Program-made: the position numbers and the translations under genes
The notes under the pieces: generated by a model
What the model was told of the DNA's origin: nothing
Database searches by the model: none
The model's input: only the letters and a program-made list of their open reading frames with translations
Assembly: GCA_947374225.1 (NCBI GenBank)
Contig: CANCAY010000002.1
Location: 1-64,000 of the forward strand
Length of the DNA stretch: 64,000 nucleotides
Source: Chitinophagaceae bacterium
GTDB lineage: Bacteria; Bacteroidota; Bacteroidia; Chitinophagales; Chitinophagaceae
Direction: 5' to 3'
Shown: piece after piece, positions 1 to 64,000 of the stretch
How positions within the stretch are numbered: the first letter of the stretch is position 1
How the letters are laid out: each line of letters starts with the position of its first letter

Positions 1-1482
1 TGCGTCCTTGGGAATTTCAATGGTCGTTTGTAAGCTGCTGCTATTTGTAATATTCATTGTCGCGTTGCTTTTATTTTTTAAAAACTGCCACCACTTAATT
101 GTATAAGCATCTCCGTCTGGTTCTTTTACGAATGCGTTTAATTTTAGGATATCACCTGGTTTTGCGTTTATTGCTTTTGCACCTTTAATATTTACAATAG
201 GAGCATGATTGGCGTTATTGTAATTGCTATTCAAAGACCAGTCCATTCTTGCAGCAAATTCATTTTGTGCTGCAGGGAAAAAATTAGGGAATGCAATATT
301 ACTTGCCTCTGCTGCTGCCATCTTTTTTAAATAAGCTTCTGAAATTACTAGCGCTTTTACTTTAGTGGTGTCATTGCTAAATGGATCAATATAGGTTGCA
401 GGGTCCGGAAGGAAGGGTCTGCCGCCCCAACCGCCTGGACTTTCTTTTTCGTAGGCGTTTAATCCGTTTGAAAGTATATTCATAAAAGTGCCGGTATCAC
501 CCTCTCCCAACCAAGACCCTTTTTGTTGCTTGGGCATCCAAACGATATAGCCCATTTTCTTTAATTCTTCATTGCTGTAACCATCTATTCCAAAATAATC
601 AAAAGGATCATTTTTTACCATTTGCTTTCCGTCTCCCCACACTCTATATATGTTTCCAAAAGCGCCTTTTGACGTAATATTTTGTTGCATCCATTCTGTG
701 GTAAGCAAGGGCGCGTTTTCTGCATTAGCCACTAATTGTGCACCATATCCATAATTAGGACCGTTTTTATATTGTCTATAATCAATGCCGGGCCAATTTG
801 GTTTTATATACGTTGCATAAGTGTTGTCTTGTTCCCCGGAAGGCAATAACACTAATTTTTGAGTCACTTTTTTCTTAATAGCTAACCAATTTTTTTTGTT
901 TTTGTATTCATCTTCAATGGATTTTAATGCTCTTGCAATGGTGCTTTGTCCTCCCCAAGCAGTTACGTATACTGGCCCTGCAATACTATCTAATAAGACT
1001 GTTTTAATTAAATTGGAACCTTCTGTGTCTTTTGAATAATCTCCTTCAAATTCAATATTGCCGTATTTAATTTTTGATTTTAAATAAGCTGGTGTTGGAT
1101 AACCTGCATCATGGACTTTTAAATTAGCATAAGACTTTTCATACGCTTCAACCGCTTCATGTATAAAACGCTCGTCTTGTCTCCAACGATAAGATTCACA
1201 AGGACAAAGGTTTAACCCGTATTTAGTGTACTCTCTTCCTGGTACCATAAACTTTGTTCCTTTTCCGTCTCCCTTCCAATGAAACTGACTGCTTGTATAT
1301 ACCAAGCCTTCCACTTTGAATTCTGAACTATATAATAAGAATCGAATAAGTGAATTATTGTCGTCCAATTCAGGGTCGGCAGTAATAATGATTCTTGGCT
1401 TTGTATTATTCTGAGTAGCGTATGTAAATTTTGGATAAGCCAACACAAGTAGCATCAAAGCAAGTAGTATTCGGTTTTTCAT
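1..1482 (-). CDS. DUF1593-type nucleoside-hydrolase-like secreted protein, partial (runs off the left edge)
   Basis: Reverse-strand translation from ATG at 1482 is open to the window edge: MKNRILLALMLLVLAYPKFTYATQNNTKPRIIITADPELDDNNSLIRFLLYSSEFKVEGLVYTSSQFHWKGDGKGTKF... The DPELDDNNSLIR motif and C-terminal cadherin/PKD-like part fit DUF1593. Missing from the ORF track, which lists only an out-of-frame ORF (1212-1448). Confidence 0.85.
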   Translation of the reverse strand, partial: MKNRILLALMLLVLAYPKFTYATQNNTKPRIIITADPELDDNNSLIRFLLYSSEFKVEGLVYTSSQFHWKGDGKGTKFMVPGREYTKYGLNLCPCESYRWRQDERFIHEAVEAYEKSYANLKVHDAGYPTPAYLKSKIKYGNIEFEGDYSKDTEGSNLIKTVLLDSIAGPVYVTAWGGQSTIARALKSIEDEYKNKKNWLAIKKKVTQKLVLLPSGEQDNTYATYIKPNWPGIDYRQYKNGPNYGYGAQLVANAENAPLLTTEWMQQNITSKGAFGNIYRVWGDGKQMVKNDPFDYFGIDGYSNEELKKMGYIVWMPKQQKGSWLGEGDTGTFMNILSNGLNAYEKESPGGWGGRPFLPDPATYIDPFSNDTTKVKALVISEAYLKKMAAAEASNIAFPNFFPAAQNEFAARMDWSLNSNYNNANHAPIVNIKGAKAINAKPGDILKLNAFVKEPDGDAYTIKWWQFLKNKSNATMNITNSSSLQTTIEIPKDA

Positions 1483-1496
1483 GTAAGTCATTTATT

Positions 1497-1859
1497 TTAT
1501 GAAAGCTCTTTAATAATTTTCTTCGCCACATTTTTATTTCCCCAATTAGCTAATTCATGGAGTATAGGCATTAAGCTTTTGCCACTAGTGGTAAGCTCAT
1601 ATTCAACACGAGGTGGTAATTCTAAAAATTCAGTTCTCTTCACTAAGCCAAAATTCTCCAATTCTTTTAATTCATTTGCTAATACCTTATTCGATATAGC
1701 AGGTATAATTTGATTTAGTTTTCCAAAACGAATAGCTCTTTCTCCAATGCAGTTTAGAATTATCGGCTTCCATTTGCCACCAATAATACTCATGGTTCTT
1801 GTTACTGGACAATTCAACGGATTATCTATAAAGCGGGAATTGAAATTAGTGGTTACCAT
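1497..1859 (-). CDS. HxlR-family winged-helix transcriptional regulator
   Basis: CPVTRTMSIIGGKWKPIILNCIGERAIRFGKLNQIIPAISNKVLANELKELE is typical HxlR. Confidence 0.93.
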   Translation of the reverse strand: MVTTNFNSRFIDNPLNCPVTRTMSIIGGKWKPIILNCIGERAIRFGKLNQIIPAISNKVLANELKELENFGLVKRTEFLELPPRVEYELTTSGKSLMPILHELANWGNKNVAKKIIKELS

Positions 1860-1938
1860 TAGGTTACTTGTATTTACTATTTAAGTAACAAATATACACT
1901 GTACAACATAATTTTGTGAAAATTATTTTAATAGTTAT

Positions 1939-3060
1939 ATGAAAATCAATAAAAGTATTTTAATCTTAGTTGCTGTATTTGCATCTTTAAATGTTTTTGC
2001 TCAATCTAGTATTAAGAATCAAACAAGTATTAGCAATGGCGAGTCTGCCACTGTAAAATTATATGTAAACCCAAATATTGGTAACGATATTTTTGAGGGC
2101 AGTAAGGAAAGTCCAATTAAATCCTTGCCAGAAGCGGCCAAGCGTGTTAGTAAAATGACAGGAGAAGGTGCTATAAGTGTATTTCTTTCTTCAGGAACTT
2201 ACGGCTTATATGAAACTGCTTCTTTTAATCCAATCCATTGGAAATTTAACAAAGAAGACAGATTAGTTATTCGTGCTGAGGTTTTACCTGACAGCTTATC
2301 GTGGGCCCCTGGTAAAATGCCTATTATAGTTTCTACCATGCCATTTAAACTTTCACTAAACGAGCAGAAAGAAGTTACGGATGGTTCTAATTATGGTATT
2401 GAAATTAACACAAGTCATGTAACTATTCAAGGTTTGAGAATTTTAGGCGAGCCAATACATGAGAAACCTAGAGAAGGCCTACTAATCAGAAACTATCCAA
2501 TAGTTTGGGAAGGAAAAAATTTAGTCGATTTAAGAGTTACGCAATGTTTATTCTTGGGAAATAAATTCGCACTACCGAACCATTTGGGGATATTAGCGAA
2601 TGGAAGTGAGCTTACAGTTGACCACTGCGTTTTTTATGGAGTTAAGGATGCTGTTGTTATGTGGAATAATAAATCAGACAAATCCAGCATGCATCATAAT
2701 TTAATTCTGAACATTTATGGGGCAGCTGTTTGGACTTGGTCAACAACAGAAGACTTTAAATTTTACAACAATGTGGTGAACAATGCGAATGTGTTTTGGG
2801 TTTTAGAAAAAGACGCGCATAATACTTTCAAAATAGAAAAATCCATGTTAATTGGTTACAATCAATTTGTCAATAAAGGAGGCGGTCCGCAAGAATTTGG
2901 TATTCCTGCAGATAAGTCAAAATTGAAATATAGTACTGACTTTAAAATCAAGAAAACAGGGACACTGAATATTGAGGAAGATCAAACTAGTCGTTATTAT
3001 TTACAATTGAAGCCAGGCACTTTAGGTACTGAATACGGTGCTGGATTATTCTATAAATAA
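1939..3060 (+). CDS. secreted right-handed parallel beta-helix protein
   Basis: Signal peptide; LYVNPNIGNDIFEGSKESPIKSLPEAAKR followed by beta-helix-like coils (VTIQGLRILG, LTVDHCVFYGVKDAVV). Confidence 0.65.
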   Translation: MKINKSILILVAVFASLNVFAQSSIKNQTSISNGESATVKLYVNPNIGNDIFEGSKESPIKSLPEAAKRVSKMTGEGAISVFLSSGTYGLYETASFNPIHWKFNKEDRLVIRAEVLPDSLSWAPGKMPIIVSTMPFKLSLNEQKEVTDGSNYGIEINTSHVTIQGLRILGEPIHEKPREGLLIRNYPIVWEGKNLVDLRVTQCLFLGNKFALPNHLGILANGSELTVDHCVFYGVKDAVVMWNNKSDKSSMHHNLILNIYGAAVWTWSTTEDFKFYNNVVNNANVFWVLEKDAHNTFKIEKSMLIGYNQFVNKGGGPQEFGIPADKSKLKYSTDFKIKKTGTLNIEEDQTSRYYLQLKPGTLGTEYGAGLFYK

Positions 3061-3098
3061 ATTTACACTTCCTTATTAGCAATTCTGACAATAGCATT

Positions 3099-3983
3099 AT
3101 GAAAAATTACTTACATAAATTACTAGCAACGCTTGTTTTAAATATCATTTTTAGCAGTCTTCTTTTCGCGCAATTGCCAATGCGTCATTTTATGCAGAAT
3201 GCAGATATTCCTTCAAATAAAGTATCCTATGGAAATAATACCAGTGCTGGTCATTTTGTAAAATCAGGAGACGCGAAGATTTATTACGAAGTGTATGGGA
3301 AAGGCAATACGGTTGTTCTGTTACATGGTGGCTTATTTGGTTCTACTATTGAAATGGCAGATTTTATTGATAGCCTATCTAAAACATTTCAAGTTATTGC
3401 CATTTCAACCAGAGGTCATGGAAAATCAGAAATTGGAAGCGATTCTTTAACGCTAGAACAAAGAGCCGGTGATGTATTAAACGTAATTAATGAAGTTACA
3501 AAGGAGAAAGTAAGTATCATAGGTTTTAGTGATGGCGGCTACACTGCCTACAAATTTGCTTCTTTGTATCCGGATAGAGTAAATAAAATGGTAGTTATTG
3601 GTGCAGGTATATTGTACCCAGGACTAAGAGATTTTTCTTTTAATATTAATCAAGCAATGGAATTAGACAAGGCTTTTTGGAAACAGCAACTAGCTATAAT
3701 GCCTGAGCCCAATAGATTAGAACACGTATTTAAACAAGTGGCTAATTGCTATAGTAAACTAACTGTTGGAAAGGATTTATTGGGCTCCATACAATGTCCT
3801 GTTTTAGTAATGGCAGGGGATAGCGACGGCGGCAATTCAGTTCAAAATGTATTAAATGCTGCTTTGTTAATTCCGAATCACCAAATCGCAATCATTCCAA
3901 ATGCCGGACACCCAGCTTTTAACGACAATTTTGCTGCAGCCTGGGCTTGTGTTGCGCCGTTTATGATTTTTGTCAGTAGATAA
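3099..3983 (+). CDS. alpha/beta hydrolase, secreted
   Basis: Signal peptide; VVLLHGGLFGS, GFSDGGYTAY nucleophile elbow, NAGHPAF catalytic His. Confidence 0.9.
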   Translation: MKNYLHKLLATLVLNIIFSSLLFAQLPMRHFMQNADIPSNKVSYGNNTSAGHFVKSGDAKIYYEVYGKGNTVVLLHGGLFGSTIEMADFIDSLSKTFQVIAISTRGHGKSEIGSDSLTLEQRAGDVLNVINEVTKEKVSIIGFSDGGYTAYKFASLYPDRVNKMVVIGAGILYPGLRDFSFNINQAMELDKAFWKQQLAIMPEPNRLEHVFKQVANCYSKLTVGKDLLGSIQCPVLVMAGDSDGGNSVQNVLNAALLIPNHQIAIIPNAGHPAFNDNFAAAWACVAPFMIFVSR

Positions 3984-4386
3984 TATTTATGTAAATGTTT
4001 TGGGATATCTTCGCGCCATATTGAGATATTCTATTGTCATATTACTATTTACAGCACTTATTGCACAGAGCTTCTCTAGGTCCTTGGTATTGGCCGATTA
4101 TATGGTCAATGTAGAAACCTATAAGAAGAGTTGTGAAAATAAGGCTAAGCCTATGTTGCATTGTAATGGTAAATGTCAAATGCTTAAAAAAATGAAGAAG
4201 CAGGAAGGAGATTCGGGTTCAAATGCTACTGCTCCTAAGTTCAATGAAGTTGAACTAGTTTTATCCTCAAAATCTTTTTTTCCTAGTATCGAGTTTGTTG
4301 TTTCTGACAAACTTAAATCCTTTTATTCCTATAATAGTGCTTTCTCTTCTAACTATATAGGTACTGTATTTCATCCACCCGCTTAG
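3970..4386 (+). CDS. small membrane-anchored CxGKC-motif protein (start may be TTG near 4018)
   Basis: One TM segment, then YKKSCENKAKPMLHCNGKCQMLKKMKKQE and C-terminal FHPPA. Upstream of an MbnP-like gene. Confidence 0.65.
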   Translation: MSVDNIYVNVLGYLRAILRYSIVILLFTALIAQSFSRSLVLADYMVNVETYKKSCENKAKPMLHCNGKCQMLKKMKKQEGDSGSNATAPKFNEVELVLSSKSFFPSIEFVVSDKLKSFYSYNSAFSSNYIGTVFHPPA

Positions 4387-4522
4387 TTTTTCTTTCTACA
4401 TCTATTGAGTGGTCCTTCATTTAGTTGGACTTGCTAACAGCATGATATCATCACCGCTGGCACAACTATTATTTTATCAATCATATTGGATACTATATCC
4501 AGTAATTTATATATTCCTACGA

Positions 4523-5317
4523 ATGAAAAAACTATTATTGCTTTTTATACCCTTAGTTACAATGTCCTTTTCTTGTAAAAAAGACACTGTTCCACAATAC
4601 AATGCTACTATTAAAACGCCTTTATCTATTGAATTTGACAATATTATTGGCGGGTCAGACCTTCAATTAGGGACAGCATCTTATTCCAATGCTAATAACG
4701 AACAGTTTAAAGTTACCATGCTGAAATATTTTGTAAGTAATATAGTGCTTACAAAAACGGACGGTACAAAATATACAGTACCACAAGACAGTTGTTATTT
4801 TTTAATTGACGAATCAAAAGCTGCAACTTTATCTTCTATAATTAATATACCAGAAGGAGAATATGCGAAACTTGATTTTGTATTGGGAGTTGATAGTTTA
4901 AGAAATACAAAAGACTTATCGCAAAGAACTGGAAAATTAGATCCAACAGGTGATGCAGCAGGTATGTATTGGAGTTGGAATAGTGGTTATATATTTTTCA
5001 AAATGGAAGGCACCGCAGTTGTTTCACCACAAGTAAATAATGTTTTTCAATACCATATCGGGCTTTTTGGTGGGTATACTGCCCCAACTTTAAATAATCT
5101 AAAAAATATCTCCATCGACTTGACTGCAAGAGGTATTGCAAAAGTAAAAACTGGGAAAACACCTAATATTCATTTACTCGTTGATGCTATGAAAATGTTT
5201 AATGGCTCAACCAATATTAGTATTGCAACCAATTCAGTTGTGATGGCATCCGCGCTAAGTGCTAAAGTAGCAGATAATTATGCAAACATGTTTCAACACG
5301 ATCATACCGAGAACTAA
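4523..5317 (+). CDS. MbnP-family lipoprotein (putative copper-binding partner of MbnH)
   Basis: Start trimmed from ORF 4409 to ATG 4523 (MKKLLLLFIPLVTMSFSCKK lipobox). SIEFDNIIGGSDLQLG..., KYFVSNIVL..., GMYWSWNSGYIFFKMEG are MbnP-like. Confidence 0.8.
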   Translation: MKKLLLLFIPLVTMSFSCKKDTVPQYNATIKTPLSIEFDNIIGGSDLQLGTASYSNANNEQFKVTMLKYFVSNIVLTKTDGTKYTVPQDSCYFLIDESKAATLSSIINIPEGEYAKLDFVLGVDSLRNTKDLSQRTGKLDPTGDAAGMYWSWNSGYIFFKMEGTAVVSPQVNNVFQYHIGLFGGYTAPTLNNLKNISIDLTARGIAKVKTGKTPNIHLLVDAMKMFNGSTNISIATNSVVMASALSAKVADNYANMFQHDHTEN

Positions 5318-6342
5318 TGAAACCAAAAAATATTGTATACATCTTAGTACTAATATTTTTTATACTAGCATGTAAAAAAGAAGTAACCCAATTATTCGAA
5401 GGCTTTCAAAAGCCTTCGAATTTCCCTGAGCCAGTTTATAAATTTCAAAATAACAATATTACAAAGGCGGGTTTTGACCTTGGACGTAAATTGTTTTTTG
5501 ATCCAATGCTATCTGTAGATAATACAATAAGTTGCGGGTCCTGCCATATACCAACAAGCGCATTTACACAACATGGCCACAGTGTTAGTCATGGTATTAA
5601 TGACTTATTGGGTACTAGGAATAGCCCACCAATTATGAATTTAGCTTGGAGTTCCAGTTTTATGTGGGATGGTGGCATTGCCGACTTGGACTTGCAACCT
5701 ATTGCCCCTATTACAAATCATGTAGAGATGGGGGAGACCATGTCGAATGTTCTTCTAAAACTTAAAAACAAAACTGAGTATGCTCAGCTATTTAAAGCGG
5801 CTTTTGGATCCGAAGAAGTGACTAATATAAAAATGCTTAAAGCCTTGTCTCAGTTTATGCTGATGTGTGTAAGCGCTGAATCTAAATATGACAGTGTTAT
5901 GCGAAAGCAGCAAACATTTACAACTGACGAAAAAGCAGGTTATCTACTATTTCAAAATAAGTGTAATTCATGTCATAAAGAGCCCTTGTTTACAGATAAC
6001 AATTTTAGAAATAATGGCTTGTAGCCAAGTAATTTGAATGATATTGGCAGAGAGCTGATTACACTTTTACCTACAGATACATATAAGTTCAAAGTACCTA
6101 GTTTACGTAATCTTGCCTACACAGCTCCTTATATGCATGACGGCAGATTTTTAAATGTTGATGCAGTTTTAGAACATTATAATAGCCAGGTAGTTCAAAC
6201 TAGTAACTTGGATCCTTTATTATATAGTAATGGAAAAAATGGAATTAGTTTAACCGCCGAGGAAAAAGGAAAGCTTTTAATTTTTCTAAATACGTTGAAC
6301 GATCGAAAATTTATTACCAATCCAATAATTGCTGAACAATGA
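5317..6342 (+). pseudogene. MbnH/MauG/CcpA-type diheme cytochrome c peroxidase interrupted by in-frame TAG at 6022-6024
   Basis: ORFs 5317-6024 and 6034-6342 share a frame. CGSCH and CNSCH heme motifs are upstream of the stop; PSLRNLAYTAPYMHDGRF is downstream. Confidence 0.8.
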
Positions 6343-7256
6343 GAAAAGTGAAATTAATATTGTTTTTTTCTATTCTATTAATACAATATCAGGTTTCAGC
6401 TTGTGATATTTGTGGCTGTGGAAATAATGGAAGCTATGTAGGCATAATGCCAGAATTTCAAAAAAACATTTTTGGAATTAGATACAGGCAAAATAGTTTA
6501 AGAACGCATGTTGGCAATAATGGGATGAACACTTATTTGACTAACAAGGAATCTTATACTTCTTATGAATTCTGGGGAAGTGTCAAAATTTCTAAACGTT
6601 TTAACTTATTGTTTACTTTGCCATATAATTCAAATGAAAGAACTAGTTCAATCGAACAACAGCATATCAATGGGCTGGGCGATATAAATTTGATGGGATA
6701 TTATACATTAGTACAGTCCAATAAATTAACCAAGGCTAATAAAGTATTTTTACAAAGTTTGAGGATTTCCGCTGGAATCAAATTGCCAACAGGGAGGTAC
6801 CAACAAACAGAAAACAGCTCCACTAGTCAACTGTTTACTTTAGGCACAGGAACCTTAGATTTTAATATTGGCGGAGTATATGAGGCAAGAATTCAAAATA
6901 CCGGGTTGAATTTAACGACTAATTATAAGATGAACACTTCAAATGAATTTGAATATCAATACGGTAACAAGCTTCAATTCAATACGCAGCTTTATCATAA
7001 ATATTTTATAAATGATAAGATAGCTGTATCACCTAATTTGGGATTGCAATTAGAAATAAATGACAAGGACTATAATAAGCAGACCATTGTACAAGTATCT
7101 GGCGGCTCCTTATTAAATGGAAGTATAGGAGCAGAGTTTAAAATAAATAATACCTTATTTGGCTTTAATTCTCAAACCCCTCTATTTCAAAATATCGGAA
7201 ACAAAATGATAGTGACTAATTCTAGGAATATGGTTCATCTTTCATTTGCATTTTAG
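6339..7256 (+). CDS. outer-membrane beta-barrel-like protein with N-terminal CDICGCGN motif
   Basis: Signal peptide then SACDICGCGNNGSYVG; alternating beta-strand pattern and C-terminal aromatic (LSFAF). ATGA overlap with upstream gene. Confidence 0.65.
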   Translation: MRKVKLILFFSILLIQYQVSACDICGCGNNGSYVGIMPEFQKNIFGIRYRQNSLRTHVGNNGMNTYLTNKESYTSYEFWGSVKISKRFNLLFTLPYNSNERTSSIEQQHINGLGDINLMGYYTLVQSNKLTKANKVFLQSLRISAGIKLPTGRYQQTENSSTSQLFTLGTGTLDFNIGGVYEARIQNTGLNLTTNYKMNTSNEFEYQYGNKLQFNTQLYHKYFINDKIAVSPNLGLQLEINDKDYNKQTIVQVSGGSLLNGSIGAEFKINNTLFGFNSQTPLFQNIGNKMIVTNSRNMVHLSFAF

Positions 7257-7277
7257 AAAATTATTAAAACACAATAA

Positions 7278-7634
7278 ATGAAACATTTAATTATACTACT
7301 TTTCTTTTTTAATTCATTTGCCTCATTTGCGCAAAGTGTAAACACCTCAATAGCTACTACTAAAATTAGTACTAACACGATCAACCCAAAAAAGAAATTG
7401 CTAACAGTAGAAGCTTCTTGTGGTCAATGTCAATTTAAAATGAAAGGGAAGGGTTGTACGTTAGCTATTAGAATACTCGGCAAACCTTATTTTGTGGACA
7501 AAGCAAATATTGATTCTTTTGGTGACGCACATGCTAAAATGGGATTTTGTAATGCTATCAGCATGGCAAAAGTGCAAGGGAAAATAGTGAATAATAAATT
7601 CGTAGCAACTTATTTTAAACTGATCGAGCACTGA
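7278..7634 (+). CDS. DUF6370-like Cys-rich secreted protein
   Basis: Signal peptide; VEASCGQCQFKMKGKGCTLAIRILGKPYFVDKANIDSFGDAHAKMGFCNAI. Confidence 0.7.
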   Translation: MKHLIILLFFFNSFASFAQSVNTSIATTKISTNTINPKKKLLTVEASCGQCQFKMKGKGCTLAIRILGKPYFVDKANIDSFGDAHAKMGFCNAISMAKVQGKIVNNKFVATYFKLIEH

Positions 7635-8271
7635 GTATTAAAATACTGATATCGGTTTCTTGATTTAAATTTTCATTTTGATTTATATCTTCAGCCATTT
7701 GCAGAACAGTTCGTTTTACAAATGGCTGAATTGCTTTTGCGAATGGCGTAGCGGTAATTCTTTGCGGTGTAGCAATAATTATATTGGCGCCTTCTGCTAG
7801 GAATTTTTTTATCAATTGTATGAGTGCCTCAAATTGTGCCGGTGCATAATTAATATCACTTAATAGTATTGTATCTCCATATATATTATCTGGAAAATCA
7901 TTCCAGTCCAAGCACATGGCTTTTGTATTTTGCAATGCTAAGTGTTGAATATTTTTTTCAATTAATGTAACCGCTTCTGGAGCGTGGTCACTAATAATTA
8001 TTTCCAGTGCTTGATTCGCTATCATAAAAGAGGGGAGGCCAATCCCAGCTCCAATTTCTACCACTCGTTTCCCTTCTACCCAATGCGGTTCTGATTTTAA
8101 AAAGTTTGACATGGCAATAGCGGCCGGCCATATTTTCGCCCAAAATGGGAATGGAGTTGAATGGTCCTTTGCTAATTGCTCCTCGTATATTGTTTTTAAT
8201 TGTGCTGCTTCTGGAACAAAGATCATTAAGCCATCCTGCACTTCTATTAACTTATTTGGGTAAATGGCCAT
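7615..8271 (-). CDS. class I SAM-dependent methyltransferase (METTL/NNT1-like)
   Basis: PFPFWAKIWPAAIAMSNFL, VVEIGAGIGLPSFMIA, ILLSDINYAPAQFEAL. Confidence 0.82.
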   Translation of the reverse strand: MAIYPNKLIEVQDGLMIFVPEAAQLKTIYEEQLAKDHSTPFPFWAKIWPAAIAMSNFLKSEPHWVEGKRVVEIGAGIGLPSFMIANQALEIIISDHAPEAVTLIEKNIQHLALQNTKAMCLDWNDFPDNIYGDTILLSDINYAPAQFEALIQLIKKFLAEGANIIIATPQRITATPFAKAIQPFVKRTVLQMAEDINQNENLNQETDISILILSARSV

Positions 8272-8391
8272 AAAATTTTAAACAATATTTTGATTTCTAT
8301 TCAATGTCTATAAAATTATAATGTATTTGGCAAATTACGCTCCTTAGTATTACCAGAATTTTAGTAATTTTATCCCTTAACCAGTTTATAA

Positions 8392-10629
<2,238 letters not shown>

Positions 10630-10662
10630 TTTTAGTATACTGAAACTAAATAGTTTTCCCTC

Positions 10663-10697
10663 ATGGGGTAGTCTAGCAATAGGCTACCCCATTTTTA
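10663..10697. terminator. rho-independent terminator after katG
   Basis: ATGGGGTAG...CTACCCCATTTTT hairpin with T tract. Confidence 0.85.
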
Positions 10698-10757
10698 TGT
10701 AAGGCTGTAACATTTTGCTATATCTTGCGTTATAGCTTTTACAATTAAATCAATTAT

Positions 10758-11672
10758 ATGTTTTTAAGAAAGGTCTCCATTTTTACAATATTACTCGCAT
10801 TATTGACTTTTAATTTGTTTGCACAATCCAAACCAATCCAATTTCAGTTGGAAAAATTATCGGGAACAATGGGGACCTGGAATGGAACATTAACTTATCT
10901 AGATTATACTACTGGCAAGCCTTATAGCATGCCTGCCAATATTAAAATTAGTTATTCAGCGGGTAAACTGGGCTATATCACTGCTTTCGAGTATCCTGAT
11001 GAGCCGAAGGCTAATGCTATTGACACAACCTATTTAAAAAATAAAGGAACCTATTTTGGCGATGAAAAAGTAGTAAGTTTTGTATTCAAACAAAATGGAG
11101 ATTTTACTTTAATTACCGAAATAGAAGGAGTAGATGGAAATGATAAAAAGAAGGCAGTTTTAAGACATTCTTATTCATTAATAGGCAACGCTTATTCAAT
11201 AAGTAAAGAGGTAAAATTCAAAGGTGCTACTAACTGGATAAAAAGGAATGAATATAAGTTTACAAAAGAAAAAAAAGTTACAGTAATCGAAAAAAGCTTA
11301 TTTGATAAAATTGCATTACTGGATAGTCTAATGTTTGCAAAGTATAACAATCAAAATATTGCCGAAATGAAAAGTTATTTCACAAATGACTTAGAATGGT
11401 ATCAAGATAATGGGGGCTTATTAAATTTCGAAACAGTTTTCAAAAATTTCCAATCGATATTTGATAATAAGAATAAATTATCAAGGGCATTGGTAACTGG
11501 TTCACTTGAGGTAATTCCTATTAAGGGTTATGGCGCTATTGAAATAGGTAAACACCAATTCAAACATATGGAAAATGGTAAGCTTGAGATAGGCACATTT
11601 AGATTTTTAATGATATGGAAGAACGATAACGAGACTTGGAAAATTTCTAGAGTAGTTAGTTTCGACCATTAG
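10758..11672 (+). CDS. secreted protein with C-terminal SnoaL/DUF4440-like domain
   Basis: Signal peptide; C-terminal FAKYNNQNIAEMKSYFTNDLEWYQDNGG... resembles NTF2-like. Confidence 0.55.
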   Translation: MFLRKVSIFTILLALLTFNLFAQSKPIQFQLEKLSGTMGTWNGTLTYLDYTTGKPYSMPANIKISYSAGKLGYITAFEYPDEPKANAIDTTYLKNKGTYFGDEKVVSFVFKQNGDFTLITEIEGVDGNDKKKAVLRHSYSLIGNAYSISKEVKFKGATNWIKRNEYKFTKEKKVTVIEKSLFDKIALLDSLMFAKYNNQNIAEMKSYFTNDLEWYQDNGGLLNFETVFKNFQSIFDNKNKLSRALVTGSLEVIPIKGYGAIEIGKHQFKHMENGKLEIGTFRFLMIWKNDNETWKISRVVSFDH

Positions 11673-11739
11673 TCATTCATCGAGAATAAATTAAATTAAA
11701 GCAATTACAGAATTAACTCAAGTAGAAAAGATCAATTCA

Positions 11740-12582
11740 TTATAGCGTTGCTGCTTCTAAGTCTGCAATATTAAATTTTGACATACTCATAAAAGCCTTG
11801 GTAACTTTGCCGGCTGTTTCTTTATTTGTCATTAGTTTTCCAAGTGTTGAAGGAACTACCTGCCAACTCACGCCAAACTTGTCTTTCAGCCATCCGCATC
11901 TTCCAGGAGCACCGCCATCTTTGCATAAATTGTCCCAATAATTATCTATCTCTTCCTGTGTATCAACGGTAAGCATAAATGATACTCCCTCATTAAAATT
12001 AAATTGATGTGGCGCTGAACTATCCATTGCGCCAAAAGGCAAGTTGTTAAGTTCAAATTGAGCATACTTTACATTTCCTTCTATATCTGCTTCTCCTTTT
12101 TCGTATTTGCTTATTTGTATAATATGAGATGGTTGAATAAGGGCACTGTAAAACTCAATGGCTTCTTGCGCTTTTCCATTATTAGCACCATTAAACATAA
12201 GGCTTGGCATTACTTTACAGCTACTCTCATGGCCTAGCATTATTTGCCAATTCACTCCATACTTATCGGCACACCAACCATAAAATTTACTCCATGGATA
12301 GTTATTCAGCGGCATTAAAATTTGACCGCCTACTATTAGCTTATCCCATATCGCTTGTATTTCAAGTTCCGACTCCCCATTTATAAAAAATGAAATAGAG
12401 GGGTTCACTTTAAATGCTGGCCCTCCATTTAAGTGCATAAAGGGTCTGCCATACAATGTATAATTTATAACAAAAGGATTTTCGGACTTTAGTTCCACAG
12501 CACCAAACACATCCTTATAAAACATTAGGGCTTCTTTAGCTTGGCTGTCAAACCATAAACAGGTACTAATTTCTTGTAGCAT
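11740..12582 (-). CDS. VOC-family protein (PhnB-like, two domains)
   Basis: STCLWFDSQAKEALMFYKDVFG and second repeat; GWLKDKFGVSWQVVP. Confidence 0.88.
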   Translation of the reverse strand: MLQEISTCLWFDSQAKEALMFYKDVFGAVELKSENPFVINYTLYGRPFMHLNGGPAFKVNPSISFFINGESELEIQAIWDKLIVGGQILMPLNNYPWSKFYGWCADKYGVNWQIMLGHESSCKVMPSLMFNGANNGKAQEAIEFYSALIQPSHIIQISKYEKGEADIEGNVKYAQFELNNLPFGAMDSSAPHQFNFNEGVSFMLTVDTQEEIDNYWDNLCKDGGAPGRCGWLKDKFGVSWQVVPSTLGKLMTNKETAGKVTKAFMSMSKFNIADLEAATL

Positions 12583-12662
12583 AATTTAGATTTAGAATGG
12601 CTTGTAAAGTATGAAAACATTGTGTTAATTTCAATTTTTATTTCACCGTACCGTTTATTTTT

Positions 12663-13370
12663 ATGTCAATCATTTCAGTCTTAAATAATCCAATATGGAA
12701 TGCACTTAATACAGGAGATATTGAGAAAAATAAAGGCAATGATTTCGTTAGACATTTTGATATTAAGACGGCCCCATTTATTGGCATTTCTAATTGGGAG
12801 GAGGAAAGTCAATTAAAAATTATTGAACTTGGGCAGCCTGACAGGGAATGGTTTTTATTAATTGGAGAAACTATAACTTTAATTGAGCAGTTAGAATTAC
12901 TAGTAACTATGCCCATTCATCAATTTGTTTGCGCCAACTTAAATAGGGAACTTATTAAGAATAAGGAAATTGAATTGGTCCCGCTAAATGAAACTCATAT
13001 CAGCGAAATGCTTATACTTACTGCGCTTACTAAGCCCGGCCCTTTTTCTGTAAATACAATTGAGTTTGGCAATTACCATGGAATTTTTGAAGACGGTAAG
13101 CTAGTAGCCATGGGCGGAGAAAGAATGCATGTTGCTAATTACACTGAAATTAGTGCCATATGTACGCATCCAGATGCACAAGGGAAAGGCTATGCTGCAA
13201 GAATAACTCAGTTTTTAGCGGCATCTATTATTAACAAGGGGCAGATTCCTTTTTTACATGCAAGAACAGATAATACTAAAGCCATAGAAGTCTATAAAAG
13301 ACTTGGATTTGAATTAAGAACAACTGTAAATTTCTATATGTTTAAGACTAGGCAATTAGAAATATTATAA
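12663..13370 (+). CDS. GNAT-family N-acetyltransferase
   Basis: AICTHPDAQGKGYAARITQFLAA...AIEVYKRLGFELR. Confidence 0.9.
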   Translation: MSIISVLNNPIWNALNTGDIEKNKGNDFVRHFDIKTAPFIGISNWEEESQLKIIELGQPDREWFLLIGETITLIEQLELLVTMPIHQFVCANLNRELIKNKEIELVPLNETHISEMLILTALTKPGPFSVNTIEFGNYHGIFEDGKLVAMGGERMHVANYTEISAICTHPDAQGKGYAARITQFLAASIINKGQIPFLHARTDNTKAIEVYKRLGFELRTTVNFYMFKTRQLEIL

Positions 13371-13397
13371 TTTTATTCATCAATTCATTTAAAATTT

Positions 13398-13907
13398 ATG
13401 ATAATCAGAGCTATTACAGAAAAAGATTTGACTTCCTTACAATCCATTAGCCGTCAAACATTTTTGGAAACTTTTGCAGACAGGAATAGCGAGGAGAACA
13501 TGACTAAATATTTGGACACTGCTTATGCACTGGAAAAGCTTGCTTTAGAATTGGCAATCCCTAGTTCTGAATTTTACTTTGCAGAATTAGACACTAAAAT
13601 TGTCGGATACCTTAAAGTTAATTTTGGGGACGCTCAAACAGAATTAAAAGACAATACTGCATTGGAGATTGAAAGGATCTATGTTTTAAAAGAATTTCAT
13701 GGTGCAAAAGTTGGACAAGCTTTATATCAAAAAGCAGTTGAAATTGCAAAAGCACATAAAGTAAACTACTTGTGGTTGGGTGTTTGGGAGGAAAACCATA
13801 GAGCTCTTAGCTTCTATAAGAAAAACGGATTTGTAGAATTTGACAAACACTTATTTACGCTTGGAGAAGATACACAGACCGACCTTATGATGAAGTTGGT
13901 ATTGTAA
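13398..13907 (+). CDS. GNAT-family N-acetyltransferase
   Basis: IERIYVLKEFHGAKVGQALYQKAVEIAK...RALSFYKKNGFVEF. Confidence 0.93.
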   Translation: MIIRAITEKDLTSLQSISRQTFLETFADRNSEENMTKYLDTAYALEKLALELAIPSSEFYFAELDTKIVGYLKVNFGDAQTELKDNTALEIERIYVLKEFHGAKVGQALYQKAVEIAKAHKVNYLWLGVWEENHRALSFYKKNGFVEFDKHLFTLGEDTQTDLMMKLVL

Positions 13908-13943
13908 TGATATCAATGTAAACTTATTTTAGTAGTATAATTA

Positions 13944-16349
13944 TTAATACTCTGAGCTAAATTTATTCTCTAACATTTTTTCTTTCAATGCTGCCTTAAA
14001 GGAATAGGCAAGCGTAATCATAAATGCTCTTGTGTCAGACTTCTGAGCTCTGTAAATAGAGAATAGATTGGTGTAGCTATTGTATCCGCTTTTTAAAGTG
14101 TTGAAAGCGTCTACAATTATAAAGTTCATCTTAAAATTACTCTTCCCTAATTTTTGTTGGAAAGCTAGGTCCATATTATACAATGCAAACATTTCACCTT
14201 GTGGAGTGGTTTTAGGTGAAATATAATTTCCAATAATTTGAATTTTACTTCCCTTGTTTAAATTAAAATTATTTATCAGTTTTCCATTCCAGTTCATGGA
14301 GCTTTGAACAGCGTCGTCTATAATATTACTTGCGTTTATCTTTTGTTGAAATAAAGTTGCACTCAAATTAAAATCATAAAACTTAAAGGGCTTGCCAATT
14401 AACATGCTTTCAATTCCATAATTATCTGTATTACCAATATTCATCGGCATATTTAAAATAGCACCACTTGCTTGTTGGGTATAAAAAGATCGAATTGAAT
14501 TGGTGGAATGTCTATAAAACAAACTGGTGGTTGTGGTATACTTATTGATTCCTTTATTATAGGACAATTCGTAAGCATCTATAATTTCTGGCTTTAAATT
14601 AGGGTTGCCACTATGTGGACTTAAGATATCTGTAATGTCAACGAATGGGTTCAATTGGCCCAAGTTGGGTCTGTTTATTCTTTTACCATAACTAATTCTC
14701 AAACTTTCATTTTGACCAATTAAGTAAGCAAAATTTGCAGTAGGGAATAATTTTAAATAACTATTGGTAAAACGCGTGCTTTGTGTAATAGTCTCTCCGT
14801 TATTATTTACTTGCTCAGCTCTTAATCCCAATGCATAGTTCCAATTAGGCTCATTAACAGTTCCTCCAAAAGCATCATGATACTGAGCATATAAAGCCTG
14901 TACTTGCTCATTAAATTTGAAAACATTACTTGCTATTGTATTGGTGACAAATGCATTATTTACTTTGTCTGCTGTTAAATAGTCGGTGTTAATGGATCGA
15001 AACACTCCCTTATAGCCAGTTTCAAATACCCCATTCTGAGAAGTTGGAATATAATAATCTACAATGGCGTTTGAAATTATCCCAGTCTCGTAATTATGTG
15101 TTCTTTGTGCTTGCAAAGTTCCCAAATTACTTAAATCTTCATTTAAATTTTGTGTTAGGATATCTGTATTTTGACGCCCATTGTCAATAGAATTTGTCAA
15201 ACTTGCGTTTAAGGTTTTTTTAGAATCCTTGTAAGTCCTTGCATAGTTTAATGCAAATTCACCTACTTGTACGCGTTCGTATTCAAAAGAATGTCGGTCA
15301 TTGGCACTAGTAAAGCTTTTATTTTGATTGCTAATCTTACTCAATAAATCCTCGTCATTATCCTGTCCTTCCATATTCCCAATTGCTTCAAATGAAAAGC
15401 TATTAAACTCATTTGGAGTATAGTCCACATTGAATTTTAAATTCTGTAATTGCTCAATACGTTTGTCATTTCTATTTTGAATAATTGAATAATTGTCTGC
15501 AATATTAAAATTGGTTCTGTTACTTTCAATTTTCCTGGTACGTCCAGCAAACCTATTGTCATAGCCCAATCCAAAATTAAACTTACCTGCTTTATGATTT
15601 AAAATAAGAGAACTGTTCACTCTTCCTCTAGAACCCATACCACCACCAAGTGCAATAGCACCATTAGTGCCAGTTTGCTTGTTCTTTTTTAATTTGATAT
15701 TAATAATTCCACTCTCTGCATTCGCGTCATACTTGGAAGAACCATTATTTATAATTTCTATACTTTCAATACTACTAGCTGGAATCTGATCTGTATTGGA
15801 TAATTTAGAACTCCTTCCATTTATTAAAATCAAGGGTGTCTTACCCCTTAAGGTAATTACACCGTCATTATCCACGGAAACAGTAGGTGTCACTTTTAAT
15901 AAGTCGGTTGCAGTGCCTCCAACTTGAGTAATATTATTCGCTGCATTTACTACAAATCCTTCGCTTGTTTTTTCAATTAACTTTTTTTGCGCAGTTACTA
16001 CAACTTCATTTAAATTAGTATTGTCTGTTATAAGTTCTAAATTATTAAATAGGAGTTCGTTTTTTGATTTTGATAAAATAAATTTTTGAGCAATTGTTTT
16101 ATAGCCTACCAATCTTATTTTTAAAATATAAGCACCTTCTGCTAAATTAGTAAATGCAAAATGACCAAGAGAGTCAGTGGCTTCAAAATGCAATACTTTT
16201 AAAGAATCTACTGCGTTAGAAATTGTTACAGACGCAAATTCAATTGCATGCTGTTTGTCTTTTATAGTACCACTTACTTTACCATTATTTTGTGCGCTGA
16301 TACTATTTTGAAATATAAATAGGGATATAAATAGGAGAATTCGGTTCAT
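13944..16349 (-). CDS. TonB-dependent-receptor-like outer-membrane beta-barrel protein with CarboxypepD_reg-like N-terminus
   Basis: NNGKVSGTIKDKQHAIEFASVTI, plug-like GGTATDLLKVTPTVSVDNDGVITLRGKTPLILINGR, long barrel. Confidence 0.9.
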   Translation of the reverse strand: MNRILLFISLFIFQNSISAQNNGKVSGTIKDKQHAIEFASVTISNAVDSLKVLHFEATDSLGHFAFTNLAEGAYILKIRLVGYKTIAQKFILSKSKNELLFNNLELITDNTNLNEVVVTAQKKLIEKTSEGFVVNAANNITQVGGTATDLLKVTPTVSVDNDGVITLRGKTPLILINGRSSKLSNTDQIPASSIESIEIINNGSSKYDANAESGIINIKLKKNKQTGTNGAIALGGGMGSRGRVNSSLILNHKAGKFNFGLGYDNRFAGRTRKIESNRTNFNIADNYSIIQNRNDKRIEQLQNLKFNVDYTPNEFNSFSFEAIGNMEGQDNDEDLLSKISNQNKSFTSANDRHSFEYERVQVGEFALNYARTYKDSKKTLNASLTNSIDNGRQNTDILTQNLNEDLSNLGTLQAQRTHNYETGIISNAIVDYYIPTSQNGVFETGYKGVFRSINTDYLTADKVNNAFVTNTIASNVFKFNEQVQALYAQYHDAFGGTVNEPNWNYALGLRAEQVNNNGETITQSTRFTNSYLKLFPTANFAYLIGQNESLRISYGKRINRPNLGQLNPFVDITDILSPHSGNPNLKPEIIDAYELSYNKGINKYTTTTSLFYRHSTNSIRSFYTQQASGAILNMPMNIGNTDNYGIESMLIGKPFKFYDFNLSATLFQQKINASNIIDDAVQSSMNWNGKLINNFNLNKGSKIQIIGNYISPKTTPQGEMFALYNMDLAFQQKLGKSNFKMNFIIVDAFNTLKSGYNSYTNLFSIYRAQKSDTRAFMITLAYSFKAALKEKMLENKFSSEY

Positions 16350-16522
16350 GTTTCTTTCTTGTAATTTGGGTACAAATATCGTTATATATTGGACAGCTTA
16401 GGTTATTAAAAGTTTAAATGGTAGTGTTATATATTCATTAAGGTCATTTTAAGGTCATATTTTAAACAGAATGTTTCATTTTGAATAAGCTGACTTAAAT
16501 TGCAACCTATTATAAAAAACAT

Positions 16523-17260
16523 ATGGTAATTTTCTTCTTCCTAGTCTTACATTGGTATCTGTCTTTATTCGGTCAAACCTTTTACCTACATCGTTATTCT
16601 GCGCATAAAATGTTTACAATGTCTCCGTTTTGGGAGAAATACTGGTATATTTTTACTTGGGTTACTCAGGGTACATCTTATCTAAATGCCCGTGCTTATG
16701 CTATTTTGCATAGAATGCACCATGCATATAGCGACACAGAGAAGGACCCGCATACACCTCATTTTTTTAAGGAGGTATTTACAATGATGATGCACACGAG
16801 AAGAATTTACAATGGAGTGCTAACAGGTACGGTAGAAGTTGAGCCTAAATTTGATAAAAACTTCCCAGTGTATCCAACTATTGATAAAATAGCTGACCAT
16901 ATTGTTACAAGATTATTTTTTGCTGGTCTATATATTACATTCTATATTGTTTTTGCAACGCATTGGTGGATGTTCTTGTTATTACCAATTCACTTTCTGA
17001 TTGGTCCAATACAAGGTGCGGTTGTTAACTGGGCTGGACATAAATATGGATATCGCAATTTCCCGGACGAAAAAGATCAATCCAAGAATACTTTAATATT
17101 TGACTTTTTAATGTTGGGTGAATTATTCCAAAACAATCATCATCATGCAGGTGCTAGACCTAATTTTGCTGCAAAGTGGTGGGAAATTGACCCAGTGTAT
17201 CCAATTATTAAATTATTTGACAAAATTAAGATCATCAAATTGGTGAATATCAAATACTAG
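16523..17260 (+). CDS. fatty acid (acyl-CoA-type) desaturase
   Basis: Histidine boxes HRYSAH, HRMHH, NNHHH. Confidence 0.92.
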   Translation: MVIFFFLVLHWYLSLFGQTFYLHRYSAHKMFTMSPFWEKYWYIFTWVTQGTSYLNARAYAILHRMHHAYSDTEKDPHTPHFFKEVFTMMMHTRRIYNGVLTGTVEVEPKFDKNFPVYPTIDKIADHIVTRLFFAGLYITFYIVFATHWWMFLLLPIHFLIGPIQGAVVNWAGHKYGYRNFPDEKDQSKNTLIFDFLMLGELFQNNHHHAGARPNFAAKWWEIDPVYPIIKLFDKIKIIKLVNIKY

Positions 17261-17286
17261 TAATTTAGAATTGGAGCATGTAGGTT

Positions 17287-17778
17287 TTAAATGGCAACGA
17301 ATTCTCCTTTGTCAGTGTTCTTCTTAACAGTACCTGCTTCAAAATATTTGCCATTCATAGCTATATAAACCCCTGCTGGCAATACTTGTACAAAAGCAAG
17401 GGCACTGCCTAAATTAAATAATCCGTCGGAACTTCCAAATTTATAAGGGACCATAGCTCCTGTAAGTACGATGGTTTTGTCTTGACAATTTTTCTGTAAA
17501 TACAAAGCAGTTTCCGTCATGGTATCGGTGCCATGAGTAATTACAATTTTGTTCGATTTTGATGCTGCACATGATTTTGCTATTAGCTCCCTGTCGCCTT
17601 CATTAAATTCCAAACTATCCTTCATCATTAAGGTTTCTGTGGTAAGTGCTAGTCGGCTTCTACCAAGCTGCAGCATTTCGTTTAAATGAGTTTCTTTAAA
17701 ATAGAGACTACCATTTAACTCGTTATATTCTTTATCAAAAGTGCCACCTGTTATAAAAACCTTTATTTCGTTTTGCAT
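17287..17778 (-). CDS. asparaginase N-terminal-domain protein (163 aa)
   Basis: VFITGGTFDKEYN, ITHGTDTMTETA; ends after the N-terminal domain. Confidence 0.82.
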   Translation of the reverse strand: MQNEIKVFITGGTFDKEYNELNGSLYFKETHLNEMLQLGRSRLALTTETLMMKDSLEFNEGDRELIAKSCAASKSNKIVITHGTDTMTETALYLQKNCQDKTIVLTGAMVPYKFGSSDGLFNLGSALAFVQVLPAGVYIAMNGKYFEAGTVKKNTDKGEFVAI

Positions 17779-17865
17779 AAAATTATATTTTGCTTTATCT
17801 AGTGCTATTTGGACCTATAAACTAGCGCTGTTTACGAGTCAAAGTTAGCCTAAATAAAAATTATT

Positions 17866-17903
17866 TTTGTTATTTAAGTATTAATCGTAATTTTACGATT
17901 AAT
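17866..17903 (+). promoter_or_regulatory. candidate arsR promoter plus ArsR operator
   Basis: TTTG (17866-17869), 18-nt spacer, TAATTTTA (17888-17895). The latter is embedded in the perfect inverted repeat ATTAATCGTAA-TT-TTACGATTAAT (17880-17903), adjacent to ATG 17904. Confidence 0.7.
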
Positions 17904-18236
17904 ATGGGAACAAGTAAAACATCAGATTATTCTATACAAGAGGTTTCAGTAGCAAAATATGCCAAAGCCTTGTCACACCCTGCAAGGGTTGCCATTCTTA
18001 ACTTGCTTTTAAAGAAACAGGCTTGCATTTGTGGCGACATTGTGGACGAGCTTCCCCTGTCTCAAAGTACTGTTTCGCAGCATTTAAAAGAGTTAAAGGA
18101 AGTGGGATTAATTAAGGGAGATATTGAAGGGGCTTCAGTTTGCTATTGCGTGGATGAAAAAGAATGGAATAAAGCGAAAGTACAATTGAATCAATTATTT
18201 GAGAAGTTGAATGTGATGAATACCAAGTGTTGTTAA
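17904..18236 (+). CDS. arsR: ArsR-family metalloregulator
   Basis: [50 protein letters not shown]. Confidence 0.93.
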
Positions 18237-18260
18237 TTTTTAATTATTAAAATTTAAGTT

Positions 18261-19109
18261 ATGCAAACCGAAGAACAATTAAAAGAGATCGTAAGAAAAA
18301 AGTATAGTGAAATCGCCTTACAAGACAAGGAAACCAATATGAGTTCTTGTTGTGGTGCAGGCGGATGTTCAACCGAAGTATATAATATTATGTCAGAAGA
18401 TTATACCACATTGGAAGGGTATAATGCAGAAGCTGATTTAGGACTAGGTTGTGGTATGCCAACTCAGTTTGCTAAAATTAAGAAAGGGGATGTGGTAGTT
18501 GACTTAGGAAGTGGAGCAGGTAATGATTGCTTTATAGCTAGACATGAAACTGGAGAAACTGGGAAAGTAATTGGAATTGATTTTACACCAGCAATGATTG
18601 ACAAAGCAAGACATAATGCAGAAATTAGAGGGTTTAATAATGTAGAATTTAGACAGGGAGATATTGAGCATATGCCTATCACGGCTAATGTGGCAGACGT
18701 TATAGTTAGCAACTGCGTGTTGAACCTAGTGCCTAATAAGAATGCAGTTTTAAAAGATATTTATAGAGTACTAAAGCCAGGAGGTCATTTTAGTATTAGC
18801 GATGTTGTATTGGTTGGCGCATTACCAGAAGGACTGAGAAAGGATGCGGAAATGTATGCTGGCTGTGTTGCTGGGGCTATTCAAAGAGAAGTTTATTTGG
18901 AATTGATTCAAGCGAATGGCTTTGAAAATATGGTTATTCAAAAAGAAAAGCCAATTGTTATCCCGGACGATATTTTAAAAAATTATTTAAGTCAAGCAGA
19001 AATAGATGCTTTTACAACAGGTGCAACTGGAATATTTAGTATTACAGTATTTGCTCAAAAGCCAGCTACAGAAAAAGCTGCATGTGCACCAGGTTCAGGC
19101 TGCTGTTAA
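18261..19109 (+). CDS. arsM: arsenite methyltransferase
   Basis: SSCCGAGGCS, VVDLGSGAGNDCFIA, VIVSNCVLNLVPNK, C-terminal GSGCC. Confidence 0.95.
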   Translation: MQTEEQLKEIVRKKYSEIALQDKETNMSSCCGAGGCSTEVYNIMSEDYTTLEGYNAEADLGLGCGMPTQFAKIKKGDVVVDLGSGAGNDCFIARHETGETGKVIGIDFTPAMIDKARHNAEIRGFNNVEFRQGDIEHMPITANVADVIVSNCVLNLVPNKNAVLKDIYRVLKPGGHFSISDVVLVGALPEGLRKDAEMYAGCVAGAIQREVYLELIQANGFENMVIQKEKPIVIPDDILKNYLSQAEIDAFTTGATGIFSITVFAQKPATEKAACAPGSGCC

Positions 19110-19171
19110 TGCTAGTTTAGTAGCAACTAAAATATAATTAACAATAGTCATTTTAATTTAAACTCATATAC

Positions 19172-20248
19172 ATGTCCGTGAATAACTGCGCTCCTGCAAA
19201 TGAAAGAAAAAAATTAAACTTCTTAGATAGGTATTTAACCCTTTGGATATTTTTAGCCATGGCCATTGGCGTCTCCATTGGATATTTTTTTCCTTCATCG
19301 AGTAGTTTTATTAATTCCTTTTCTCAAGGGACTACTAATATCCCATTGGCATTAGGTTTGATTTTAATGATGTATCCACCTTTTACTAAAGTGAGATATG
19401 ATCAATTAGGGCAAGTATTTAAAAACATGAAGGTATTGGGTGCGTCCTTATTTATCAATTGGATAGTGGGCCCTATATTAATGTTTGCATTGGCTATTTT
19501 ATTTTTACATAATTCTCCTGAATACATGGTAGGTGTTATTTTAATTGGACTAGCTAGATGTATTGCAATGGTCATTGTTTGGAATGAATTGGCAGAAGGC
19601 AGCAGAGAATACGCAGCGGGACTGGTCGCATTGAATAGTATTTTTCAAGTTTTACTTTATAGTGTATATGCCTATGTATTTGTGACAGTACTTCCTCCAT
19701 TGTTTGGTATCACAGGTGCTGTGGTGAATATCTCTATTGGACAAATAGCAGAATCGGTGGCCATTTATTTAGGTATTCCTTTTGTTGCAGGATTTTTATC
19801 AAGATATATTTTAATAAAGTACAAAGGTGAAGCATGGTTCAATACCAAGTTTATCCCGGTAGTATCTCCAATCACTTTAATCGCATTGTTGTTTACCATT
19901 ATTGTCATGTTTAGCTTAAAAGGACAATTGATAGTAAAAATCCCTTTTGATGTAATTCGTATTGCAATACCATTAGTTATCTATTTTGCTATTATGTTTT
20001 TTGTGAGTTTTTTAATTGGCAAAAGAATGGGAGCAGACTATGCAACGAATACTTCTATCGCATTTACTGCAGCGGGTAATAATTTCGAATTAGCTATTGC
20101 AGTTGCTATTGGTGTATTTGGAATTAATAGCGGTCAGGCTTTTGCTGGTGTGATTGGTCCATTAGTAGAAGTGCCTGCGCTTATTATACTAGTTAATGTT
20201 GCTTTTTGGTTAAGAGATAAATATTATCCTAGTCCAGTTATTAAGTAA
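19172..20248 (+). CDS. acr3: ACR3-family arsenite efflux transporter
   Basis: [64 protein letters not shown]. Confidence 0.97.
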
Positions 20249-20329
20249 GTCCAAATTGTTTTTTAAATAATTAAATAAGCTTAAATTATATTTTAAAAAT
20301 ATCTTTTACCAATTTCAACATCTTATCTT

Positions 20330-20746
20330 ATGAAAAAAGTTTTAGTACTGTGTACGGGCAATAGTTGCCGTAGTCAAATAGCAGAAGGCTATTTGAAACA
20401 TTTTGCTGGAGCTAAGGCTGAGATTTATAGTGCTGGTGTGGAAACACATGGAGTAAATCCACGCGCTATTGAAACTATGCAGGCAGACGGAATTGATATT
20501 AGTGGCCATACTTCAAACAATATATTAGCGTATACTGGTATTGATTTTGATTATGTGATTACTGTTTGCGATAATGCCAAAGAGCGTTGTCCTTATTTTC
20601 CAAGTAAGGCTATTAAGTTTCATTACAATTTTCCGGACCCGGCGAAAGCTATTGGGTCCGACGCAGCTATTAAAGCTGAGTTTGCGATGGTAAGAGATCA
20701 AATCAAGGCATATTGTTCCAATTTTATTTCGGAGAATATTAAGTAA
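20330..20746 (+). CDS. arsC: arsenate reductase (low-MW phosphatase fold)
   Basis: VLVLCTGNSCRSQIAEGYL, TVCDNAKERCPYFP. Confidence 0.94.
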   Translation: MKKVLVLCTGNSCRSQIAEGYLKHFAGAKAEIYSAGVETHGVNPRAIETMQADGIDISGHTSNNILAYTGIDFDYVITVCDNAKERCPYFPSKAIKFHYNFPDPAKAIGSDAAIKAEFAMVRDQIKAYCSNFISENIK

Positions 20747-20768
20747 ATTTGAACATATCAGTTACTGT

Positions 20769-22046
20769 ATGACAATACTTATCATCTCTATATTTGTTAT
20801 AGGGTACCTTCTTATTACACTAGAGCAAAGTTTAAAAATAAACAAAGCAGCAACAGCCTTGATTACTGCAGTGTTGTGTTGGACTGTTATTGCAATGACG
20901 AGCCAGGATACGCTTCATGTGATAAGCAATTTGTCAAAACACTTAAGTTCCATTAGCGAAATCGTATTCTTTTTATTAGGAGCCATGACTATTGTGGAAC
21001 TAATTGACGCTCATGACGGATTTCAAAGTATTACAGACAAAATAAAGACAACCAATAAAACTAAATTAATCTGGACCCTTTCTTTAATCACGTTCTTCTT
21101 ATCCGCTGTTTTAGATAATTTAACTACGACCATTGTTATGATATCTATTTTAAACAAATTGATTCAAGACAAAAAAACAAAATGGTTATTACTTGGCTTA
21201 GTTATAATAGCAGCTAATGCAGGTGGAGCTTGGTCGCCTATTGGTGATGTTACTACAACTATGCTATGGATTGGTGGGCAAATAACGCCATTGAATATTA
21301 TTAAGGAAACCTTTATTGCTAGTTTGGTTTGTATGATAATCCCCACATTTATCATTAACTATCAAATTAAAGGTGAAATTGAATTTAAGCCAATGGATAC
21401 TTTTAACTCAAGTCTGAGTTTGACAGAAAGAAACTTAATTTTATATATTGGTATTGCTGCTTTATTATTTGTTCCAATATTTAAGACCTTAACACATTTG
21501 CCACCTTATATGGGAATGTTGTTAAGCTTGGGAATTTTATGGGTTGTTACTGAGTTAATACACAAAGGGAAGGAACTGGAAGCCAAAAAGAATTTGTCCG
21601 TTAGTGATGCCTTAAGAAAAATCGATACACCAAGTATTTTATTTTTTCTTGGTATTCTAATGAGTATTGCTGCCTTAGAACATATTGAAGTATTACCTCA
21701 ATTGGCCAATAAATTAGATAAGGTAGCAGGTAATGTGAATGTGGTTGCTATTGGTATTGGATTCCTCTCTTCTATATTTGACAATGTGCCCTTAGTTGCA
21801 GCTTTGCAAAGTATGTACGGGCTAGATAAGTACCCTACTGACCATTATTTCTGGGAACTTTTAGCTTATAGTGCTGGCACGGGCGGTTCTTGTTTAATTA
21901 TTGGCTCAGCCGCAGGTGTTGCAGTTATGGGAGTAGAAAAAATTGATTTTTTCTGGTACCTTAAAAAAATAAGTTGGATTGCTGTTATTGGATTTTTAAG
22001 TGGTGCTGCTTTTTTTATAATTGAAAATGAAATTATTCTAAAATAA
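20769..22046 (+). CDS. nhaD: NhaD-type Na+/H+ antiporter
   Basis: AANAGGAWSPIGDVTTTMLWIGGQI, FFLGILMSIAALEHI, SSIFDNVPLVAA. Confidence 0.88.
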   Translation: MTILIISIFVIGYLLITLEQSLKINKAATALITAVLCWTVIAMTSQDTLHVISNLSKHLSSISEIVFFLLGAMTIVELIDAHDGFQSITDKIKTTNKTKLIWTLSLITFFLSAVLDNLTTTIVMISILNKLIQDKKTKWLLLGLVIIAANAGGAWSPIGDVTTTMLWIGGQITPLNIIKETFIASLVCMIIPTFIINYQIKGEIEFKPMDTFNSSLSLTERNLILYIGIAALLFVPIFKTLTHLPPYMGMLLSLGILWVVTELIHKGKELEAKKNLSVSDALRKIDTPSILFFLGILMSIAALEHIEVLPQLANKLDKVAGNVNVVAIGIGFLSSIFDNVPLVAALQSMYGLDKYPTDHYFWELLAYSAGTGGSCLIIGSAAGVAVMGVEKIDFFWYLKKISWIAVIGFLSGAAFFIIENEIILK

Positions 22047-23172
22047 TATTTTCATATAAACTATTTACTGCTTTTCTGATAACAGTATTATAACCATTAC
22101 TATATTCTGGATCACAACCATTACTAATTACTACAATTCCGAATTTTTCTTTAGGATGAAAAAACATGGCACTGAATAATCCATATGCAGAACCTGTATG
22201 TCCTTTCATTATTTTACCAGGAATCATATGATCTGTTGTTTCAATAGCTAAACCATATCCCTCTTCACTAGAAAGCGCTGTCTGCATCTCCTTAGCACTT
22301 TGCTTTGATATAATTCTTCCACCGCTATATTTACCTTGTCTGCTATGCATGATCATATACTTTGCTAGATCAGTTGCAGATATCTTCATGCCACCTGTTG
22401 GTGAAAAAATGGGAGTAGATTTTCCCATTTCATAATTTTTAATTTCTACACTTCTTGGTGCATATGCAGCCGGTGTTGGATAAAAACGAATAGAGTCTGT
22501 ATTGAATTCATAAATAGTTGCAAAACGACTCTTGTCCAAAGAGTCTACACAGTAACCGCCGTATAGTCCAAGAGGATCTAATACATGGTGCTTTACATAT
22601 TGATCAAAACGTTCTCCTGAAACTTTCTCAATTATTGTTCCTGTCATATTGTAATTTAAATTACAATACATATACCCTTTACCTGGCTCATAATCGTTAA
22701 AACACTTAGCCCAGTCTGGATTCTTTTCTGCGTTAATAGCGTCTAATGTAAAATAACCTTGACTATCATTAATAGAAGACAAATGCGACATGATCATTCT
22801 TAAAGTAATAACGGTTTCTGGGTATTTAGGATTTCTAATCTTGAAGCCTAATAATTTACTAATGTCGTCGTCTAATGAAATTTTATTGGCTTCCACTAAT
22901 TGCATGATGGAAGTGGCAGAAAAAGATTTGGAAATGGATGCTATTCTAAATAAACAGTCGTCCGTTAATGGTGTATTTTTTTCAACATCCTTCTGACCAA
23001 ATGAATGGGTGTACACTATTTTATTATTTTTCACTACTGCAACCGACAGTCCTACTACTTTAGACTCCTGCATTATAGCTTGTATTCCAGCTGTTGCTTT
23101 TTCAAATTGCCCAAAACTTTTAAATGAACAAATTAGGAACAACGCCATTGCTAATAGTGTATACTTCTTCAT
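22033..23172 (-). CDS. beta-lactamase-family serine hydrolase
   Basis: FRIASISKSFSATSIMQLVE (SxxK), GYMYCNLNYNMTG, HTGSAYGLFS. Confidence 0.93.
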   Translation of the reverse strand: MKKYTLLAMALFLICSFKSFGQFEKATAGIQAIMQESKVVGLSVAVVKNNKIVYTHSFGQKDVEKNTPLTDDCLFRIASISKSFSATSIMQLVEANKISLDDDISKLLGFKIRNPKYPETVITLRMIMSHLSSINDSQGYFTLDAINAEKNPDWAKCFNDYEPGKGYMYCNLNYNMTGTIIEKVSGERFDQYVKHHVLDPLGLYGGYCVDSLDKSRFATIYEFNTDSIRFYPTPAAYAPRSVEIKNYEMGKSTPIFSPTGGMKISATDLAKYMIMHSRQGKYSGGRIISKQSAKEMQTALSSEEGYGLAIETTDHMIPGKIMKGHTGSAYGLFSAMFFHPKEKFGIVVISNGCDPEYSNGYNTVIRKAVNSLYENIILE

Positions 23173-23226
23173 GTGAATATGTTTATGTAAATCTAATCTA
23201 TTTAAAATATATTTGAGTAACCATAT

Positions 23227-24543
23227 ATGACTCCTATGAAATATTCGTTTTTAATTTTACTGGCTTTGTCCTTGAATGCTTTGGCACAGCCTAAGCCAAT
23301 TTCAACTCTACAACCTGATTATACAGCGTCAGTAAAGACAAGTTATTTTTTGACTGCGGACAAAATTTTTGACGGAGTCGAAATGCATACTTCATGGGGT
23401 GTGTTAGTAGAAGGTAGTAAAATTACTGCAGTGGGTCCTATCGCAGAGTTGAGTATCCCGGCAGGAGTAACAAAAATCAACTATCCTAATTCCACAATTG
23501 CGCCGGGATTTATTGAAGGCCATTCTCATATGTTCTTATACCCTTATAATATTACCGACTGGGATACTCAGGTTTTAAAAGAATCCGACTCTTATCGTAC
23601 TATTAGAGCAACTGTTCATGCTAGAAATACTTTATTGGCTGGTTTTACTACTGCTCGAGATTTAGGAACAGAGGGTGCTGGCTATTCCGACGTAGCATTA
23701 AAAAAAGCAATTAATGAAAATATTATTATTGGGCCAAGATTGTTGGTTGCCGGCAGAGCCATTGTTGCCACAGGTTCTTATGGTCCTAAAGGGTACGACG
23801 ATGATCAAAAAATTATGTTAGGGGCAGAATCGGCCGATGGGAATGATTTAATAAGAGTGGTTAGAGATCAAATTGGGAAAGGGGCGGACTTGATTAAAGT
23901 ATATGCAGACTATAGATGGGGATTAAAGGGAGACGATCAACCTTCTTTTACTTTAGATGAGTTGAAAATGGTGAACGAAGTGGCTAGAAGTAGCGGCAGA
24001 GGTTTTGTAGTACATTCTAAATCAAAGGAAGGTATGAGAAGAGCCATTCTAGCAGGTACGGAAACCATTGAACATGGTGATTACTTAGATAAGGAAATTG
24101 CAGATTTAATGAAATCACATGGGGTTACTTTTATCCCAACACTTGCAGCAGTAGAGAAAATTACGGAATACAGAGGTTGGAAGAAAGGGGAGGCAGCAGC
24201 ACCGTTGAATATTATTAATAAACACAATTCTTTCAAAGTAGCCATGGACGCAGGGGTAACTATTGGGATGGGTGGCGATGTTGGGGTGTTCACGCACGGA
24301 CAAAATGCTTTAGAAATGGAATTGATGGTTGAATATGGCATGAAGCCCTTGGATGTTTTAAGGGCAGCTACTAGTGTCAACGCCAAGGCTTTCCATATTG
24401 ACAATGAACTAGGCTATTTAAAGCCTGGGTATTTAGGAGACATTATTATAATGAATGGTGATCCCGTTAAGGATATTAAAATCACGAGTGCTATTTTATT
24501 TGTAATGAAAGGGGGTGTCGTATACCGTCAAGAAAAATTCTAA
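23227..24543 (+). CDS. secreted metal-dependent amidohydrolase (imidodipeptidase-like)
   Basis: IAPGFIEGHSHMF, GFTTARDLGTEG, FVVHSKSKEGMRRAI, IGMGGDVG. Confidence 0.93.
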   Translation: MTPMKYSFLILLALSLNALAQPKPISTLQPDYTASVKTSYFLTADKIFDGVEMHTSWGVLVEGSKITAVGPIAELSIPAGVTKINYPNSTIAPGFIEGHSHMFLYPYNITDWDTQVLKESDSYRTIRATVHARNTLLAGFTTARDLGTEGAGYSDVALKKAINENIIIGPRLLVAGRAIVATGSYGPKGYDDDQKIMLGAESADGNDLIRVVRDQIGKGADLIKVYADYRWGLKGDDQPSFTLDELKMVNEVARSSGRGFVVHSKSKEGMRRAILAGTETIEHGDYLDKEIADLMKSHGVTFIPTLAAVEKITEYRGWKKGEAAAPLNIINKHNSFKVAMDAGVTIGMGGDVGVFTHGQNALEMELMVEYGMKPLDVLRAATSVNAKAFHIDNELGYLKPGYLGDIIIMNGDPVKDIKITSAILFVMKGGVVYRQEKF

Positions 24544-24605
24544 TTGTGTTATAATGACGCAATAAATGCATAAATTTATGACGCTTATTTTAAAGCCATA
24601 AACGA

Positions 24606-26939
24606 ATGCATATGAAAAAAATACTTTACCTAGTAATTGCCATGCCCTTATTTGCCAATGCGCAAACTAAGTTCGCTGAAACTAATATTGCCGAAAACAT
24701 TAAAGGCATCAAAGTAAACAATCAAATTACTTTAGCTTATTCTACCGAATCTGGAGTGAAAATTATCATGAAAGACGGTCTTCCGTTTAAGGATTTAAAT
24801 AAAAATGGAGTAGTCGATATTTACGAAGACTGGAGAGTCAACGTGAATGAGCGCGCTAAGGACTTGGCTGCTAGCATGTCAATTGATCAAATTGCTGGAT
24901 TGATGTTATACAGTGGACATCAGGCCATTCCAATGCCTCCTGTTGGTATGTTTAAAGCAACTTATGGCGGAAAAGCTTTTGCTGAAAGTGGTGCAAAGCC
25001 TTCTGATTTATCAGATCAACAAATTGCTTTTTTAACGAACGATAATTTAAGACATGTACTAGTTACTTCTGTTGCCAATCCAATTGTAGCTGCTACTTGG
25101 AATAATAATGTTCAAAGATTAGTAGAAGCTATTGGCATGGGGATTCCTGCTAATAATAGTTCTGATCCAAGAAACGGAGCTAACAAAGAAGCGGAATATA
25201 ATGCAGGAAGTGGTGGGGCTATTTCACAGTGGCCAGAAGAGTTAGGACTAGCCGCAACATTTGATCCAAGTATCACGAGAAAATTTGGTTCTATTGCTTC
25301 AAAAGAATATCGTGCATTGGGTATTGCTACTGCTTTATCACCTCAAATCGATTTAGCTACCGAGCCTAGATGGAATCGTTTTATTGGCACATTTGGAGAG
25401 GATCCTTATTTGGCTACAGACATGGCGAGAGCTTATGTAGACGGTTTTCAGACATCACCTCAAGCAGTGACTACTTATAACGGATGGGGTAATTTTAGTG
25501 TGAATGCCATGGTTAAACATTGGCCAAGTGGTGGTCCTGAAGAAGCTGGACGTGATGCGCATTTTGCTTATGGTAAGTTTGCAGTATATCCTGGTAATAA
25601 TTTTCAAATGCATTTAAGAACATTTATTGATGGTGCGTTTAAATTAAATGGAAGCACTAAAAAAGCGGCAGCAGTAATGCCATATTATACTATCTCTTAT
25701 AATCAAGATAAAAAGAACGGAGAGAATGTAGGGAATGGATATAGTAAATATTTAGTAACCGACCTGTTGAGAAATAAATACGGATATGATGGCGTGGTTT
25801 GTACTGACTGGTTAGTTACTGCAAATGAAGGTCCTAAGCCAGATGTATTTATGGGTAAGTCTTGGGGTGTTGAAAAATTATCAATAGCAGAGCGACACTA
25901 TAAAGTATTAATGGCAGGCGTTGACCAATTTGGAGGCAATAATGACGCTAAGCCAGTTTTAGAAGCGTATCAAATGGGTGTTAAAGAACATGGGGAAGCT
26001 TTTATGCGTAAACGTTTTGAGCAATCTGCTGTTCGTTTATTATTAAATATTTTCAGAGTTGGATTATTTGAGAATCCATATTTAGATCCAGCAGCATCTA
26101 AAGCAATTGTTGGAAAAGCGGAGTTTATGAAAGCTGGGTATGATGCGCAATTAAAATCTATTGTTTTAATTAAGAATCAAAATAAGACATTGCCAATTGC
26201 AAAAGGAAAAACAGTTTATATACCTAAACGTGTTACTCCTGCAAGTATTAATTTCTTTGGACAACCAGCTCCAGAAAAAATTGAATACCCTGTTAACTTA
26301 GAATTAATTAAGAGATATTATACTGTCACAGACGATCCAAGTAAAGCAGATTTTGCAATTGTTTTTATTAAAAGTCCAATGAGTGGCGGGTATAGCAGAG
26401 CAGACAGAGAAGCGGGTGGAAACGGATATGTACCAATTAGTTTGCAATTAAAAGACTATACTGCTGTTGATGCACGTGAACACAGTATGGCTGCCGGTGA
26501 CCCAGTGATTGATTCCACAATTAAAGACAGAAGCTATAAAGGCAAAACGTCTAAGTCTAATTCTTATCCTGACTTAAATACTATTTTAGAAACTAAAAAG
26601 GCAATGAACGGCAAGCCTGTTATAGTTTCCATTGCAATTTCTAATCCAATGGTATTTGGAGAATTTGAAAAAGAAGTGGATGCTATTGTTGGAGAATTTG
26701 GAGTTCAAATAGACGCACAAATGGATATTATTTCTGGAAAGACAGAACCTTCTGGTTTATTGCCTTTGCAAATGCCATTAAATATGTCTGTGGTGGAAAA
26801 GCAAATGGAAGACGTTCCGCATGACATGGTTCCTTATAAAGATGCCAATGGAAATGTGTACGACTTTGGATTTGGTTTAAATTGGAAAGGCGTAATCAAA
26901 GACGCTAGAACTATTAAGTATAGCGTTAAGAAAAAATAA
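24606..26939 (+). CDS. glycoside hydrolase family 3 protein
   Basis: MVKHWPSGGPEEAGRDAHFAYGK, GYDGVVCTDWLVT, C-terminal domain; signal peptide. Confidence 0.95.
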   Translation: MHMKKILYLVIAMPLFANAQTKFAETNIAENIKGIKVNNQITLAYSTESGVKIIMKDGLPFKDLNKNGVVDIYEDWRVNVNERAKDLAASMSIDQIAGLMLYSGHQAIPMPPVGMFKATYGGKAFAESGAKPSDLSDQQIAFLTNDNLRHVLVTSVANPIVAATWNNNVQRLVEAIGMGIPANNSSDPRNGANKEAEYNAGSGGAISQWPEELGLAATFDPSITRKFGSIASKEYRALGIATALSPQIDLATEPRWNRFIGTFGEDPYLATDMARAYVDGFQTSPQAVTTYNGWGNFSVNAMVKHWPSGGPEEAGRDAHFAYGKFAVYPGNNFQMHLRTFIDGAFKLNGSTKKAAAVMPYYTISYNQDKKNGENVGNGYSKYLVTDLLRNKYGYDGVVCTDWLVTANEGPKPDVFMGKSWGVEKLSIAERHYKVLMAGVDQFGGNNDAKPVLEAYQMGVKEHGEAFMRKRFEQSAVRLLLNIFRVGLFENPYLDPAASKAIVGKAEFMKAGYDAQLKSIVLIKNQNKTLPIAKGKTVYIPKRVTPASINFFGQPAPEKIEYPVNLELIKRYYTVTDDPSKADFAIVFIKSPMSGGYSRADREAGGNGYVPISLQLKDYTAVDAREHSMAAGDPVIDSTIKDRSYKGKTSKSNSYPDLNTILETKKAMNGKPVIVSIAISNPMVFGEFEKEVDAIVGEFGVQIDAQMDIISGKTEPSGLLPLQMPLNMSVVEKQMEDVPHDMVPYKDANGNVYDFGFGLNWKGVIKDARTIKYSVKKK

Positions 26940-26941
26940 TT

Positions 26942-27316
26942 TTATTTTTTTAAGAAAGCTTTAAAATAATTAATAGCTAACACGCCAAGAATAATTACAA
27001 GTCCGAAAAACTCCCTTGACTCTTCTACCCATGGCTGCTCCGCTTTCATAGTGGATGCAATGCTAGAAGCGTCATGGTATTTAATCCAGTCTAATATTCC
27101 ATTGGCATCAACTAATTTATATATAGCGTATGCGCCAAATAAAACAAAACCTATATAATATAAAGACTTACTAATTGGCATCTGTCTAGCTGCCATAAAA
27201 CATAAAACAGCAGGGTATAAGTAAATAGGTATCCATAAATAAGGATCTGGGTCATTATATTGCAAAGCTGCAAACAATATAAATACCAGGGTAAAAATAT
27301 AGTTAAAGTACTTCAT
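26942..27316 (-). CDS. TMEM220-like membrane protein
   Basis: FAALQYNDPDPYLWIPIYLYPAVLCF. Confidence 0.85.
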   Translation of the reverse strand: MKYFNYIFTLVFILFAALQYNDPDPYLWIPIYLYPAVLCFMAARQMPISKSLYYIGFVLFGAYAIYKLVDANGILDWIKYHDASSIASTMKAEQPWVEESREFFGLVIILGVLAINYFKAFLKK

Positions 27317-27448
27317 GGAATTGTTTTATGAAATGAAAAGGTACTAAAATTTCATTGAGATTGGCTAAAAATCATTCATCACAATTAAACCTCATATAAA
27401 TTTAATTGTCTAATATTGACAAATATAAATTTCACTAAACGACAATTC

Positions 27449-28186
27449 ATGAAAAGCAAAAACCTTATAAGCTTAACTTTAGCTTTTGCCTTTTTTATCT
27501 TAGGCACTTCTGGTATTCTATTGTATATAAAGCAAAAAGCACATTTCATTGAAATGACACATACGGTGTTTGGCTTGTTATTCATAAGCTTTGCAATTTT
27601 TCACTTTTCTAATAACTGGAACTCTGTTAAAACTTATTCAAAGGATAAAAACTCTGGGGGTATAAAAAAAGAGTTAATTGTTGCTAGTTTAATAGCTGGT
27701 ATTATTTTAATTCTGTCTGTAACAGAAGTATTAGAGCCAGTAGCTGAATTTGGTAAAATATTCGCACCTAAGCGTGGGCCAAGACCTAGTCAGGGCATTA
27801 GTTTTCAAGAAAAAACCACCAATGACTCCACTTCTGGAAAGTCTGTAACACTTATCTTGCAAAAATCAGATTCTGCAATGTCTGCTTCATTATCTGTTGA
27901 AGTAACAGATACAACAGGGAAAAGCCTTGAAACTTTATTGGCAGCAGAACAAAAGCAAGGGCCTAAACAAGAACAAAAGCAAGAGGGCCCTCCTCAAAAT
28001 CCTTCTAATTTGATTTTAATGTCTAAAATTAATCAAGCAGTACCATTTGATATTATAGTAACTGCCGACGTTAAAGGAGTTAAGCAACAAGTTAAATGTA
28101 GAGTGACTAGCCTAGAAGCCGGAGCAAAAACATTTGAGCTTACTGAAACTTCACCTCTTAAAAGAGCGGTTGTAACCTTTAAATAA
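27449..28186 (+). CDS. DUF4405-like membrane protein with low-complexity Q/K/P linker
   Basis: Start trimmed from 27416 to MKSKNLISLTLAFAFFILGTSGILLYI; HTVFGLLFISFAIFHFSNNW; QKQGPKQEQKQEGPPQNP. Confidence 0.65.
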   Translation: MKSKNLISLTLAFAFFILGTSGILLYIKQKAHFIEMTHTVFGLLFISFAIFHFSNNWNSVKTYSKDKNSGGIKKELIVASLIAGIILILSVTEVLEPVAEFGKIFAPKRGPRPSQGISFQEKTTNDSTSGKSVTLILQKSDSAMSASLSVEVTDTTGKSLETLLAAEQKQGPKQEQKQEGPPQNPSNLILMSKINQAVPFDIIVTADVKGVKQQVKCRVTSLEAGAKTFELTETSPLKRAVVTFK

Positions 28187-28222
28187 GCTTCTTCAAATAA
28201 ATGCTATTCTTTAAATAGCTTG

Positions 28223-28259
28223 AAACTAACGACCATGAAGAATGGTCGTTAGTTTTTTT
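28223..28259 (+). terminator. rho-independent terminator
   Basis: AACTAACGACCAT-GAAGA-ATGGTCGTTAGTTTTTTT. Confidence 0.9.
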
Positions 28260-28338
28260 ATGCCATTTATCCTAAATATGTTTATTACAAACGTTTGAAT
28301 TTCTATTTAATTTATATTGTGATACAAAATAAATTACA

Positions 28339-31221
28339 TTGAAAAAACGATTGCCTGCTATTAAGCCCAGCTTATTATTACTAACACTATGCGTGTTAGC
28401 TAGTATTGTCACATTTGTGGCTTGTAACCAAAATGGTTCAGATACCAAAAAACCTGATGAGAATAGATTTACTCCAGTAGTTTTAACAGCCGAAGGAGAT
28501 TTTGATGAGCCAATGAGCTTTGAAGTTTTAAAAGACGGAAAAGTTTTCATTAGTGAGCGTAAAGGTGCTTTAAAACTATTCGACCCAATTACTAAAATGG
28601 TTTCATTGGTAGGAACTATTCCAGTGAATACTAAATACACAAATGCAGAAGGCGTTGTAAGTGAAGCGGAAGAAGGATTTATGGGCTTTACCATTGACCC
28701 TAATTTTGATGCAAACCATTGGGTTTATTTATACTATTCACATCCAACAATTGCGAAGCATGTACTTACACGTTGGGAAATCAAGAACGATAAATTAGTA
28801 CAAGGTTCTGAAAAAGTATTATTAGACGTTGCTACACAACGTGAATCTTGTTGTCATACAGGTGGTGGAATGACATGGGATGCTAAAGGAGACTTATTCT
28901 TGTCTGTAGGAAACAATACAGGTAATGTTGCCGACAAATCTCAAACAGACGAGCGTCCAAACCGCAGTAGCTGGGATGATCAACGTGGTTCTGGTAATAC
29001 AAATGACTTACGTGGTAAAATTTTACGCATACATCCAGAAGCGGACGGTACTTATTCAATTCCTGAAGGAAATTTATTTGCAAAAGGAACTCCTAAAACT
29101 CGAGCAGAAATTTACACCATGGGTCATAGAAATCCTTGGAGACCTTCTGTAGACAGTAAAACAGGATGGTTGTATTGGGGTGAAGTAGGTCCAGATGCAA
29201 ATGCAGATTCTAAAACTACTAAAGCGGGAATGGATGAATTTAACCAGGCTCGCAAGCCAGGTAATTTTGGATGGCCGTATTTTATTGGAGAAAATAGAGG
29301 ATATCCTTACTATGACTATATCACAAATACAGTTCACGAGGAAAATAATCCTACTAAGCCAATTAACAACTCTGTTAATAACACTGGTTTAAATGAATTA
29401 CCTGCAGCGCAACCTGCATTTATTTCTTATCCTTATGGTGTGTCTGAGAAATTTCCTGAAGTGGGAACTGGTTCTCGTTGTGCAGTTGGGGGCCCAATTT
29501 ATAGACAAGCAGATTTCAAAGACGCTAAGCGTCCTTTCCCTGCTTATTTTGAAGGTAAGTGGTTGGCTACAGATTTATCTCGTGGCTGGATCATGAGTAT
29601 TAGTATGGACGATAATGGTAATTATAAATCCATGGAACGTTTCTTACCTAACTATCAACCTATCGAACCAATCGATATTAAATTTGGTCATGACGGTGAT
29701 TTATATGTTTTGGAATATGGTAGCAACTGGTTTAGAAAAAGTGATAATGCTAAATTGGTAAGAATTGAATACAATGCAGGAAACAGAACTCCAGTAGTAA
29801 AAGCAACAGCTAGTGCTAATGGTGGTGCGGTTCCTTTTAAAGTGAAATTGTCTTCTGCAGGTACTAAAGATTATGATGGAGATGTGTTGAAATATGAGTG
29901 GAAAATTAGTCCAGTAGCAGGTGGAAAAACACAAGTGTTTTCAGAAGAAAATCCTACACTAACACTTACACAAGCTGGCGAGTACAAAGCTACTTTGACA
30001 GTAACAGATCCTAAGGGTGAAAAAAATAGCCAAACATTACAATTAATTGCTGGTAACGAACCTCCTGCTATTACATTGGACATTGCTGGAAACAAAAGCT
30101 TCTTTTTCCCAGGTAAGCAAATTGGATATGCGATTACCGTAAATGATAAAGAAGACGGAAAAGCAGACCCAGCTCAAGTTGCAGTGAGTATTGACTACGC
30201 AACTGAAGGTTTAGATTTTGCAGAAGTAACACAACAACAAAGAAGTGTTGACGCTTCCACAAGATTTGCAGTGGCTCAATATATTATTGGAAAGAGTGAT
30301 TGTAATAACTGTCATCATTTAGACTCGAAGTCGGTAGGGCCTATGTTTGTTGATATTGCTGAAAAGTATAAGTCTAAACAAGCTTGGGCTTTAGATAGCT
30401 TACCTAAAAAAATCAGAGTTGGTGGCGGTGGCGTATGGGGCGAAGTGAATATGCCTGCACATCCTGGTGTTTCTTTAAATGACGCAAAGACTATTGTAAA
30501 TTATATTTTACATAGCAAAGAAAAAACAATCAGCACACTTGCTTTAGCTGGTAACTATACACAAGCTATTCCAACAGGTGACAATGGTAAAGGATCATTA
30601 ATTTTAAGAGCTGCTTACACAGACAAAGGTGCTAATGGAATTAATAAGATCACTACTGAAAAAATGATCATTTTAAAAAGCCCACATTTAAGTCCTAGTA
30701 ATGCAGACGTTATTTCTAATGCTACTATTAAGAAAGAATTAATGTTCTCTGTTGCAGTAAATGTGATTCCTAAAAATAATGCACATATTGCCTTTAAAAA
30801 TATTGACTTAACTGGAGTGAAGCAAATGGAATTCGCCGCTTCTGCAAATCCAGGTCAAGGATTTATAGGAGGAACTATAGAAATTAGATTGGGTAGCGCA
30901 ACTGGCACTTTGATTGGACAAACTGAAATAGTAGCTGTAGATCCATTTGCAGCTATGATGAGTGCAGCTGACGCAGTTCAAAACAATGGCGGGAAGAACA
31001 AGACGGCTGCTAAACCTAAAGTAGCTGCTAAAAAGCCTAAATTTGATTTAGCATCTATGTTTAACAAGCCAGGAATTAAAGTTGATATTACCGAGACCGC
31101 AGGAGCCAAAGATGTTTATTTTGTATTTAAAAATACAAAAGCAAAAACATTGGAACCTTTAATTGCAGTTTCTGATATCAAATTAAATGATACTAAAATT
31201 TTGGATGCGCCAAAGCCATAA
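28339..31221 (+). CDS. PQQ-dependent sugar dehydrogenase-like protein with PKD domain, cytochrome c (CNNCH) and C-terminal carbohydrate-binding-like module
   Basis: TTG start. GDFDEPMSFEVLKDGKVFISERKG, SCCHTGGGMTWDAKGDLFLSVGNN, IYTMGHRNPWRPSVD; PKD-like GGAVPFKVKLSSAGTKDYDGDVLKYEWKI; SDCNNCHHLDSKSVGP. Confidence 0.9.
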   Translation: MKKRLPAIKPSLLLLTLCVLASIVTFVACNQNGSDTKKPDENRFTPVVLTAEGDFDEPMSFEVLKDGKVFISERKGALKLFDPITKMVSLVGTIPVNTKYTNAEGVVSEAEEGFMGFTIDPNFDANHWVYLYYSHPTIAKHVLTRWEIKNDKLVQGSEKVLLDVATQRESCCHTGGGMTWDAKGDLFLSVGNNTGNVADKSQTDERPNRSSWDDQRGSGNTNDLRGKILRIHPEADGTYSIPEGNLFAKGTPKTRAEIYTMGHRNPWRPSVDSKTGWLYWGEVGPDANADSKTTKAGMDEFNQARKPGNFGWPYFIGENRGYPYYDYITNTVHEENNPTKPINNSVNNTGLNELPAAQPAFISYPYGVSEKFPEVGTGSRCAVGGPIYRQADFKDAKRPFPAYFEGKWLATDLSRGWIMSISMDDNGNYKSMERFLPNYQPIEPIDIKFGHDGDLYVLEYGSNWFRKSDNAKLVRIEYNAGNRTPVVKATASANGGAVPFKVKLSSAGTKDYDGDVLKYEWKISPVAGGKTQVFSEENPTLTLTQAGEYKATLTVTDPKGEKNSQTLQLIAGNEPPAITLDIAGNKSFFFPGKQIGYAITVNDKEDGKADPAQVAVSIDYATEGLDFAEVTQQQRSVDASTRFAVAQYIIGKSDCNNCHHLDSKSVGPMFVDIAEKYKSKQAWALDSLPKKIRVGGGGVWGEVNMPAHPGVSLNDAKTIVNYILHSKEKTISTLALAGNYTQAIPTGDNGKGSLILRAAYTDKGANGINKITTEKMIILKSPHLSPSNADVISNATIKKELMFSVAVNVIPKNNAHIAFKNIDLTGVKQMEFAASANPGQGFIGGTIEIRLGSATGTLIGQTEIVAVDPFAAMMSAADAVQNNGGKNKTAAKPKVAAKKPKFDLASMFNKPGIKVDITETAGAKDVYFVFKNTKAKTLEPLIAVSDIKLNDTKILDAPKP

Positions 31222-31232
31222 TTAAAAAATAA

Positions 31233-33770
31233 ATGTCTGAGACAAACACATCACAATTTTGGAAATTAGATATTAATTATTGGATCAATAATTTATCTAG
31301 TTCTAGTGATGGTTTGTCTCATTTTATTGCTACTAATAGGCTTAACGCTCAAGTTAAATCTAAAAGAAAACTATCCGGTTTTCAAAAAGACCTGCTCTTA
31401 TTTGCAAGCCAGTACAAGAGCCCATTAATGATTCTTCTTATTGGGGCTGTTATTTTATCTGCGTTCCTAGGAGACCATTCCGATGTTTATATCATACTTA
31501 CAATAGTAGTATCTACTGGAACATTAAGTTTTATACAAGAAAGAAATGCTAGTAAGGTAGTTGAGCAATTACAATCCATGATCACTATTAAAAGTGAGGT
31601 TCTGAGGGATGGAATTGTATTTCAAATAGCTTCCAATTTAATCGTCGCTGGAGATGTCATTTTATTTAAAGCAGGTGATATTGTTCCAGCGGACTGTATG
31701 TTAATAGAAGTGAATGACTTGAATGTAAATGAATCAAGTTTAACAGGGGAGTCCTTCCCCGTAAGAAAAGAATTGAACGCCATTGGTGACGTTTCAGAAT
31801 TGTCTAACAGAATTAATTGCATTTGGGAGGGCACGCATATTGTAAGTGGTAATGCGAAAGCGTTGGTTATTAATACTGGAGACAATACAATTTTTGGATC
31901 TATTTCTAGTCAGGCTGCTGTTACTTATGAAACCTCTTTCGAAAAAGGCATTAAGAAATTTGGATACTTCTTAATGACCATTACATTATTACTCTCTGTT
32001 TTTATTTTAATTGTTAATCTAAATGCGCATAAAAGCATTGTTGAGTCGGCTTTATTTGCATTGGCCTTAGCTGTCGGCATGGCCCCTGAATTGCTTCCCG
32101 CCATTACTACTATTGCAATGAGTGCGGGTGCTAAGAAAATGCTTGAAAAAAAAGTGATCGTTAAAAAGCTAACGTCTATTCAAAATTTAGGAGAGGTTAA
32201 TTTATTGTGTACCGATAAGACGGGTACTATTACAGCTGGTTTAATTACTGTAAAGGGAATCCTAGACTTTAACGGTAATGAATCTGATCAGGTTAAACAA
32301 TTGGCATTTTGGAATGCCTGCTTACAGTCGGGGTATGGAAATCCTATTGACGATGCTTTGAAACAATTAAACCTAGACCCAAAATTAATTCCAGTTAAAA
32401 TAGACGAAGTGCCTTATGACTTTACTAGAAAAAGATTGTCTGTATTAGTCGATACGCCTAAGGGTAAGTTGATGATTACTAAGGGTGCATTTAATGAAAT
32501 TTTGGGAATATGTACAAAAGTTAAAATAGACGATACAACAATTCAAATAGACGAATCAAAAGAAGAGAATATTATTAATCATAGTGCCAACTTGCGCAAT
32601 ATTTATGACTCATTCGGATTAGCTGGCTATAGGACTATTGGTATTTGCTATAAGTATATTAACCAATTAACCGTTCAAAGTATTGACGAGCACGATATGG
32701 TTTTTGCAGGGTTTATTCAATTAGAGGATCCGATTAAATCTGATATTATTGATACCATTGCGGCCTTGAATCAACTTTCAGTGGAGCTTAAAATAATTAC
32801 TGGAGACAATCAAAATATTGCAAAGTCTATTGCTTTAAAACTGGGTATTCAAAACCCAATCCTACTAACTGGTAAGGAAGTGCAGGAGTCTAATAACATT
32901 GACTTATTAGCAAAAATAAATCAGACACATATTTTTGCCGAAGTGGAGCCGCAGCAAAAAGAACGCATTATTCAGTTGCTAAAAAACACCTACACAGTTG
33001 CTTATATTGGTGACGGCATTAATGATGTTTCGGCTATTAACATTGCAGATGTTGGCATTTCGGTGGACAATGCGGTTGATATTGCTAAAGAAGCGGCAGA
33101 CTTTGTTTTAATGGAAAAGAATTTAATGGTCATTGTAGACGGCATTCAAGAAGGAAGAAAAACATTTACAAATACTTTAAAATATATCTTCATTAATACT
33201 GGTTCAACTTTTGGAAATATGTTTAGTGTTGTTATAGCATCGCTTTATCTTCCTTTTTTGCCCATGCTGCCTAAACAAATATTACTTACTAATTTTATTA
33301 CAGACCTTCCTTATTTATCCATCTCTTCGGATAATGTAGATAAAGAACAAGTACAAAAGCCCGGCAAATGGGACTTGAAATTAATAAGAAGGTATATGGT
33401 TCTTTTTGGAATTCATAGTACTGTATTTGACTTATGCACTTTCTATATTTTATTGAATGTATTGAAAGTTAAAGAAGGGGCATTCCAAACTGGCTGGTTT
33501 GTAGAGTCGGTACTTACTGAGTTACTTATCTTATTCATTATTCGTACTCCTAATAAATTTTTCAAAAGTAAGCCCGGCAAATATTTGATCATTTTGAGTA
33601 TTTTGGCACTCATTGTAACCATTGTGTTGCCTTATACTGAAGTTGGCACACAGGTTGGTCTTGTAGCGATGCCGTTTAAATTTTTATTAGCCATGATTTC
33701 CATTGTACTTGCCTATATAGTAACAGCAGATATGCTTAAGGTTTGGTTCTTCAGGAAATATCAGCAGTAG
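31233..33770 (+). CDS. mgtA: magnesium-translocating P-type ATPase
   Basis: NLLCTDKTGTITAG, MAPELLPAITTIAMSAGAKKMLEKKVIVKKL, IGDGINDVSAINIADVGISVDNAVDIAKEAADFVLMEK. Confidence 0.95.
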   Translation: MSETNTSQFWKLDINYWINNLSSSSDGLSHFIATNRLNAQVKSKRKLSGFQKDLLLFASQYKSPLMILLIGAVILSAFLGDHSDVYIILTIVVSTGTLSFIQERNASKVVEQLQSMITIKSEVLRDGIVFQIASNLIVAGDVILFKAGDIVPADCMLIEVNDLNVNESSLTGESFPVRKELNAIGDVSELSNRINCIWEGTHIVSGNAKALVINTGDNTIFGSISSQAAVTYETSFEKGIKKFGYFLMTITLLLSVFILIVNLNAHKSIVESALFALALAVGMAPELLPAITTIAMSAGAKKMLEKKVIVKKLTSIQNLGEVNLLCTDKTGTITAGLITVKGILDFNGNESDQVKQLAFWNACLQSGYGNPIDDALKQLNLDPKLIPVKIDEVPYDFTRKRLSVLVDTPKGKLMITKGAFNEILGICTKVKIDDTTIQIDESKEENIINHSANLRNIYDSFGLAGYRTIGICYKYINQLTVQSIDEHDMVFAGFIQLEDPIKSDIIDTIAALNQLSVELKIITGDNQNIAKSIALKLGIQNPILLTGKEVQESNNIDLLAKINQTHIFAEVEPQQKERIIQLLKNTYTVAYIGDGINDVSAINIADVGISVDNAVDIAKEAADFVLMEKNLMVIVDGIQEGRKTFTNTLKYIFINTGSTFGNMFSVVIASLYLPFLPMLPKQILLTNFITDLPYLSISSDNVDKEQVQKPGKWDLKLIRRYMVLFGIHSTVFDLCTFYILLNVLKVKEGAFQTGWFVESVLTELLILFIIRTPNKFFKSKPGKYLIILSILALIVTIVLPYTEVGTQVGLVAMPFKFLLAMISIVLAYIVTADMLKVWFFRKYQQ

Positions 33771-33790
33771 TATTTATCTTTTATTTGATC

Positions 33791-34627
33791 TTAATCTTTT
33801 GGGAAATCTGCGCCTTCAGAAACTGTTGCCCAATTATCAAAATCATTTTTTAATTCTTCTAATTTTATTCTAGCACCTTTTAAAGCAGCAGCGCCTAATA
33901 ATAATCGTAATGGCGGATTGGCTGTTTCTGTAACTTGAATCATTGCTTTTGCTGCTCTTACAGGATCCCCTGGTTGTGCCCCACTGTAACCTCTAATGTC
34001 GCCCATATTCTTCCATGCGGTACTTTGATAGTCTTCAATATTTTTAGGTCCGTCTTTTGCAGAACGACCAGCCCAGTCCGTTCTAAATCCACTAGGCGCT
34101 ATGATAGTTACATGAATGCCTAATGGAGCTACTTCTTTGTACAATGACTCGCTTAAACCGTCAACTGCATATTTGGTTGCATTATAAAATCCAACGCCAG
34201 GGAAGGACCTTAAACCCCCTATAGATGCAATATTCAAAATATGACCTGTTTTGCGTGAACGCATATGGGGTAATACTTCCTGAGTCATATTGGCTAATCC
34301 AAAAACATTAATTTCAAACATCTTTCTAATCTCGGCTTCCTCACTTTCTTCCACTGATGCAAAATATCCAATACCTGCATTATTTACTAATACGTCTATT
34401 TGTCCAAATTTTTCAATCGTTGCATTTACTGCTTCCTTGATTTCAGAAGCTTTGGTAACGTCCAATTGTACAGCAATAGCAGTCTCGGGATATTGTTCAA
34501 CAATGTCTTTAATATCTGCCGTACTTCTTGAAGCTACTGCTACTTTATAGCCTTGAGCCAGTGTTTCAAGTGCTAATGCACGTCCAAATCCTGTTGAACA
34601 TCCTGTTATTAACCAAACTTTAGTCAT
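33791..34627 (-). CDS. short-chain dehydrogenase/reductase
   Basis: WLITGCSTGFGRALA, DVLVNNAGIGYF, YNATKYAVDGLSE. Confidence 0.95.
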   Translation of the reverse strand: MTKVWLITGCSTGFGRALALETLAQGYKVAVASRSTADIKDIVEQYPETAIAVQLDVTKASEIKEAVNATIEKFGQIDVLVNNAGIGYFASVEESEEAEIRKMFEINVFGLANMTQEVLPHMRSRKTGHILNIASIGGLRSFPGVGFYNATKYAVDGLSESLYKEVAPLGIHVTIIAPSGFRTDWAGRSAKDGPKNIEDYQSTAWKNMGDIRGYSGAQPGDPVRAAKAMIQVTETANPPLRLLLGAAALKGARIKLEELKNDFDNWATVSEGADFPKD

Positions 34628-34716
34628 TTATTTTTTTTGCAATCTAGTCAAAAGCGCATGAAGTAATTTACTTTTTAAGTAACTTTTGTTCAAGTAATAA
34701 AAATTAAATAAATATT

Positions 34717-35694
34717 ATGGAAATTATTAAAATTATAACTGAAAATATTAAGGGCTTTTTTGGGATGGAAGGATTGTTGCAAATTATTAAAACTGGTAAT
34801 TATTCAACGCTTCTAACTTATGAAGGAATCACTACCGCCATTGGTCCTATATTGCCAATTGTTTTAGTGTTAGAGTTAGTGAGGGGATTATTATATAAGA
34901 AGTTTAAAGTGGTTGCTTATAAAATTCCCTTCTTCACTTATGTATTTAATTCAATTATTGGAAGATACCTTTCAATAGGAATGACCATGTTTTGTATTGG
35001 GTTATTTGAACAGCATGCTTTAGTTAAAATTCCTTTTAGTTGGTACGGCTTTATAATTGGTTATATTATTTGGGAGTTTGCACATTTTATTTATCATTAT
35101 CTAGCACATAAAGTAAGATTGTTTTGGTGCTTACATGCTTCACATCATGCACCAACGAACATGAATTTATCTGTGTCGTATGCTCACTTTTTTTTAGAAG
35201 GACCTTATGCCGATATTATTAGAACTTCAATTTGTATGTTAGCAGGTGTGCCACCTCCAATGTTATTTGCAATTATGTTTATAGACGGCACTTGGGGTTC
35301 GTTTATTCATATTGGGGAATCTCTTTTGAAAGATGCACGACTTGGTTTTATTGGTAAGCTAATTCTAACCCCTTCGCATCATAGAGTACATCATGCAAAG
35401 AATGTGGAATATATGGACACTAACTTCTGTAATTTATTAAATATCTGGGACCGACTTTTTAAAACCTATCAACCAGAAAAATCAACTGTTCAGATTGAAT
35501 ACGGTACAACAAGAACAATCAAACCGGATAGTTTTTTAGACGCTTATTTTGGCGAAATTATTTCCTTATCCAAAGACGTATATAATGCTCCTGGGATAGC
35601 CAATAAGATACTTTATATTTTTATGCCACCAGGCTGGAGTCATACTGGAGACCATAAAACTGCAGCAGTTATGAAATTGAATTCAAAAGCCTAA
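34717..35694 (+). CDS. sterol desaturase / fatty-acid hydroxylase-family protein
   Basis: HFIYHYLAH, HASHH, HHRVHH histidine clusters. Confidence 0.92.
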   Translation: MEIIKIITENIKGFFGMEGLLQIIKTGNYSTLLTYEGITTAIGPILPIVLVLELVRGLLYKKFKVVAYKIPFFTYVFNSIIGRYLSIGMTMFCIGLFEQHALVKIPFSWYGFIIGYIIWEFAHFIYHYLAHKVRLFWCLHASHHAPTNMNLSVSYAHFFLEGPYADIIRTSICMLAGVPPPMLFAIMFIDGTWGSFIHIGESLLKDARLGFIGKLILTPSHHRVHHAKNVEYMDTNFCNLLNIWDRLFKTYQPEKSTVQIEYGTTRTIKPDSFLDAYFGEIISLSKDVYNAPGIANKILYIFMPPGWSHTGDHKTAAVMKLNSKA

Positions 35695-35749
35695 TTATTT
35701 ATCGTAAATTTGCGCCGATTCTAATTTATCAATCAATTCAATTTGAACT

Positions 35750-36316
35750 ATGAAATCTACCCTTGGCAATAACCTAAAAGAAAGATCAGAAGGACTATGT
35801 GAACTTTGCGCTACCAATCAAGCTACTTGTGCTTATGCGGTGAGTCCTAAAAGTAACGACGTGATTGAGAATGAAGTTGCTTTATGTGACACTTGTCTAT
35901 CTATTATAGAAGGGGCGGATGCGGGTAGTCATTGGCAGTGTTTAGCTGGTAGTATCTGGAATACAGAGCCTAGTGTACAAGCTTTAAGTTATAGAATTTT
36001 ATATGGTGTAAGAGACCAAGAATGGGCTAGTGAAATAATTAGCTCAGTTGAATTAGACGAGACAGTAGTTACTTGGGCAGAATCTGCTTATCAAGTTTCA
36101 GCATTGCATGTTGATAGTAATGGCACACCATTAGAAAGTGGAGACACCATAGTTTTAACGCAGCAGTTAAATGTAAAGGGAGCCAATTTTATGGCACCAA
36201 AGGGAACTATTGTGAGAAAGATCAGGTTGGTTCCTGACAATGCAGAACAGATTGAGGGCAAGGTAAACGGGGATACAATCGTAATTTTAACAAAATTTGT
36301 TAAGAAATCAGTATAG
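35750..36316 (+). CDS. PhnA-domain protein
   Basis: GLCELCATNQATCAYAVSP Zn-ribbon; C-terminal DSNGTPLESGDTIVLTQQLNVKGANFMAPKGTIVRKIRLVPDNAEQIEGKVNGDTIVILTKFVKK. Confidence 0.95.
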   Translation: MKSTLGNNLKERSEGLCELCATNQATCAYAVSPKSNDVIENEVALCDTCLSIIEGADAGSHWQCLAGSIWNTEPSVQALSYRILYGVRDQEWASEIISSVELDETVVTWAESAYQVSALHVDSNGTPLESGDTIVLTQQLNVKGANFMAPKGTIVRKIRLVPDNAEQIEGKVNGDTIVILTKFVKKSV

Positions 36317-36346
36317 ATTCATTTTACTTTTTTTTATAATATTAAG

Positions 36347-36375
36347 CCACTTACTAGACTGTAAGTGGTTTTTTA
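36347..36375 (+). terminator. rho-independent terminator after PhnA-domain gene
   Basis: CCACTTAC-TAGACT-GTAAGTGGTTTTTT. Confidence 0.88.
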
Positions 36376-36461
36376 TTGACTACAATCAATTAAAAAAACG
36401 ACGGTGGTCAATGAATATTTTCTCATTGACTTTTATTTTCATTCTTAATTAAATCTATCCA

Positions 36462-37862
36462 ATGAAAATAAACACCCCCCTATTGGTTTTATTTACTGCA
36501 TCCATTTTTGGATGTGCAAAAATGGAAACCGCACAAGTTATGACGCCACAAAGTCAAGTTGTATTAGATTCTAATCGAATTAAATCTAATGCACTATCCA
36601 CTTCCAAAAAGTATTATGTTGACCCTGCTTCTACTTCCACTACTTCTAATGGAACCTTAGTTTATCCCTTTAAAACCATCAGCCAAGTTAATAATACTGC
36701 ATTGTATGCTGGTGATTCGGTCTTTTTTAAAAGAGGGCAAACATTTACAGGAAGGCTCTATATTAGTAAGTCTGGTACCGTTGACAACCCAATTGTTTTT
36801 ACCAATTATGGGACCAGTAATTCGCTACCCATTTTTGATAATGCTATTTCAAATGTAGTAACAATTGCAAATGCAAAATATGTTGAACTAAATGGCATTA
36901 AAATTATTGACAATACTATGAGCGTAACAGATCATTCTATTCAAGCTAAAATTAGTTATGCAATTATTTTAAATAATTCAAGTTATTGTACCATTAGCAA
37001 TTGTGATATTTCATTAGTTGGAGTGGGGGTTGAATTAACACCTACTTCAAATTACAATACTATTAAGAAAAATTCCATCACCAATTTACGCATGGTAAAA
37101 AATACGCCAACAACTATTAATGCGAATGACGATTTTGGAGCAAATGGATTAGTAGTAGAAAGTTCTAATAATATTATAACAGGAAATAGATTTGAAGATT
37201 GTTGGGCTAATAGCTACGACTATGTGTTTGATGGCGGCGCTGTTGAATTGTATGGCACTGCTATTAGTAATAATCGTATCGTCTATAATACTATTATAAA
37301 TAGCTGTGGATTTGTAGAAGTGGGAAGTAGTACCAATGGAATTTGTGATAATACCGTGGTGGCTTACAATAAAATTATTAATTCAGCAGGTACAGGTACT
37401 TTTCAAACCTCGGGAACTTTTGCTGTAAAAATTAGTAATTTTCAATACTACAATAATAATTTTATTGAAACGGCGAAGCAATTTACAAAACCATCTGTTT
37501 TATTTTACAGTTCACTTAAAACTCCGCCAGTTGGAATGGTAGTATTAAAGAACAATGTATTTTGGTTGTCGTCTGGGGTTAATATATTCCCTTCTTATTT
37601 CAATAATGGGGCAGTTGCTCATAGTAATAATATATTTAGACTAGCAGTTGGAACAGTTGGTATTACTTTAAATACAAGCGAACTGTTAAGCAGCAATCTT
37701 AATTTGTTTACTAATTCTGCTGGCTTGCCATCTAATTGGGATTATACTTTATTGTCAGGCACGCCTCCAATTAATTTTGGGACTAATGTTGGCTTTGGTA
37801 ATGACTTTAATGGCAATCCAATTATAAGTAGTCCAGATGCAGGCATATTAGAGAAGAATTAA
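36462..37862 (+). CDS. right-handed parallel beta-helix lipoprotein
   Basis: Lipobox LFTASIFGCAK; KKYYVDPASTSTTSNGTLVYPFKTISQVN; repeated N-I/V beta-helix coils. Confidence 0.8.
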   Translation: MKINTPLLVLFTASIFGCAKMETAQVMTPQSQVVLDSNRIKSNALSTSKKYYVDPASTSTTSNGTLVYPFKTISQVNNTALYAGDSVFFKRGQTFTGRLYISKSGTVDNPIVFTNYGTSNSLPIFDNAISNVVTIANAKYVELNGIKIIDNTMSVTDHSIQAKISYAIILNNSSYCTISNCDISLVGVGVELTPTSNYNTIKKNSITNLRMVKNTPTTINANDDFGANGLVVESSNNIITGNRFEDCWANSYDYVFDGGAVELYGTAISNNRIVYNTIINSCGFVEVGSSTNGICDNTVVAYNKIINSAGTGTFQTSGTFAVKISNFQYYNNNFIETAKQFTKPSVLFYSSLKTPPVGMVVLKNNVFWLSSGVNIFPSYFNNGAVAHSNNIFRLAVGTVGITLNTSELLSSNLNLFTNSAGLPSNWDYTLLSGTPPINFGTNVGFGNDFNGNPIISSPDAGILEKN

Positions 37863-37899
37863 ACATTATTTTAATTAACAATTAAAGTGAATTATTTTT

Positions 37900-38451
37900 C
37901 TAAAGTGAATCAAATTTAAAATAGCCTAAATGCAATTCGTCTATAACTAATTCGCTTGCCGGGCTTAAACTTATTTGATATTTTGCTTTTGTAGCGTCGC
38001 TGAGAATTTCATTTACATTATAAATATCGTCTACGTCTACTCCGTATTTGTCGTCAATATGCGAGTTAGCTCCTTCAAAATGGGTGTGTTTAAAGAATGC
38101 AGATTGTTTAGCTATACTTACTGCTTTTGCCATATCCGGTGCCGCAATGACCATTTTATAATGAAATTCTTCAAATTCGTCTTTTTTATAACCTCCTAGA
38201 TTAATGAAATACAATTGTTGACCAGCAGTTATTAATGGTTCTGATTTCTCTAATATTGTTATATTTTGACCATTTACCTGGGTCACTTCTCTCCATCCGT
38301 CAACATGCATTTTGCCCTTTGCTTCTGGCCAAAACTGTATCATCTCCGATTTTAAATCTTTCAATTCGTTCGCAATACCGAAGTACATATCATGCTGTTC
38401 TGTATGTCTTCCTTTTGGCTTGCATCCAATTAATATCATAAATAGTTTCAT
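37900..38451 (-). CDS. DUF1543-domain protein
   Basis: MILIGCKPKGRHTEQHDMYFGIA, INLGGYKKDEFEEFHYKMVIAA. Confidence 0.8.
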   Translation of the reverse strand: MKLFMILIGCKPKGRHTEQHDMYFGIANELKDLKSEMIQFWPEAKGKMHVDGWREVTQVNGQNITILEKSEPLITAGQQLYFINLGGYKKDEFEEFHYKMVIAAPDMAKAVSIAKQSAFFKHTHFEGANSHIDDKYGVDVDDIYNVNEILSDATKAKYQISLSPASELVIDELHLGYFKFDSL

Positions 38452-38501
38452 GTATCTAATTTAAATAAAAGTACCTTTATGCTTCGAAAAAACAAATTAT
38501 T

Positions 38502-39680
38502 TTGAAATTTATAGACTTAGGACTGGATCAACGAATATTAGACGGAATTGACGCAATGGGCTACGAAACGGCAACACCCGTTCAACAACAGGTAATGGTG
38601 CCAATATTGGAAGGTAAGGATATCATTGCAGCAGCTCAAACAGGTACAGGGAAAACAGCCGCGTTTTTATTACCATTATTACACAGACTTATTACATCGC
38701 CTCATCATGCAGGGGACATAAATGCACTAATCATAGTTCCAACTCGCGAATTGGCTATTCAAATTGCAGAGGGGTTAGAAGGGCTAGCTTATTTTACTGA
38801 CGTTAGTTCTATCGCAGTTTATGGAGGTGGAGATGGTAATTCCTTCGCAGCAGAGAAGAAAGCTTTAACAACAGGTGCTGATATTGTAGTATGTACTCCT
38901 GGAAGAATGATTGCACATTTAAATATGGGCTACGTAAAATTAAAAGGACTTAAGTATTTGGTTTTAGATGAAGCAGATAGAATGTTGGACATGGGATTTA
39001 ATGACGATATCGCTAAAATCATAACGTATTTGCCTGCCGAGCGTCAGAACTTATTATTCTCTGCAACCATGCCGCAAAAAATGCGTGCGTTGGCCAATAA
39101 AATTTTGAGAAATCCGGTTGAAATTAATATTGCCATTTCAAAGCCGCCTGAGCAAATTGTTCAGAAGGCATTTGTAGTATATGAAGCGCAGAAAGTAGGT
39201 ATTATAAAGGATATGCTTAGATCCAAGAAGTATACCAAAGTGATTGTCTTTTGTTCTAAAAAGCAAAATGTAAAGACCTTGACTGCCGAATTAAAAAGAG
39301 CCAATTTAGCAGCGGAAGAAATTCACTCCGACTTGGATCAAAAAAGCAGGGAACAATATTTACAAGATTTCAGAAATCAGAAAGTTAATATTTTAGTAGC
39401 TACAGATATTTTAAGCAGAGGTATAGATATTGAAGACATTGACCTAGTTATTAATTACGATGTACCTAATGACGGGGAAGACTATATTCACCGAATTGGA
39501 AGAACTGCTAGAGCTGCCACGTCGGGCACTGCGTTTACACTGGTTAGTGAAAAGGAGCAAAACAAGTTTGCTGACATTGAGGAATTACTTGGTGCACCAG
39601 TCCTTAAAGGCACGGTCCCAGAGAATTTCGGACCTACGCCTAATTACAATCCAAGACCAAGAAGGCCACAAAGAAGATAG
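38502..39680 (+). CDS. DEAD-box RNA helicase (RhlE-like)
   Basis: TTG start. AAQTGTGKTAAF, PTRELAIQI, DEADRMLDMGF, SATMP, HRIGRTARA. Confidence 0.96.
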   Translation: MKFIDLGLDQRILDGIDAMGYETATPVQQQVMVPILEGKDIIAAAQTGTGKTAAFLLPLLHRLITSPHHAGDINALIIVPTRELAIQIAEGLEGLAYFTDVSSIAVYGGGDGNSFAAEKKALTTGADIVVCTPGRMIAHLNMGYVKLKGLKYLVLDEADRMLDMGFNDDIAKIITYLPAERQNLLFSATMPQKMRALANKILRNPVEINIAISKPPEQIVQKAFVVYEAQKVGIIKDMLRSKKYTKVIVFCSKKQNVKTLTAELKRANLAAEEIHSDLDQKSREQYLQDFRNQKVNILVATDILSRGIDIEDIDLVINYDVPNDGEDYIHRIGRTARAATSGTAFTLVSEKEQNKFADIEELLGAPVLKGTVPENFGPTPNYNPRPRRPQRR

Positions 39681-39711
39681 TTTTTAAAAATTTATAATTA
39701 GTCCTTTAGGA

Positions 39712-39753
39712 CCACAAAAAAAGGATGAGCTTACACTCATCCTTTTTTGTGGG
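39712..39753. terminator. bidirectional terminator between convergent genes
   Basis: CCACAAAAAAAGGATGAG-CTTACA-CTCATCCTTTTTTGTGG. Confidence 0.9.
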
Positions 39754-39783
39754 GGAATTGAACTTGACGCTAATCAAATTTAT

Positions 39784-40434
39784 TTAGAAAGTCTTAGTAC
39801 CATTAGATTGATAACTGTATCTAAATGTATAGTAACGTTGCTTGCTAGATTTTTCTGCGTCTGTTGCAGTAGTAGCTAATGTTACACCACCTTTATAATA
39901 ACAAGAAATTTCAATCTTCGCATATTTCCCAGAAGCAGTTCTAATTACTAAAACTCTTCCTGCTAATGGAGTAATTAAGTTGTTAATTGGATCATAAGTG
40001 TACCAGCCTTTACCACTACCTGTTGTAATAGCGTAGCTAGTAGGCGCATTGTCAGTTTTAAATGCAGAATCTGCAGAGATCGTTTTTAAGTCATCAAACA
40101 AACCAGTAAAAACGAATGCTCCACCTTGGCCAGTGCCACTTGTTCCGCCATTCGTTAAAATTTTCGTACCCGCTAATGCAATATCCCATTTAGTAGAAGC
40201 ACTGTCTGTATTTGGGACAATTGCGTTTTTCTCTAAACTGTAGAACGTGTATTTCCCTGCGCCATAAGGTCCTTGAGCACCGTTACCAATAATAGTATCT
40301 GCCATCAAATCCTTAACTGTATTTGTAGTTATTGTTGCTACAGGAACTACAGTAGTGGTGTCTGATTTAGAACAAGAGAAAATTGCCATGCTTAATGCTA
40401 AGACTTGTAAACTGCTCACGATTGCTTTTTTCAT
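39784..40434 (-). CDS. HmuY-family lipoprotein
   Basis: SCSK lipobox; YTFYSLEKN...STKWDIALAGTKILTNGGTSGTGQGG...GWYTYDPINNLITPLAGRVLVIRTASGKYAKIEI...YYTFRYSYQ. Confidence 0.88.
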   Translation of the reverse strand: MKKAIVSSLQVLALSMAIFSCSKSDTTTVVPVATITTNTVKDLMADTIIGNGAQGPYGAGKYTFYSLEKNAIVPNTDSASTKWDIALAGTKILTNGGTSGTGQGGAFVFTGLFDDLKTISADSAFKTDNAPTSYAITTGSGKGWYTYDPINNLITPLAGRVLVIRTASGKYAKIEISCYYKGGVTLATTATDAEKSSKQRYYTFRYSYQSNGTKTF

Positions 40435-40437
40435 AGT

Positions 40438-42540
40438 TTATTTTTTGTTTTTTAATTTATATTTTAAAGAGGTATAATAAGTTCTTCCAGCTAAGTTGGG
40501 TAAATTGATTGCGTCTATATAATTATTCATATTGTCGCTACCCATTTGAATCGACACCCCGCTTTTATATTCCTTACCAATGGATGCATTTAGGGAAACG
40601 TACCCTTTGGCGAATTGGTCCCCATTGTCATACACTTCATTTCCATTGGTATTGGCAACAGCCCACTTACTTCTATATACACATCTTAATGTTGCAAAAA
40701 TACCAGTTGGGTGTTCGTAATTAACTCTAAATTGAAATTTATGTTTACTAGTGTTTGGCAAGCCAACATAATCACTCATTACTAATATTCTGCTTGACCC
40801 GTCGGCATTTCTAGTATATACAGTGCCCGACTTGATTGTTTTAATTTGGTCTTTGTCTCCAGTTTCTAAATATTGGTAGCCTAGTGAAACATTAATGTAT
40901 TTATTTAATTTTTGCTTTGCTTCTAACTCCACGCCAGTAGTGTAGGCGTTTTTAATATTTAGATAGCTATATATTTGTGCTCCACTTGCATAAGTGCCTA
41001 CCTGTTGAACATCAATTAAATTTTTAATGTCGTTTCTGAAAAGTTGAATAATAATTTGATTATTATAAGTAGGCTCCCATTCCCAAGACAAATGCATCCC
41101 GGTAGAATATTCTGGTTCTAATTTTTTCAATTGATAGTAATTGCTAAACAAGTATCCAATTTGTCCAAGCGAAGACAACTTTTCAATTACTTTTTGAGCT
41201 TCTACACTTCCAAATACACTATAACCGCCAGCTGCCGCATTGGTAAAATTTAAATAAAGCTGTCTAAAGTCAGGCGCCTTGAAACCCTGTCCAATACTGA
41301 ACTTGAATCTAGAATTGGTTTTTACTTTATATAAAAAGGAAGCTTTTGGACTAAAGGCAGATGCATAGTTTAAATTGTTGTCGTATCTAAATCCTGCATT
41401 GATAAATAATTTTGAACCATTATTCCATTCCCATTGGTTAAAGATATATTTAATAGAATTCGTTTTTACGCTGTCTACAAAATCATAACGGGAACTATTT
41501 ACATTTTCGCTAACTATTCCAACTCCAACAATAGTGTTGGTTCTCTTATTTATTTGAAACTCTGTTTGATTTTCGAATCGTTTAAAATTTTGTTTAAAAA
41601 GATCATTATAAGGACTTCCACTTAATGTCATTAAATCCTGCTTTGCTTTAAAATAAGTTAAGTAGGAATTGAATTTTGTTTTAATCTTATCATTAAACTG
41701 ATGGTTTAAAATGATTGATCCATTTGCGTCATTATTATTTTCGTTTCCATTAGAGTAAATGGTAGTACCATTGTTGGCAACTGCAATTACACTTTTAATA
41801 TTTTCATCGTTGTATCTAATGTTTAAGTCCAAATTGGTTTTTGGAGTAATTTGATATTTTAGAGATTGCGTTATAGTAAATCGGTCAATTGGTGTAATGA
41901 ATCTTTTATTGCTATTTGGTTTGATACTAAATCCCTCTGTACTGTAATAATTATAAAATCCTTGGTAAAAAAACTTCTTATAATTTTTAGAGGTAATTAC
42001 ATTTGCGTCAATTGTTTTATAACTTCCGTATCTAACACTAGCTTGTAAAGGATAAGTTGCAGTCTTGTCTGTTATGATATTAATAACGCCTGCCATTGCT
42101 TCGCTACCATATAAGCTAGAAGACGGCCCTTTTACAATTTCAATTTTTTTAATATTTCCTACGGTAATTCTATTTAGATCTAAAACGCCAGCGGTTCTTC
42201 CAATTAATGGCTCTCCGTCAATTAAGATAATGGTATAATCGGGGTTTAATCCTTGCAATTGTATCCCAGCCCCAAAGCCAGATGTCATGGAAATACCATT
42301 CTGCTCCTTTAAAACATCTGTCAAGCGTAAACTTCCTGTTTGGTTTATATATTTTGCATTTACTATACTAACGGGAACGGCAATGTTTTTAAATTGACGC
42401 TCTGATTTATTAGCGGTTACAAAGATGGTATCACTATATAAAGCAAGGCTGTCTTTATTGAAACTAACTTGTCCAAATGACTGTTTAGAGGTGCTAAAAA
42501 AAATCACCAATAATATAAAAACACTCCATTTTTTAATCAT
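40438..42540 (-). CDS. TonB-dependent outer-membrane receptor (probably heme/siderophore)
   Basis: Plug domain GAGIQLQGLNPDYTIILIDGEPLIGRTAGVLDLNRITVGNIKKIEIVKGPSSSLYGSEAMAGVINIIT; 3 bp upstream of HmuY-like gene. Confidence 0.93.
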   Translation of the reverse strand: MIKKWSVFILLVIFFSTSKQSFGQVSFNKDSLALYSDTIFVTANKSERQFKNIAVPVSIVNAKYINQTGSLRLTDVLKEQNGISMTSGFGAGIQLQGLNPDYTIILIDGEPLIGRTAGVLDLNRITVGNIKKIEIVKGPSSSLYGSEAMAGVINIITDKTATYPLQASVRYGSYKTIDANVITSKNYKKFFYQGFYNYYSTEGFSIKPNSNKRFITPIDRFTITQSLKYQITPKTNLDLNIRYNDENIKSVIAVANNGTTIYSNGNENNNDANGSIILNHQFNDKIKTKFNSYLTYFKAKQDLMTLSGSPYNDLFKQNFKRFENQTEFQINKRTNTIVGVGIVSENVNSSRYDFVDSVKTNSIKYIFNQWEWNNGSKLFINAGFRYDNNLNYASAFSPKASFLYKVKTNSRFKFSIGQGFKAPDFRQLYLNFTNAAAGGYSVFGSVEAQKVIEKLSSLGQIGYLFSNYYQLKKLEPEYSTGMHLSWEWEPTYNNQIIIQLFRNDIKNLIDVQQVGTYASGAQIYSYLNIKNAYTTGVELEAKQKLNKYINVSLGYQYLETGDKDQIKTIKSGTVYTRNADGSSRILVMSDYVGLPNTSKHKFQFRVNYEHPTGIFATLRCVYRSKWAVANTNGNEVYDNGDQFAKGYVSLNASIGKEYKSGVSIQMGSDNMNNYIDAINLPNLAGRTYYTSLKYKLKNKK

Positions 42541-42683
42541 AGGGCAAAGTTCCTAGGATCGCTGTCAAATGGCCTTGTAGGGCGCTCTAAATTGAACTTT
42601 TTGTACTTAATTATTACATTTCTATGACAAAACAACCAGCTGTAATTGTATTAATGGTAAATAACTGACTTTGGTCATATCAA

Positions 42684-42716
42684 TTTGAATTTATAATATA
42701 GATAATGCTAACTTTG
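42684..42716 (+). promoter_or_regulatory. Bacteroidota-type promoter of response-regulator gene
   Basis: TTTG (42684-42687), 21-nt spacer, TAACTTTG (42709-42716): full match to TTTG/TAnnTTTG. Confidence 0.6.
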
Positions 42717-42747
42717 AACTCATCTTTTAAAACTGGATGCTTCAAAA

Positions 42748-43449
42748 TTGGATAAGAAATACCATATACTTTTAGTAGAAGACGAGGAGCATTTACATGA
42801 GGCCTTAAAGTTAAATTTAGTACTTGAGGGGTATGATGTAGACTCGGCATTTAATGGTCGCGTTGCATTGGAGCAAATTAAGAATGCCTATTACGATCTT
42901 ATTATATTAGACATCATGTTGCCGGAGGTTGACGGCTTTACAATTATAGAAAAGCTGAGGTTAAATAATAATCAAACTCCTATTTTAGTTTTAAGTGCTA
43001 AAAATACCAGTTTTAATAGAGTTCAGGGCTTGAAATTAGGGGCAGACGACTATCTAAGCAAACCCTTTAACTTAGAGGAACTGCTTTTGAGGGTTGCCAA
43101 ATTAATACAAAAGTCGCCTACTACCAGTGTGGCAGCTTCTGTTTCTAATACCTATAATTTCGCAGGCCATAACTTGAACTTCGATTCTCTTGAAGTTGTA
43201 TTAGCTAATGGAGAAATAATCAATCTGACAAAAACAGAAGCCTTATTGCTTAAGTTATTAGTTGAAAATAAGAACACGGTTGTCTCAAGAGAAAAAATAT
43301 TACAAACGGTATGGGGCTATCAAGTGTTTCCAAACACTAGAACCATTGATAATTTTATCCTTAATTTCAGAAAACACTTCGAGCTAGACCCTAAAAATCC
43401 CCAACATTTTATATCTATTAGGGGCGTTGGCTACAAGTTTAAAGATTAA
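42748..43449 (+). CDS. OmpR-family response regulator
   Basis: TTG start. ILLVEDEEHLHEALKLNLVLEGYDVD, LIILDIMLPEVDGF, GADDYLSKPF; wHTH TIDNFILNFRKHFELDPKNPQHFISIRGVGYKF. Confidence 0.95.
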   Translation: MDKKYHILLVEDEEHLHEALKLNLVLEGYDVDSAFNGRVALEQIKNAYYDLIILDIMLPEVDGFTIIEKLRLNNNQTPILVLSAKNTSFNRVQGLKLGADDYLSKPFNLEELLLRVAKLIQKSPTTSVAASVSNTYNFAGHNLNFDSLEVVLANGEIINLTKTEALLLKLLVENKNTVVSREKILQTVWGYQVFPNTRTIDNFILNFRKHFELDPKNPQHFISIRGVGYKFKD

Positions 43450-43512
43450 CAATTCTCGACGCTTCATTTTCTTTTATTTTTCTTAACTTTCATGTAATCA
43501 AATATAATTGAC

Positions 43513-45642
43513 ATGAAAAAAATACTATTCATTCTATTTCTTTTTGCTTGTAGCAGTAACATGGTGAATGCGCAGTTTCAGAAAGAAATTGATGCTTTTG
43601 CAAAAGCAGATAGTATTAATAAACCAGAAGCGAATAGTGTTTTATTTGTTGGCAGTTCTTCTTTTAATTATTGGAAGGACATTAAGAACTATTTTCCAGG
43701 TGTTCCAATTATCAACAGAGGATTCGGTGGATCTAGTTTAACTGACGTAATCCAATATGCCAATGAAACTATTATAAAGTATAAGCCTAAGCGGATTTAT
43801 ATTTACTGCGGTGAAAATGATATTGCAGGAAGTGATACAGTGAGTCCTGAAACAGTCTTAATAAGATTCAAAAGTTTATTTCAAATAATTCGTACCAATT
43901 TAGATCCAACGATTCCTGTAGCATTTGTCTCCATTAAGCCAAGTGTTGCAAGATGGAGTATGGAAGCTCGTATGGTAAAAGCCAATGCATTAGTAAAAGC
44001 ATTTTTGGCAACTCAAAAAAACACGATGTATTTAGACGTGCATAATGCCATGTTGGATGCGCAAGGTAATGTGTTTAAAGACATATTTGTGGGAGACAAC
44101 TTGCATATGAATGCAAAAGGGTATACTATATGGCAAAAAATTATTGCACCAACAATAATCAACTCATCTGCAAAAACACATGGTCCAATTATTACAACAG
44201 CATCTGGTAAGGTAGAAGGGACTATTCATGACGGCGTTCAAATATTTAAAGGAATTCCATTTGCACAAGCGCCAATAGGAGATTTAAGATGGAAAGCACC
44301 ACAGCCTGTTATTGCTTGGGACGGTGTAAAGCAATGTTTAAATTTTAGTGCAAGCCCGGTTCAAGGAGCACCTATACCTTTTATGTGTTGGTCTAAAGAA
44401 TTTTTAATTCCAAGTGAGCCCATTAATGAAGACTGTTTATATTTAAACGTTTGGTCAAAACCTACCACAGAAAAAAAACCGGTCTTAGTGTATATCTATG
44501 GAGGTGGTTTTATGTCAGGGGGTTCTGCTTGTCCTATCTATGACGGAGAAGCAGTTGCTAATAAAGACGTTGTTTTTGTAAGTATTAATTATAGAGTGGG
44601 TGTATTTGGATTTTTAGCGCATCCCGAATTAACTAAAGAATCTCCTAATCATAGTTCAGGTAATTATGCATTATTAGATATGGTAGCTGCATTACAATGG
44701 GTTAAAAATAACATTGCTTCATTTGGTGGAGATCCCAGTAGAGTTACTATTGCAGGACAATCTGCAGGTGCTTTTGCTGTAAACTTTCTATGCGCTACTC
44801 CTTTAACTAAGGGACTAATTAGTGGCGCCATTGCTGAAAGCGGCGGCAGTGTATTGCCAAGTAGTATTAGACCTTCTATTAAATTAAAAGAAGCAGAAGC
44901 GATGGGAACTGCATTTGCTAAAAATTTAAATTGTACAACTATTGCAGACTTAAGAAACAAAACTGCTAATGAAATTTTAATGGCGAATGGGGGATTAAGT
45001 GCTCCATATGAAGATGGATATGTGTTACCCGAATCAATTTTATCTATTTATACTAAAGGGAAACAAAATGATATCCCATTAATATTAGGCTGGAATGCAG
45101 ACGATAAAATACCAGTACCTCCGTTAACTGCAGTGAACTATAAATTACAAATACAAAAGCGATTTGGTTCGAAAGCTTCGGAGGTTCTTGCGCAATATCC
45201 TGGCGAGAATGATACACAAGCTGCAATTTCACAAGGTGATATGAATAGAGATGAAACCTTTGGGGTACAAGGCTTTGCTTGGGCTAACGCACAAGTTAAG
45301 TCAGGAAAAGCACCAGTTTTTGTATATAATTTCAATAAAAAACTACCAGCATATACACCTGCTTCAGATTTTGGAGCATTTCATACAGGTGAAGTTGTCT
45401 ATGCTTATGACAATCTTAAAACAGTAGATAGACCTTGGGACAAATCAGATTTTGAATTAGCGACTTCTATGTCAAATTACTGGGTCAATTTTGTAAAAAC
45501 GGGTAATCCAAATGGAGGAATTTTGGTTAAATGGCCTACTTATGAAACCACTAAAGAACAAGTTTTAATATTAGATAAAAAAATTGAATCAACAAAGCTT
45601 CCAACAAAAGCAAAGCTTAAGCTGATCGCTACCTTATTATAA
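43513..45642 (+). CDS. fusion of N-terminal SGNH/GDSL hydrolase with C-terminal type-B carboxylesterase, secreted
   Basis: VLFVGSSSFNYW, INRGFGGSSL, IYCGENDIA, DNLHMNAKGY; then FKGIPFAQAPIGDLRWKAPQP, EDCLYLNVW, GGDPSRVTIAGQSAGAFAV, FGAFHTGEVVYAY. Confidence 0.92.
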   Translation: MKKILFILFLFACSSNMVNAQFQKEIDAFAKADSINKPEANSVLFVGSSSFNYWKDIKNYFPGVPIINRGFGGSSLTDVIQYANETIIKYKPKRIYIYCGENDIAGSDTVSPETVLIRFKSLFQIIRTNLDPTIPVAFVSIKPSVARWSMEARMVKANALVKAFLATQKNTMYLDVHNAMLDAQGNVFKDIFVGDNLHMNAKGYTIWQKIIAPTIINSSAKTHGPIITTASGKVEGTIHDGVQIFKGIPFAQAPIGDLRWKAPQPVIAWDGVKQCLNFSASPVQGAPIPFMCWSKEFLIPSEPINEDCLYLNVWSKPTTEKKPVLVYIYGGGFMSGGSACPIYDGEAVANKDVVFVSINYRVGVFGFLAHPELTKESPNHSSGNYALLDMVAALQWVKNNIASFGGDPSRVTIAGQSAGAFAVNFLCATPLTKGLISGAIAESGGSVLPSSIRPSIKLKEAEAMGTAFAKNLNCTTIADLRNKTANEILMANGGLSAPYEDGYVLPESILSIYTKGKQNDIPLILGWNADDKIPVPPLTAVNYKLQIQKRFGSKASEVLAQYPGENDTQAAISQGDMNRDETFGVQGFAWANAQVKSGKAPVFVYNFNKKLPAYTPASDFGAFHTGEVVYAYDNLKTVDRPWDKSDFELATSMSNYWVNFVKTGNPNGGILVKWPTYETTKEQVLILDKKIESTKLPTKAKLKLIATLL

Positions 45643-45643
45643 A

Positions 45644-46546
45644 ATGACATCGTCTTATCAAAAAGCAAAAGCATATAAGAAATCTGTTCTTTCCAACAAA
45701 AGGCATTTTAAAGATATTGTATTAATTGTTGCTGGAATCTTATCGGCAAGTTTTGGATTCAAAGGATTTTTACTTACTAACCATTTTATAGATGGCGGTG
45801 CTACAGGTATTTCCTTACTAATATCTGCATTGTCAAATATTCCTTTGTATATACTCATTATTGTAATCAACATTCCTTTTGTGATATTGGGTGCAATAAC
45901 AATAGGAAAACAATTCGCCATTAAAACTGCTTTTGCAATTTTGGGATTAGCAATTTGCTTAGCACTTGTTGAGTTCCCAAATGTTACAGACGATAAGTTA
46001 TTAGTAGCTGTATTTGGCGGCATTTTTTTGGGAGCTGGTATTGGCCTTGCTATGAGAGGAGGCTGTGTTATTGACGGAACGGAAGTATTAGCAATTTATT
46101 TAAGTAAAAAAATTGGTGTAACTATTGGGGATATTATAATTGTGATCAATGTTTTAATTTTCGGATCAGCTGCATTTTTACTTTCCGTAGAAGTGGCGTT
46201 GTATTCTATGATCACTTATTTTGCTGCATCAAAAATGGTAGATTTTATTGTAGAAGGTATTGATGAGTACATTGGCGTAATCATAGTTTCTTCACATTGC
46301 GAGGAAATCAGGTCTATGATAATTAATGTACTTGGCCGTGGAGTTACTGTATATAGTGGTAAAAAAGGATTTGGTAAAAGAGGAGAAGTGCAAGAGGTAG
46401 ATATTATTTATACTGTAATTACGAGGCTCGAAATAAACAAGTTAAATATTGAAATAGAAAAAATTACTCCAACTGCTTTTGTGGTAATGAATTCAGTGAA
46501 AGATACCAAAGGAGGGATGATCAAGAAAAAGCCATTTAAGTCCTAA
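45644..46546 (+). CDS. YitT-family membrane protein
   Basis: FGFKGFLLTNHFIDGGATGISLL, GGIFLGAGIGLAMRGGCVIDGTEVLAIYLSKK, C-terminal DUF2179-like domain. Confidence 0.93.
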   Translation: MTSSYQKAKAYKKSVLSNKRHFKDIVLIVAGILSASFGFKGFLLTNHFIDGGATGISLLISALSNIPLYILIIVINIPFVILGAITIGKQFAIKTAFAILGLAICLALVEFPNVTDDKLLVAVFGGIFLGAGIGLAMRGGCVIDGTEVLAIYLSKKIGVTIGDIIIVINVLIFGSAAFLLSVEVALYSMITYFAASKMVDFIVEGIDEYIGVIIVSSHCEEIRSMIINVLGRGVTVYSGKKGFGKRGEVQEVDIIYTVITRLEINKLNIEIEKITPTAFVVMNSVKDTKGGMIKKKPFKS

Positions 46547-46563
46547 CAGTTTAAATTGATTTT

Positions 46564-46992
46564 ATGAAACTAGCAATCAATAAGTTAAAAAATCCCACGA
46601 ATAAATCAAATAAGCTTACTAATAAGCCAATTACTCCTGCTGAGTATATAAAGGCCATACCATTGTCATGTAGAGCAGGTTTTAAAGAGCTACATCAAAT
46701 TATTATTGCAGCAGCTCCTGAAGCTATACAAGGCATGACTTATGGTATGCTAAGTTTAAAGTTAAATGGGCTATTACTTTGTTATGCTTCCCATAAAGGA
46801 CATTATGGACTCTATCCAATGCCAGCCACTATTATCACTTTCAAGGATAAATTGGTTAAATATGAAACATCCAAGGGTGCCATTAAGTTTAACCATGGAG
46901 AATCGTTGCCTAAAAAAATAATAGCAGATATAGTTAAATATAGAGTGAATCAAAAATTGGGAAAGTCAGCCAAGTTGGCTAAATCACAATAA
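46564..46992 (+). CDS. DUF1801/YdhG-like (iron-chaperone/frataxin-fold-like) protein
   Basis: FKELHQIIIAAAPEAIQGMTYGMLSLKLNGLLLCYASHKGHYGLYPMP. Confidence 0.8.
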   Translation: MKLAINKLKNPTNKSNKLTNKPITPAEYIKAIPLSCRAGFKELHQIIIAAAPEAIQGMTYGMLSLKLNGLLLCYASHKGHYGLYPMPATIITFKDKLVKYETSKGAIKFNHGESLPKKIIADIVKYRVNQKLGKSAKLAKSQ

Positions 46993-47037
46993 GCTTTTAT
47001 ATTAAAAACTATTATATTTGTATTTCAACGAGCATTT

Positions 47038-47466
47038 ATGAAAAAGACAGCACTTATCTTATTAGTATTTCCAATTGCACTTTTTTCTTGCAGTAAAGGG
47101 GGAGACTCCACTACAACTACACCTGTAACACCACCTGTTGTAGTTACAGAAGCTACAATAGCTTATGGTATCGATATTGATCCGGGTGCTGGTAATATTT
47201 ACGCTGCATTAGGTGCAACACAAACAATTAATGTGAATTTGTCTTCTGCACTTCCTAAAGCAGGTGTTCAAATTGACGTTAGCACTAAAAAAGACAGTGA
47301 CGCAACTGTGGTTTCTTCAAGTAGTACTTCCACCACTTCTGCAACTAATACAGTAAGCATTGAAAATTTGCAACCAGGAGTTTTGTGTACTACAACTATA
47401 ACTATTACTTCTAAAACAACTGCTTCTAACAGTGTTGTAAAGTCCTTTAAAATAGCAAGAAAATAA
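47038..47466 (+). CDS. small Ser/Thr-rich lipoprotein of unknown function
   Basis: LFSCSK lipobox; 142 aa. Confidence 0.65.
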   Translation: MKKTALILLVFPIALFSCSKGGDSTTTTPVTPPVVVTEATIAYGIDIDPGAGNIYAALGATQTINVNLSSALPKAGVQIDVSTKKDSDATVVSSSSTSTTSATNTVSIENLQPGVLCTTTITITSKTTASNSVVKSFKIARK

Positions 47467-47520
47467 TTTTTAATTTAAAGCAACAATACACTTAACTAGT
47501 ATTTGCTAATTACAAGATAT

Positions 47521-47552
47521 AAAAAATGCCCATCTATAAGGTGGGCATTTTT
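47521..47552. terminator. rho-independent terminator, possibly bidirectional
   Basis: AAAATGCCCA...TGGGCATTTTT. Confidence 0.85.
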
Positions 47553-47582
47553 GTACAATAAGTTTATCGCGATTAATTCAGA

Positions 47583-47744
47583 TCAGCTTCCTCTAGAACC
47601 GCCTGTCTTAATAGGCTTCTTTGTGGTACCAGTTGATTTGGTACTTGCCTTTGCAATAAATTTAGAGCTACCACCTTGAAATGTATTCTTGGTTGCAGAC
47701 GCTGCATTTTTAGCAGCTTTTTTTTCGTTGATATGAAATCCCAT
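47583..47744 (-). CDS. 53-aa basic Gly/Ser/Thr/Lys-rich small protein, not in the ORF track
   Basis: Reverse-strand ATG 47744 to TGA 47583: MGFHINEKKAAKNAASATKNTFQGGSSKFIAKASTKSTGTTKKPIKTGGSRGS. Confidence 0.5.
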   Translation of the reverse strand: MGFHINEKKAAKNAASATKNTFQGGSSKFIAKASTKSTGTTKKPIKTGGSRGS

Positions 47745-47820
47745 AATTGTTTATATTATGCTATAAATATAATTAAATAATTCGAAATAAGCTTTTACTT
47801 TTAATCCCTAAACCTATACC

Positions 47821-48483
47821 ATGTTACAAAGTTCAACTATTCAGTTTTTAAAAGCACTTAAAAAGAATAATAATAGGGAATGGTTTGAGAAAAACAGGCC
47901 CGTTTATGAAGCTGCTAAAAAAGATTACTTAACATTTGTCACAGAGGTACTAGAGGAGCTAAAACAGGTAGATAACTCATTAAATGAGCTAGAGCCAAAA
48001 CAGTGTGTTTTCAGAATTAATCGTGATGTACGATTTAGTAAGAATAAGGAACCCTACAAAACTAATTTCGGTGCTAGCTTTAGCAAGGGTGGCAAAAAAG
48101 TTCAATGTGCTGGTTATTATTTCCATTTGGAGCCTGGTGCTTGTTTTTTAGGTGGCGGTTTATGGATGCCCATGGCTCCCGATTTGAAAAAAGTAAGACA
48201 AGAAATTGATTATTGTTTTAAAGAATTTAATGGCATACTTAAACAATCAAAGTTCAAATCCAATTATGGCGATTTGGATAGTAGCGAGAAACTTATTAGA
48301 GCACCAAAGGATTATGAGTTAGACAATCCCGCAATTGAATATTTAAAATTGAAAAGCTTTGTGGTTACTAGACCCGTTTTAGACGGCACTCTATTAGACA
48401 AACAGCTAGTTAAACAAACCATTGCTGATTTCAAAATAATAGCGCCACTTGTTCATTTTCTGAACAGAGCCATTGAGTCATAA
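47821..48483 (+). CDS. DUF2461/TIGR02453-family protein
   Basis: FLKALKKNNNREWFEKNRPVYEAAKKD, FRINRDVRFSKNKEPYKTNFGASFS. Confidence 0.93.
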   Translation: MLQSSTIQFLKALKKNNNREWFEKNRPVYEAAKKDYLTFVTEVLEELKQVDNSLNELEPKQCVFRINRDVRFSKNKEPYKTNFGASFSKGGKKVQCAGYYFHLEPGACFLGGGLWMPMAPDLKKVRQEIDYCFKEFNGILKQSKFKSNYGDLDSSEKLIRAPKDYELDNPAIEYLKLKSFVVTRPVLDGTLLDKQLVKQTIADFKIIAPLVHFLNRAIES

Positions 48484-48528
48484 TTAAGCTTTTAGTCAAG
48501 TATAATTATTTCTTTTAGACAAGTTTAG

Positions 48529-49767
48529 TTATTTAATAAACGGGTCTGACCATCGCTTGTCTGTATACACTGCCGCGCCAGTTAGGGTTTTCATAAAAGC
48601 GGTTATGGCAGTTATTTCGTCTGCGGTCATGTTTAATTTTTGTCCAATATTATTGGGTCTTAATCTAGGATCTAAATTTGTATTGCGAACAATGCTAATA
48701 TTATTATAATGGCCTAATACATCTTGTATCGTTTTTAATTGACCCGTATGCATCATTGGGCTATTGGCAAGCCCATTTGGATTTATTAAATCTCTTAATG
48801 AGGCAGATCTTGTATTGGCAATATCTAATACAGTACTTCCTATAGTTCCAATTATTCCATTATTTCTAGTGTTGGAGTCGATATCAAACTCTGGGGCTCT
48901 ATGACAACCGTTACAACCAGCTCCACCACTAATTCTTACACTATTGCCGTCAAATACTGGCGGAGTGGAGAATAATGTTTTTCCGGTATTTTCTATGGTA
49001 GAATAATTAGGAAAATCTCTATTGTTATTGTTTACCTGAGCACGTCCAATATCATATTTAGAGTCGAATGACTGAATGCTACGTATAAATTGCGCCAATG
49101 ACTCTTGCAGTCTATTTTCAGTTATTAAAGTGTCTCCGTATGAAAATTTAAATAATTCCTTATAGTATCCAATGCCAGTTAATTTATTTAAAAGTGTTGA
49201 CATGGTGCCTCTTCCGTTTAATCCGCTAAAACCCATTTCAGCGTGATCCTGGATTGGCATGGTAGTTTGTATCTCAAGTGTCGCTGCTCTTTCATTCCAG
49301 AAAAATTTACTTTCTTCCGCAAATCTACTATTCACTAATCGCATTGCATGTCTAACCGTAAGGCCAGACTGTACACCGTCACTTTGAATTGCAGTGTCTC
49401 CAAAAGCAAATTTTTGATTATGACAACTACTACATGAAATTGTATTGTCTACACTTAAGTTTTTATCATAAAACAAGACCCTTCCTAGTGTTGCTTTAGC
49501 GTCTGTAATTGGATTTGCTGTCCCATTATCCTTTAAAATATAATTAGGCTTATTTTGATTTGCATAATTGAACAAACTTGTTGGATCAATATTAGTTCCA
49601 AATGCAATTTTTATATTGGCATAGGGGTCTACTGTTTTAGCAGTTTCTGTTACCACACTTGTTGTAGGACTTGTAGTTAGTGTACTTAAACTATCTGTTT
49701 TAGAGCAGCCAATTGCTATTACAGTGATTATTGCAGTGGAGATGATTGTTTTTGTAACGCTTCGCAT
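48529..49767 (-). CDS. diheme cytochrome c peroxidase-family protein
   Basis: CSSCH and CNGCH motifs; LGRVLFYDKNLSVDNTISCSSCHNQKFAFGD; SLRDLINPNGLANSPMMHTGQLKTI. Confidence 0.92.
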   Translation of the reverse strand: MRSVTKTIISTAIITVIAIGCSKTDSLSTLTTSPTTSVVTETAKTVDPYANIKIAFGTNIDPTSLFNYANQNKPNYILKDNGTANPITDAKATLGRVLFYDKNLSVDNTISCSSCHNQKFAFGDTAIQSDGVQSGLTVRHAMRLVNSRFAEESKFFWNERAATLEIQTTMPIQDHAEMGFSGLNGRGTMSTLLNKLTGIGYYKELFKFSYGDTLITENRLQESLAQFIRSIQSFDSKYDIGRAQVNNNNRDFPNYSTIENTGKTLFSTPPVFDGNSVRISGGAGCNGCHRAPEFDIDSNTRNNGIIGTIGSTVLDIANTRSASLRDLINPNGLANSPMMHTGQLKTIQDVLGHYNNISIVRNTNLDPRLRPNNIGQKLNMTADEITAITAFMKTLTGAAVYTDKRWSDPFIK

Positions 49768-49886
49768 ATGATTGTCTTAATGATAGTTATAAATTATGAA
49801 TAACGCTCATTAAGACAATATTAAGGCAGTTCAGTTTAATTAACCAAAACCTTTTCTGTTTTCTTTAACAATTTGCCAAGTTCTGT

Positions 49887-50108
49887 CTAGTTCTGAATTG
49901 TATCCTTCTTGAATATATTAAACAATAGATACCCCATTAAGGCCCCGTAAAGGGTGCTATTAATTGGTTTTGAGGTAATCATACAAGTGCCACTGGCACA
50001 GCCAATAAATTTATAATACAAAAATCCAGCAAGGGCGCCTATCAAAGCTCCAATAATACTTAACTTATTTTTATTTATCCAGCTTGTTATATTGTTAGTT
50101 TGGATCAT
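49887..50108 (-). CDS. DUF6132-like small membrane protein
   Basis: GALIGALAGFLYYKFIGCASGTCMITSKPINSTLYGALMGYLLF. Confidence 0.75.
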   Translation of the reverse strand: MIQTNNITSWINKNKLSIIGALIGALAGFLYYKFIGCASGTCMITSKPINSTLYGALMGYLLFNIFKKDTIQN

Positions 50109-50125
50109 ATTGTTAGTTAAGTTAA

Positions 50126-50434
50126 TTATCTAATTTTTCCAACAAGCACATTCCAAGGCCCGCCGTTATATACTTCCACACCAGCCCCTTTTAATATTGA
50201 TTTTGCCATACTACTTCTAGCGCCACTCTTGCATACTGTAATGATAGGCTTGCCTATTTTTTTAATAGCAGCAACTTCTCTTTGAATTCTGTCTAGTGGA
50301 ATATTCTTGGATCCTTGAATATGGCCACCATCAAATTCTTGTGGAGAACGAACGTCTATTATAACAGCACCATTCTCTTTCAATGCTTTGAAATCCACAC
50401 CTGGCCCGAAAAGTTTTTTTATAAAGCTGAACAT
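50126..50434 (-). CDS. rhodanese-like domain protein
   Basis: VIIDVRSPQEFDGGHIQGSKNIPLD, VCKSGARSSMA active site. Confidence 0.93.
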   Translation of the reverse strand: MFSFIKKLFGPGVDFKALKENGAVIIDVRSPQEFDGGHIQGSKNIPLDRIQREVAAIKKIGKPIITVCKSGARSSMAKSILKGAGVEVYNGGPWNVLVGKIR

Positions 50435-50435
50435 A

Positions 50436-50723
50436 TTAGTTATTATTTAAAATATTATTTAATGTAAAAATTCCACCTCCGTTATAGATTTCGGTTATGC
50501 CATTTTGCTGTAGAACGCTTGTAGCAATGCCACTTCTGCCACCACTTAAACAATATACAACAATAGGCTTCGGAAGTTCCGCTATCGTCTTAATTTGGGA
50601 CTCAATAGTATCTAGTGGAATATTTAATGCACCTTGAATATGGTCTTCTTCAAATTCCATCTGGCTTCTTACATCCAATAGGGTACCTTTTTTCTCTTTA
50701 ATTTGTTGAATTACTTTTTGCAT
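50436..50723 (-). CDS. rhodanese-like domain protein
   Basis: TLLDVRSQMEFEEDHIQGALNIPLD, YCLSGGRSGIA active site. Confidence 0.93.
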   Translation of the reverse strand: MQKVIQQIKEKKGTLLDVRSQMEFEEDHIQGALNIPLDTIESQIKTIAELPKPIVVYCLSGGRSGIATSVLQQNGITEIYNGGGIFTLNNILNNN

Positions 50724-50741
50724 ATTTTTTAATTTACGCTA

Positions 50742-50786
50742 CAAAATTCACTATTAATGAACATATTGACTGTGATATTTATCACA
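50742..50786 (-). promoter_or_regulatory. Crp/Fnr-type operator and -7 box for the rhodanese operon
   Basis: TGTGATA-TT-TATCACA perfect palindrome (50771-50786); GAATTTTG -7-like box on the minus strand (50749-50742); centre to box start 29.5 nt. Confidence 0.7.
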
Positions 50787-50848
50787 AAGTCCTTAGTTAG
50801 AAAACGTATCATATATGGAATCAATATATAATCAGCTAAAATAGATAA

Positions 50849-51499
50849 TTAGTCTTTTTTGATCCACTCGAATGAATTTCTATTCAGCACGATCCATTGG
50901 TGATTTTCCATCTTTTTTAACAACCTGCTAACCACTTCTCTTGAGGTATTCAAGTCGTTTGCAATTTCCTGATGGGTTAATTTAAGGGTATTCCCAAATT
51001 GTTTTACTTGCCTTTTGATATAAAATTCAAGGCGCTCATCCATATTTTTAAAGGCAGTTTCGTGGATGGTTTTTAGTAATTCTTCATACCTAAGTCGGTA
51101 GGTTCTTATTACAAAATAGTGCCAACTCTTATACTGGTTCAGCCATTTGTCCATAAATTCAATTGGGATAGCTAAGAAGCTTACATCAGTCACTGCTTTT
51201 GCCAATACTTGACTCTGCTCTAAATGATAATTACAAACCATGGTGACAGCACAAGCCTCCCCGGGATTTAAATGGTACATAAAGTATTCAGCCCCTTCTT
51301 CATTTTCTTGATATAATTTAACCGTGCCTTCCACCACCAACATAGTAGACTTAATATTTTGCCCCATTTTAAGCAAAGTGGCCCCTGCGGGTGCGGTTCT
51401 TAGTTCCGCATGTTCTATAATTGATTCGTATAATCCGTCTTCCCAATCGGGAAATAGTTGCTTAATTTGGTCTTTGTTTAACATAGCGATTAAATTCAT
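50849..51499 (-). CDS. Crp/Fnr-family transcriptional regulator (start 51499 or 51484; ORF opens at 51532)
   Basis: cNMP-fold domain; HTH HQEIANDLNTSREVVSRLLKKME; GEACAVTMVC. Confidence 0.93.
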   Translation of the reverse strand: MNLIAMLNKDQIKQLFPDWEDGLYESIIEHAELRTAPAGATLLKMGQNIKSTMLVVEGTVKLYQENEEGAEYFMYHLNPGEACAVTMVCNYHLEQSQVLAKAVTDVSFLAIPIEFMDKWLNQYKSWHYFVIRTYRLRYEELLKTIHETAFKNMDERLEFYIKRQVKQFGNTLKLTHQEIANDLNTSREVVSRLLKKMENHQWIVLNRNSFEWIKKD

Positions 51500-51517
51500 T
51501 GTGAAGATAATCTTAAA

Positions 51518-51562
51518 TGTAATAAAAGTCACATATTATAAAACAGCTAGGTTTTAACTTTG
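51518..51562 (+). promoter_or_regulatory. Crp/Fnr-type operator and -7 box for the 51577 operon
   Basis: TGTAA-TAAAAG-TCACA (51518-51533) and TAACTTTG (51555-51562); centre to box start 29.5 nt. Confidence 0.65.
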
Positions 51563-51576
51563 TAAAAAACTAAGCA

Positions 51577-51783
51577 ATGCAAAAATGGTATAATAAAATT
51601 GACTGGAGATTAGTTATGCGACTTGTAATGGCAGCTTCCATGGTTATTGTTGGATATCAAAGTAATGACTATATCCCAGCGGTATTTGGCATAGGTTTTG
51701 CTATATATGCAATCATTGGAGCTAAATATAAAATTGGATGTGGTTATAATGGATCCTGCGGCTATCCAGCACGAAAAAATTAA
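51577..51783 (+). CDS. small two-TM membrane protein (YgaP-TM/DUF2892-like)
   Basis: WRLVMRLVMAASMVIVGYQSNDYIPAVFGIGFAIYAIIGAKYKIGCGYNGSCGYP. Confidence 0.65.
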   Translation: MQKWYNKIDWRLVMRLVMAASMVIVGYQSNDYIPAVFGIGFAIYAIIGAKYKIGCGYNGSCGYPARKN

Positions 51784-51807
51784 GTTTACAGAATTAAAAT
51801 AAATTTT

Positions 51808-52116
51808 ATGTCAACAACAGAAACCTTTGGTACCATTATTAATGGCGACAAGCCAGTATTGGTTGACTTTTTTGCCACTTGGTGTGGTCCTTGTAAAATG
51901 ATGCCGCCTATTTTAGAAAAAGTACATGAAAAATTGGGGGAGCAAGTACGCATTATTAAAATTGATGTAGATAAGAATCAAAAATTAGCTGCTGAATTAA
52001 ATGTGTCTAGTGTACCTACCTTAGCCATTTTTAAAAATGGGAAAATTCAGTGGAGACAACCTGGGGTGCAGCAAGCTAATGAACTAGTGGGTCTGCTTAA
52101 AAAATATATTGTTTAG
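51808..52116 (+). CDS. trxA: thioredoxin
   Basis: VLVDFFATWCGPCKMMPPILE, VSSVPTLAIFKNG. Confidence 0.95.
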   Translation: MSTTETFGTIINGDKPVLVDFFATWCGPCKMMPPILEKVHEKLGEQVRIIKIDVDKNQKLAAELNVSSVPTLAIFKNGKIQWRQPGVQQANELVGLLKKYIV

Positions 52117-52132
52117 AGCATATATTGTTTAG
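52104..52132. repeat. 13-bp direct repeat ATATATTGTTTAG x2 with 3-bp spacer
   Basis: Exact copies at 52104-52116 and 52120-52132. Confidence 0.9.
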
Positions 52133-53633
52133 CAAGCTGGTTAAAGCTGTTTACTTGATCTGTTATCCAATCTTCGTCTTTATTAAGTTCTTCCGCCATA
52201 ATAGACGCTACCATTGGCGCTACTTGTATTGCAATACGGGCGTCTAAGAATAGTAGGCGAATCCTTCTTGCTAAAATATCTTCTAATGTAATTGCCATTT
52301 GATATTTTATGGCGTAAATAATTTCCGCTTTAATGAAAAGATATTTTGGATGTATTAAATCAGCAAGTTCAGGCCTTGTAATTTTCAATTGATTTAAAGC
52401 TTCTAAACGCGCTATTAAATTATCAATCGACAAATTCGTTGTTATACATTTTCTTCTTTCTAATTTTGCTACAAATACTGCATTGTTTACAGCGTCCTGC
52501 GCCATACTTCTATAAGTAGTCCACTTGCCTCCAGTAATAGTAATAAGTCCGCTGTCAGAAACTGTTAAAGAATGTGCCCTTGACAATTGAGCAGTTTTGG
52601 CTTTGGATTTTTTATTATTTACAAGTGGCCTCAATCCTACATATACACTTAATACATCTTTTCTGCTTATTGAACTATTGCAATACTTGTTAAAATGACT
52701 TAATATAAAATCAACTTCTTCCTTTAATGGGGTTGGTTCAATATCAATAGTATTTACAGGCGTATCGGTAGTGCCTATAATAACTTTATTATGCCAGGGC
52801 ACTGCAAATAAAACACGACCATCGCTAGTCTTAGGAATCATCATTGCGGCTGCTCCATTAAAATGTTTATTATTCACCACTAAGTGAATGCCTTGTGAAG
52901 GTGAAACGAATTCATGTTTATGCGCGTCGTCTAATTGCATCACTGCATTTGTAAATACACCTGTTGCATTTATGACTACTTTGGTTTTAACCTGGTAGGA
53001 GATCTTATTTATTTCGTCTTGCACTTCAACTCCAATAATTTTACCCTCATTATCTTTTACAAAATTTATTGCTTTGCAATAGTTCAACACTGTAGCTCCT
53101 TGTTGGACTGCTGTTTCTGCCATTTCAATACACAATAAACTATCGTCAAACTGTCCATCAAAGTATAAAATTCCTCCGTATAGCTTATCTGTATTAATAA
53201 ATGGAATTTGCTGTTCAGTTTGTTTTTTTGACAACATTTTTGTTTTACCTAAGGAAAGGGTGCCAGATAAAATATCATAAATTTTTAAGCCAATAGTATA
53301 AAATAACTGTTCCCATAAACTATAAACAGGAATAACAAAAGGTTGAACATGTGTTAAGTGTGGGGCGTTTTTAAGCAAGTGGCCTCTTTCTCTAAGTGCC
53401 TCCATTACGAGGTTAATATTCCCCTGTTCTAAATAACGTACACCCCCATGCACTAATTTTGTAGACTTGCTAGAAGTGCCTTTGGCAAAATCATATTGCT
53501 CCACTAATAATGTCTTATAACCCCTTGATGCAGCATCAATAGCACAACCAACACCCGTAGCGCCTCCCCCAATAATCACAATATCCCAAATTGCGTCCTT
53601 GGATAAGTTCTCTAGCATTATGCTTCTATTCAT
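52113..53633 (-). CDS. glpD: aerobic glycerol-3-phosphate dehydrogenase
   Basis: WDIVIIGGGATGVGCAIDAASRGYKTLLVEQYDFAKGTSSKSTKLVHGGVRYLEQGN. Confidence 0.95.
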   Translation of the reverse strand: MNRSIMLENLSKDAIWDIVIIGGGATGVGCAIDAASRGYKTLLVEQYDFAKGTSSKSTKLVHGGVRYLEQGNINLVMEALRERGHLLKNAPHLTHVQPFVIPVYSLWEQLFYTIGLKIYDILSGTLSLGKTKMLSKKQTEQQIPFINTDKLYGGILYFDGQFDDSLLCIEMAETAVQQGATVLNYCKAINFVKDNEGKIIGVEVQDEINKISYQVKTKVVINATGVFTNAVMQLDDAHKHEFVSPSQGIHLVVNNKHFNGAAAMMIPKTSDGRVLFAVPWHNKVIIGTTDTPVNTIDIEPTPLKEEVDFILSHFNKYCNSSISRKDVLSVYVGLRPLVNNKKSKAKTAQLSRAHSLTVSDSGLITITGGKWTTYRSMAQDAVNNAVFVAKLERRKCITTNLSIDNLIARLEALNQLKITRPELADLIHPKYLFIKAEIIYAIKYQMAITLEDILARRIRLLFLDARIAIQVAPMVASIMAEELNKDEDWITDQVNSFNQLAKQYML

Positions 53634-53707
53634 TACATTAAAGGTCCATTAAGTTTTATATAATACCATCAAATTATTTAATATATTTAAGATAACAATT
53701 CAAAGCC

Positions 53708-54625
53708 ATGAAAAAATTCCAATTTGCATTCTTATTTTTATTATCTGCCTTTCAAGCTTTTGCTCAAATCCCAGAAGGCAAAACGGTAATTAGTTCTATT
53801 TATGTATATGACATGGCTTCGAAAAAATCTAGTTTAATCACTAGAGAATTAAGATATTTCGAAGCACCCAATTGGTCAAGAGACGGCAAATATTTTTTAA
53901 TTAATGCATACGGCAAATTAGAACGCATGTCTATGACAGGAGATCGACTAGGTGTACTACCAACTGGCGATATCGCTAATTGCAATAATGACCATGGTTT
54001 TAGTTTTGACGGCAATGATTTGTTTATTTCTACTGCAATACCTTCTATAAAAGCGGGCTCCTCCTTTATTTTTAAACTTCCTGCAAATGGGGGCGAGCCT
54101 ATTAAATTAACAGACAAGACACCTTCTTATTGGCATGGCGTTTCTCATGACGGTAAAACAATTGTGTATTGTGCGGAACGTAATGGCAATTATGATGTGT
54201 ATTCAATGAGTAGTAATGGTGGCCCTGAAACAAGATTAACTGCTACTGAAGGCTTAGACGATGGGCCTGAATATAGCCCGGACGGTAAGTACATTTATAT
54301 TAATTCATTTAGATCGGGTAAAATGCAAATTTGGAGAATAAATCCTGACGGGTCCAGTCCAGAACAAATGACATTTGATAATAAATCCAATTGGTTTGCG
54401 CATATTGCACCCAATGGAAAAGTGGCTACTATAATAAGTTATGATGAGGATCAAGTACAAGCACATCCTTTTGGGAAACAAGTTCGAATTCGATTACTTA
54501 ATCTCAAAGACAAAACTATTCAAGACTTGACTGGTCCATTCTTTGGTGGTCAAGGAACTATTAATGTTCCATCTTGGTCGCCAGACGGTACTAAGTTCGC
54601 TTATGTTAAATATGAATTGTTCTAG
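53708..54625 (+). CDS. secreted TolB-like/PD40 beta-propeller protein
   Basis: PNWSRDGKYFLINAYG, GPEYSPDGKYIYINSFRSGKMQIWRINPDGS, VPSWSPDGTKFAYV. Confidence 0.9.
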   Translation: MKKFQFAFLFLLSAFQAFAQIPEGKTVISSIYVYDMASKKSSLITRELRYFEAPNWSRDGKYFLINAYGKLERMSMTGDRLGVLPTGDIANCNNDHGFSFDGNDLFISTAIPSIKAGSSFIFKLPANGGEPIKLTDKTPSYWHGVSHDGKTIVYCAERNGNYDVYSMSSNGGPETRLTATEGLDDGPEYSPDGKYIYINSFRSGKMQIWRINPDGSSPEQMTFDNKSNWFAHIAPNGKVATIISYDEDQVQAHPFGKQVRIRLLNLKDKTIQDLTGPFFGGQGTINVPSWSPDGTKFAYVKYELF

Positions 54626-55221
54626 AGAACAGTAGCTTGTCTTGGTATGATAAAATTAATCAAGTCGTCTAGTGATATGTTTGCTCGCTGACAAGCGTCT
54701 TGTATATCTTCTCTAGAAACATTCGCTGCGAAAGTCTTTTCTTTAACTCTTTTTTTTGCTCCTTTTAAATCCATTCCTTCATAACCATTAGGGCGCATTA
54801 AGGAATAAGCGTGTATCAAGCCAGACAGCTCGTCAAAAGCATATAACATCTTGTCCATATTAGTTTCTGGTTCCACACCAAAATGAATTGGGCCGTGAGA
54901 AGCAATTGCTCTTATGATTTCAGGGTCTATATTATTTGACTCCAAATGTTCTATGATTTTTTTGCAGTGTAAAGTTGGCCATTGGTCCCAATCTGCATCA
55001 TGTAATAATCCTGCCATTTCCCATTTCCATTGTCCAGCGTCGTCAAGTAGTTCTTTTTCTGCAGCCCAGCATTTCATTAAATGAGCTACTTGTAACATAT
55101 GGACTTTTAATTTGGGGTTTAAAACCCATTCATTAAAAAGGCTTTCTGCCTCTGCTCTGCTAAATACATTTCCTATATTGTTTGTATTGCCAAATTGAGT
55201 CCTGCCTAGATGAAGTGACAT
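54622..55221 (-). CDS. HD-domain (HDIG-type) protein
   Basis: WKWEMAGLLHDADWDQWP, IIRAIASHG. Confidence 0.85.
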   Translation of the reverse strand: MSLHLGRTQFGNTNNIGNVFSRAEAESLFNEWVLNPKLKVHMLQVAHLMKCWAAEKELLDDAGQWKWEMAGLLHDADWDQWPTLHCKKIIEHLESNNIDPEIIRAIASHGPIHFGVEPETNMDKMLYAFDELSGLIHAYSLMRPNGYEGMDLKGAKKRVKEKTFAANVSREDIQDACQRANISLDDLINFIIPRQATVL

Positions 55222-55251
55222 GCTATATTTATTTCCTTAAAGTTAGCGAAA

Positions 55252-55503
55252 TTAAGATTCTGAGGGAGCAATCATGCGAACGTATAAATCTTCTACTTTT
55301 TTTCTAGCCCATGGAGTTTTACGTAAAAAAGTAAGACTGGATTTGATGCTTGGATTACTATTGAAGCAATTTATGGGAACATGTTGTCCTAGCACTTCCC
55401 AGCCAAAGTACTTTTGTAATTCGGTAACAATAAATTCTAATGTTTTTCCATGTAATGGGTCCTTGGAAGCTTGTTGCATATGTAAAATTAAGTAATTTGC
55501 CAT
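55252..55503 (-). CDS. VF530-family DNA-binding-like protein (start 55503 or 55479)
   Basis: [63 protein letters not shown]. Confidence 0.88.
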
Positions 55504-55504
55504 T

Positions 55505-56104
55505 ATGAATGGACATCGATATTTTATTTTGCACAAACCAATTAATATGGTGTCGCAATTTGTAAGTAGTCATAATGTTAGATTACTGAGGGATGTAGAT
55601 TTTAATTTTCCAGATGGCACACATGCTATTGGTAGACTAGACCAAAATTCTGAGGGATTATTATTACTTACAACTAATAAAAAAGTCACTAAGTTGTTAT
55701 TTCAAGGAGCAGTTCCTCATAAAAGAACTTACTGGGTACAAGTGAAAAATAAAGTGGAAGCAGCTACCATTGATAAATTAGCTGCAGGTATTGAAATTAG
55801 TGCCCCTAATGGCAGCACGTTTACAACAACTCCCTGTGAGGTTGTGTTAATGTCAGATCCTAATTTAATATTAGATCCAGCTTATGCTTTACATGAGAAT
55901 GTTATAACAACTTGGTTGAGTATTACGCTTACTGAAGGTAAATTTCATCAAGTTCGGAAAATGGTGGCCGCGGTGCATCATAAATGTTTGCGTCTCATAA
56001 GGGCTTCTATTGAATCTATCGAACTAACAGGGCTAGCAGCTGGCGAAGTTTGTGAAATAGAAGAGGAAGTATTTTTTGAAAAACTACGATTGAACACTAA
56101 GTAG
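55505..56104 (+). CDS. RsuA/RluE-type rRNA pseudouridine synthase
   Basis: [56 protein letters not shown]. Confidence 0.93.
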
Positions 56105-56205
56105 AAAGAATTCGACTTGCTTGTATTATTTATATACGAAAATTTATTCTTGTTTTTTTATTAAAAAGTTGTAAATTAGGTAAGACCTTTTTTTAAACTT
56201 TTAAA

Positions 56206-56643
56206 TTGATTGCCATGCCAACCGTAAAAGATATTGTTAGCACTAAAAACAGGAATGTTATTACCGTGTCTAATGTTACTCCAATTATTGATGCATTAAA
56301 AATCATGGCTGCAGCTAATATTGGCAGCTTAGTTGTTTTAAAAAATGAACAATACGCGGGTATATTTACCGAACGTGATTATGCACGTAAAGTGGTTTTA
56401 GAAGGAAGGGCCTCGAATAATACTTCTGTAGAGGAAGTGATGGACGGGAACCTACCCAAATTGCAAGCGGATGATCCTATTGAACATTGTAGTATTATAA
56501 TGTCAGAGAAAAATTTAAGATATCTTCCTGTATTTGAAAATGGAGTTTTATATAATATCATAAGTCAAAGTGATATTATTAGACATACCATTGAAGCGCA
56601 GAAAAAACTAATCGAACATCTGCAAGATTATATGAGTTTGTAA
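56206..56643 (+). CDS. tandem CBS-domain protein
   Basis: ALKIMAAANIGSLVVLKNEQYAGIFTERDYARKVVLEGR. Confidence 0.94.
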   Translation: MIAMPTVKDIVSTKNRNVITVSNVTPIIDALKIMAAANIGSLVVLKNEQYAGIFTERDYARKVVLEGRASNNTSVEEVMDGNLPKLQADDPIEHCSIIMSEKNLRYLPVFENGVLYNIISQSDIIRHTIEAQKKLIEHLQDYMSL

Positions 56644-56646
56644 TTT

Positions 56647-57924
56647 TTAATTTTTCAAACTTCCATAAACAATATTTTCAATTCTTTCTTTCAATGCTCC
56701 ATGTGAGTTAGGAGTATGCTGTGTCATTATTAATACAATTATTTTATCCTTAGGGTCTGCCCAATAGTTGGTACTATAATATCCTCCCCATGAAAAGGAA
56801 CCCTTGTTTCTTAAATTAAGGTTTGCAGATTTCTCTGAAGTAAGTGAAAATCCTAATCCAAAATTATCATCACCCGCCTTAGTAAAATCTAATTGTGGGC
56901 TTACCATTATTTCATAAGTTCTAGGTGCTATAATTTGACGACCATTATACTTTCCTTTATTTAACAGCATCTGTAAAAAGATAGCGTAATCATATGCGGT
57001 AGAAGATAATCCCGCACCACCTGAGAAATAGGATTTTTTCATCATTGGATAAGCAGGATCAATTTTTCTAAAGCTAGGCGCCCACTCAATTAATTTATGG
57101 TCTTCATTTTCAGTATAAACTGTTGGCAGTCTATTTGCTTTTTCAGCAGGCACATTGAAATAAGTATCCTTCATGTCTAGTGGTGTAAATATGTTTTTAT
57201 TACAATAAGCCTCAAGTGACATGCCACTTACTATCTCCACTAAACAACCTAATAAATCTGTATTCAGTCCATAAGTGAATTTCACCCCTGGCTGGTGTGC
57301 TAAAGGTAAGCTTCCTAAAATGGTCATCTTCTCTAATAAGTTAGCATCAAAATATCCTAAGCCAGAAGGCACACCTGCTTTATTATAAATAGCGCTCATC
57401 TCTTTAGATCCAATATCAGTATAACCAATGCCGGAAGAATGCGTTAATAAATCACGAATAGTAACTTCTCTATTTGCAGGAACTGTAGTGTAAGTAGTGT
57501 CAGTAAAATTTATCTTGTCTAATACAGTCGGTTTTTTAAAACTGGATATAAAGTCTGAAACAGGCTGGTCTAAACTTAGTTTCCCTTGTTCAAACAATTG
57601 CAATACTGCCAAACTAGTAATGGCTTTGGACTGACTCATTATTCTGTAAATAGCATTTTCGGGCATTGGTGTTTTCTTTGCTTCATTCGCATAGCCTAAT
57701 GCCTTATGATATATCACTTGATTGTTTTTTACCACTAACACAGTAACCCCATTTTCCCAATGCTTAGTAATATAGCTATTCACTATCGTGTCAATTTGAG
57801 ATAATTTTTTATAGTCAACATCAGCGCTTTGTTTTACTTCATAGCTCAATACTTGTGCATTGGAGCAAATAGCTAGCAACAAGAACGATGAGAAGATTGA
57901 AATCATTTTTTTCATATGGGTCAT
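56647..57924 (-). CDS. beta-lactamase-family serine hydrolase
   Basis: YRIMSQSKAITSLAVLQLFEQGKLSLDQPVSDFI, LLTHSSGIGYTD, YGLNTDLLG. Confidence 0.94.
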   Translation of the reverse strand: MTHMKKMISIFSSFLLLAICSNAQVLSYEVKQSADVDYKKLSQIDTIVNSYITKHWENGVTVLVVKNNQVIYHKALGYANEAKKTPMPENAIYRIMSQSKAITSLAVLQLFEQGKLSLDQPVSDFISSFKKPTVLDKINFTDTTYTTVPANREVTIRDLLTHSSGIGYTDIGSKEMSAIYNKAGVPSGLGYFDANLLEKMTILGSLPLAHQPGVKFTYGLNTDLLGCLVEIVSGMSLEAYCNKNIFTPLDMKDTYFNVPAEKANRLPTVYTENEDHKLIEWAPSFRKIDPAYPMMKKSYFSGGAGLSSTAYDYAIFLQMLLNKGKYNGRQIIAPRTYEIMVSPQLDFTKAGDDNFGLGFSLTSEKSANLNLRNKGSFSWGGYYSTNYWADPKDKIIVLIMTQHTPNSHGALKERIENIVYGSLKN

Positions 57925-57961
57925 TTTATTTTATAATTTATTTAGTAGGAAATATTATTGA

Positions 57962-58918
57962 TTAGTTAGCAGGAAACCAATTTCCAAATTTTGTCAAGTC
58001 CACATTTCCACCTGAAAGTATAATGCCTACTTTTTTTCCTTTAAATAATTCCGGGTTTCTTAGAGCAGCGGCAAATGGAACCACGCAACTAGGTTCTACA
58101 ATTATTTTCATTCTTTCATAAACCAATTTCAAAGCTGCTTTAATTTCTTCGTCAGACACTAATAAAATATCAGTTACATGTGCTTTTATAATTGCCAAAG
58201 TTCTTTCACTCAATGTAGTCATTAAGCCGTCGGCAATGGTATCAATAAAAGGTGCTTTTTCAACCTTGCCAGATTTAATACTTAAGACTGCATCAGCTGC
58301 TCCTTCCGGTTCACCACCATATACTTTTAAACCTGGCTTGAAATAATGTGCACCTAAGCATGTGCCGGAAAGTAATCCGCCTCCACCTACAGGCGTAATT
58401 ACTATATCTAAATCTGGAACTTCTTCAATTAATTCCTTTACGCAGGTTGCTTGTCCAGTTATAACCCTGTCGTCGTCATAGGGATGAATAAATGCAGCGC
58501 CAGTCCTAGCTACCACTTCTTCTAATGCAGCTTCTCTTGCAGCCTGATTGGCTTCGCAAATAATAACTTCGGCTCCATAACCTCTAACTGCATCCACTTT
58601 TACTTTTGGGGAGGACTTAGGCATTACGATATATGCTTTAATGCCTAATACTTTTGCTGCATAGGCTAGCGCTTGTGCATGGTTACCAGAAGAATGCGTT
58701 GCTACACCGTTTTTTAATTGATCGGGACTTAAACTTAAAGTGGCATTCATACCACCTCTAATTTTGAAAGCGCCAATTTTTTGAAAATTCTCACATTTAA
58801 AATAAAAATGTATTCCAGATAATTCGTCAATACTCTTATTGGTCATCACGGGCGTGTGATGAATATAAGGTTTGATAGTAGCAGCAGCTTTTTCAATGGC
58901 CTCTTTTGAAATGTTCAT
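57962..58918 (-). CDS. PLP-dependent threonine/serine dehydratase
   Basis: FKCENFQKIGAFKIRGGMNA, THSSGNHAQALAYAAK, VGGGGLLSGTCLG. Confidence 0.94.
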   Translation of the reverse strand: MNISKEAIEKAAATIKPYIHHTPVMTNKSIDELSGIHFYFKCENFQKIGAFKIRGGMNATLSLSPDQLKNGVATHSSGNHAQALAYAAKVLGIKAYIVMPKSSPKVKVDAVRGYGAEVIICEANQAAREAALEEVVARTGAAFIHPYDDDRVITGQATCVKELIEEVPDLDIVITPVGGGGLLSGTCLGAHYFKPGLKVYGGEPEGAADAVLSIKSGKVEKAPFIDTIADGLMTTLSERTLAIIKAHVTDILLVSDEEIKAALKLVYERMKIIVEPSCVVPFAAALRNPELFKGKKVGIILSGGNVDLTKFGNWFPAN

Positions 58919-58988
58919 TTTTTAATATTTAATCTAATTTTTTTTAACCGGAATCACCTTCTTTTAATTGTTCAAATAGGATCTAATG

Positions 58989-60263
58989 CTATTTTTGATT
59001 TTTTACAACAGTTCCATTGATCATTACAAATTTTACTTTTTGCAATTCTGTGATATCTTTTAAAGGGTCTCCTTTTACTGCAATGATATCAGCTAGTTTT
59101 CCAATTTCTATGGTACCTATTTCTTTATCTTTTTGTAATAATTCTGCATTCACTTTGGTGCCTGCCTGTATTGCTTGCATAGGGGTCATGCCTAAGCTCA
59201 CATACTCGCCAAATTCTCTCGCTGAAAAATTTGGAGTCCATCCTATATAATCAGTGCCTAAGCCAATTTTTAGCCCCTTTTTAATGGCCATTCTTAAATT
59301 GGAATACAATTCTGCTCTTGAATCTTTTGCTAGTTCAATGGCTTTTGAAAGTGCTTTACTATCTGCAATTTTTTCTTTAAAGTATAAATCGATAGTTAAG
59401 GTAGGTATTAAGTAAGTTCCATGTTGTATCATTAAGTCAATGGCTTCCTCGTCCATATAAGACCCGTGTTCAATACTTCTAACTCCAGCTCTCACTGCTT
59501 GCTTAATTCCTTCTGTAGCATGTGCATGCGCCATTACAGGAACTTCCCTTCTTGCGGCTTCATCTACAGCCATTTTCAATTCTTCTGGACTAAAATGAAC
59601 ATTTTGTGGATTGTCGCCCACGGTCATGAACGCGCCTGTTACTAATATTTTAATCCAGTCACTACCAAATTTAATCTCCTCTCTAACGGCCTTTCTAACT
59701 TCCTCTGGTCCATTTACAATTAATCCGTCTGGTATTATTTTTTGTTCATGAGACATGAAATTAATATCACCACCGCCACCAGTTACAGATAAATAATGCG
59801 CTGCTCCATGAATATGCGGCCCCACAAATAAACCCTTATTGATTGCTTTTTTTATTTCCATACTACCATATTCTACATCTGCATCCCCTGCAATTCTCAC
59901 CGTTGTCCAACCTTCAGCTAATAAGTCTTGTAATTGTTTTAATGCAGTCAGTGTTTTTGCTGCAGAACTTTGTCTAATATGTGCAACTTGATAATCGTCG
60001 GAATTGTAATTCGTATGCACATGTGCATCAATTAATCCAGGTAACACAGTATAATCACCTAAATCAATTACAGTAGCTTCTTTCGGAGCTTCTGATTTTT
60101 TCACAATGCCTATTATTTTCTTTCCTTCAATAATAATGGCAGGATTGTCTATTACTTTCCCAGTTCCGTCAATTAGCTTTTTACAAAGCAATACTGTTTT
60201 TTGAGCACTTAAACCAAACGTAGTCAATAAAGCAGCTGTCAATATTATGTATACTTTTTTCAT
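58989..60263 (-). CDS. secreted metal-dependent amidohydrolase (imidodipeptidase-like)
   Basis: VLPGLIDAHVHTNYN, GWTTVRIAGDADVEYGS, VMAHAHATEGIKQAVRAGVRSIEHG. Confidence 0.94.
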   Translation of the reverse strand: MKKVYIILTAALLTTFGLSAQKTVLLCKKLIDGTGKVIDNPAIIIEGKKIIGIVKKSEAPKEATVIDLGDYTVLPGLIDAHVHTNYNSDDYQVAHIRQSSAAKTLTALKQLQDLLAEGWTTVRIAGDADVEYGSMEIKKAINKGLFVGPHIHGAAHYLSVTGGGGDINFMSHEQKIIPDGLIVNGPEEVRKAVREEIKFGSDWIKILVTGAFMTVGDNPQNVHFSPEELKMAVDEAARREVPVMAHAHATEGIKQAVRAGVRSIEHGSYMDEEAIDLMIQHGTYLIPTLTIDLYFKEKIADSKALSKAIELAKDSRAELYSNLRMAIKKGLKIGLGTDYIGWTPNFSAREFGEYVSLGMTPMQAIQAGTKVNAELLQKDKEIGTIEIGKLADIIAVKGDPLKDITELQKVKFVMINGTVVKNQK

Positions 60264-60349
60264 ACCATGAATTTAATAAAAATAAAGCAAGGAGGGGAAT
60301 AGTATTCGATAGTTTAATTATATTTAGAATTCAAACTATTTCCAAGCGC

Positions 60350-61666
60350 ATGCAAAAAGATCAGAGTAAGTTAGGATTATGGACAAGCACTTCGCTTGTG
60401 GTTGGGAATATGATTGGAGCAGGCGTGTTCTTAATGCCTGCAACTTTAGCAAGCTTTGGAGGTATTAGCATTATAGGCTGGGTTTGTTCCTCAATCGGCG
60501 CTTTTTTATTGGCTAAAGTATTTGCACATTTAAGTAAAATCATGCCAGCGGGTGACGGTGGCCCTTATGCTTATTCTAGAAAAGGGTTGGGTGATTTTGC
60601 AGGGTTCTTAGTGGCCTGGGGTTATTTGGTTTCAGTATGGTGTACCAATGCAGCTATCACCGTTTCTTTTATTAGTGCTTTAAGTACATTTATACCAATT
60701 TTAGCGACGAATTCTTTTCTAGCTGTATTCTGTGGCTTAGCTACTATTTGGTTTTTAACTTGGGTCAATACATTGGGTATTGTAACTTCTGGCAGGCTTC
60801 AATTAGCCACTACGATTTTAAAAATTGTTCCAATAGTACTAGTAGGTATTGGAGGTTTGTTTTTTATAAAATTTGGAAATTTTCTTCCTTTTAATTCAAG
60901 TGGAACTTCTTCTTTTGAAGCCATAACTGCTACAACCACTTTAACATTTTTTGCATTTTTAGGTATTGAATGTGCTACCATACCATCAGGTAGTGTGGCT
61001 AATCCAGAAAAAACGATTGCAAAAGCAACTATACTGGGTACTTTAATTGCAACGGCTGTATATATATTAAGTACCGTAAGTATTATGGGAATGATTCCCG
61101 CTTCGCAATTGCAAAATACAGTGACTCCATTTGCTGACGCTGCTACAATAATATTTGGAGCTGGCTCAAAATACTGGGTAAGTGCAGGTGTTGCTATTGC
61201 AGCTTTTGGAGCATTGAATGGATTTATCTTAATTCAGGGTCAAATCCCTTATGCGATCGCAAAGGATAAATTATTTCCTTCCATATTTGCAAAGAAAAAT
61301 AGCAAGGGTGTTCCTGCAATAGGCATTGCAATTTCTAGTGTATTCGTTTCAATTTTCATGAGTATGAATTACACAAAAGGTTTAGTTGCGCAGTTTAAAT
61401 TTCTAATCTTGTTGTCTACTTTAACAGTACTTATCCCTTATTTATTTTCAACAGCAGCCTATATGATTTTAAGATTACAAGAAAAGTCTAGCAGTATTAA
61501 ATTAATCACAGCAGCTGCAATCCTTTCTTTCTTTGCTTTTCTATTTTCTTTATGGATGATTTATGGATCAGGTCAAGAAACTGTTTATTGGGGATTTTTG
61601 TTGTCTATGTCTTCCGTGCCTATTTATGTATGGGCTGTTTGGAAAAGAGACCGAATTGCTAATTAA
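60350..61666 (+). CDS. APC-family amino-acid permease
   Basis: LGLWTSTSLVVGNMIGAGVFLMPATLASFGG; about 12 TM segments. Confidence 0.93.
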   Translation: MQKDQSKLGLWTSTSLVVGNMIGAGVFLMPATLASFGGISIIGWVCSSIGAFLLAKVFAHLSKIMPAGDGGPYAYSRKGLGDFAGFLVAWGYLVSVWCTNAAITVSFISALSTFIPILATNSFLAVFCGLATIWFLTWVNTLGIVTSGRLQLATTILKIVPIVLVGIGGLFFIKFGNFLPFNSSGTSSFEAITATTTLTFFAFLGIECATIPSGSVANPEKTIAKATILGTLIATAVYILSTVSIMGMIPASQLQNTVTPFADAATIIFGAGSKYWVSAGVAIAAFGALNGFILIQGQIPYAIAKDKLFPSIFAKKNSKGVPAIGIAISSVFVSIFMSMNYTKGLVAQFKFLILLSTLTVLIPYLFSTAAYMILRLQEKSSSIKLITAAAILSFFAFLFSLWMIYGSGQETVYWGFLLSMSSVPIYVWAVWKRDRIAN

Positions 61667-61703
61667 AACGATTCAATCAATATATTAAAATCAAATTTAT
61701 CAT

Positions 61704-62573
61704 ATGAGCTCACATTCAGAATTCGGCAAGTTGAAGTCATTATTTATTAAAAAAGCAAGTGCTGCATTTATTAATGATGCACATATTGATGAGCACTGGG
61801 AGGCTTTAAACTATTTAGGAAAGCCGGAGATTAATAAAGCATTAGAAGAATACGAGGCATTTGAACAAGTGTTTAAAGACAATGGCACTGAAATATTTTA
61901 TTTGCCAGAAGACCCAACGGTTAATATGGATTCCATTTATTGCAGAGATGCTGCCATTGCAACAAGTGCTGGCATGATTATTTGTAATATGGGTAAAGAG
62001 GGGCGTAGGAAGGAACCATTGGCAGAACAAAAAGCATTTGAAGCAAAAGGCATCCCAATACTTGGAGTTATAAAAGCGCCTGGCACACTAGAAGGCGGGG
62101 ATGTAGCTTGGTTGGACGATAAAACTTTGGCAGTGGGCCATACGTATAGAACGAACCTTGAGGGGATTCAACAATTGACTGAATTACTTGCACCCATTGG
62201 CGTAACAGTGATGTCGGTTCCTATGCCGCATTACAAAGGGCCTTCCGATGTATTTCATTTAATGTCCGTATTAAGTCCTGTTGATAGAAATTTGGCCGTA
62301 GTATATTCTCCATTAATTCCTATTGTATTTAGAAACGAATTATTAAATAGAGGTTTTGAATTAGTAGAAGTGCCAGAGGAAGAATTTGACAGTATGGGAT
62401 GTAATGTATTGGCTTTGGCACCAAGAGTCTGCTTAATGGTTAAGGGAAATCCTAAGACTAAGGCAGCTTTGGAAAAAGCAGGTTGTAAAGTAATTGAATA
62501 TCAAGGGGCGGAAATAAGTGTTAAGGGTGGTGGTGGACCCACTTGTTTGACAAGACCCATTGAACGTTTATAA
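61704..62573 (+). CDS. dimethylarginine dimethylaminohydrolase-like amidinotransferase-superfamily hydrolase
   Basis: YCRDAAIATSAGMIICNMGKEGRRKE, GTLEGGDVAWLDDKTLAVGHTYRTN, GGGGPTCLTRPI catalytic Cys. Confidence 0.88.
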   Translation: MSSHSEFGKLKSLFIKKASAAFINDAHIDEHWEALNYLGKPEINKALEEYEAFEQVFKDNGTEIFYLPEDPTVNMDSIYCRDAAIATSAGMIICNMGKEGRRKEPLAEQKAFEAKGIPILGVIKAPGTLEGGDVAWLDDKTLAVGHTYRTNLEGIQQLTELLAPIGVTVMSVPMPHYKGPSDVFHLMSVLSPVDRNLAVVYSPLIPIVFRNELLNRGFELVEVPEEEFDSMGCNVLALAPRVCLMVKGNPKTKAALEKAGCKVIEYQGAEISVKGGGGPTCLTRPIERL

Positions 62574-62634
62574 TTTTTATACTTTTAAATATTTTGAGAT
62601 TTTATTTTAAAAGTATTGAGGACTAGAGCAGTAA

Positions 62635-63522
62635 TTATTTCATTAAAATAATAATAATGGAGCCGCTAATCATAATAGCGGCTCCTATTAGTTTCTGGAT
62701 TAAATGCGTTTCTTTAAAAATTCGATTGCCTAATATAACAGTTAATAAAATTGATAATTGAAAGAGGGAGAGTGCGTATCCTACTGGCATATTATTCAAT
62801 GTGTAGTTGGTAGAAGCCAACATAATTCCAATACTAATTACCAATACAAAATACTTTCCAATTAAATTATTATTCAATTTTTGAAATTCTTGTTTTAATT
62901 TTATTTTTGTAAAGCTTATGAACAATAAGGAGAAAAAGCTTCCAAAAATACTCCATCCGGCAAATGCCATACTTAAATTAGAGTAATGAATTACATTCTT
63001 ATCTAATACTGCTTGAATGCCAGTTAGGACTAATGCAGCTAGTCTAAATTGAATAGCCGGTTGTTTAAGTAATGACCATGAAAATTTTTCATTTGTGGTA
63101 TCTAAAACATAATAACTTCCTATAATAATTAATAATACGCCTAGTAGGCCCCAATAATTGGGTAGCTCATGAATTAATATAAAAGCAAAAATCATTCCAA
63201 CGATAGACTTATAAGCGTTGATAGGGCCTAATACAGAAAGGTCCCCTTTTTCTAATGCTTTTATAATAAAGCCATTCCCCAATGCACCAGCAATGCCACC
63301 CAATAAAGAGTAGATCCAAAATTCACGACTTAATGTTTGAACAGGGTAATCATAAATCAGCACAATACTAAATACACCAAGTGCTAAATAAGTTAATAGG
63401 TTTACAAATAAAGGGTGTTGTCCAAGTCCTGTTATTTGCTTTTGTAAAACATTCGCAATTGGATTGGAAAATATCCTAAAGGTTACTGCTATAATGGTGA
63501 TATTGATTAGAGGAGCTAACAA
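62635..63522 (-). CDS. EamA/DMT-family transporter
   Basis: About 10 hydrophobic segments; GALGNGFIIKALEKGDLSVLGPINAYKSIVGMIFAFILIHELP. Confidence 0.85.
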   Translation of the reverse strand: MLAPLINITIIAVTFRIFSNPIANVLQKQITGLGQHPLFVNLLTYLALGVFSIVLIYDYPVQTLSREFWIYSLLGGIAGALGNGFIIKALEKGDLSVLGPINAYKSIVGMIFAFILIHELPNYWGLLGVLLIIIGSYYVLDTTNEKFSWSLLKQPAIQFRLAALVLTGIQAVLDKNVIHYSNLSMAFAGWSIFGSFFSLLFISFTKIKLKQEFQKLNNNLIGKYFVLVISIGIMLASTNYTLNNMPVGYALSLFQLSILLTVILGNRIFKETHLIQKLIGAAIMISGSIIIILMK

Positions 63523-63599
63523 TTATATTTCTTTAGTTTAATTATTTTTCATGCATTTTGAACATTTTTCCGCGCTTTGATTATTCTAATTCACGTAGA

Positions 63600-64000
63600 T
63601 TATTTCAATCCACTTATTACTGTCGCCAAATTTGATAATATTAAATCCAAATCTTTTTTATCATAATATTTGCCTTGGCGAATAATTCCCGCTATTTTTT
63701 CTGTATTCTGAATAGCCAATAATGGGTTTCCGTTTAATAATAATAATTCAGCTTTTTTACCTTTTGCAACCGATCCAAATTGCGCACTCAAATTAAAAAA
63801 TGCAGGACCATTGATAATAGAACTTGCTAAAGCTTGTTGAGGACTTAATCCATATTTTACCATAATAGCTAATTCGTCATGCATTCCTTTCCCAGGGTAA
63901 TTAAATGAGTTTAAATAGCCAGCATCTGTGCCCGCTAAAATGGTGATACCGGCTTTATACAGCAAAGGCAATAAACTAGCGCTGGCTTCGAAATTTTTGT
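63600..64000 (-). CDS. amidohydrolase, partial (open through the right edge)
   Basis: ITILAGTDAGYLNSFNYPGKGMHDELAIMVKYGLSPQQALASSI...GKKAELLLLNGNPL. Frame stays open to about 63998 (KNFEASASLLPLLYKAG). Confidence 0.9.
   Translation of the reverse strand, partial: KNFEASASLLPLLYKAGITILAGTDAGYLNSFNYPGKGMHDELAIMVKYGLSPQQALASSIINGPAFFNLSAQFGSVAKGKKAELLLLNGNPLLAIQNTEKIAGIIRQGKYYDKKDLDLILSNLATVISGLK

Follow-up and report, generated by a model that had tools for sequence, protein, structure and literature searches.

Four genes of the Bacteroidota, encoding a CxGKC protein, MbnP, an MbnH-like diheme enzyme, and a CGCG protein, form a conserved operon whose gene order is kept across the phylum. We read the locus as an envelope copper-handling operon built around the known MbnP/MbnH pair, in which Cu(I) would be captured and transferred, and put the probability of this reading at roughly 60%. 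The reading applies to the family and not to the copy studied here, in which the MbnH gene is interrupted.

Gene layout and conservation of the operon

The window (the whole stretch of DNA analyzed, 64,000 nucleotides) carries five same-strand genes at 4021–7634, as read directly from the sequence; all five had been proposed, for 4018–7634, by the initial annotation. The features are as follows:

4006–4013, + strand: −7-like box TATCTTCG, read directly, one mismatch to TAnnTTTG, directly 5′ of CxGKC
4021–4386, + strand: CxGKC protein, 121 aa, TTG start, with N-terminal hydrophobic helix, Cys motif, and C-terminal HPP
4523–5317, + strand: MbnP, 264 aa, lipobox Cys C18; PF20243, 188 bits
5317–6342, + strand: MbnH-like diheme enzyme frame, 341 codons, lipobox Cys C19; PF03150; TAG-interrupted
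6022–6024, + strand: in-frame TAG, MbnH codon 236; CAG (Gln) in L157 and L158
6339–7256, + strand: CGCG protein, 305 aa, with Sec signal, CDICGCG, and predicted barrel (AlphaFold2, Foldseek)
7278–7634, + strand: DUF6370 secreted Cys-rich protein; PF19897, 118 bits; accessory neighbor, not core

Both overlaps described in the initial annotation are exact: TAATG (5315–5319) joins the MbnP stop to the MbnH start, and ATGA (6339–6342) the stop of the MbnH frame to the CGCG start. Its motifs (GMYWSWNSGYIFFKMEG, HCNGKC, CDICGCGN, and CGQCQF...GKGC) were all found in the sequence, and its family names agree with the profile searches, in which MbnP scores 188 bits with PF20243 (cut-off 27), the N-terminal part of MbnH 170 bits with PF03150 (CCP_MauG), and DUF6370 118 bits with PF19897. 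The CxGKC and CGCG proteins matched no Pfam or NCBIfam family in these searches. One boundary moves: judged on a close relative (locus L033), the likeliest start of CxGKC is TTG 4021 and not 4018. For MbnP it is ATG 4523, and the ORF could also open at GTG 4409. The gap between the two genes, 136 bases in the window, is typical (median among loci, 183); it holds no credible Rfam match and no common words that would mark a conserved RNA element. A search for tandem repeats found none.

The −7 box of Bacteroidota is TAnnTTTG. Of 65 relatives, 54 have an exact copy in the ∼100 bases ahead of CxGKC, compared with a mean of 5.2 and a maximum of 12 in shuffles that preserve base composition only; ahead of MbnP it is found in two of 96. 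Across the relatives' loci the median gaps are five bases between MbnP and MbnH and nine between MbnH and CGCG. Because the box precedes CxGKC and rarely MbnP, and because these gaps are of a few bases, we treat the genes as one operon and the box before CxGKC as its presumed promoter, of which the window has an imperfect copy.

To sample the family we ranked genome loci by similarity to the window's MbnP and kept the best 80 of at least 584 relatives, chiefly from Chitinophagaceae, Sphingobacteriaceae, and Cytophagales. In 68 of these best 80 loci (67 and the public contig L157) MbnP has CxGKC, MbnH, and CGCG on its own strand and no more than 4 kb away, mostly in the order CxGKC-MbnP-MbnH-CGCG; several of the exceptions sit on short contigs. 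In Pedobacter the MbnP-MbnH pair is frequently doubled. The flanks of the same best 80 provide a control. On the CxGKC side, 70 of 79 upstream neighbors are not shared between loci, and the most frequent gene family beyond CGCG turns up 11 times. The four core families are thus found together much more often than their flanking genes, and this co-occurrence is not a matter of chance.

These loci were picked by similarity and their taxa are not independent, Pedobacter being over-represented; we therefore added a reverse test anchored on CGCG. A search of 148 genomes across the phylum, with a profile built mostly from MbnPH-linked CGCG proteins and hence favoring that type, gave 18 matches, 17 besides the window. 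MbnP and MbnH are present at 16 of the 17 loci, and 14 have the exact order CxGKC-MbnP-MbnH-CGCG. The three exceptions comprise one CxGKC-CGCG-MbnP-MbnH locus, one short-contig locus with no CxGKC, and one with no MbnPH. Among 39 other loci surveyed in the same taxonomic order, CxGKC adjoins MbnP in 12 and CGCG in six, always together with CxGKC. The synteny of CxGKC and CGCG with MbnPH expected by the initial annotation was largely right. Of the five families that it took to recur together, four do so very strongly (68 of the best 80; 14 of 17), and DUF6370 falls outside the conserved set.

Many of the loci come from related families, and with the excess of Pedobacter this could mean that the order was kept by common descent alone, without a functional link. 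We consider this most improbable: the flanking genes are not conserved, and the order persists at ∼45%–60% MbnP identity and in the phylum-wide CGCG loci.

The MbnP/MbnH pair and the stop codon

The predicted model of MbnP (pLDDT 91) has a sole significant Foldseek match in the PDB, the chains of 7L6G (E = 3e-12, TM 0.57), which is MbnP of Methylosinus trichosporium. With phmmer, MbnP alone found nothing in the PDB; a profile was needed for the alignment to 7L6G, which places GMYWSWNSG of the window protein against GMAWNWQAG. The initial annotation had singled out a Trp-rich block, and its first WxW residue, W150 (4970–4972), does align with the WxW of 7L6G. Both W150 and W152 (4976–4978) are invariant in 99 relatives, and MxWxW, which includes the preceding M148, is kept by all 16 MbnP proteins of the CGCG-anchored loci. 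The model thus predicts an MbnP fold for this protein, whose WxW is invariant. In the primary MbnP paper, the first WxW Trp is reportedly converted to kynurenine and required to bind Cu(I); by analogy, W150 would be oxidized to kynurenine by MbnH to make a Cu(I) site. At one CxGKC-MbnP locus without MbnH (L043), MbnP has neither WxW Trp (MYQNASNGY), a pattern consistent with co-loss of the enzyme and its substrate residue.

MbnH carries the heme motifs CGSCH (5533–5547) and CNSCH (5962–5976) and the conserved inter-heme Trp, W117. Its best solved relative is 6e1c, 'Di-heme enzyme' (E = 2e-35), which we take to be MbnH, and as judged from sequence it is a MauG-type diheme protein. Residues 54–291 align with 12–297 of the MauG chain, placing Y288 opposite chain position 294; the substrate of MauG is methylamine dehydrogenase, whereas that of MbnH is expected to be MbnP. 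Its best NCBIfam match is TIGR04039, at 194.1 bits for the intact L157 copy against a cut-off of 362.85, and the MauG model gives that same copy 185.5 bits. MbnP likewise scores 51.8–52.8 bits with the equivalog TIGR04052, below its cut-off of 140. With both proteins far below the NCBI equivalog cut-offs, activity is transferred by homology only. A second MauG/CCP-like diheme protein, 38% identical to MbnH, is encoded in the window at 48571–49521 on the minus strand.

The initial annotation missed an in-frame TAG (6022–6024) at codon 236 of 341, past the second heme motif. After it, 105 codons stay in frame to 6342, keeping PSLRNLAYTAPYMHDGRF and Y288, the MauG-type Tyr conserved in 96% of MbnH relatives. 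The contig L157, 96.6% identical to the window over 8750 bases, has CAG (Gln) at codon 236 and an intact 341-aa MbnH; in L158 (MbnP 81% identical) the codon is also CAG and the frame intact. Recoding of TAG was rejected as unlikely: TAG ends the neighboring CxGKC and CGCG genes and the relatives have CAG. Differences between the window and L157 after the TAG are mainly synonymous (dS 0.31, dN 0.05), which points to a recent change or an assembly error. Either a genuine nonsense allele or a single miscalled base in the metagenome assembly would account for it. If the codon is real, MbnP would be made and not matured, and translational coupling to CGCG would be weakened.

Compatible with the family-level reading is the idea that the locus of this strain is a decaying remnant without function, which we hold possible, if doubtful. 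Beside the nonsense codon, it draws on the presence of MbnP in only eight of 37 genomes of the genus and on a congener (G019) whose copy lacks parts of CxGKC, MbnP, MbnH, and CGCG through two deletions, which makes loss within the genus credible. Against decay are the intact state of the nearly identical L157, the purifying selection on the post-TAG frame seen against that contig, and the chance that a single base in a metagenome assembly is an error or a mixed-strain call.

Some further observations concern these copies. Divergence from L157 rises inside MbnH, from <1% (1106–5855) to ∼8% (5856–9350), which suggests strain recombination or a chimeric assembly. The L157 record (CALPWK020000081.1) is titled 'Comamonas sp. 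lk' MAG, yet it matches a Bacteroidota sequence this closely, and looks misnamed or contaminated. In the deleted locus (L144; G019:C25) the 3′ part of CxGKC is fused to the end of MbnP, and the start of MbnH to the middle of CGCG. The MbnH of Niabella ginsengisoli (L188:9813–10837) is likewise split, into two ORFs.

CxGKC, CGCG, and DUF6370

The Cys motif of CxGKC, CENKAKPMLHCNGKC, lies at 4132–4176; its three Cys and two C-terminal Pro residues are invariant in 82 relatives. A Pfam search with 12 members gave no meaningful match for any of the 12, which rules out a known Pfam family (DUF2946 had been considered). Elsewhere CxGKC is the first gene of operons that contain a TonB-dependent receptor, in most cases separated from it by a YtkA-like gene (L149–L155), and of others with a TonB receptor and PepSY_TM. 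It is therefore not specific to MbnP, and may represent a broader family of markers for metal loci in the Bacteroidota envelope.

For CGCG the prediction is an outer-membrane barrel with 12 strands, resembling COG4313 channels and preceded by an invariant Cys motif near the N terminus. Its AlphaFold2 model (pLDDT 87.5) has 12 strands at residues 44–304, and the top Foldseek match is the COG4313 channel 4RL8 (E = 3.9e-10). With the PF13557 profile the window protein gave no match, and one of seven relatives matched at E = 5e-4. CDICGCG (6402–6422) follows the Sec signal and precedes barrel strand 1; C22, C25, and G26 are invariant in 71 relatives, and C27 is kept in 94%. In 4RL8 the lumen is occluded by an N-terminal stretch of ∼14 residues that folds inward (PMC4493636). 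Because the Cys segment is disordered in the CGCG model, its putative luminal position is taken from that structure. As modeled, CGCG shares with COG4313/PF13557 the 12-stranded barrel and an N-terminal segment before strand 1, but differs in carrying CDICGCG within that segment and in belonging to no Pfam family. The known COG4313 members have been linked to transport of hydrophobic molecules rather than of ions, which counts against a metal role for CGCG.

DUF6370, which the initial annotation placed in the set, is ruled out as a core member: it is missing from 79 of the best 80 MbnP loci (all but L157) and from all 39 other loci of the taxonomic order, and it occurs in many congeners without MbnP. 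It adjoins CGCG only in the window, in L157, and in four congeners, where CGCG is of a different type and MbnPH is absent. This second CGCG type of the genus, CSICGCGGG, is found with CxGKC and DUF6370. The four loci L137–L140 have the conserved trio CxGKC-CGCG(CSICGCGGG)-DUF6370 without MbnPH, and beside the trio lies a relative of the methyltransferase encoded downstream in the window. The window's DUF6370 is nearest to the CSICGCGGG-linked copies (60%–64%, versus 52% for stand-alone copies), and for this reason it looks, within this genus, like an accessory protein of CGCG that now stands beside the MbnPH operon. A literature search for DUF6370 found no paper.

Proposed copper handling and its alternatives

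Conservation of the MbnP/MbnH pair extends well past the producers of methanobactin, and MbnP shows no marked sequence similarity to MopE or CorA (PMC3621798). The window pair resembles this 'metallo-mystery pair' (TIGR04052/TIGR04039), for which a literature search by that name found no paper, in its adjacent genes, its predicted MbnP fold with WxW, and a MauG-like diheme enzyme with two CxxCH motifs; it differs in its equivalog scores, in that both are predicted lipoproteins, and in its fixed partners CxGKC and CGCG. CorA offers a precedent for kynurenine-Cu(I) binding with a co-transcribed diheme partner, and CorA and MopE share equivalent Trp-derived kynurenine chemistry (PMC3912023). As is proposed for the window pair, CorA/CorB and MopE/SACCP of methanotrophs place a copper protein with a Trp-derived kynurenine next to a diheme peroxidase gene (PMC3912023).

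The neighbors of the best 80 of at least 584 MbnP loci also bear on the metal. By clustering, SCO1/SenC is found near or in the operon, before or after it, at 19 of these 80; the exact CxxxCP motif is present at 16 loci, and three of 23 proteins lack the exact pattern. YHS-domain proteins occur at 14 of the same 80, and at one locus (L053) an HMA protein follows MbnP. The SCO1/SenC neighbors support copper independently of the MbnP annotation, and fall short of proof of metal identity. No methanobactin genes are among the annotated neighbors, and an operon independent of methanobactin is plausible.

The term copper may yet have been carried over from methanotroph homologs, with the pair acting instead on another metal or making another Trp-derived cofactor. 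The equivalog scores below cut-off and the near equality of the MauG and MbnH models allow for this, but 7L6G is the only significant fold match of MbnP, WxW is invariant across the phylum, and SCO1 and HMA proteins are neighbors; we regard it as quite improbable.

In the envelope copper-handling reading, MbnP matured at W150 would take up Cu(I) at the outer membrane, and CGCG would be an outer-membrane channel whose CDICGCG, in the lumen or at the periplasmic mouth, binds or gates the metal. On the inner side, CxGKC, anchored in the membrane, would accept Cu(I) and pass copper on, in some species perhaps to SCO1 and cytochrome oxidase. A fully specified version, a dedicated, TonB-free copper route through the outer membrane in which kynurenine-matured MbnP loads Cu(I) into the COG4313-type barrel past a luminal CDICGCG gate to CxGKC inside, is speculative and distinctly unlikely to hold as it stands.

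We consider transport inward, for acquisition, more likely than export. The opposite arrangement would be copper defense, with MbnP and the Cys-rich proteins sequestering excess Cu(I), and CGCG and nearby efflux pumps exporting it. Small Cys-rich proteins are common in metal defense, and one congener (G009) has an RND efflux pump (ACR_tran, 529 bits) and its partner genes directly upstream of CxGKC. We nevertheless think defense unlikely: among the best 80 of at least 584 loci SCO1/SenC, a delivery protein, is a far commoner neighbor than efflux genes; TonB receptors and PepSY_TM genes adjoin CxGKC elsewhere; and the analogs CorA and MopE are copper-repressed and were proposed to serve uptake (PMC3912023).

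The metal-handling role in the envelope proposed by the initial annotation is supported for four genes and in its metal theme, and not for DUF6370 as part of the set or for the enzyme frame, whose interruption it overlooked. MbnP/MbnH had no defined partners outside methanotrophs and now has two constant, unannotated ones across the phylum, whose members abound in soil and fresh water. CxGKC points to several envelope metal loci in Bacteroidota, and the putative metal-tagged CGCG channel makes the passage of MbnP copper across the membrane testable in culturable Pedobacter, Chitinophaga, and Hydrotalea.

Follow-up and report, generated by a model that had tools for sequence, protein, structure and literature searches.

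Activation at class II promoters by Crp/Fnr proteins is an established mode of transcriptional control. In Escherichia coli, CRP contacts the bases of its operator through Arg180, Glu181 and Arg185 (PMC12531629). The regulator considered here resembles E. coli CRP and its class II promoters in its CRP fold, its RExxxR helix, its TGTGA-N6-TCACA operators and their predicted centre at −41.5, but it carries Val and Gln in place of the cAMP-coordinating Glu72 and Arg82, has cysteines instead, is predicted to control a sulfur regulon, and its operators in the window precede TAnnTTTG promoters of the σABfr type.

In their targets, the closest described systems are FisR, BigR/SqrR and CstR, which control persulfide dioxygenase, rhodanese, YeeE-YedE and TauE-type genes and share with the present regulator a cysteine-based sensing that is here a prediction. 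CstR and SqrR are cysteine-based persulfide sensors of such genes, and both BigR and CstR act as repressors. All of these proteins belong to unrelated families, whereas the regulator described here is a predicted Crp/Fnr activator at −41.5. Cysteine-based persulfide sensing has been described for Acinetobacter baumannii FisR and BigR in an article that discusses the persulfide sensors (PMC7315123).

Crp/Fnr regulators of Bacteroidota include Porphyromonas gingivalis CrpPg, HcpR and PgRsp. CrpPg acts independently of cAMP, and trxA is lowered in its mutant (PMC12040651), while HcpR and PgRsp bind haem; CrpPg is likened to our regulator by description, and neither a sulfur regulon nor a −41.5 site rule was found in the accessible portions of the descriptions of the three proteins. 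Among solved structures, the best profile match is a putative Crp/Fnr regulator of Eubacterium rectale (PDB 3dv8, E 1.8e-26), which shares both cysteines with our regulator but comes from a different phylum, is about 21% identical by structure alignment, and is of unknown function. A literature search, in which subscription journals are thinly covered and absence is not proven, found no Bacteroidota Crp/Fnr persulfide regulator. Against the literature found, three things are provisionally new: a Crp/Fnr family of Bacteroidota that has a persulfide regulon, the exact distance from operator to box at TAnnTTTG promoters, and a specificity switch that arose naturally. The most far-reaching reading, with a probability of roughly 0.5, is that of class-wide, cysteine-switched Crp/Fnr activators of Bacteroidota that would sense persulfide and control a sulfide and persulfide detoxification regulon through class II operators exactly 21 nt from σABfr −7 boxes, with a natural Glu-to-Val specificity switch, from TGTGA to TGTAA, and a reversal of it.

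The locus

The window, the whole 64,000-nt stretch of DNA that was analyzed, contains a Crp/Fnr regulator gene with an operator on either side. The features are as follows.

50771..50786, minus strand: operator A, TGTGATAAATATCACA, ahead of the rhodanese operon; retained in 8/8 orthologous loci
50742..50749, minus strand: −7 (TAnnTTTG-type) box A, GAATTTTG, 21 nt past operator A in 8/8 loci
51518..51533, plus strand: operator B, TGTAATAAAAGTCACA, ahead of the operon for the 68-aa membrane protein and thioredoxin; retained in 8/8 orthologous loci
51555..51562, plus strand: −7 box B, TAACTTTG, 21 nt past operator B in 8/8 loci
50795, minus strand: A/T-constrained position −58, base T, upstream of operator A
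51509, plus strand: A/T-constrained position −58, base A, upstream of operator B
51502..51509, minus strand: putative −7 box of the regulator, TATCTTCA, conserved in orthologs; predicted promoter use
50849..51484, minus strand: Crp/Fnr regulator, 211 aa (MLNKDQ...), with cNMP-binding fold, HTH (SREVVSR), Cys78 and Cys84 (Pfam, AF2/Foldseek)
50436..50723, minus strand: rhodanese 1, putative target of operator A (Pfam PF00581; conserved gene order)
50126..50434, minus strand: rhodanese 2 (Pfam PF00581; conserved gene order)
49887..50108, minus strand: small DUF6132 membrane protein, end of the rhodanese operon (Pfam PF19628; conserved gene order)
51577..51783, plus strand: 68-aa membrane protein, putative target of operator B (no Pfam family)
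51808..52116, plus strand: thioredoxin (TIGR01068), in the operon behind operator B

A first-pass annotation of this DNA had proposed the two palindromes and their boxes, and all were confirmed at the coordinates it gave. Its centre-to-box distance of 29.5 nt was also correct, the palindrome and the 8-mer box being separated by exactly 21 nt (gap 21) at both promoters. The annotation had noted the lack of a TTTG −33 element, which has been described for Bacteroides (PMC7366714); this element was sought at both window promoters and none is present, its place being filled in each case by the 3′ half-site of the operator. Of 88 related sites only 44% have T as the first box base, and since this base is not constrained to T, box A (GAATTTTG) is normal for the promoter class. 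The equivalent of box B reads TACCTTTA in L012 and TACTTTTA in L014. Operator B also lies within the promoter region of the regulator, whose conserved start is the ATG at 51484 (MLNKDQ...); the start was placed there because an ATG further upstream does not keep the frame in L009. Downstream of the rhodanese operon lies a gene for a MauG/MbnH-like di-haem peroxidase (48529-49767 of the window), found likewise in L008, L009, L012, L013 and L014.

Conservation of the operator-to-box distance

Seven orthologous loci (L008-L014) were taken from other assemblies, with regulators 78-99.5% identical to that of the window; L008 and L009, being close to the window, contribute little, and the weight lies on L010-L014. 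The gene order 68-aa membrane protein, regulator, rhodanese is kept in all seven as far as the contigs reach, with thioredoxin behind the membrane protein in five, and with rhodanese 2 and DUF6132 following in all but L011, where the contig ends. The alignment of these loci, which the first-pass annotation had proposed as a check, retained both palindromes in 8/8 loci, and all 16 site instances, window included, stand exactly 21 nt from the 8-mer box. Palindrome columns average 0.95-0.97 identity versus 0.55-0.58 in the spacer (operator A, 0.97 versus 0.58). In divergent locus pairs the spacer is only 19-48% identical while the 21 nt are kept, so it is the distance that is preserved and not the sequence.

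With the composite pattern TGTNAY-N4-RTNACA-N21-[N]AnnTTTG, the window yields 2 matches at one mismatch or fewer, versus 0.04 expected, and none of 100 shuffles reaches 2. The genome scan that had likewise been proposed as a check found the exact composite solely at these two places in the whole 2.46 Mb genome. At up to two mismatches, total matches in the host genome were no more numerous than those of the reversed-pattern control, and palindrome-only scans were also at background, equal to their control. Two-mismatch sites are thus not above background on number alone and need conservation or context, and only exact, conserved or context-supported matches in the host genome are used below.

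More distant loci were picked by their regulator protein and not by site, and were scanned for a palindrome with at most 2 mismatches followed by a box with at most 1 mismatch at gaps of 8-38. Gap 21 accounts for 35 of 63 site-box pairs in 31 more distant loci, any other gap occurring at most 3 times, and for 20 of 32 in 27 loci outside the family; Markov resamples at gap 21 gave 0.3 and 0.05 for the two sets. By these criteria, no gap-21 site was found near 7 of the 31 and 12 of the 27 regulators, or near most of the roughly 40%-identical Glu regulators (named for residue 183, see below), which may be paralogs with other targets. Overall, the operator-to-promoter distance is fixed: gap 21 occurs at 65 Glu-type and 23 Val-type sites, and any other gap at 6 or fewer. 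A regulator-blind scan of 200 family genomes with TGTGAY-N4-RTCACA-N{8,38}-TANNTTTG gave 21 matches versus 5 for the reversed pattern, 13 of them at gap 21 and 18 at 20-22. Judging from these scans, the palindrome-box arrangement of the window is part of a much wider rule that holds in many Bacteroidota families.

Target genes

Genes directly behind gap-21 sites in the distant loci encode 52 proteins, in which TauE (20), Lactamase_B (18) and Rhodanese (10) domains are the most frequent; several of the metallo-beta-lactamase superfamily targets are fused to rhodanese, like persulfide dioxygenase-like proteins. The others include a sulphur transporter and a sulfate permease, a YgaP-like membrane protein, pyridine-nucleotide disulfide reductases and a thioredoxin-like protein; in two cases the protein is the regulator itself. 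Three YgaP-like proteins, one thioredoxin and one rhodanese came in addition from the regulator-blind scan, together with unrelated genes that may be controlled by other Crp proteins. In the host genome, weaker composite matches precede an MBL-rhodanese gene, a divergent TauE plus YeeE/YedE operon, a CoA-disulfide-reductase-like protein with rhodanese, an HMA protein, a TolC-type protein and a ccoN-like gene, and several of these sites recur in two close relatives.

Three further observations concern these sites. The class-II-like site before the ccoN-like cytochrome oxidase subunit I gene, TATGACTTTTGTCACA-N21-TATATTTG (L056, G000:C32:15323-15367), recurs in the relatives G200 and G201, and suggests a predicted link between the sulfur regulon and respiration. 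Between the operator and −7 box of the CoA-disulfide-reductase-like gene (L053, G000:C21:29310-29354, site at 1501-1545) lies a 26-bp inverted repeat, CAAAGGAACGCCATGGCGTTCCTTTG, which is also found in G200 and G201, its centre differing on both arms in G200 (CAATTG for CCATGG); it is perhaps a second operator. Genes for ArsR-type regulators lie directly behind TGTGA composite sites with gaps of 21 and 22 (L102, G107:C21:230842; L104, G062:C8:66331), a possible regulatory cascade.

Proposed mechanism and effector

The regulator is probably a cAMP-independent Crp/Fnr class II activator of the flanking operons and of other sulfur genes, with binding and activation predicted from the sequence. 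A regulator dimer would bind TGTGAY-N4-RTCACA operators centred at −41.5, substituting for the −33 element of weak TAnnTTTG promoters, and would switch on both flanking operons, one encoding the rhodaneses and the other the 68-aa membrane protein and thioredoxin, as well as other sulfur genes in the host genome. Operator B, placed over the regulator's own promoter, would probably tune regulator expression, and Cys78 and Cys84 would most likely sense persulfide or related reactive sulfur species. The first-pass annotation had likewise proposed a local class II activator of both flanking operons, and that part of its reading gains support from a spacing that is invariant in 8 loci and dominant class-wide; the regulon, the two cysteines, the wide distribution and the probable control of the regulator's own gene it had missed.

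The regulator has two cysteines only, Cys78 and Cys84 (P0001 positions 83 and 89), which both lie in the beta-roll segment; 106/106 homologs have the first and 105/106 the second. They align to what we take to be CRP residues 70 and 76, in the region of the cAMP phosphate-binding cassette, and in the alignment Val and Gln occupy the positions that we take to be those of CRP Glu72 and Arg82. Identity with cAMP-CRP was rejected, as Glu72 and Arg82 are missing and the NCBIfam CRP equivalog scores 51 bits against a cut-off of 266; identity with FNR (4Fe-4S) was rejected likewise, with no N-terminal cysteine cluster and 30 bits against 228. Both cAMP and 4Fe-4S sensing are unlikely because of the residues of the regulator. 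Two features of a cysteine-based persulfide sensor, a conserved cysteine pair and a regulon of persulfide and sulfide genes, are present. From targets and cysteines together, it appears somewhat probable that the conserved cysteines sense persulfide or related reactive sulfur species, although a structural role, or the sensing of a metal or a different oxidant, is possible, and haem or other thiol-reactive signals may be the effector.

The same class II activator and regulon might answer to something other than persulfide, be it nitric oxide, haem, a metal or a further thiol oxidant, or might need no ligand and be controlled by regulator level. This alternative, which we hold tentatively as a lesser possibility, draws on precedents within the superfamily in Bacteroidota, namely the haem/NO sensor HcpR (PMC12750200), the haem-binding redox regulator PgRsp (PMC6955866) and the ligand-independent CrpPg with its effect on trxA (PMC12040651), and on the respiratory link suggested by the site before the ccoN-like gene. 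It fits less well with targets that across families are mostly sulfide and persulfide genes, and with the near-invariance of the regulator's only two cysteines.

Activation or repression

The σA box TAnnTTTG of Flavobacterium psychrophilum has been mapped to −12 to −5 (PMC9723704). With this box position, which is that of another genus, the 16-mer at gap 21 would span −49 to −34 and be centred at −41.5, as is canonical for class II sites, with the transcription start sites of the window genes predicted accordingly from the boxes; the sites would thus be centred near −41, as the first-pass annotation had proposed. The base at −58, 9 nt upstream of the palindrome, is A or T in 84 of 88 gap-21 sites against a background of 0.67, with an uncorrected p of 5e-11 for a position that was picked after viewing all columns but whose A/T preference recurs in both operator classes. 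The two classes have A/T at 95% and 96% of their sites, versus 60% beside control palindromes without a box. A/T at this position would fit docking of the alpha-CTD upstream of a class II activator.

Alternatively, the palindromes could be repressor operators, with the regulator blocking the promoters until released by a signal. BigR and CstR, known persulfide regulators, are repressors, and at operator B the overlap with the regulator's own promoter has a spacing other than that of class II, the operator lying 8 nt (15-16 nt in L012-L014) from the conserved TATCTTCA-like box in the regulator direction. This placement weakly suggests repression of the regulator gene. Toward the thioredoxin operon, operator B stands at the class II distance, and in L019 and L021 a gap-21 site faces the regulator instead. 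A repressor does not need a spacing to the −7 box that is exact to one base, and the missing −33 element, the half-site in its place, the centre at −41.5 and the A/T constraint at −58 likewise argue against general repression, which we consider improbable.

Operator recognition

The regulator has the features of the Crp/Fnr superfamily (PF00027 and PF13545/PF00325 above cut-off), and its AF2 model (pLDDT 87.7) shows the CRP fold and matches CRP structures (Foldseek E about 1e-15). The host genome holds three apparently genuine Crp/Fnr genes, among which that of the window encodes the only RExxxR Crp protein found. A fourth HTH_Crp_2 match (L050) was dropped, being below the family cut-off and on a contig that reads as high-GC foreign sequence; this contig (G000:C72) is probably a contaminant.

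Residue 183 (window numbering, MLNK...), the equivalent of E. coli CRP Glu181, is Glu in 83 and Val in 23 of 106 homologs. With a test pattern neutral at the fourth operator base, G was present there in at least one half-site in 46/46 Glu loci with a gap-21 site and in 0/17 Val loci. On a FastTree tree, parsimony gives 3 changes at this residue; the covariation rests on about that number of evolutionary changes, and the counts, coming from related sequences, are not independent trials. One of the changes concerns L207, a Glu regulator that falls within the Val regulators (support 0.87 and 0.91); its operator, TGTGACTAAAGTCACT, is TGTGA again. Substitutions of Glu181 in E. coli CRP are classical mutants that alter recognition of position 7. 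The covariation ties the sites to this regulator family and points to the RExxxR Glu as the predicted determinant of the fourth base pair of TGTGA (CRP position 7). The RExxxR motif that the first-pass annotation had read in the helix was rightly interpreted, Glu183 covarying with the operator base that CRP Glu181 reads.

That another Crp/Fnr protein of the genome reads the palindromes, the neighboring regulator being incidental, is very unlikely: the genome does encode two candidates, the receiver-Crp fusions L047 and L048, but their recognition helix differs (GTATESLIRTL), and residue 183 and the operator base change together, reversal included. Chance palindromes beside A/T-rich promoters, although the genome is A/T-rich and single TGTGA-like palindromes with mismatches are common and equal to control, are refuted by the 16/16 conservation, the 0.04 composites expected in the window and the gap-21 enrichment in independent loci.

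Significance

No description of sulfide or persulfide sensing in Bacteroidota was found in the literature searched, and few activator rules are known for the unusual TAnnTTTG promoters. The finding offers a ready regulon, an exact operator-promoter grammar from which targets in many genomes can be predicted, and a pair of candidate sensor cysteines. The covariation of Glu/Val with the operator is a natural experiment in the joint change of a transcription factor and its sites.
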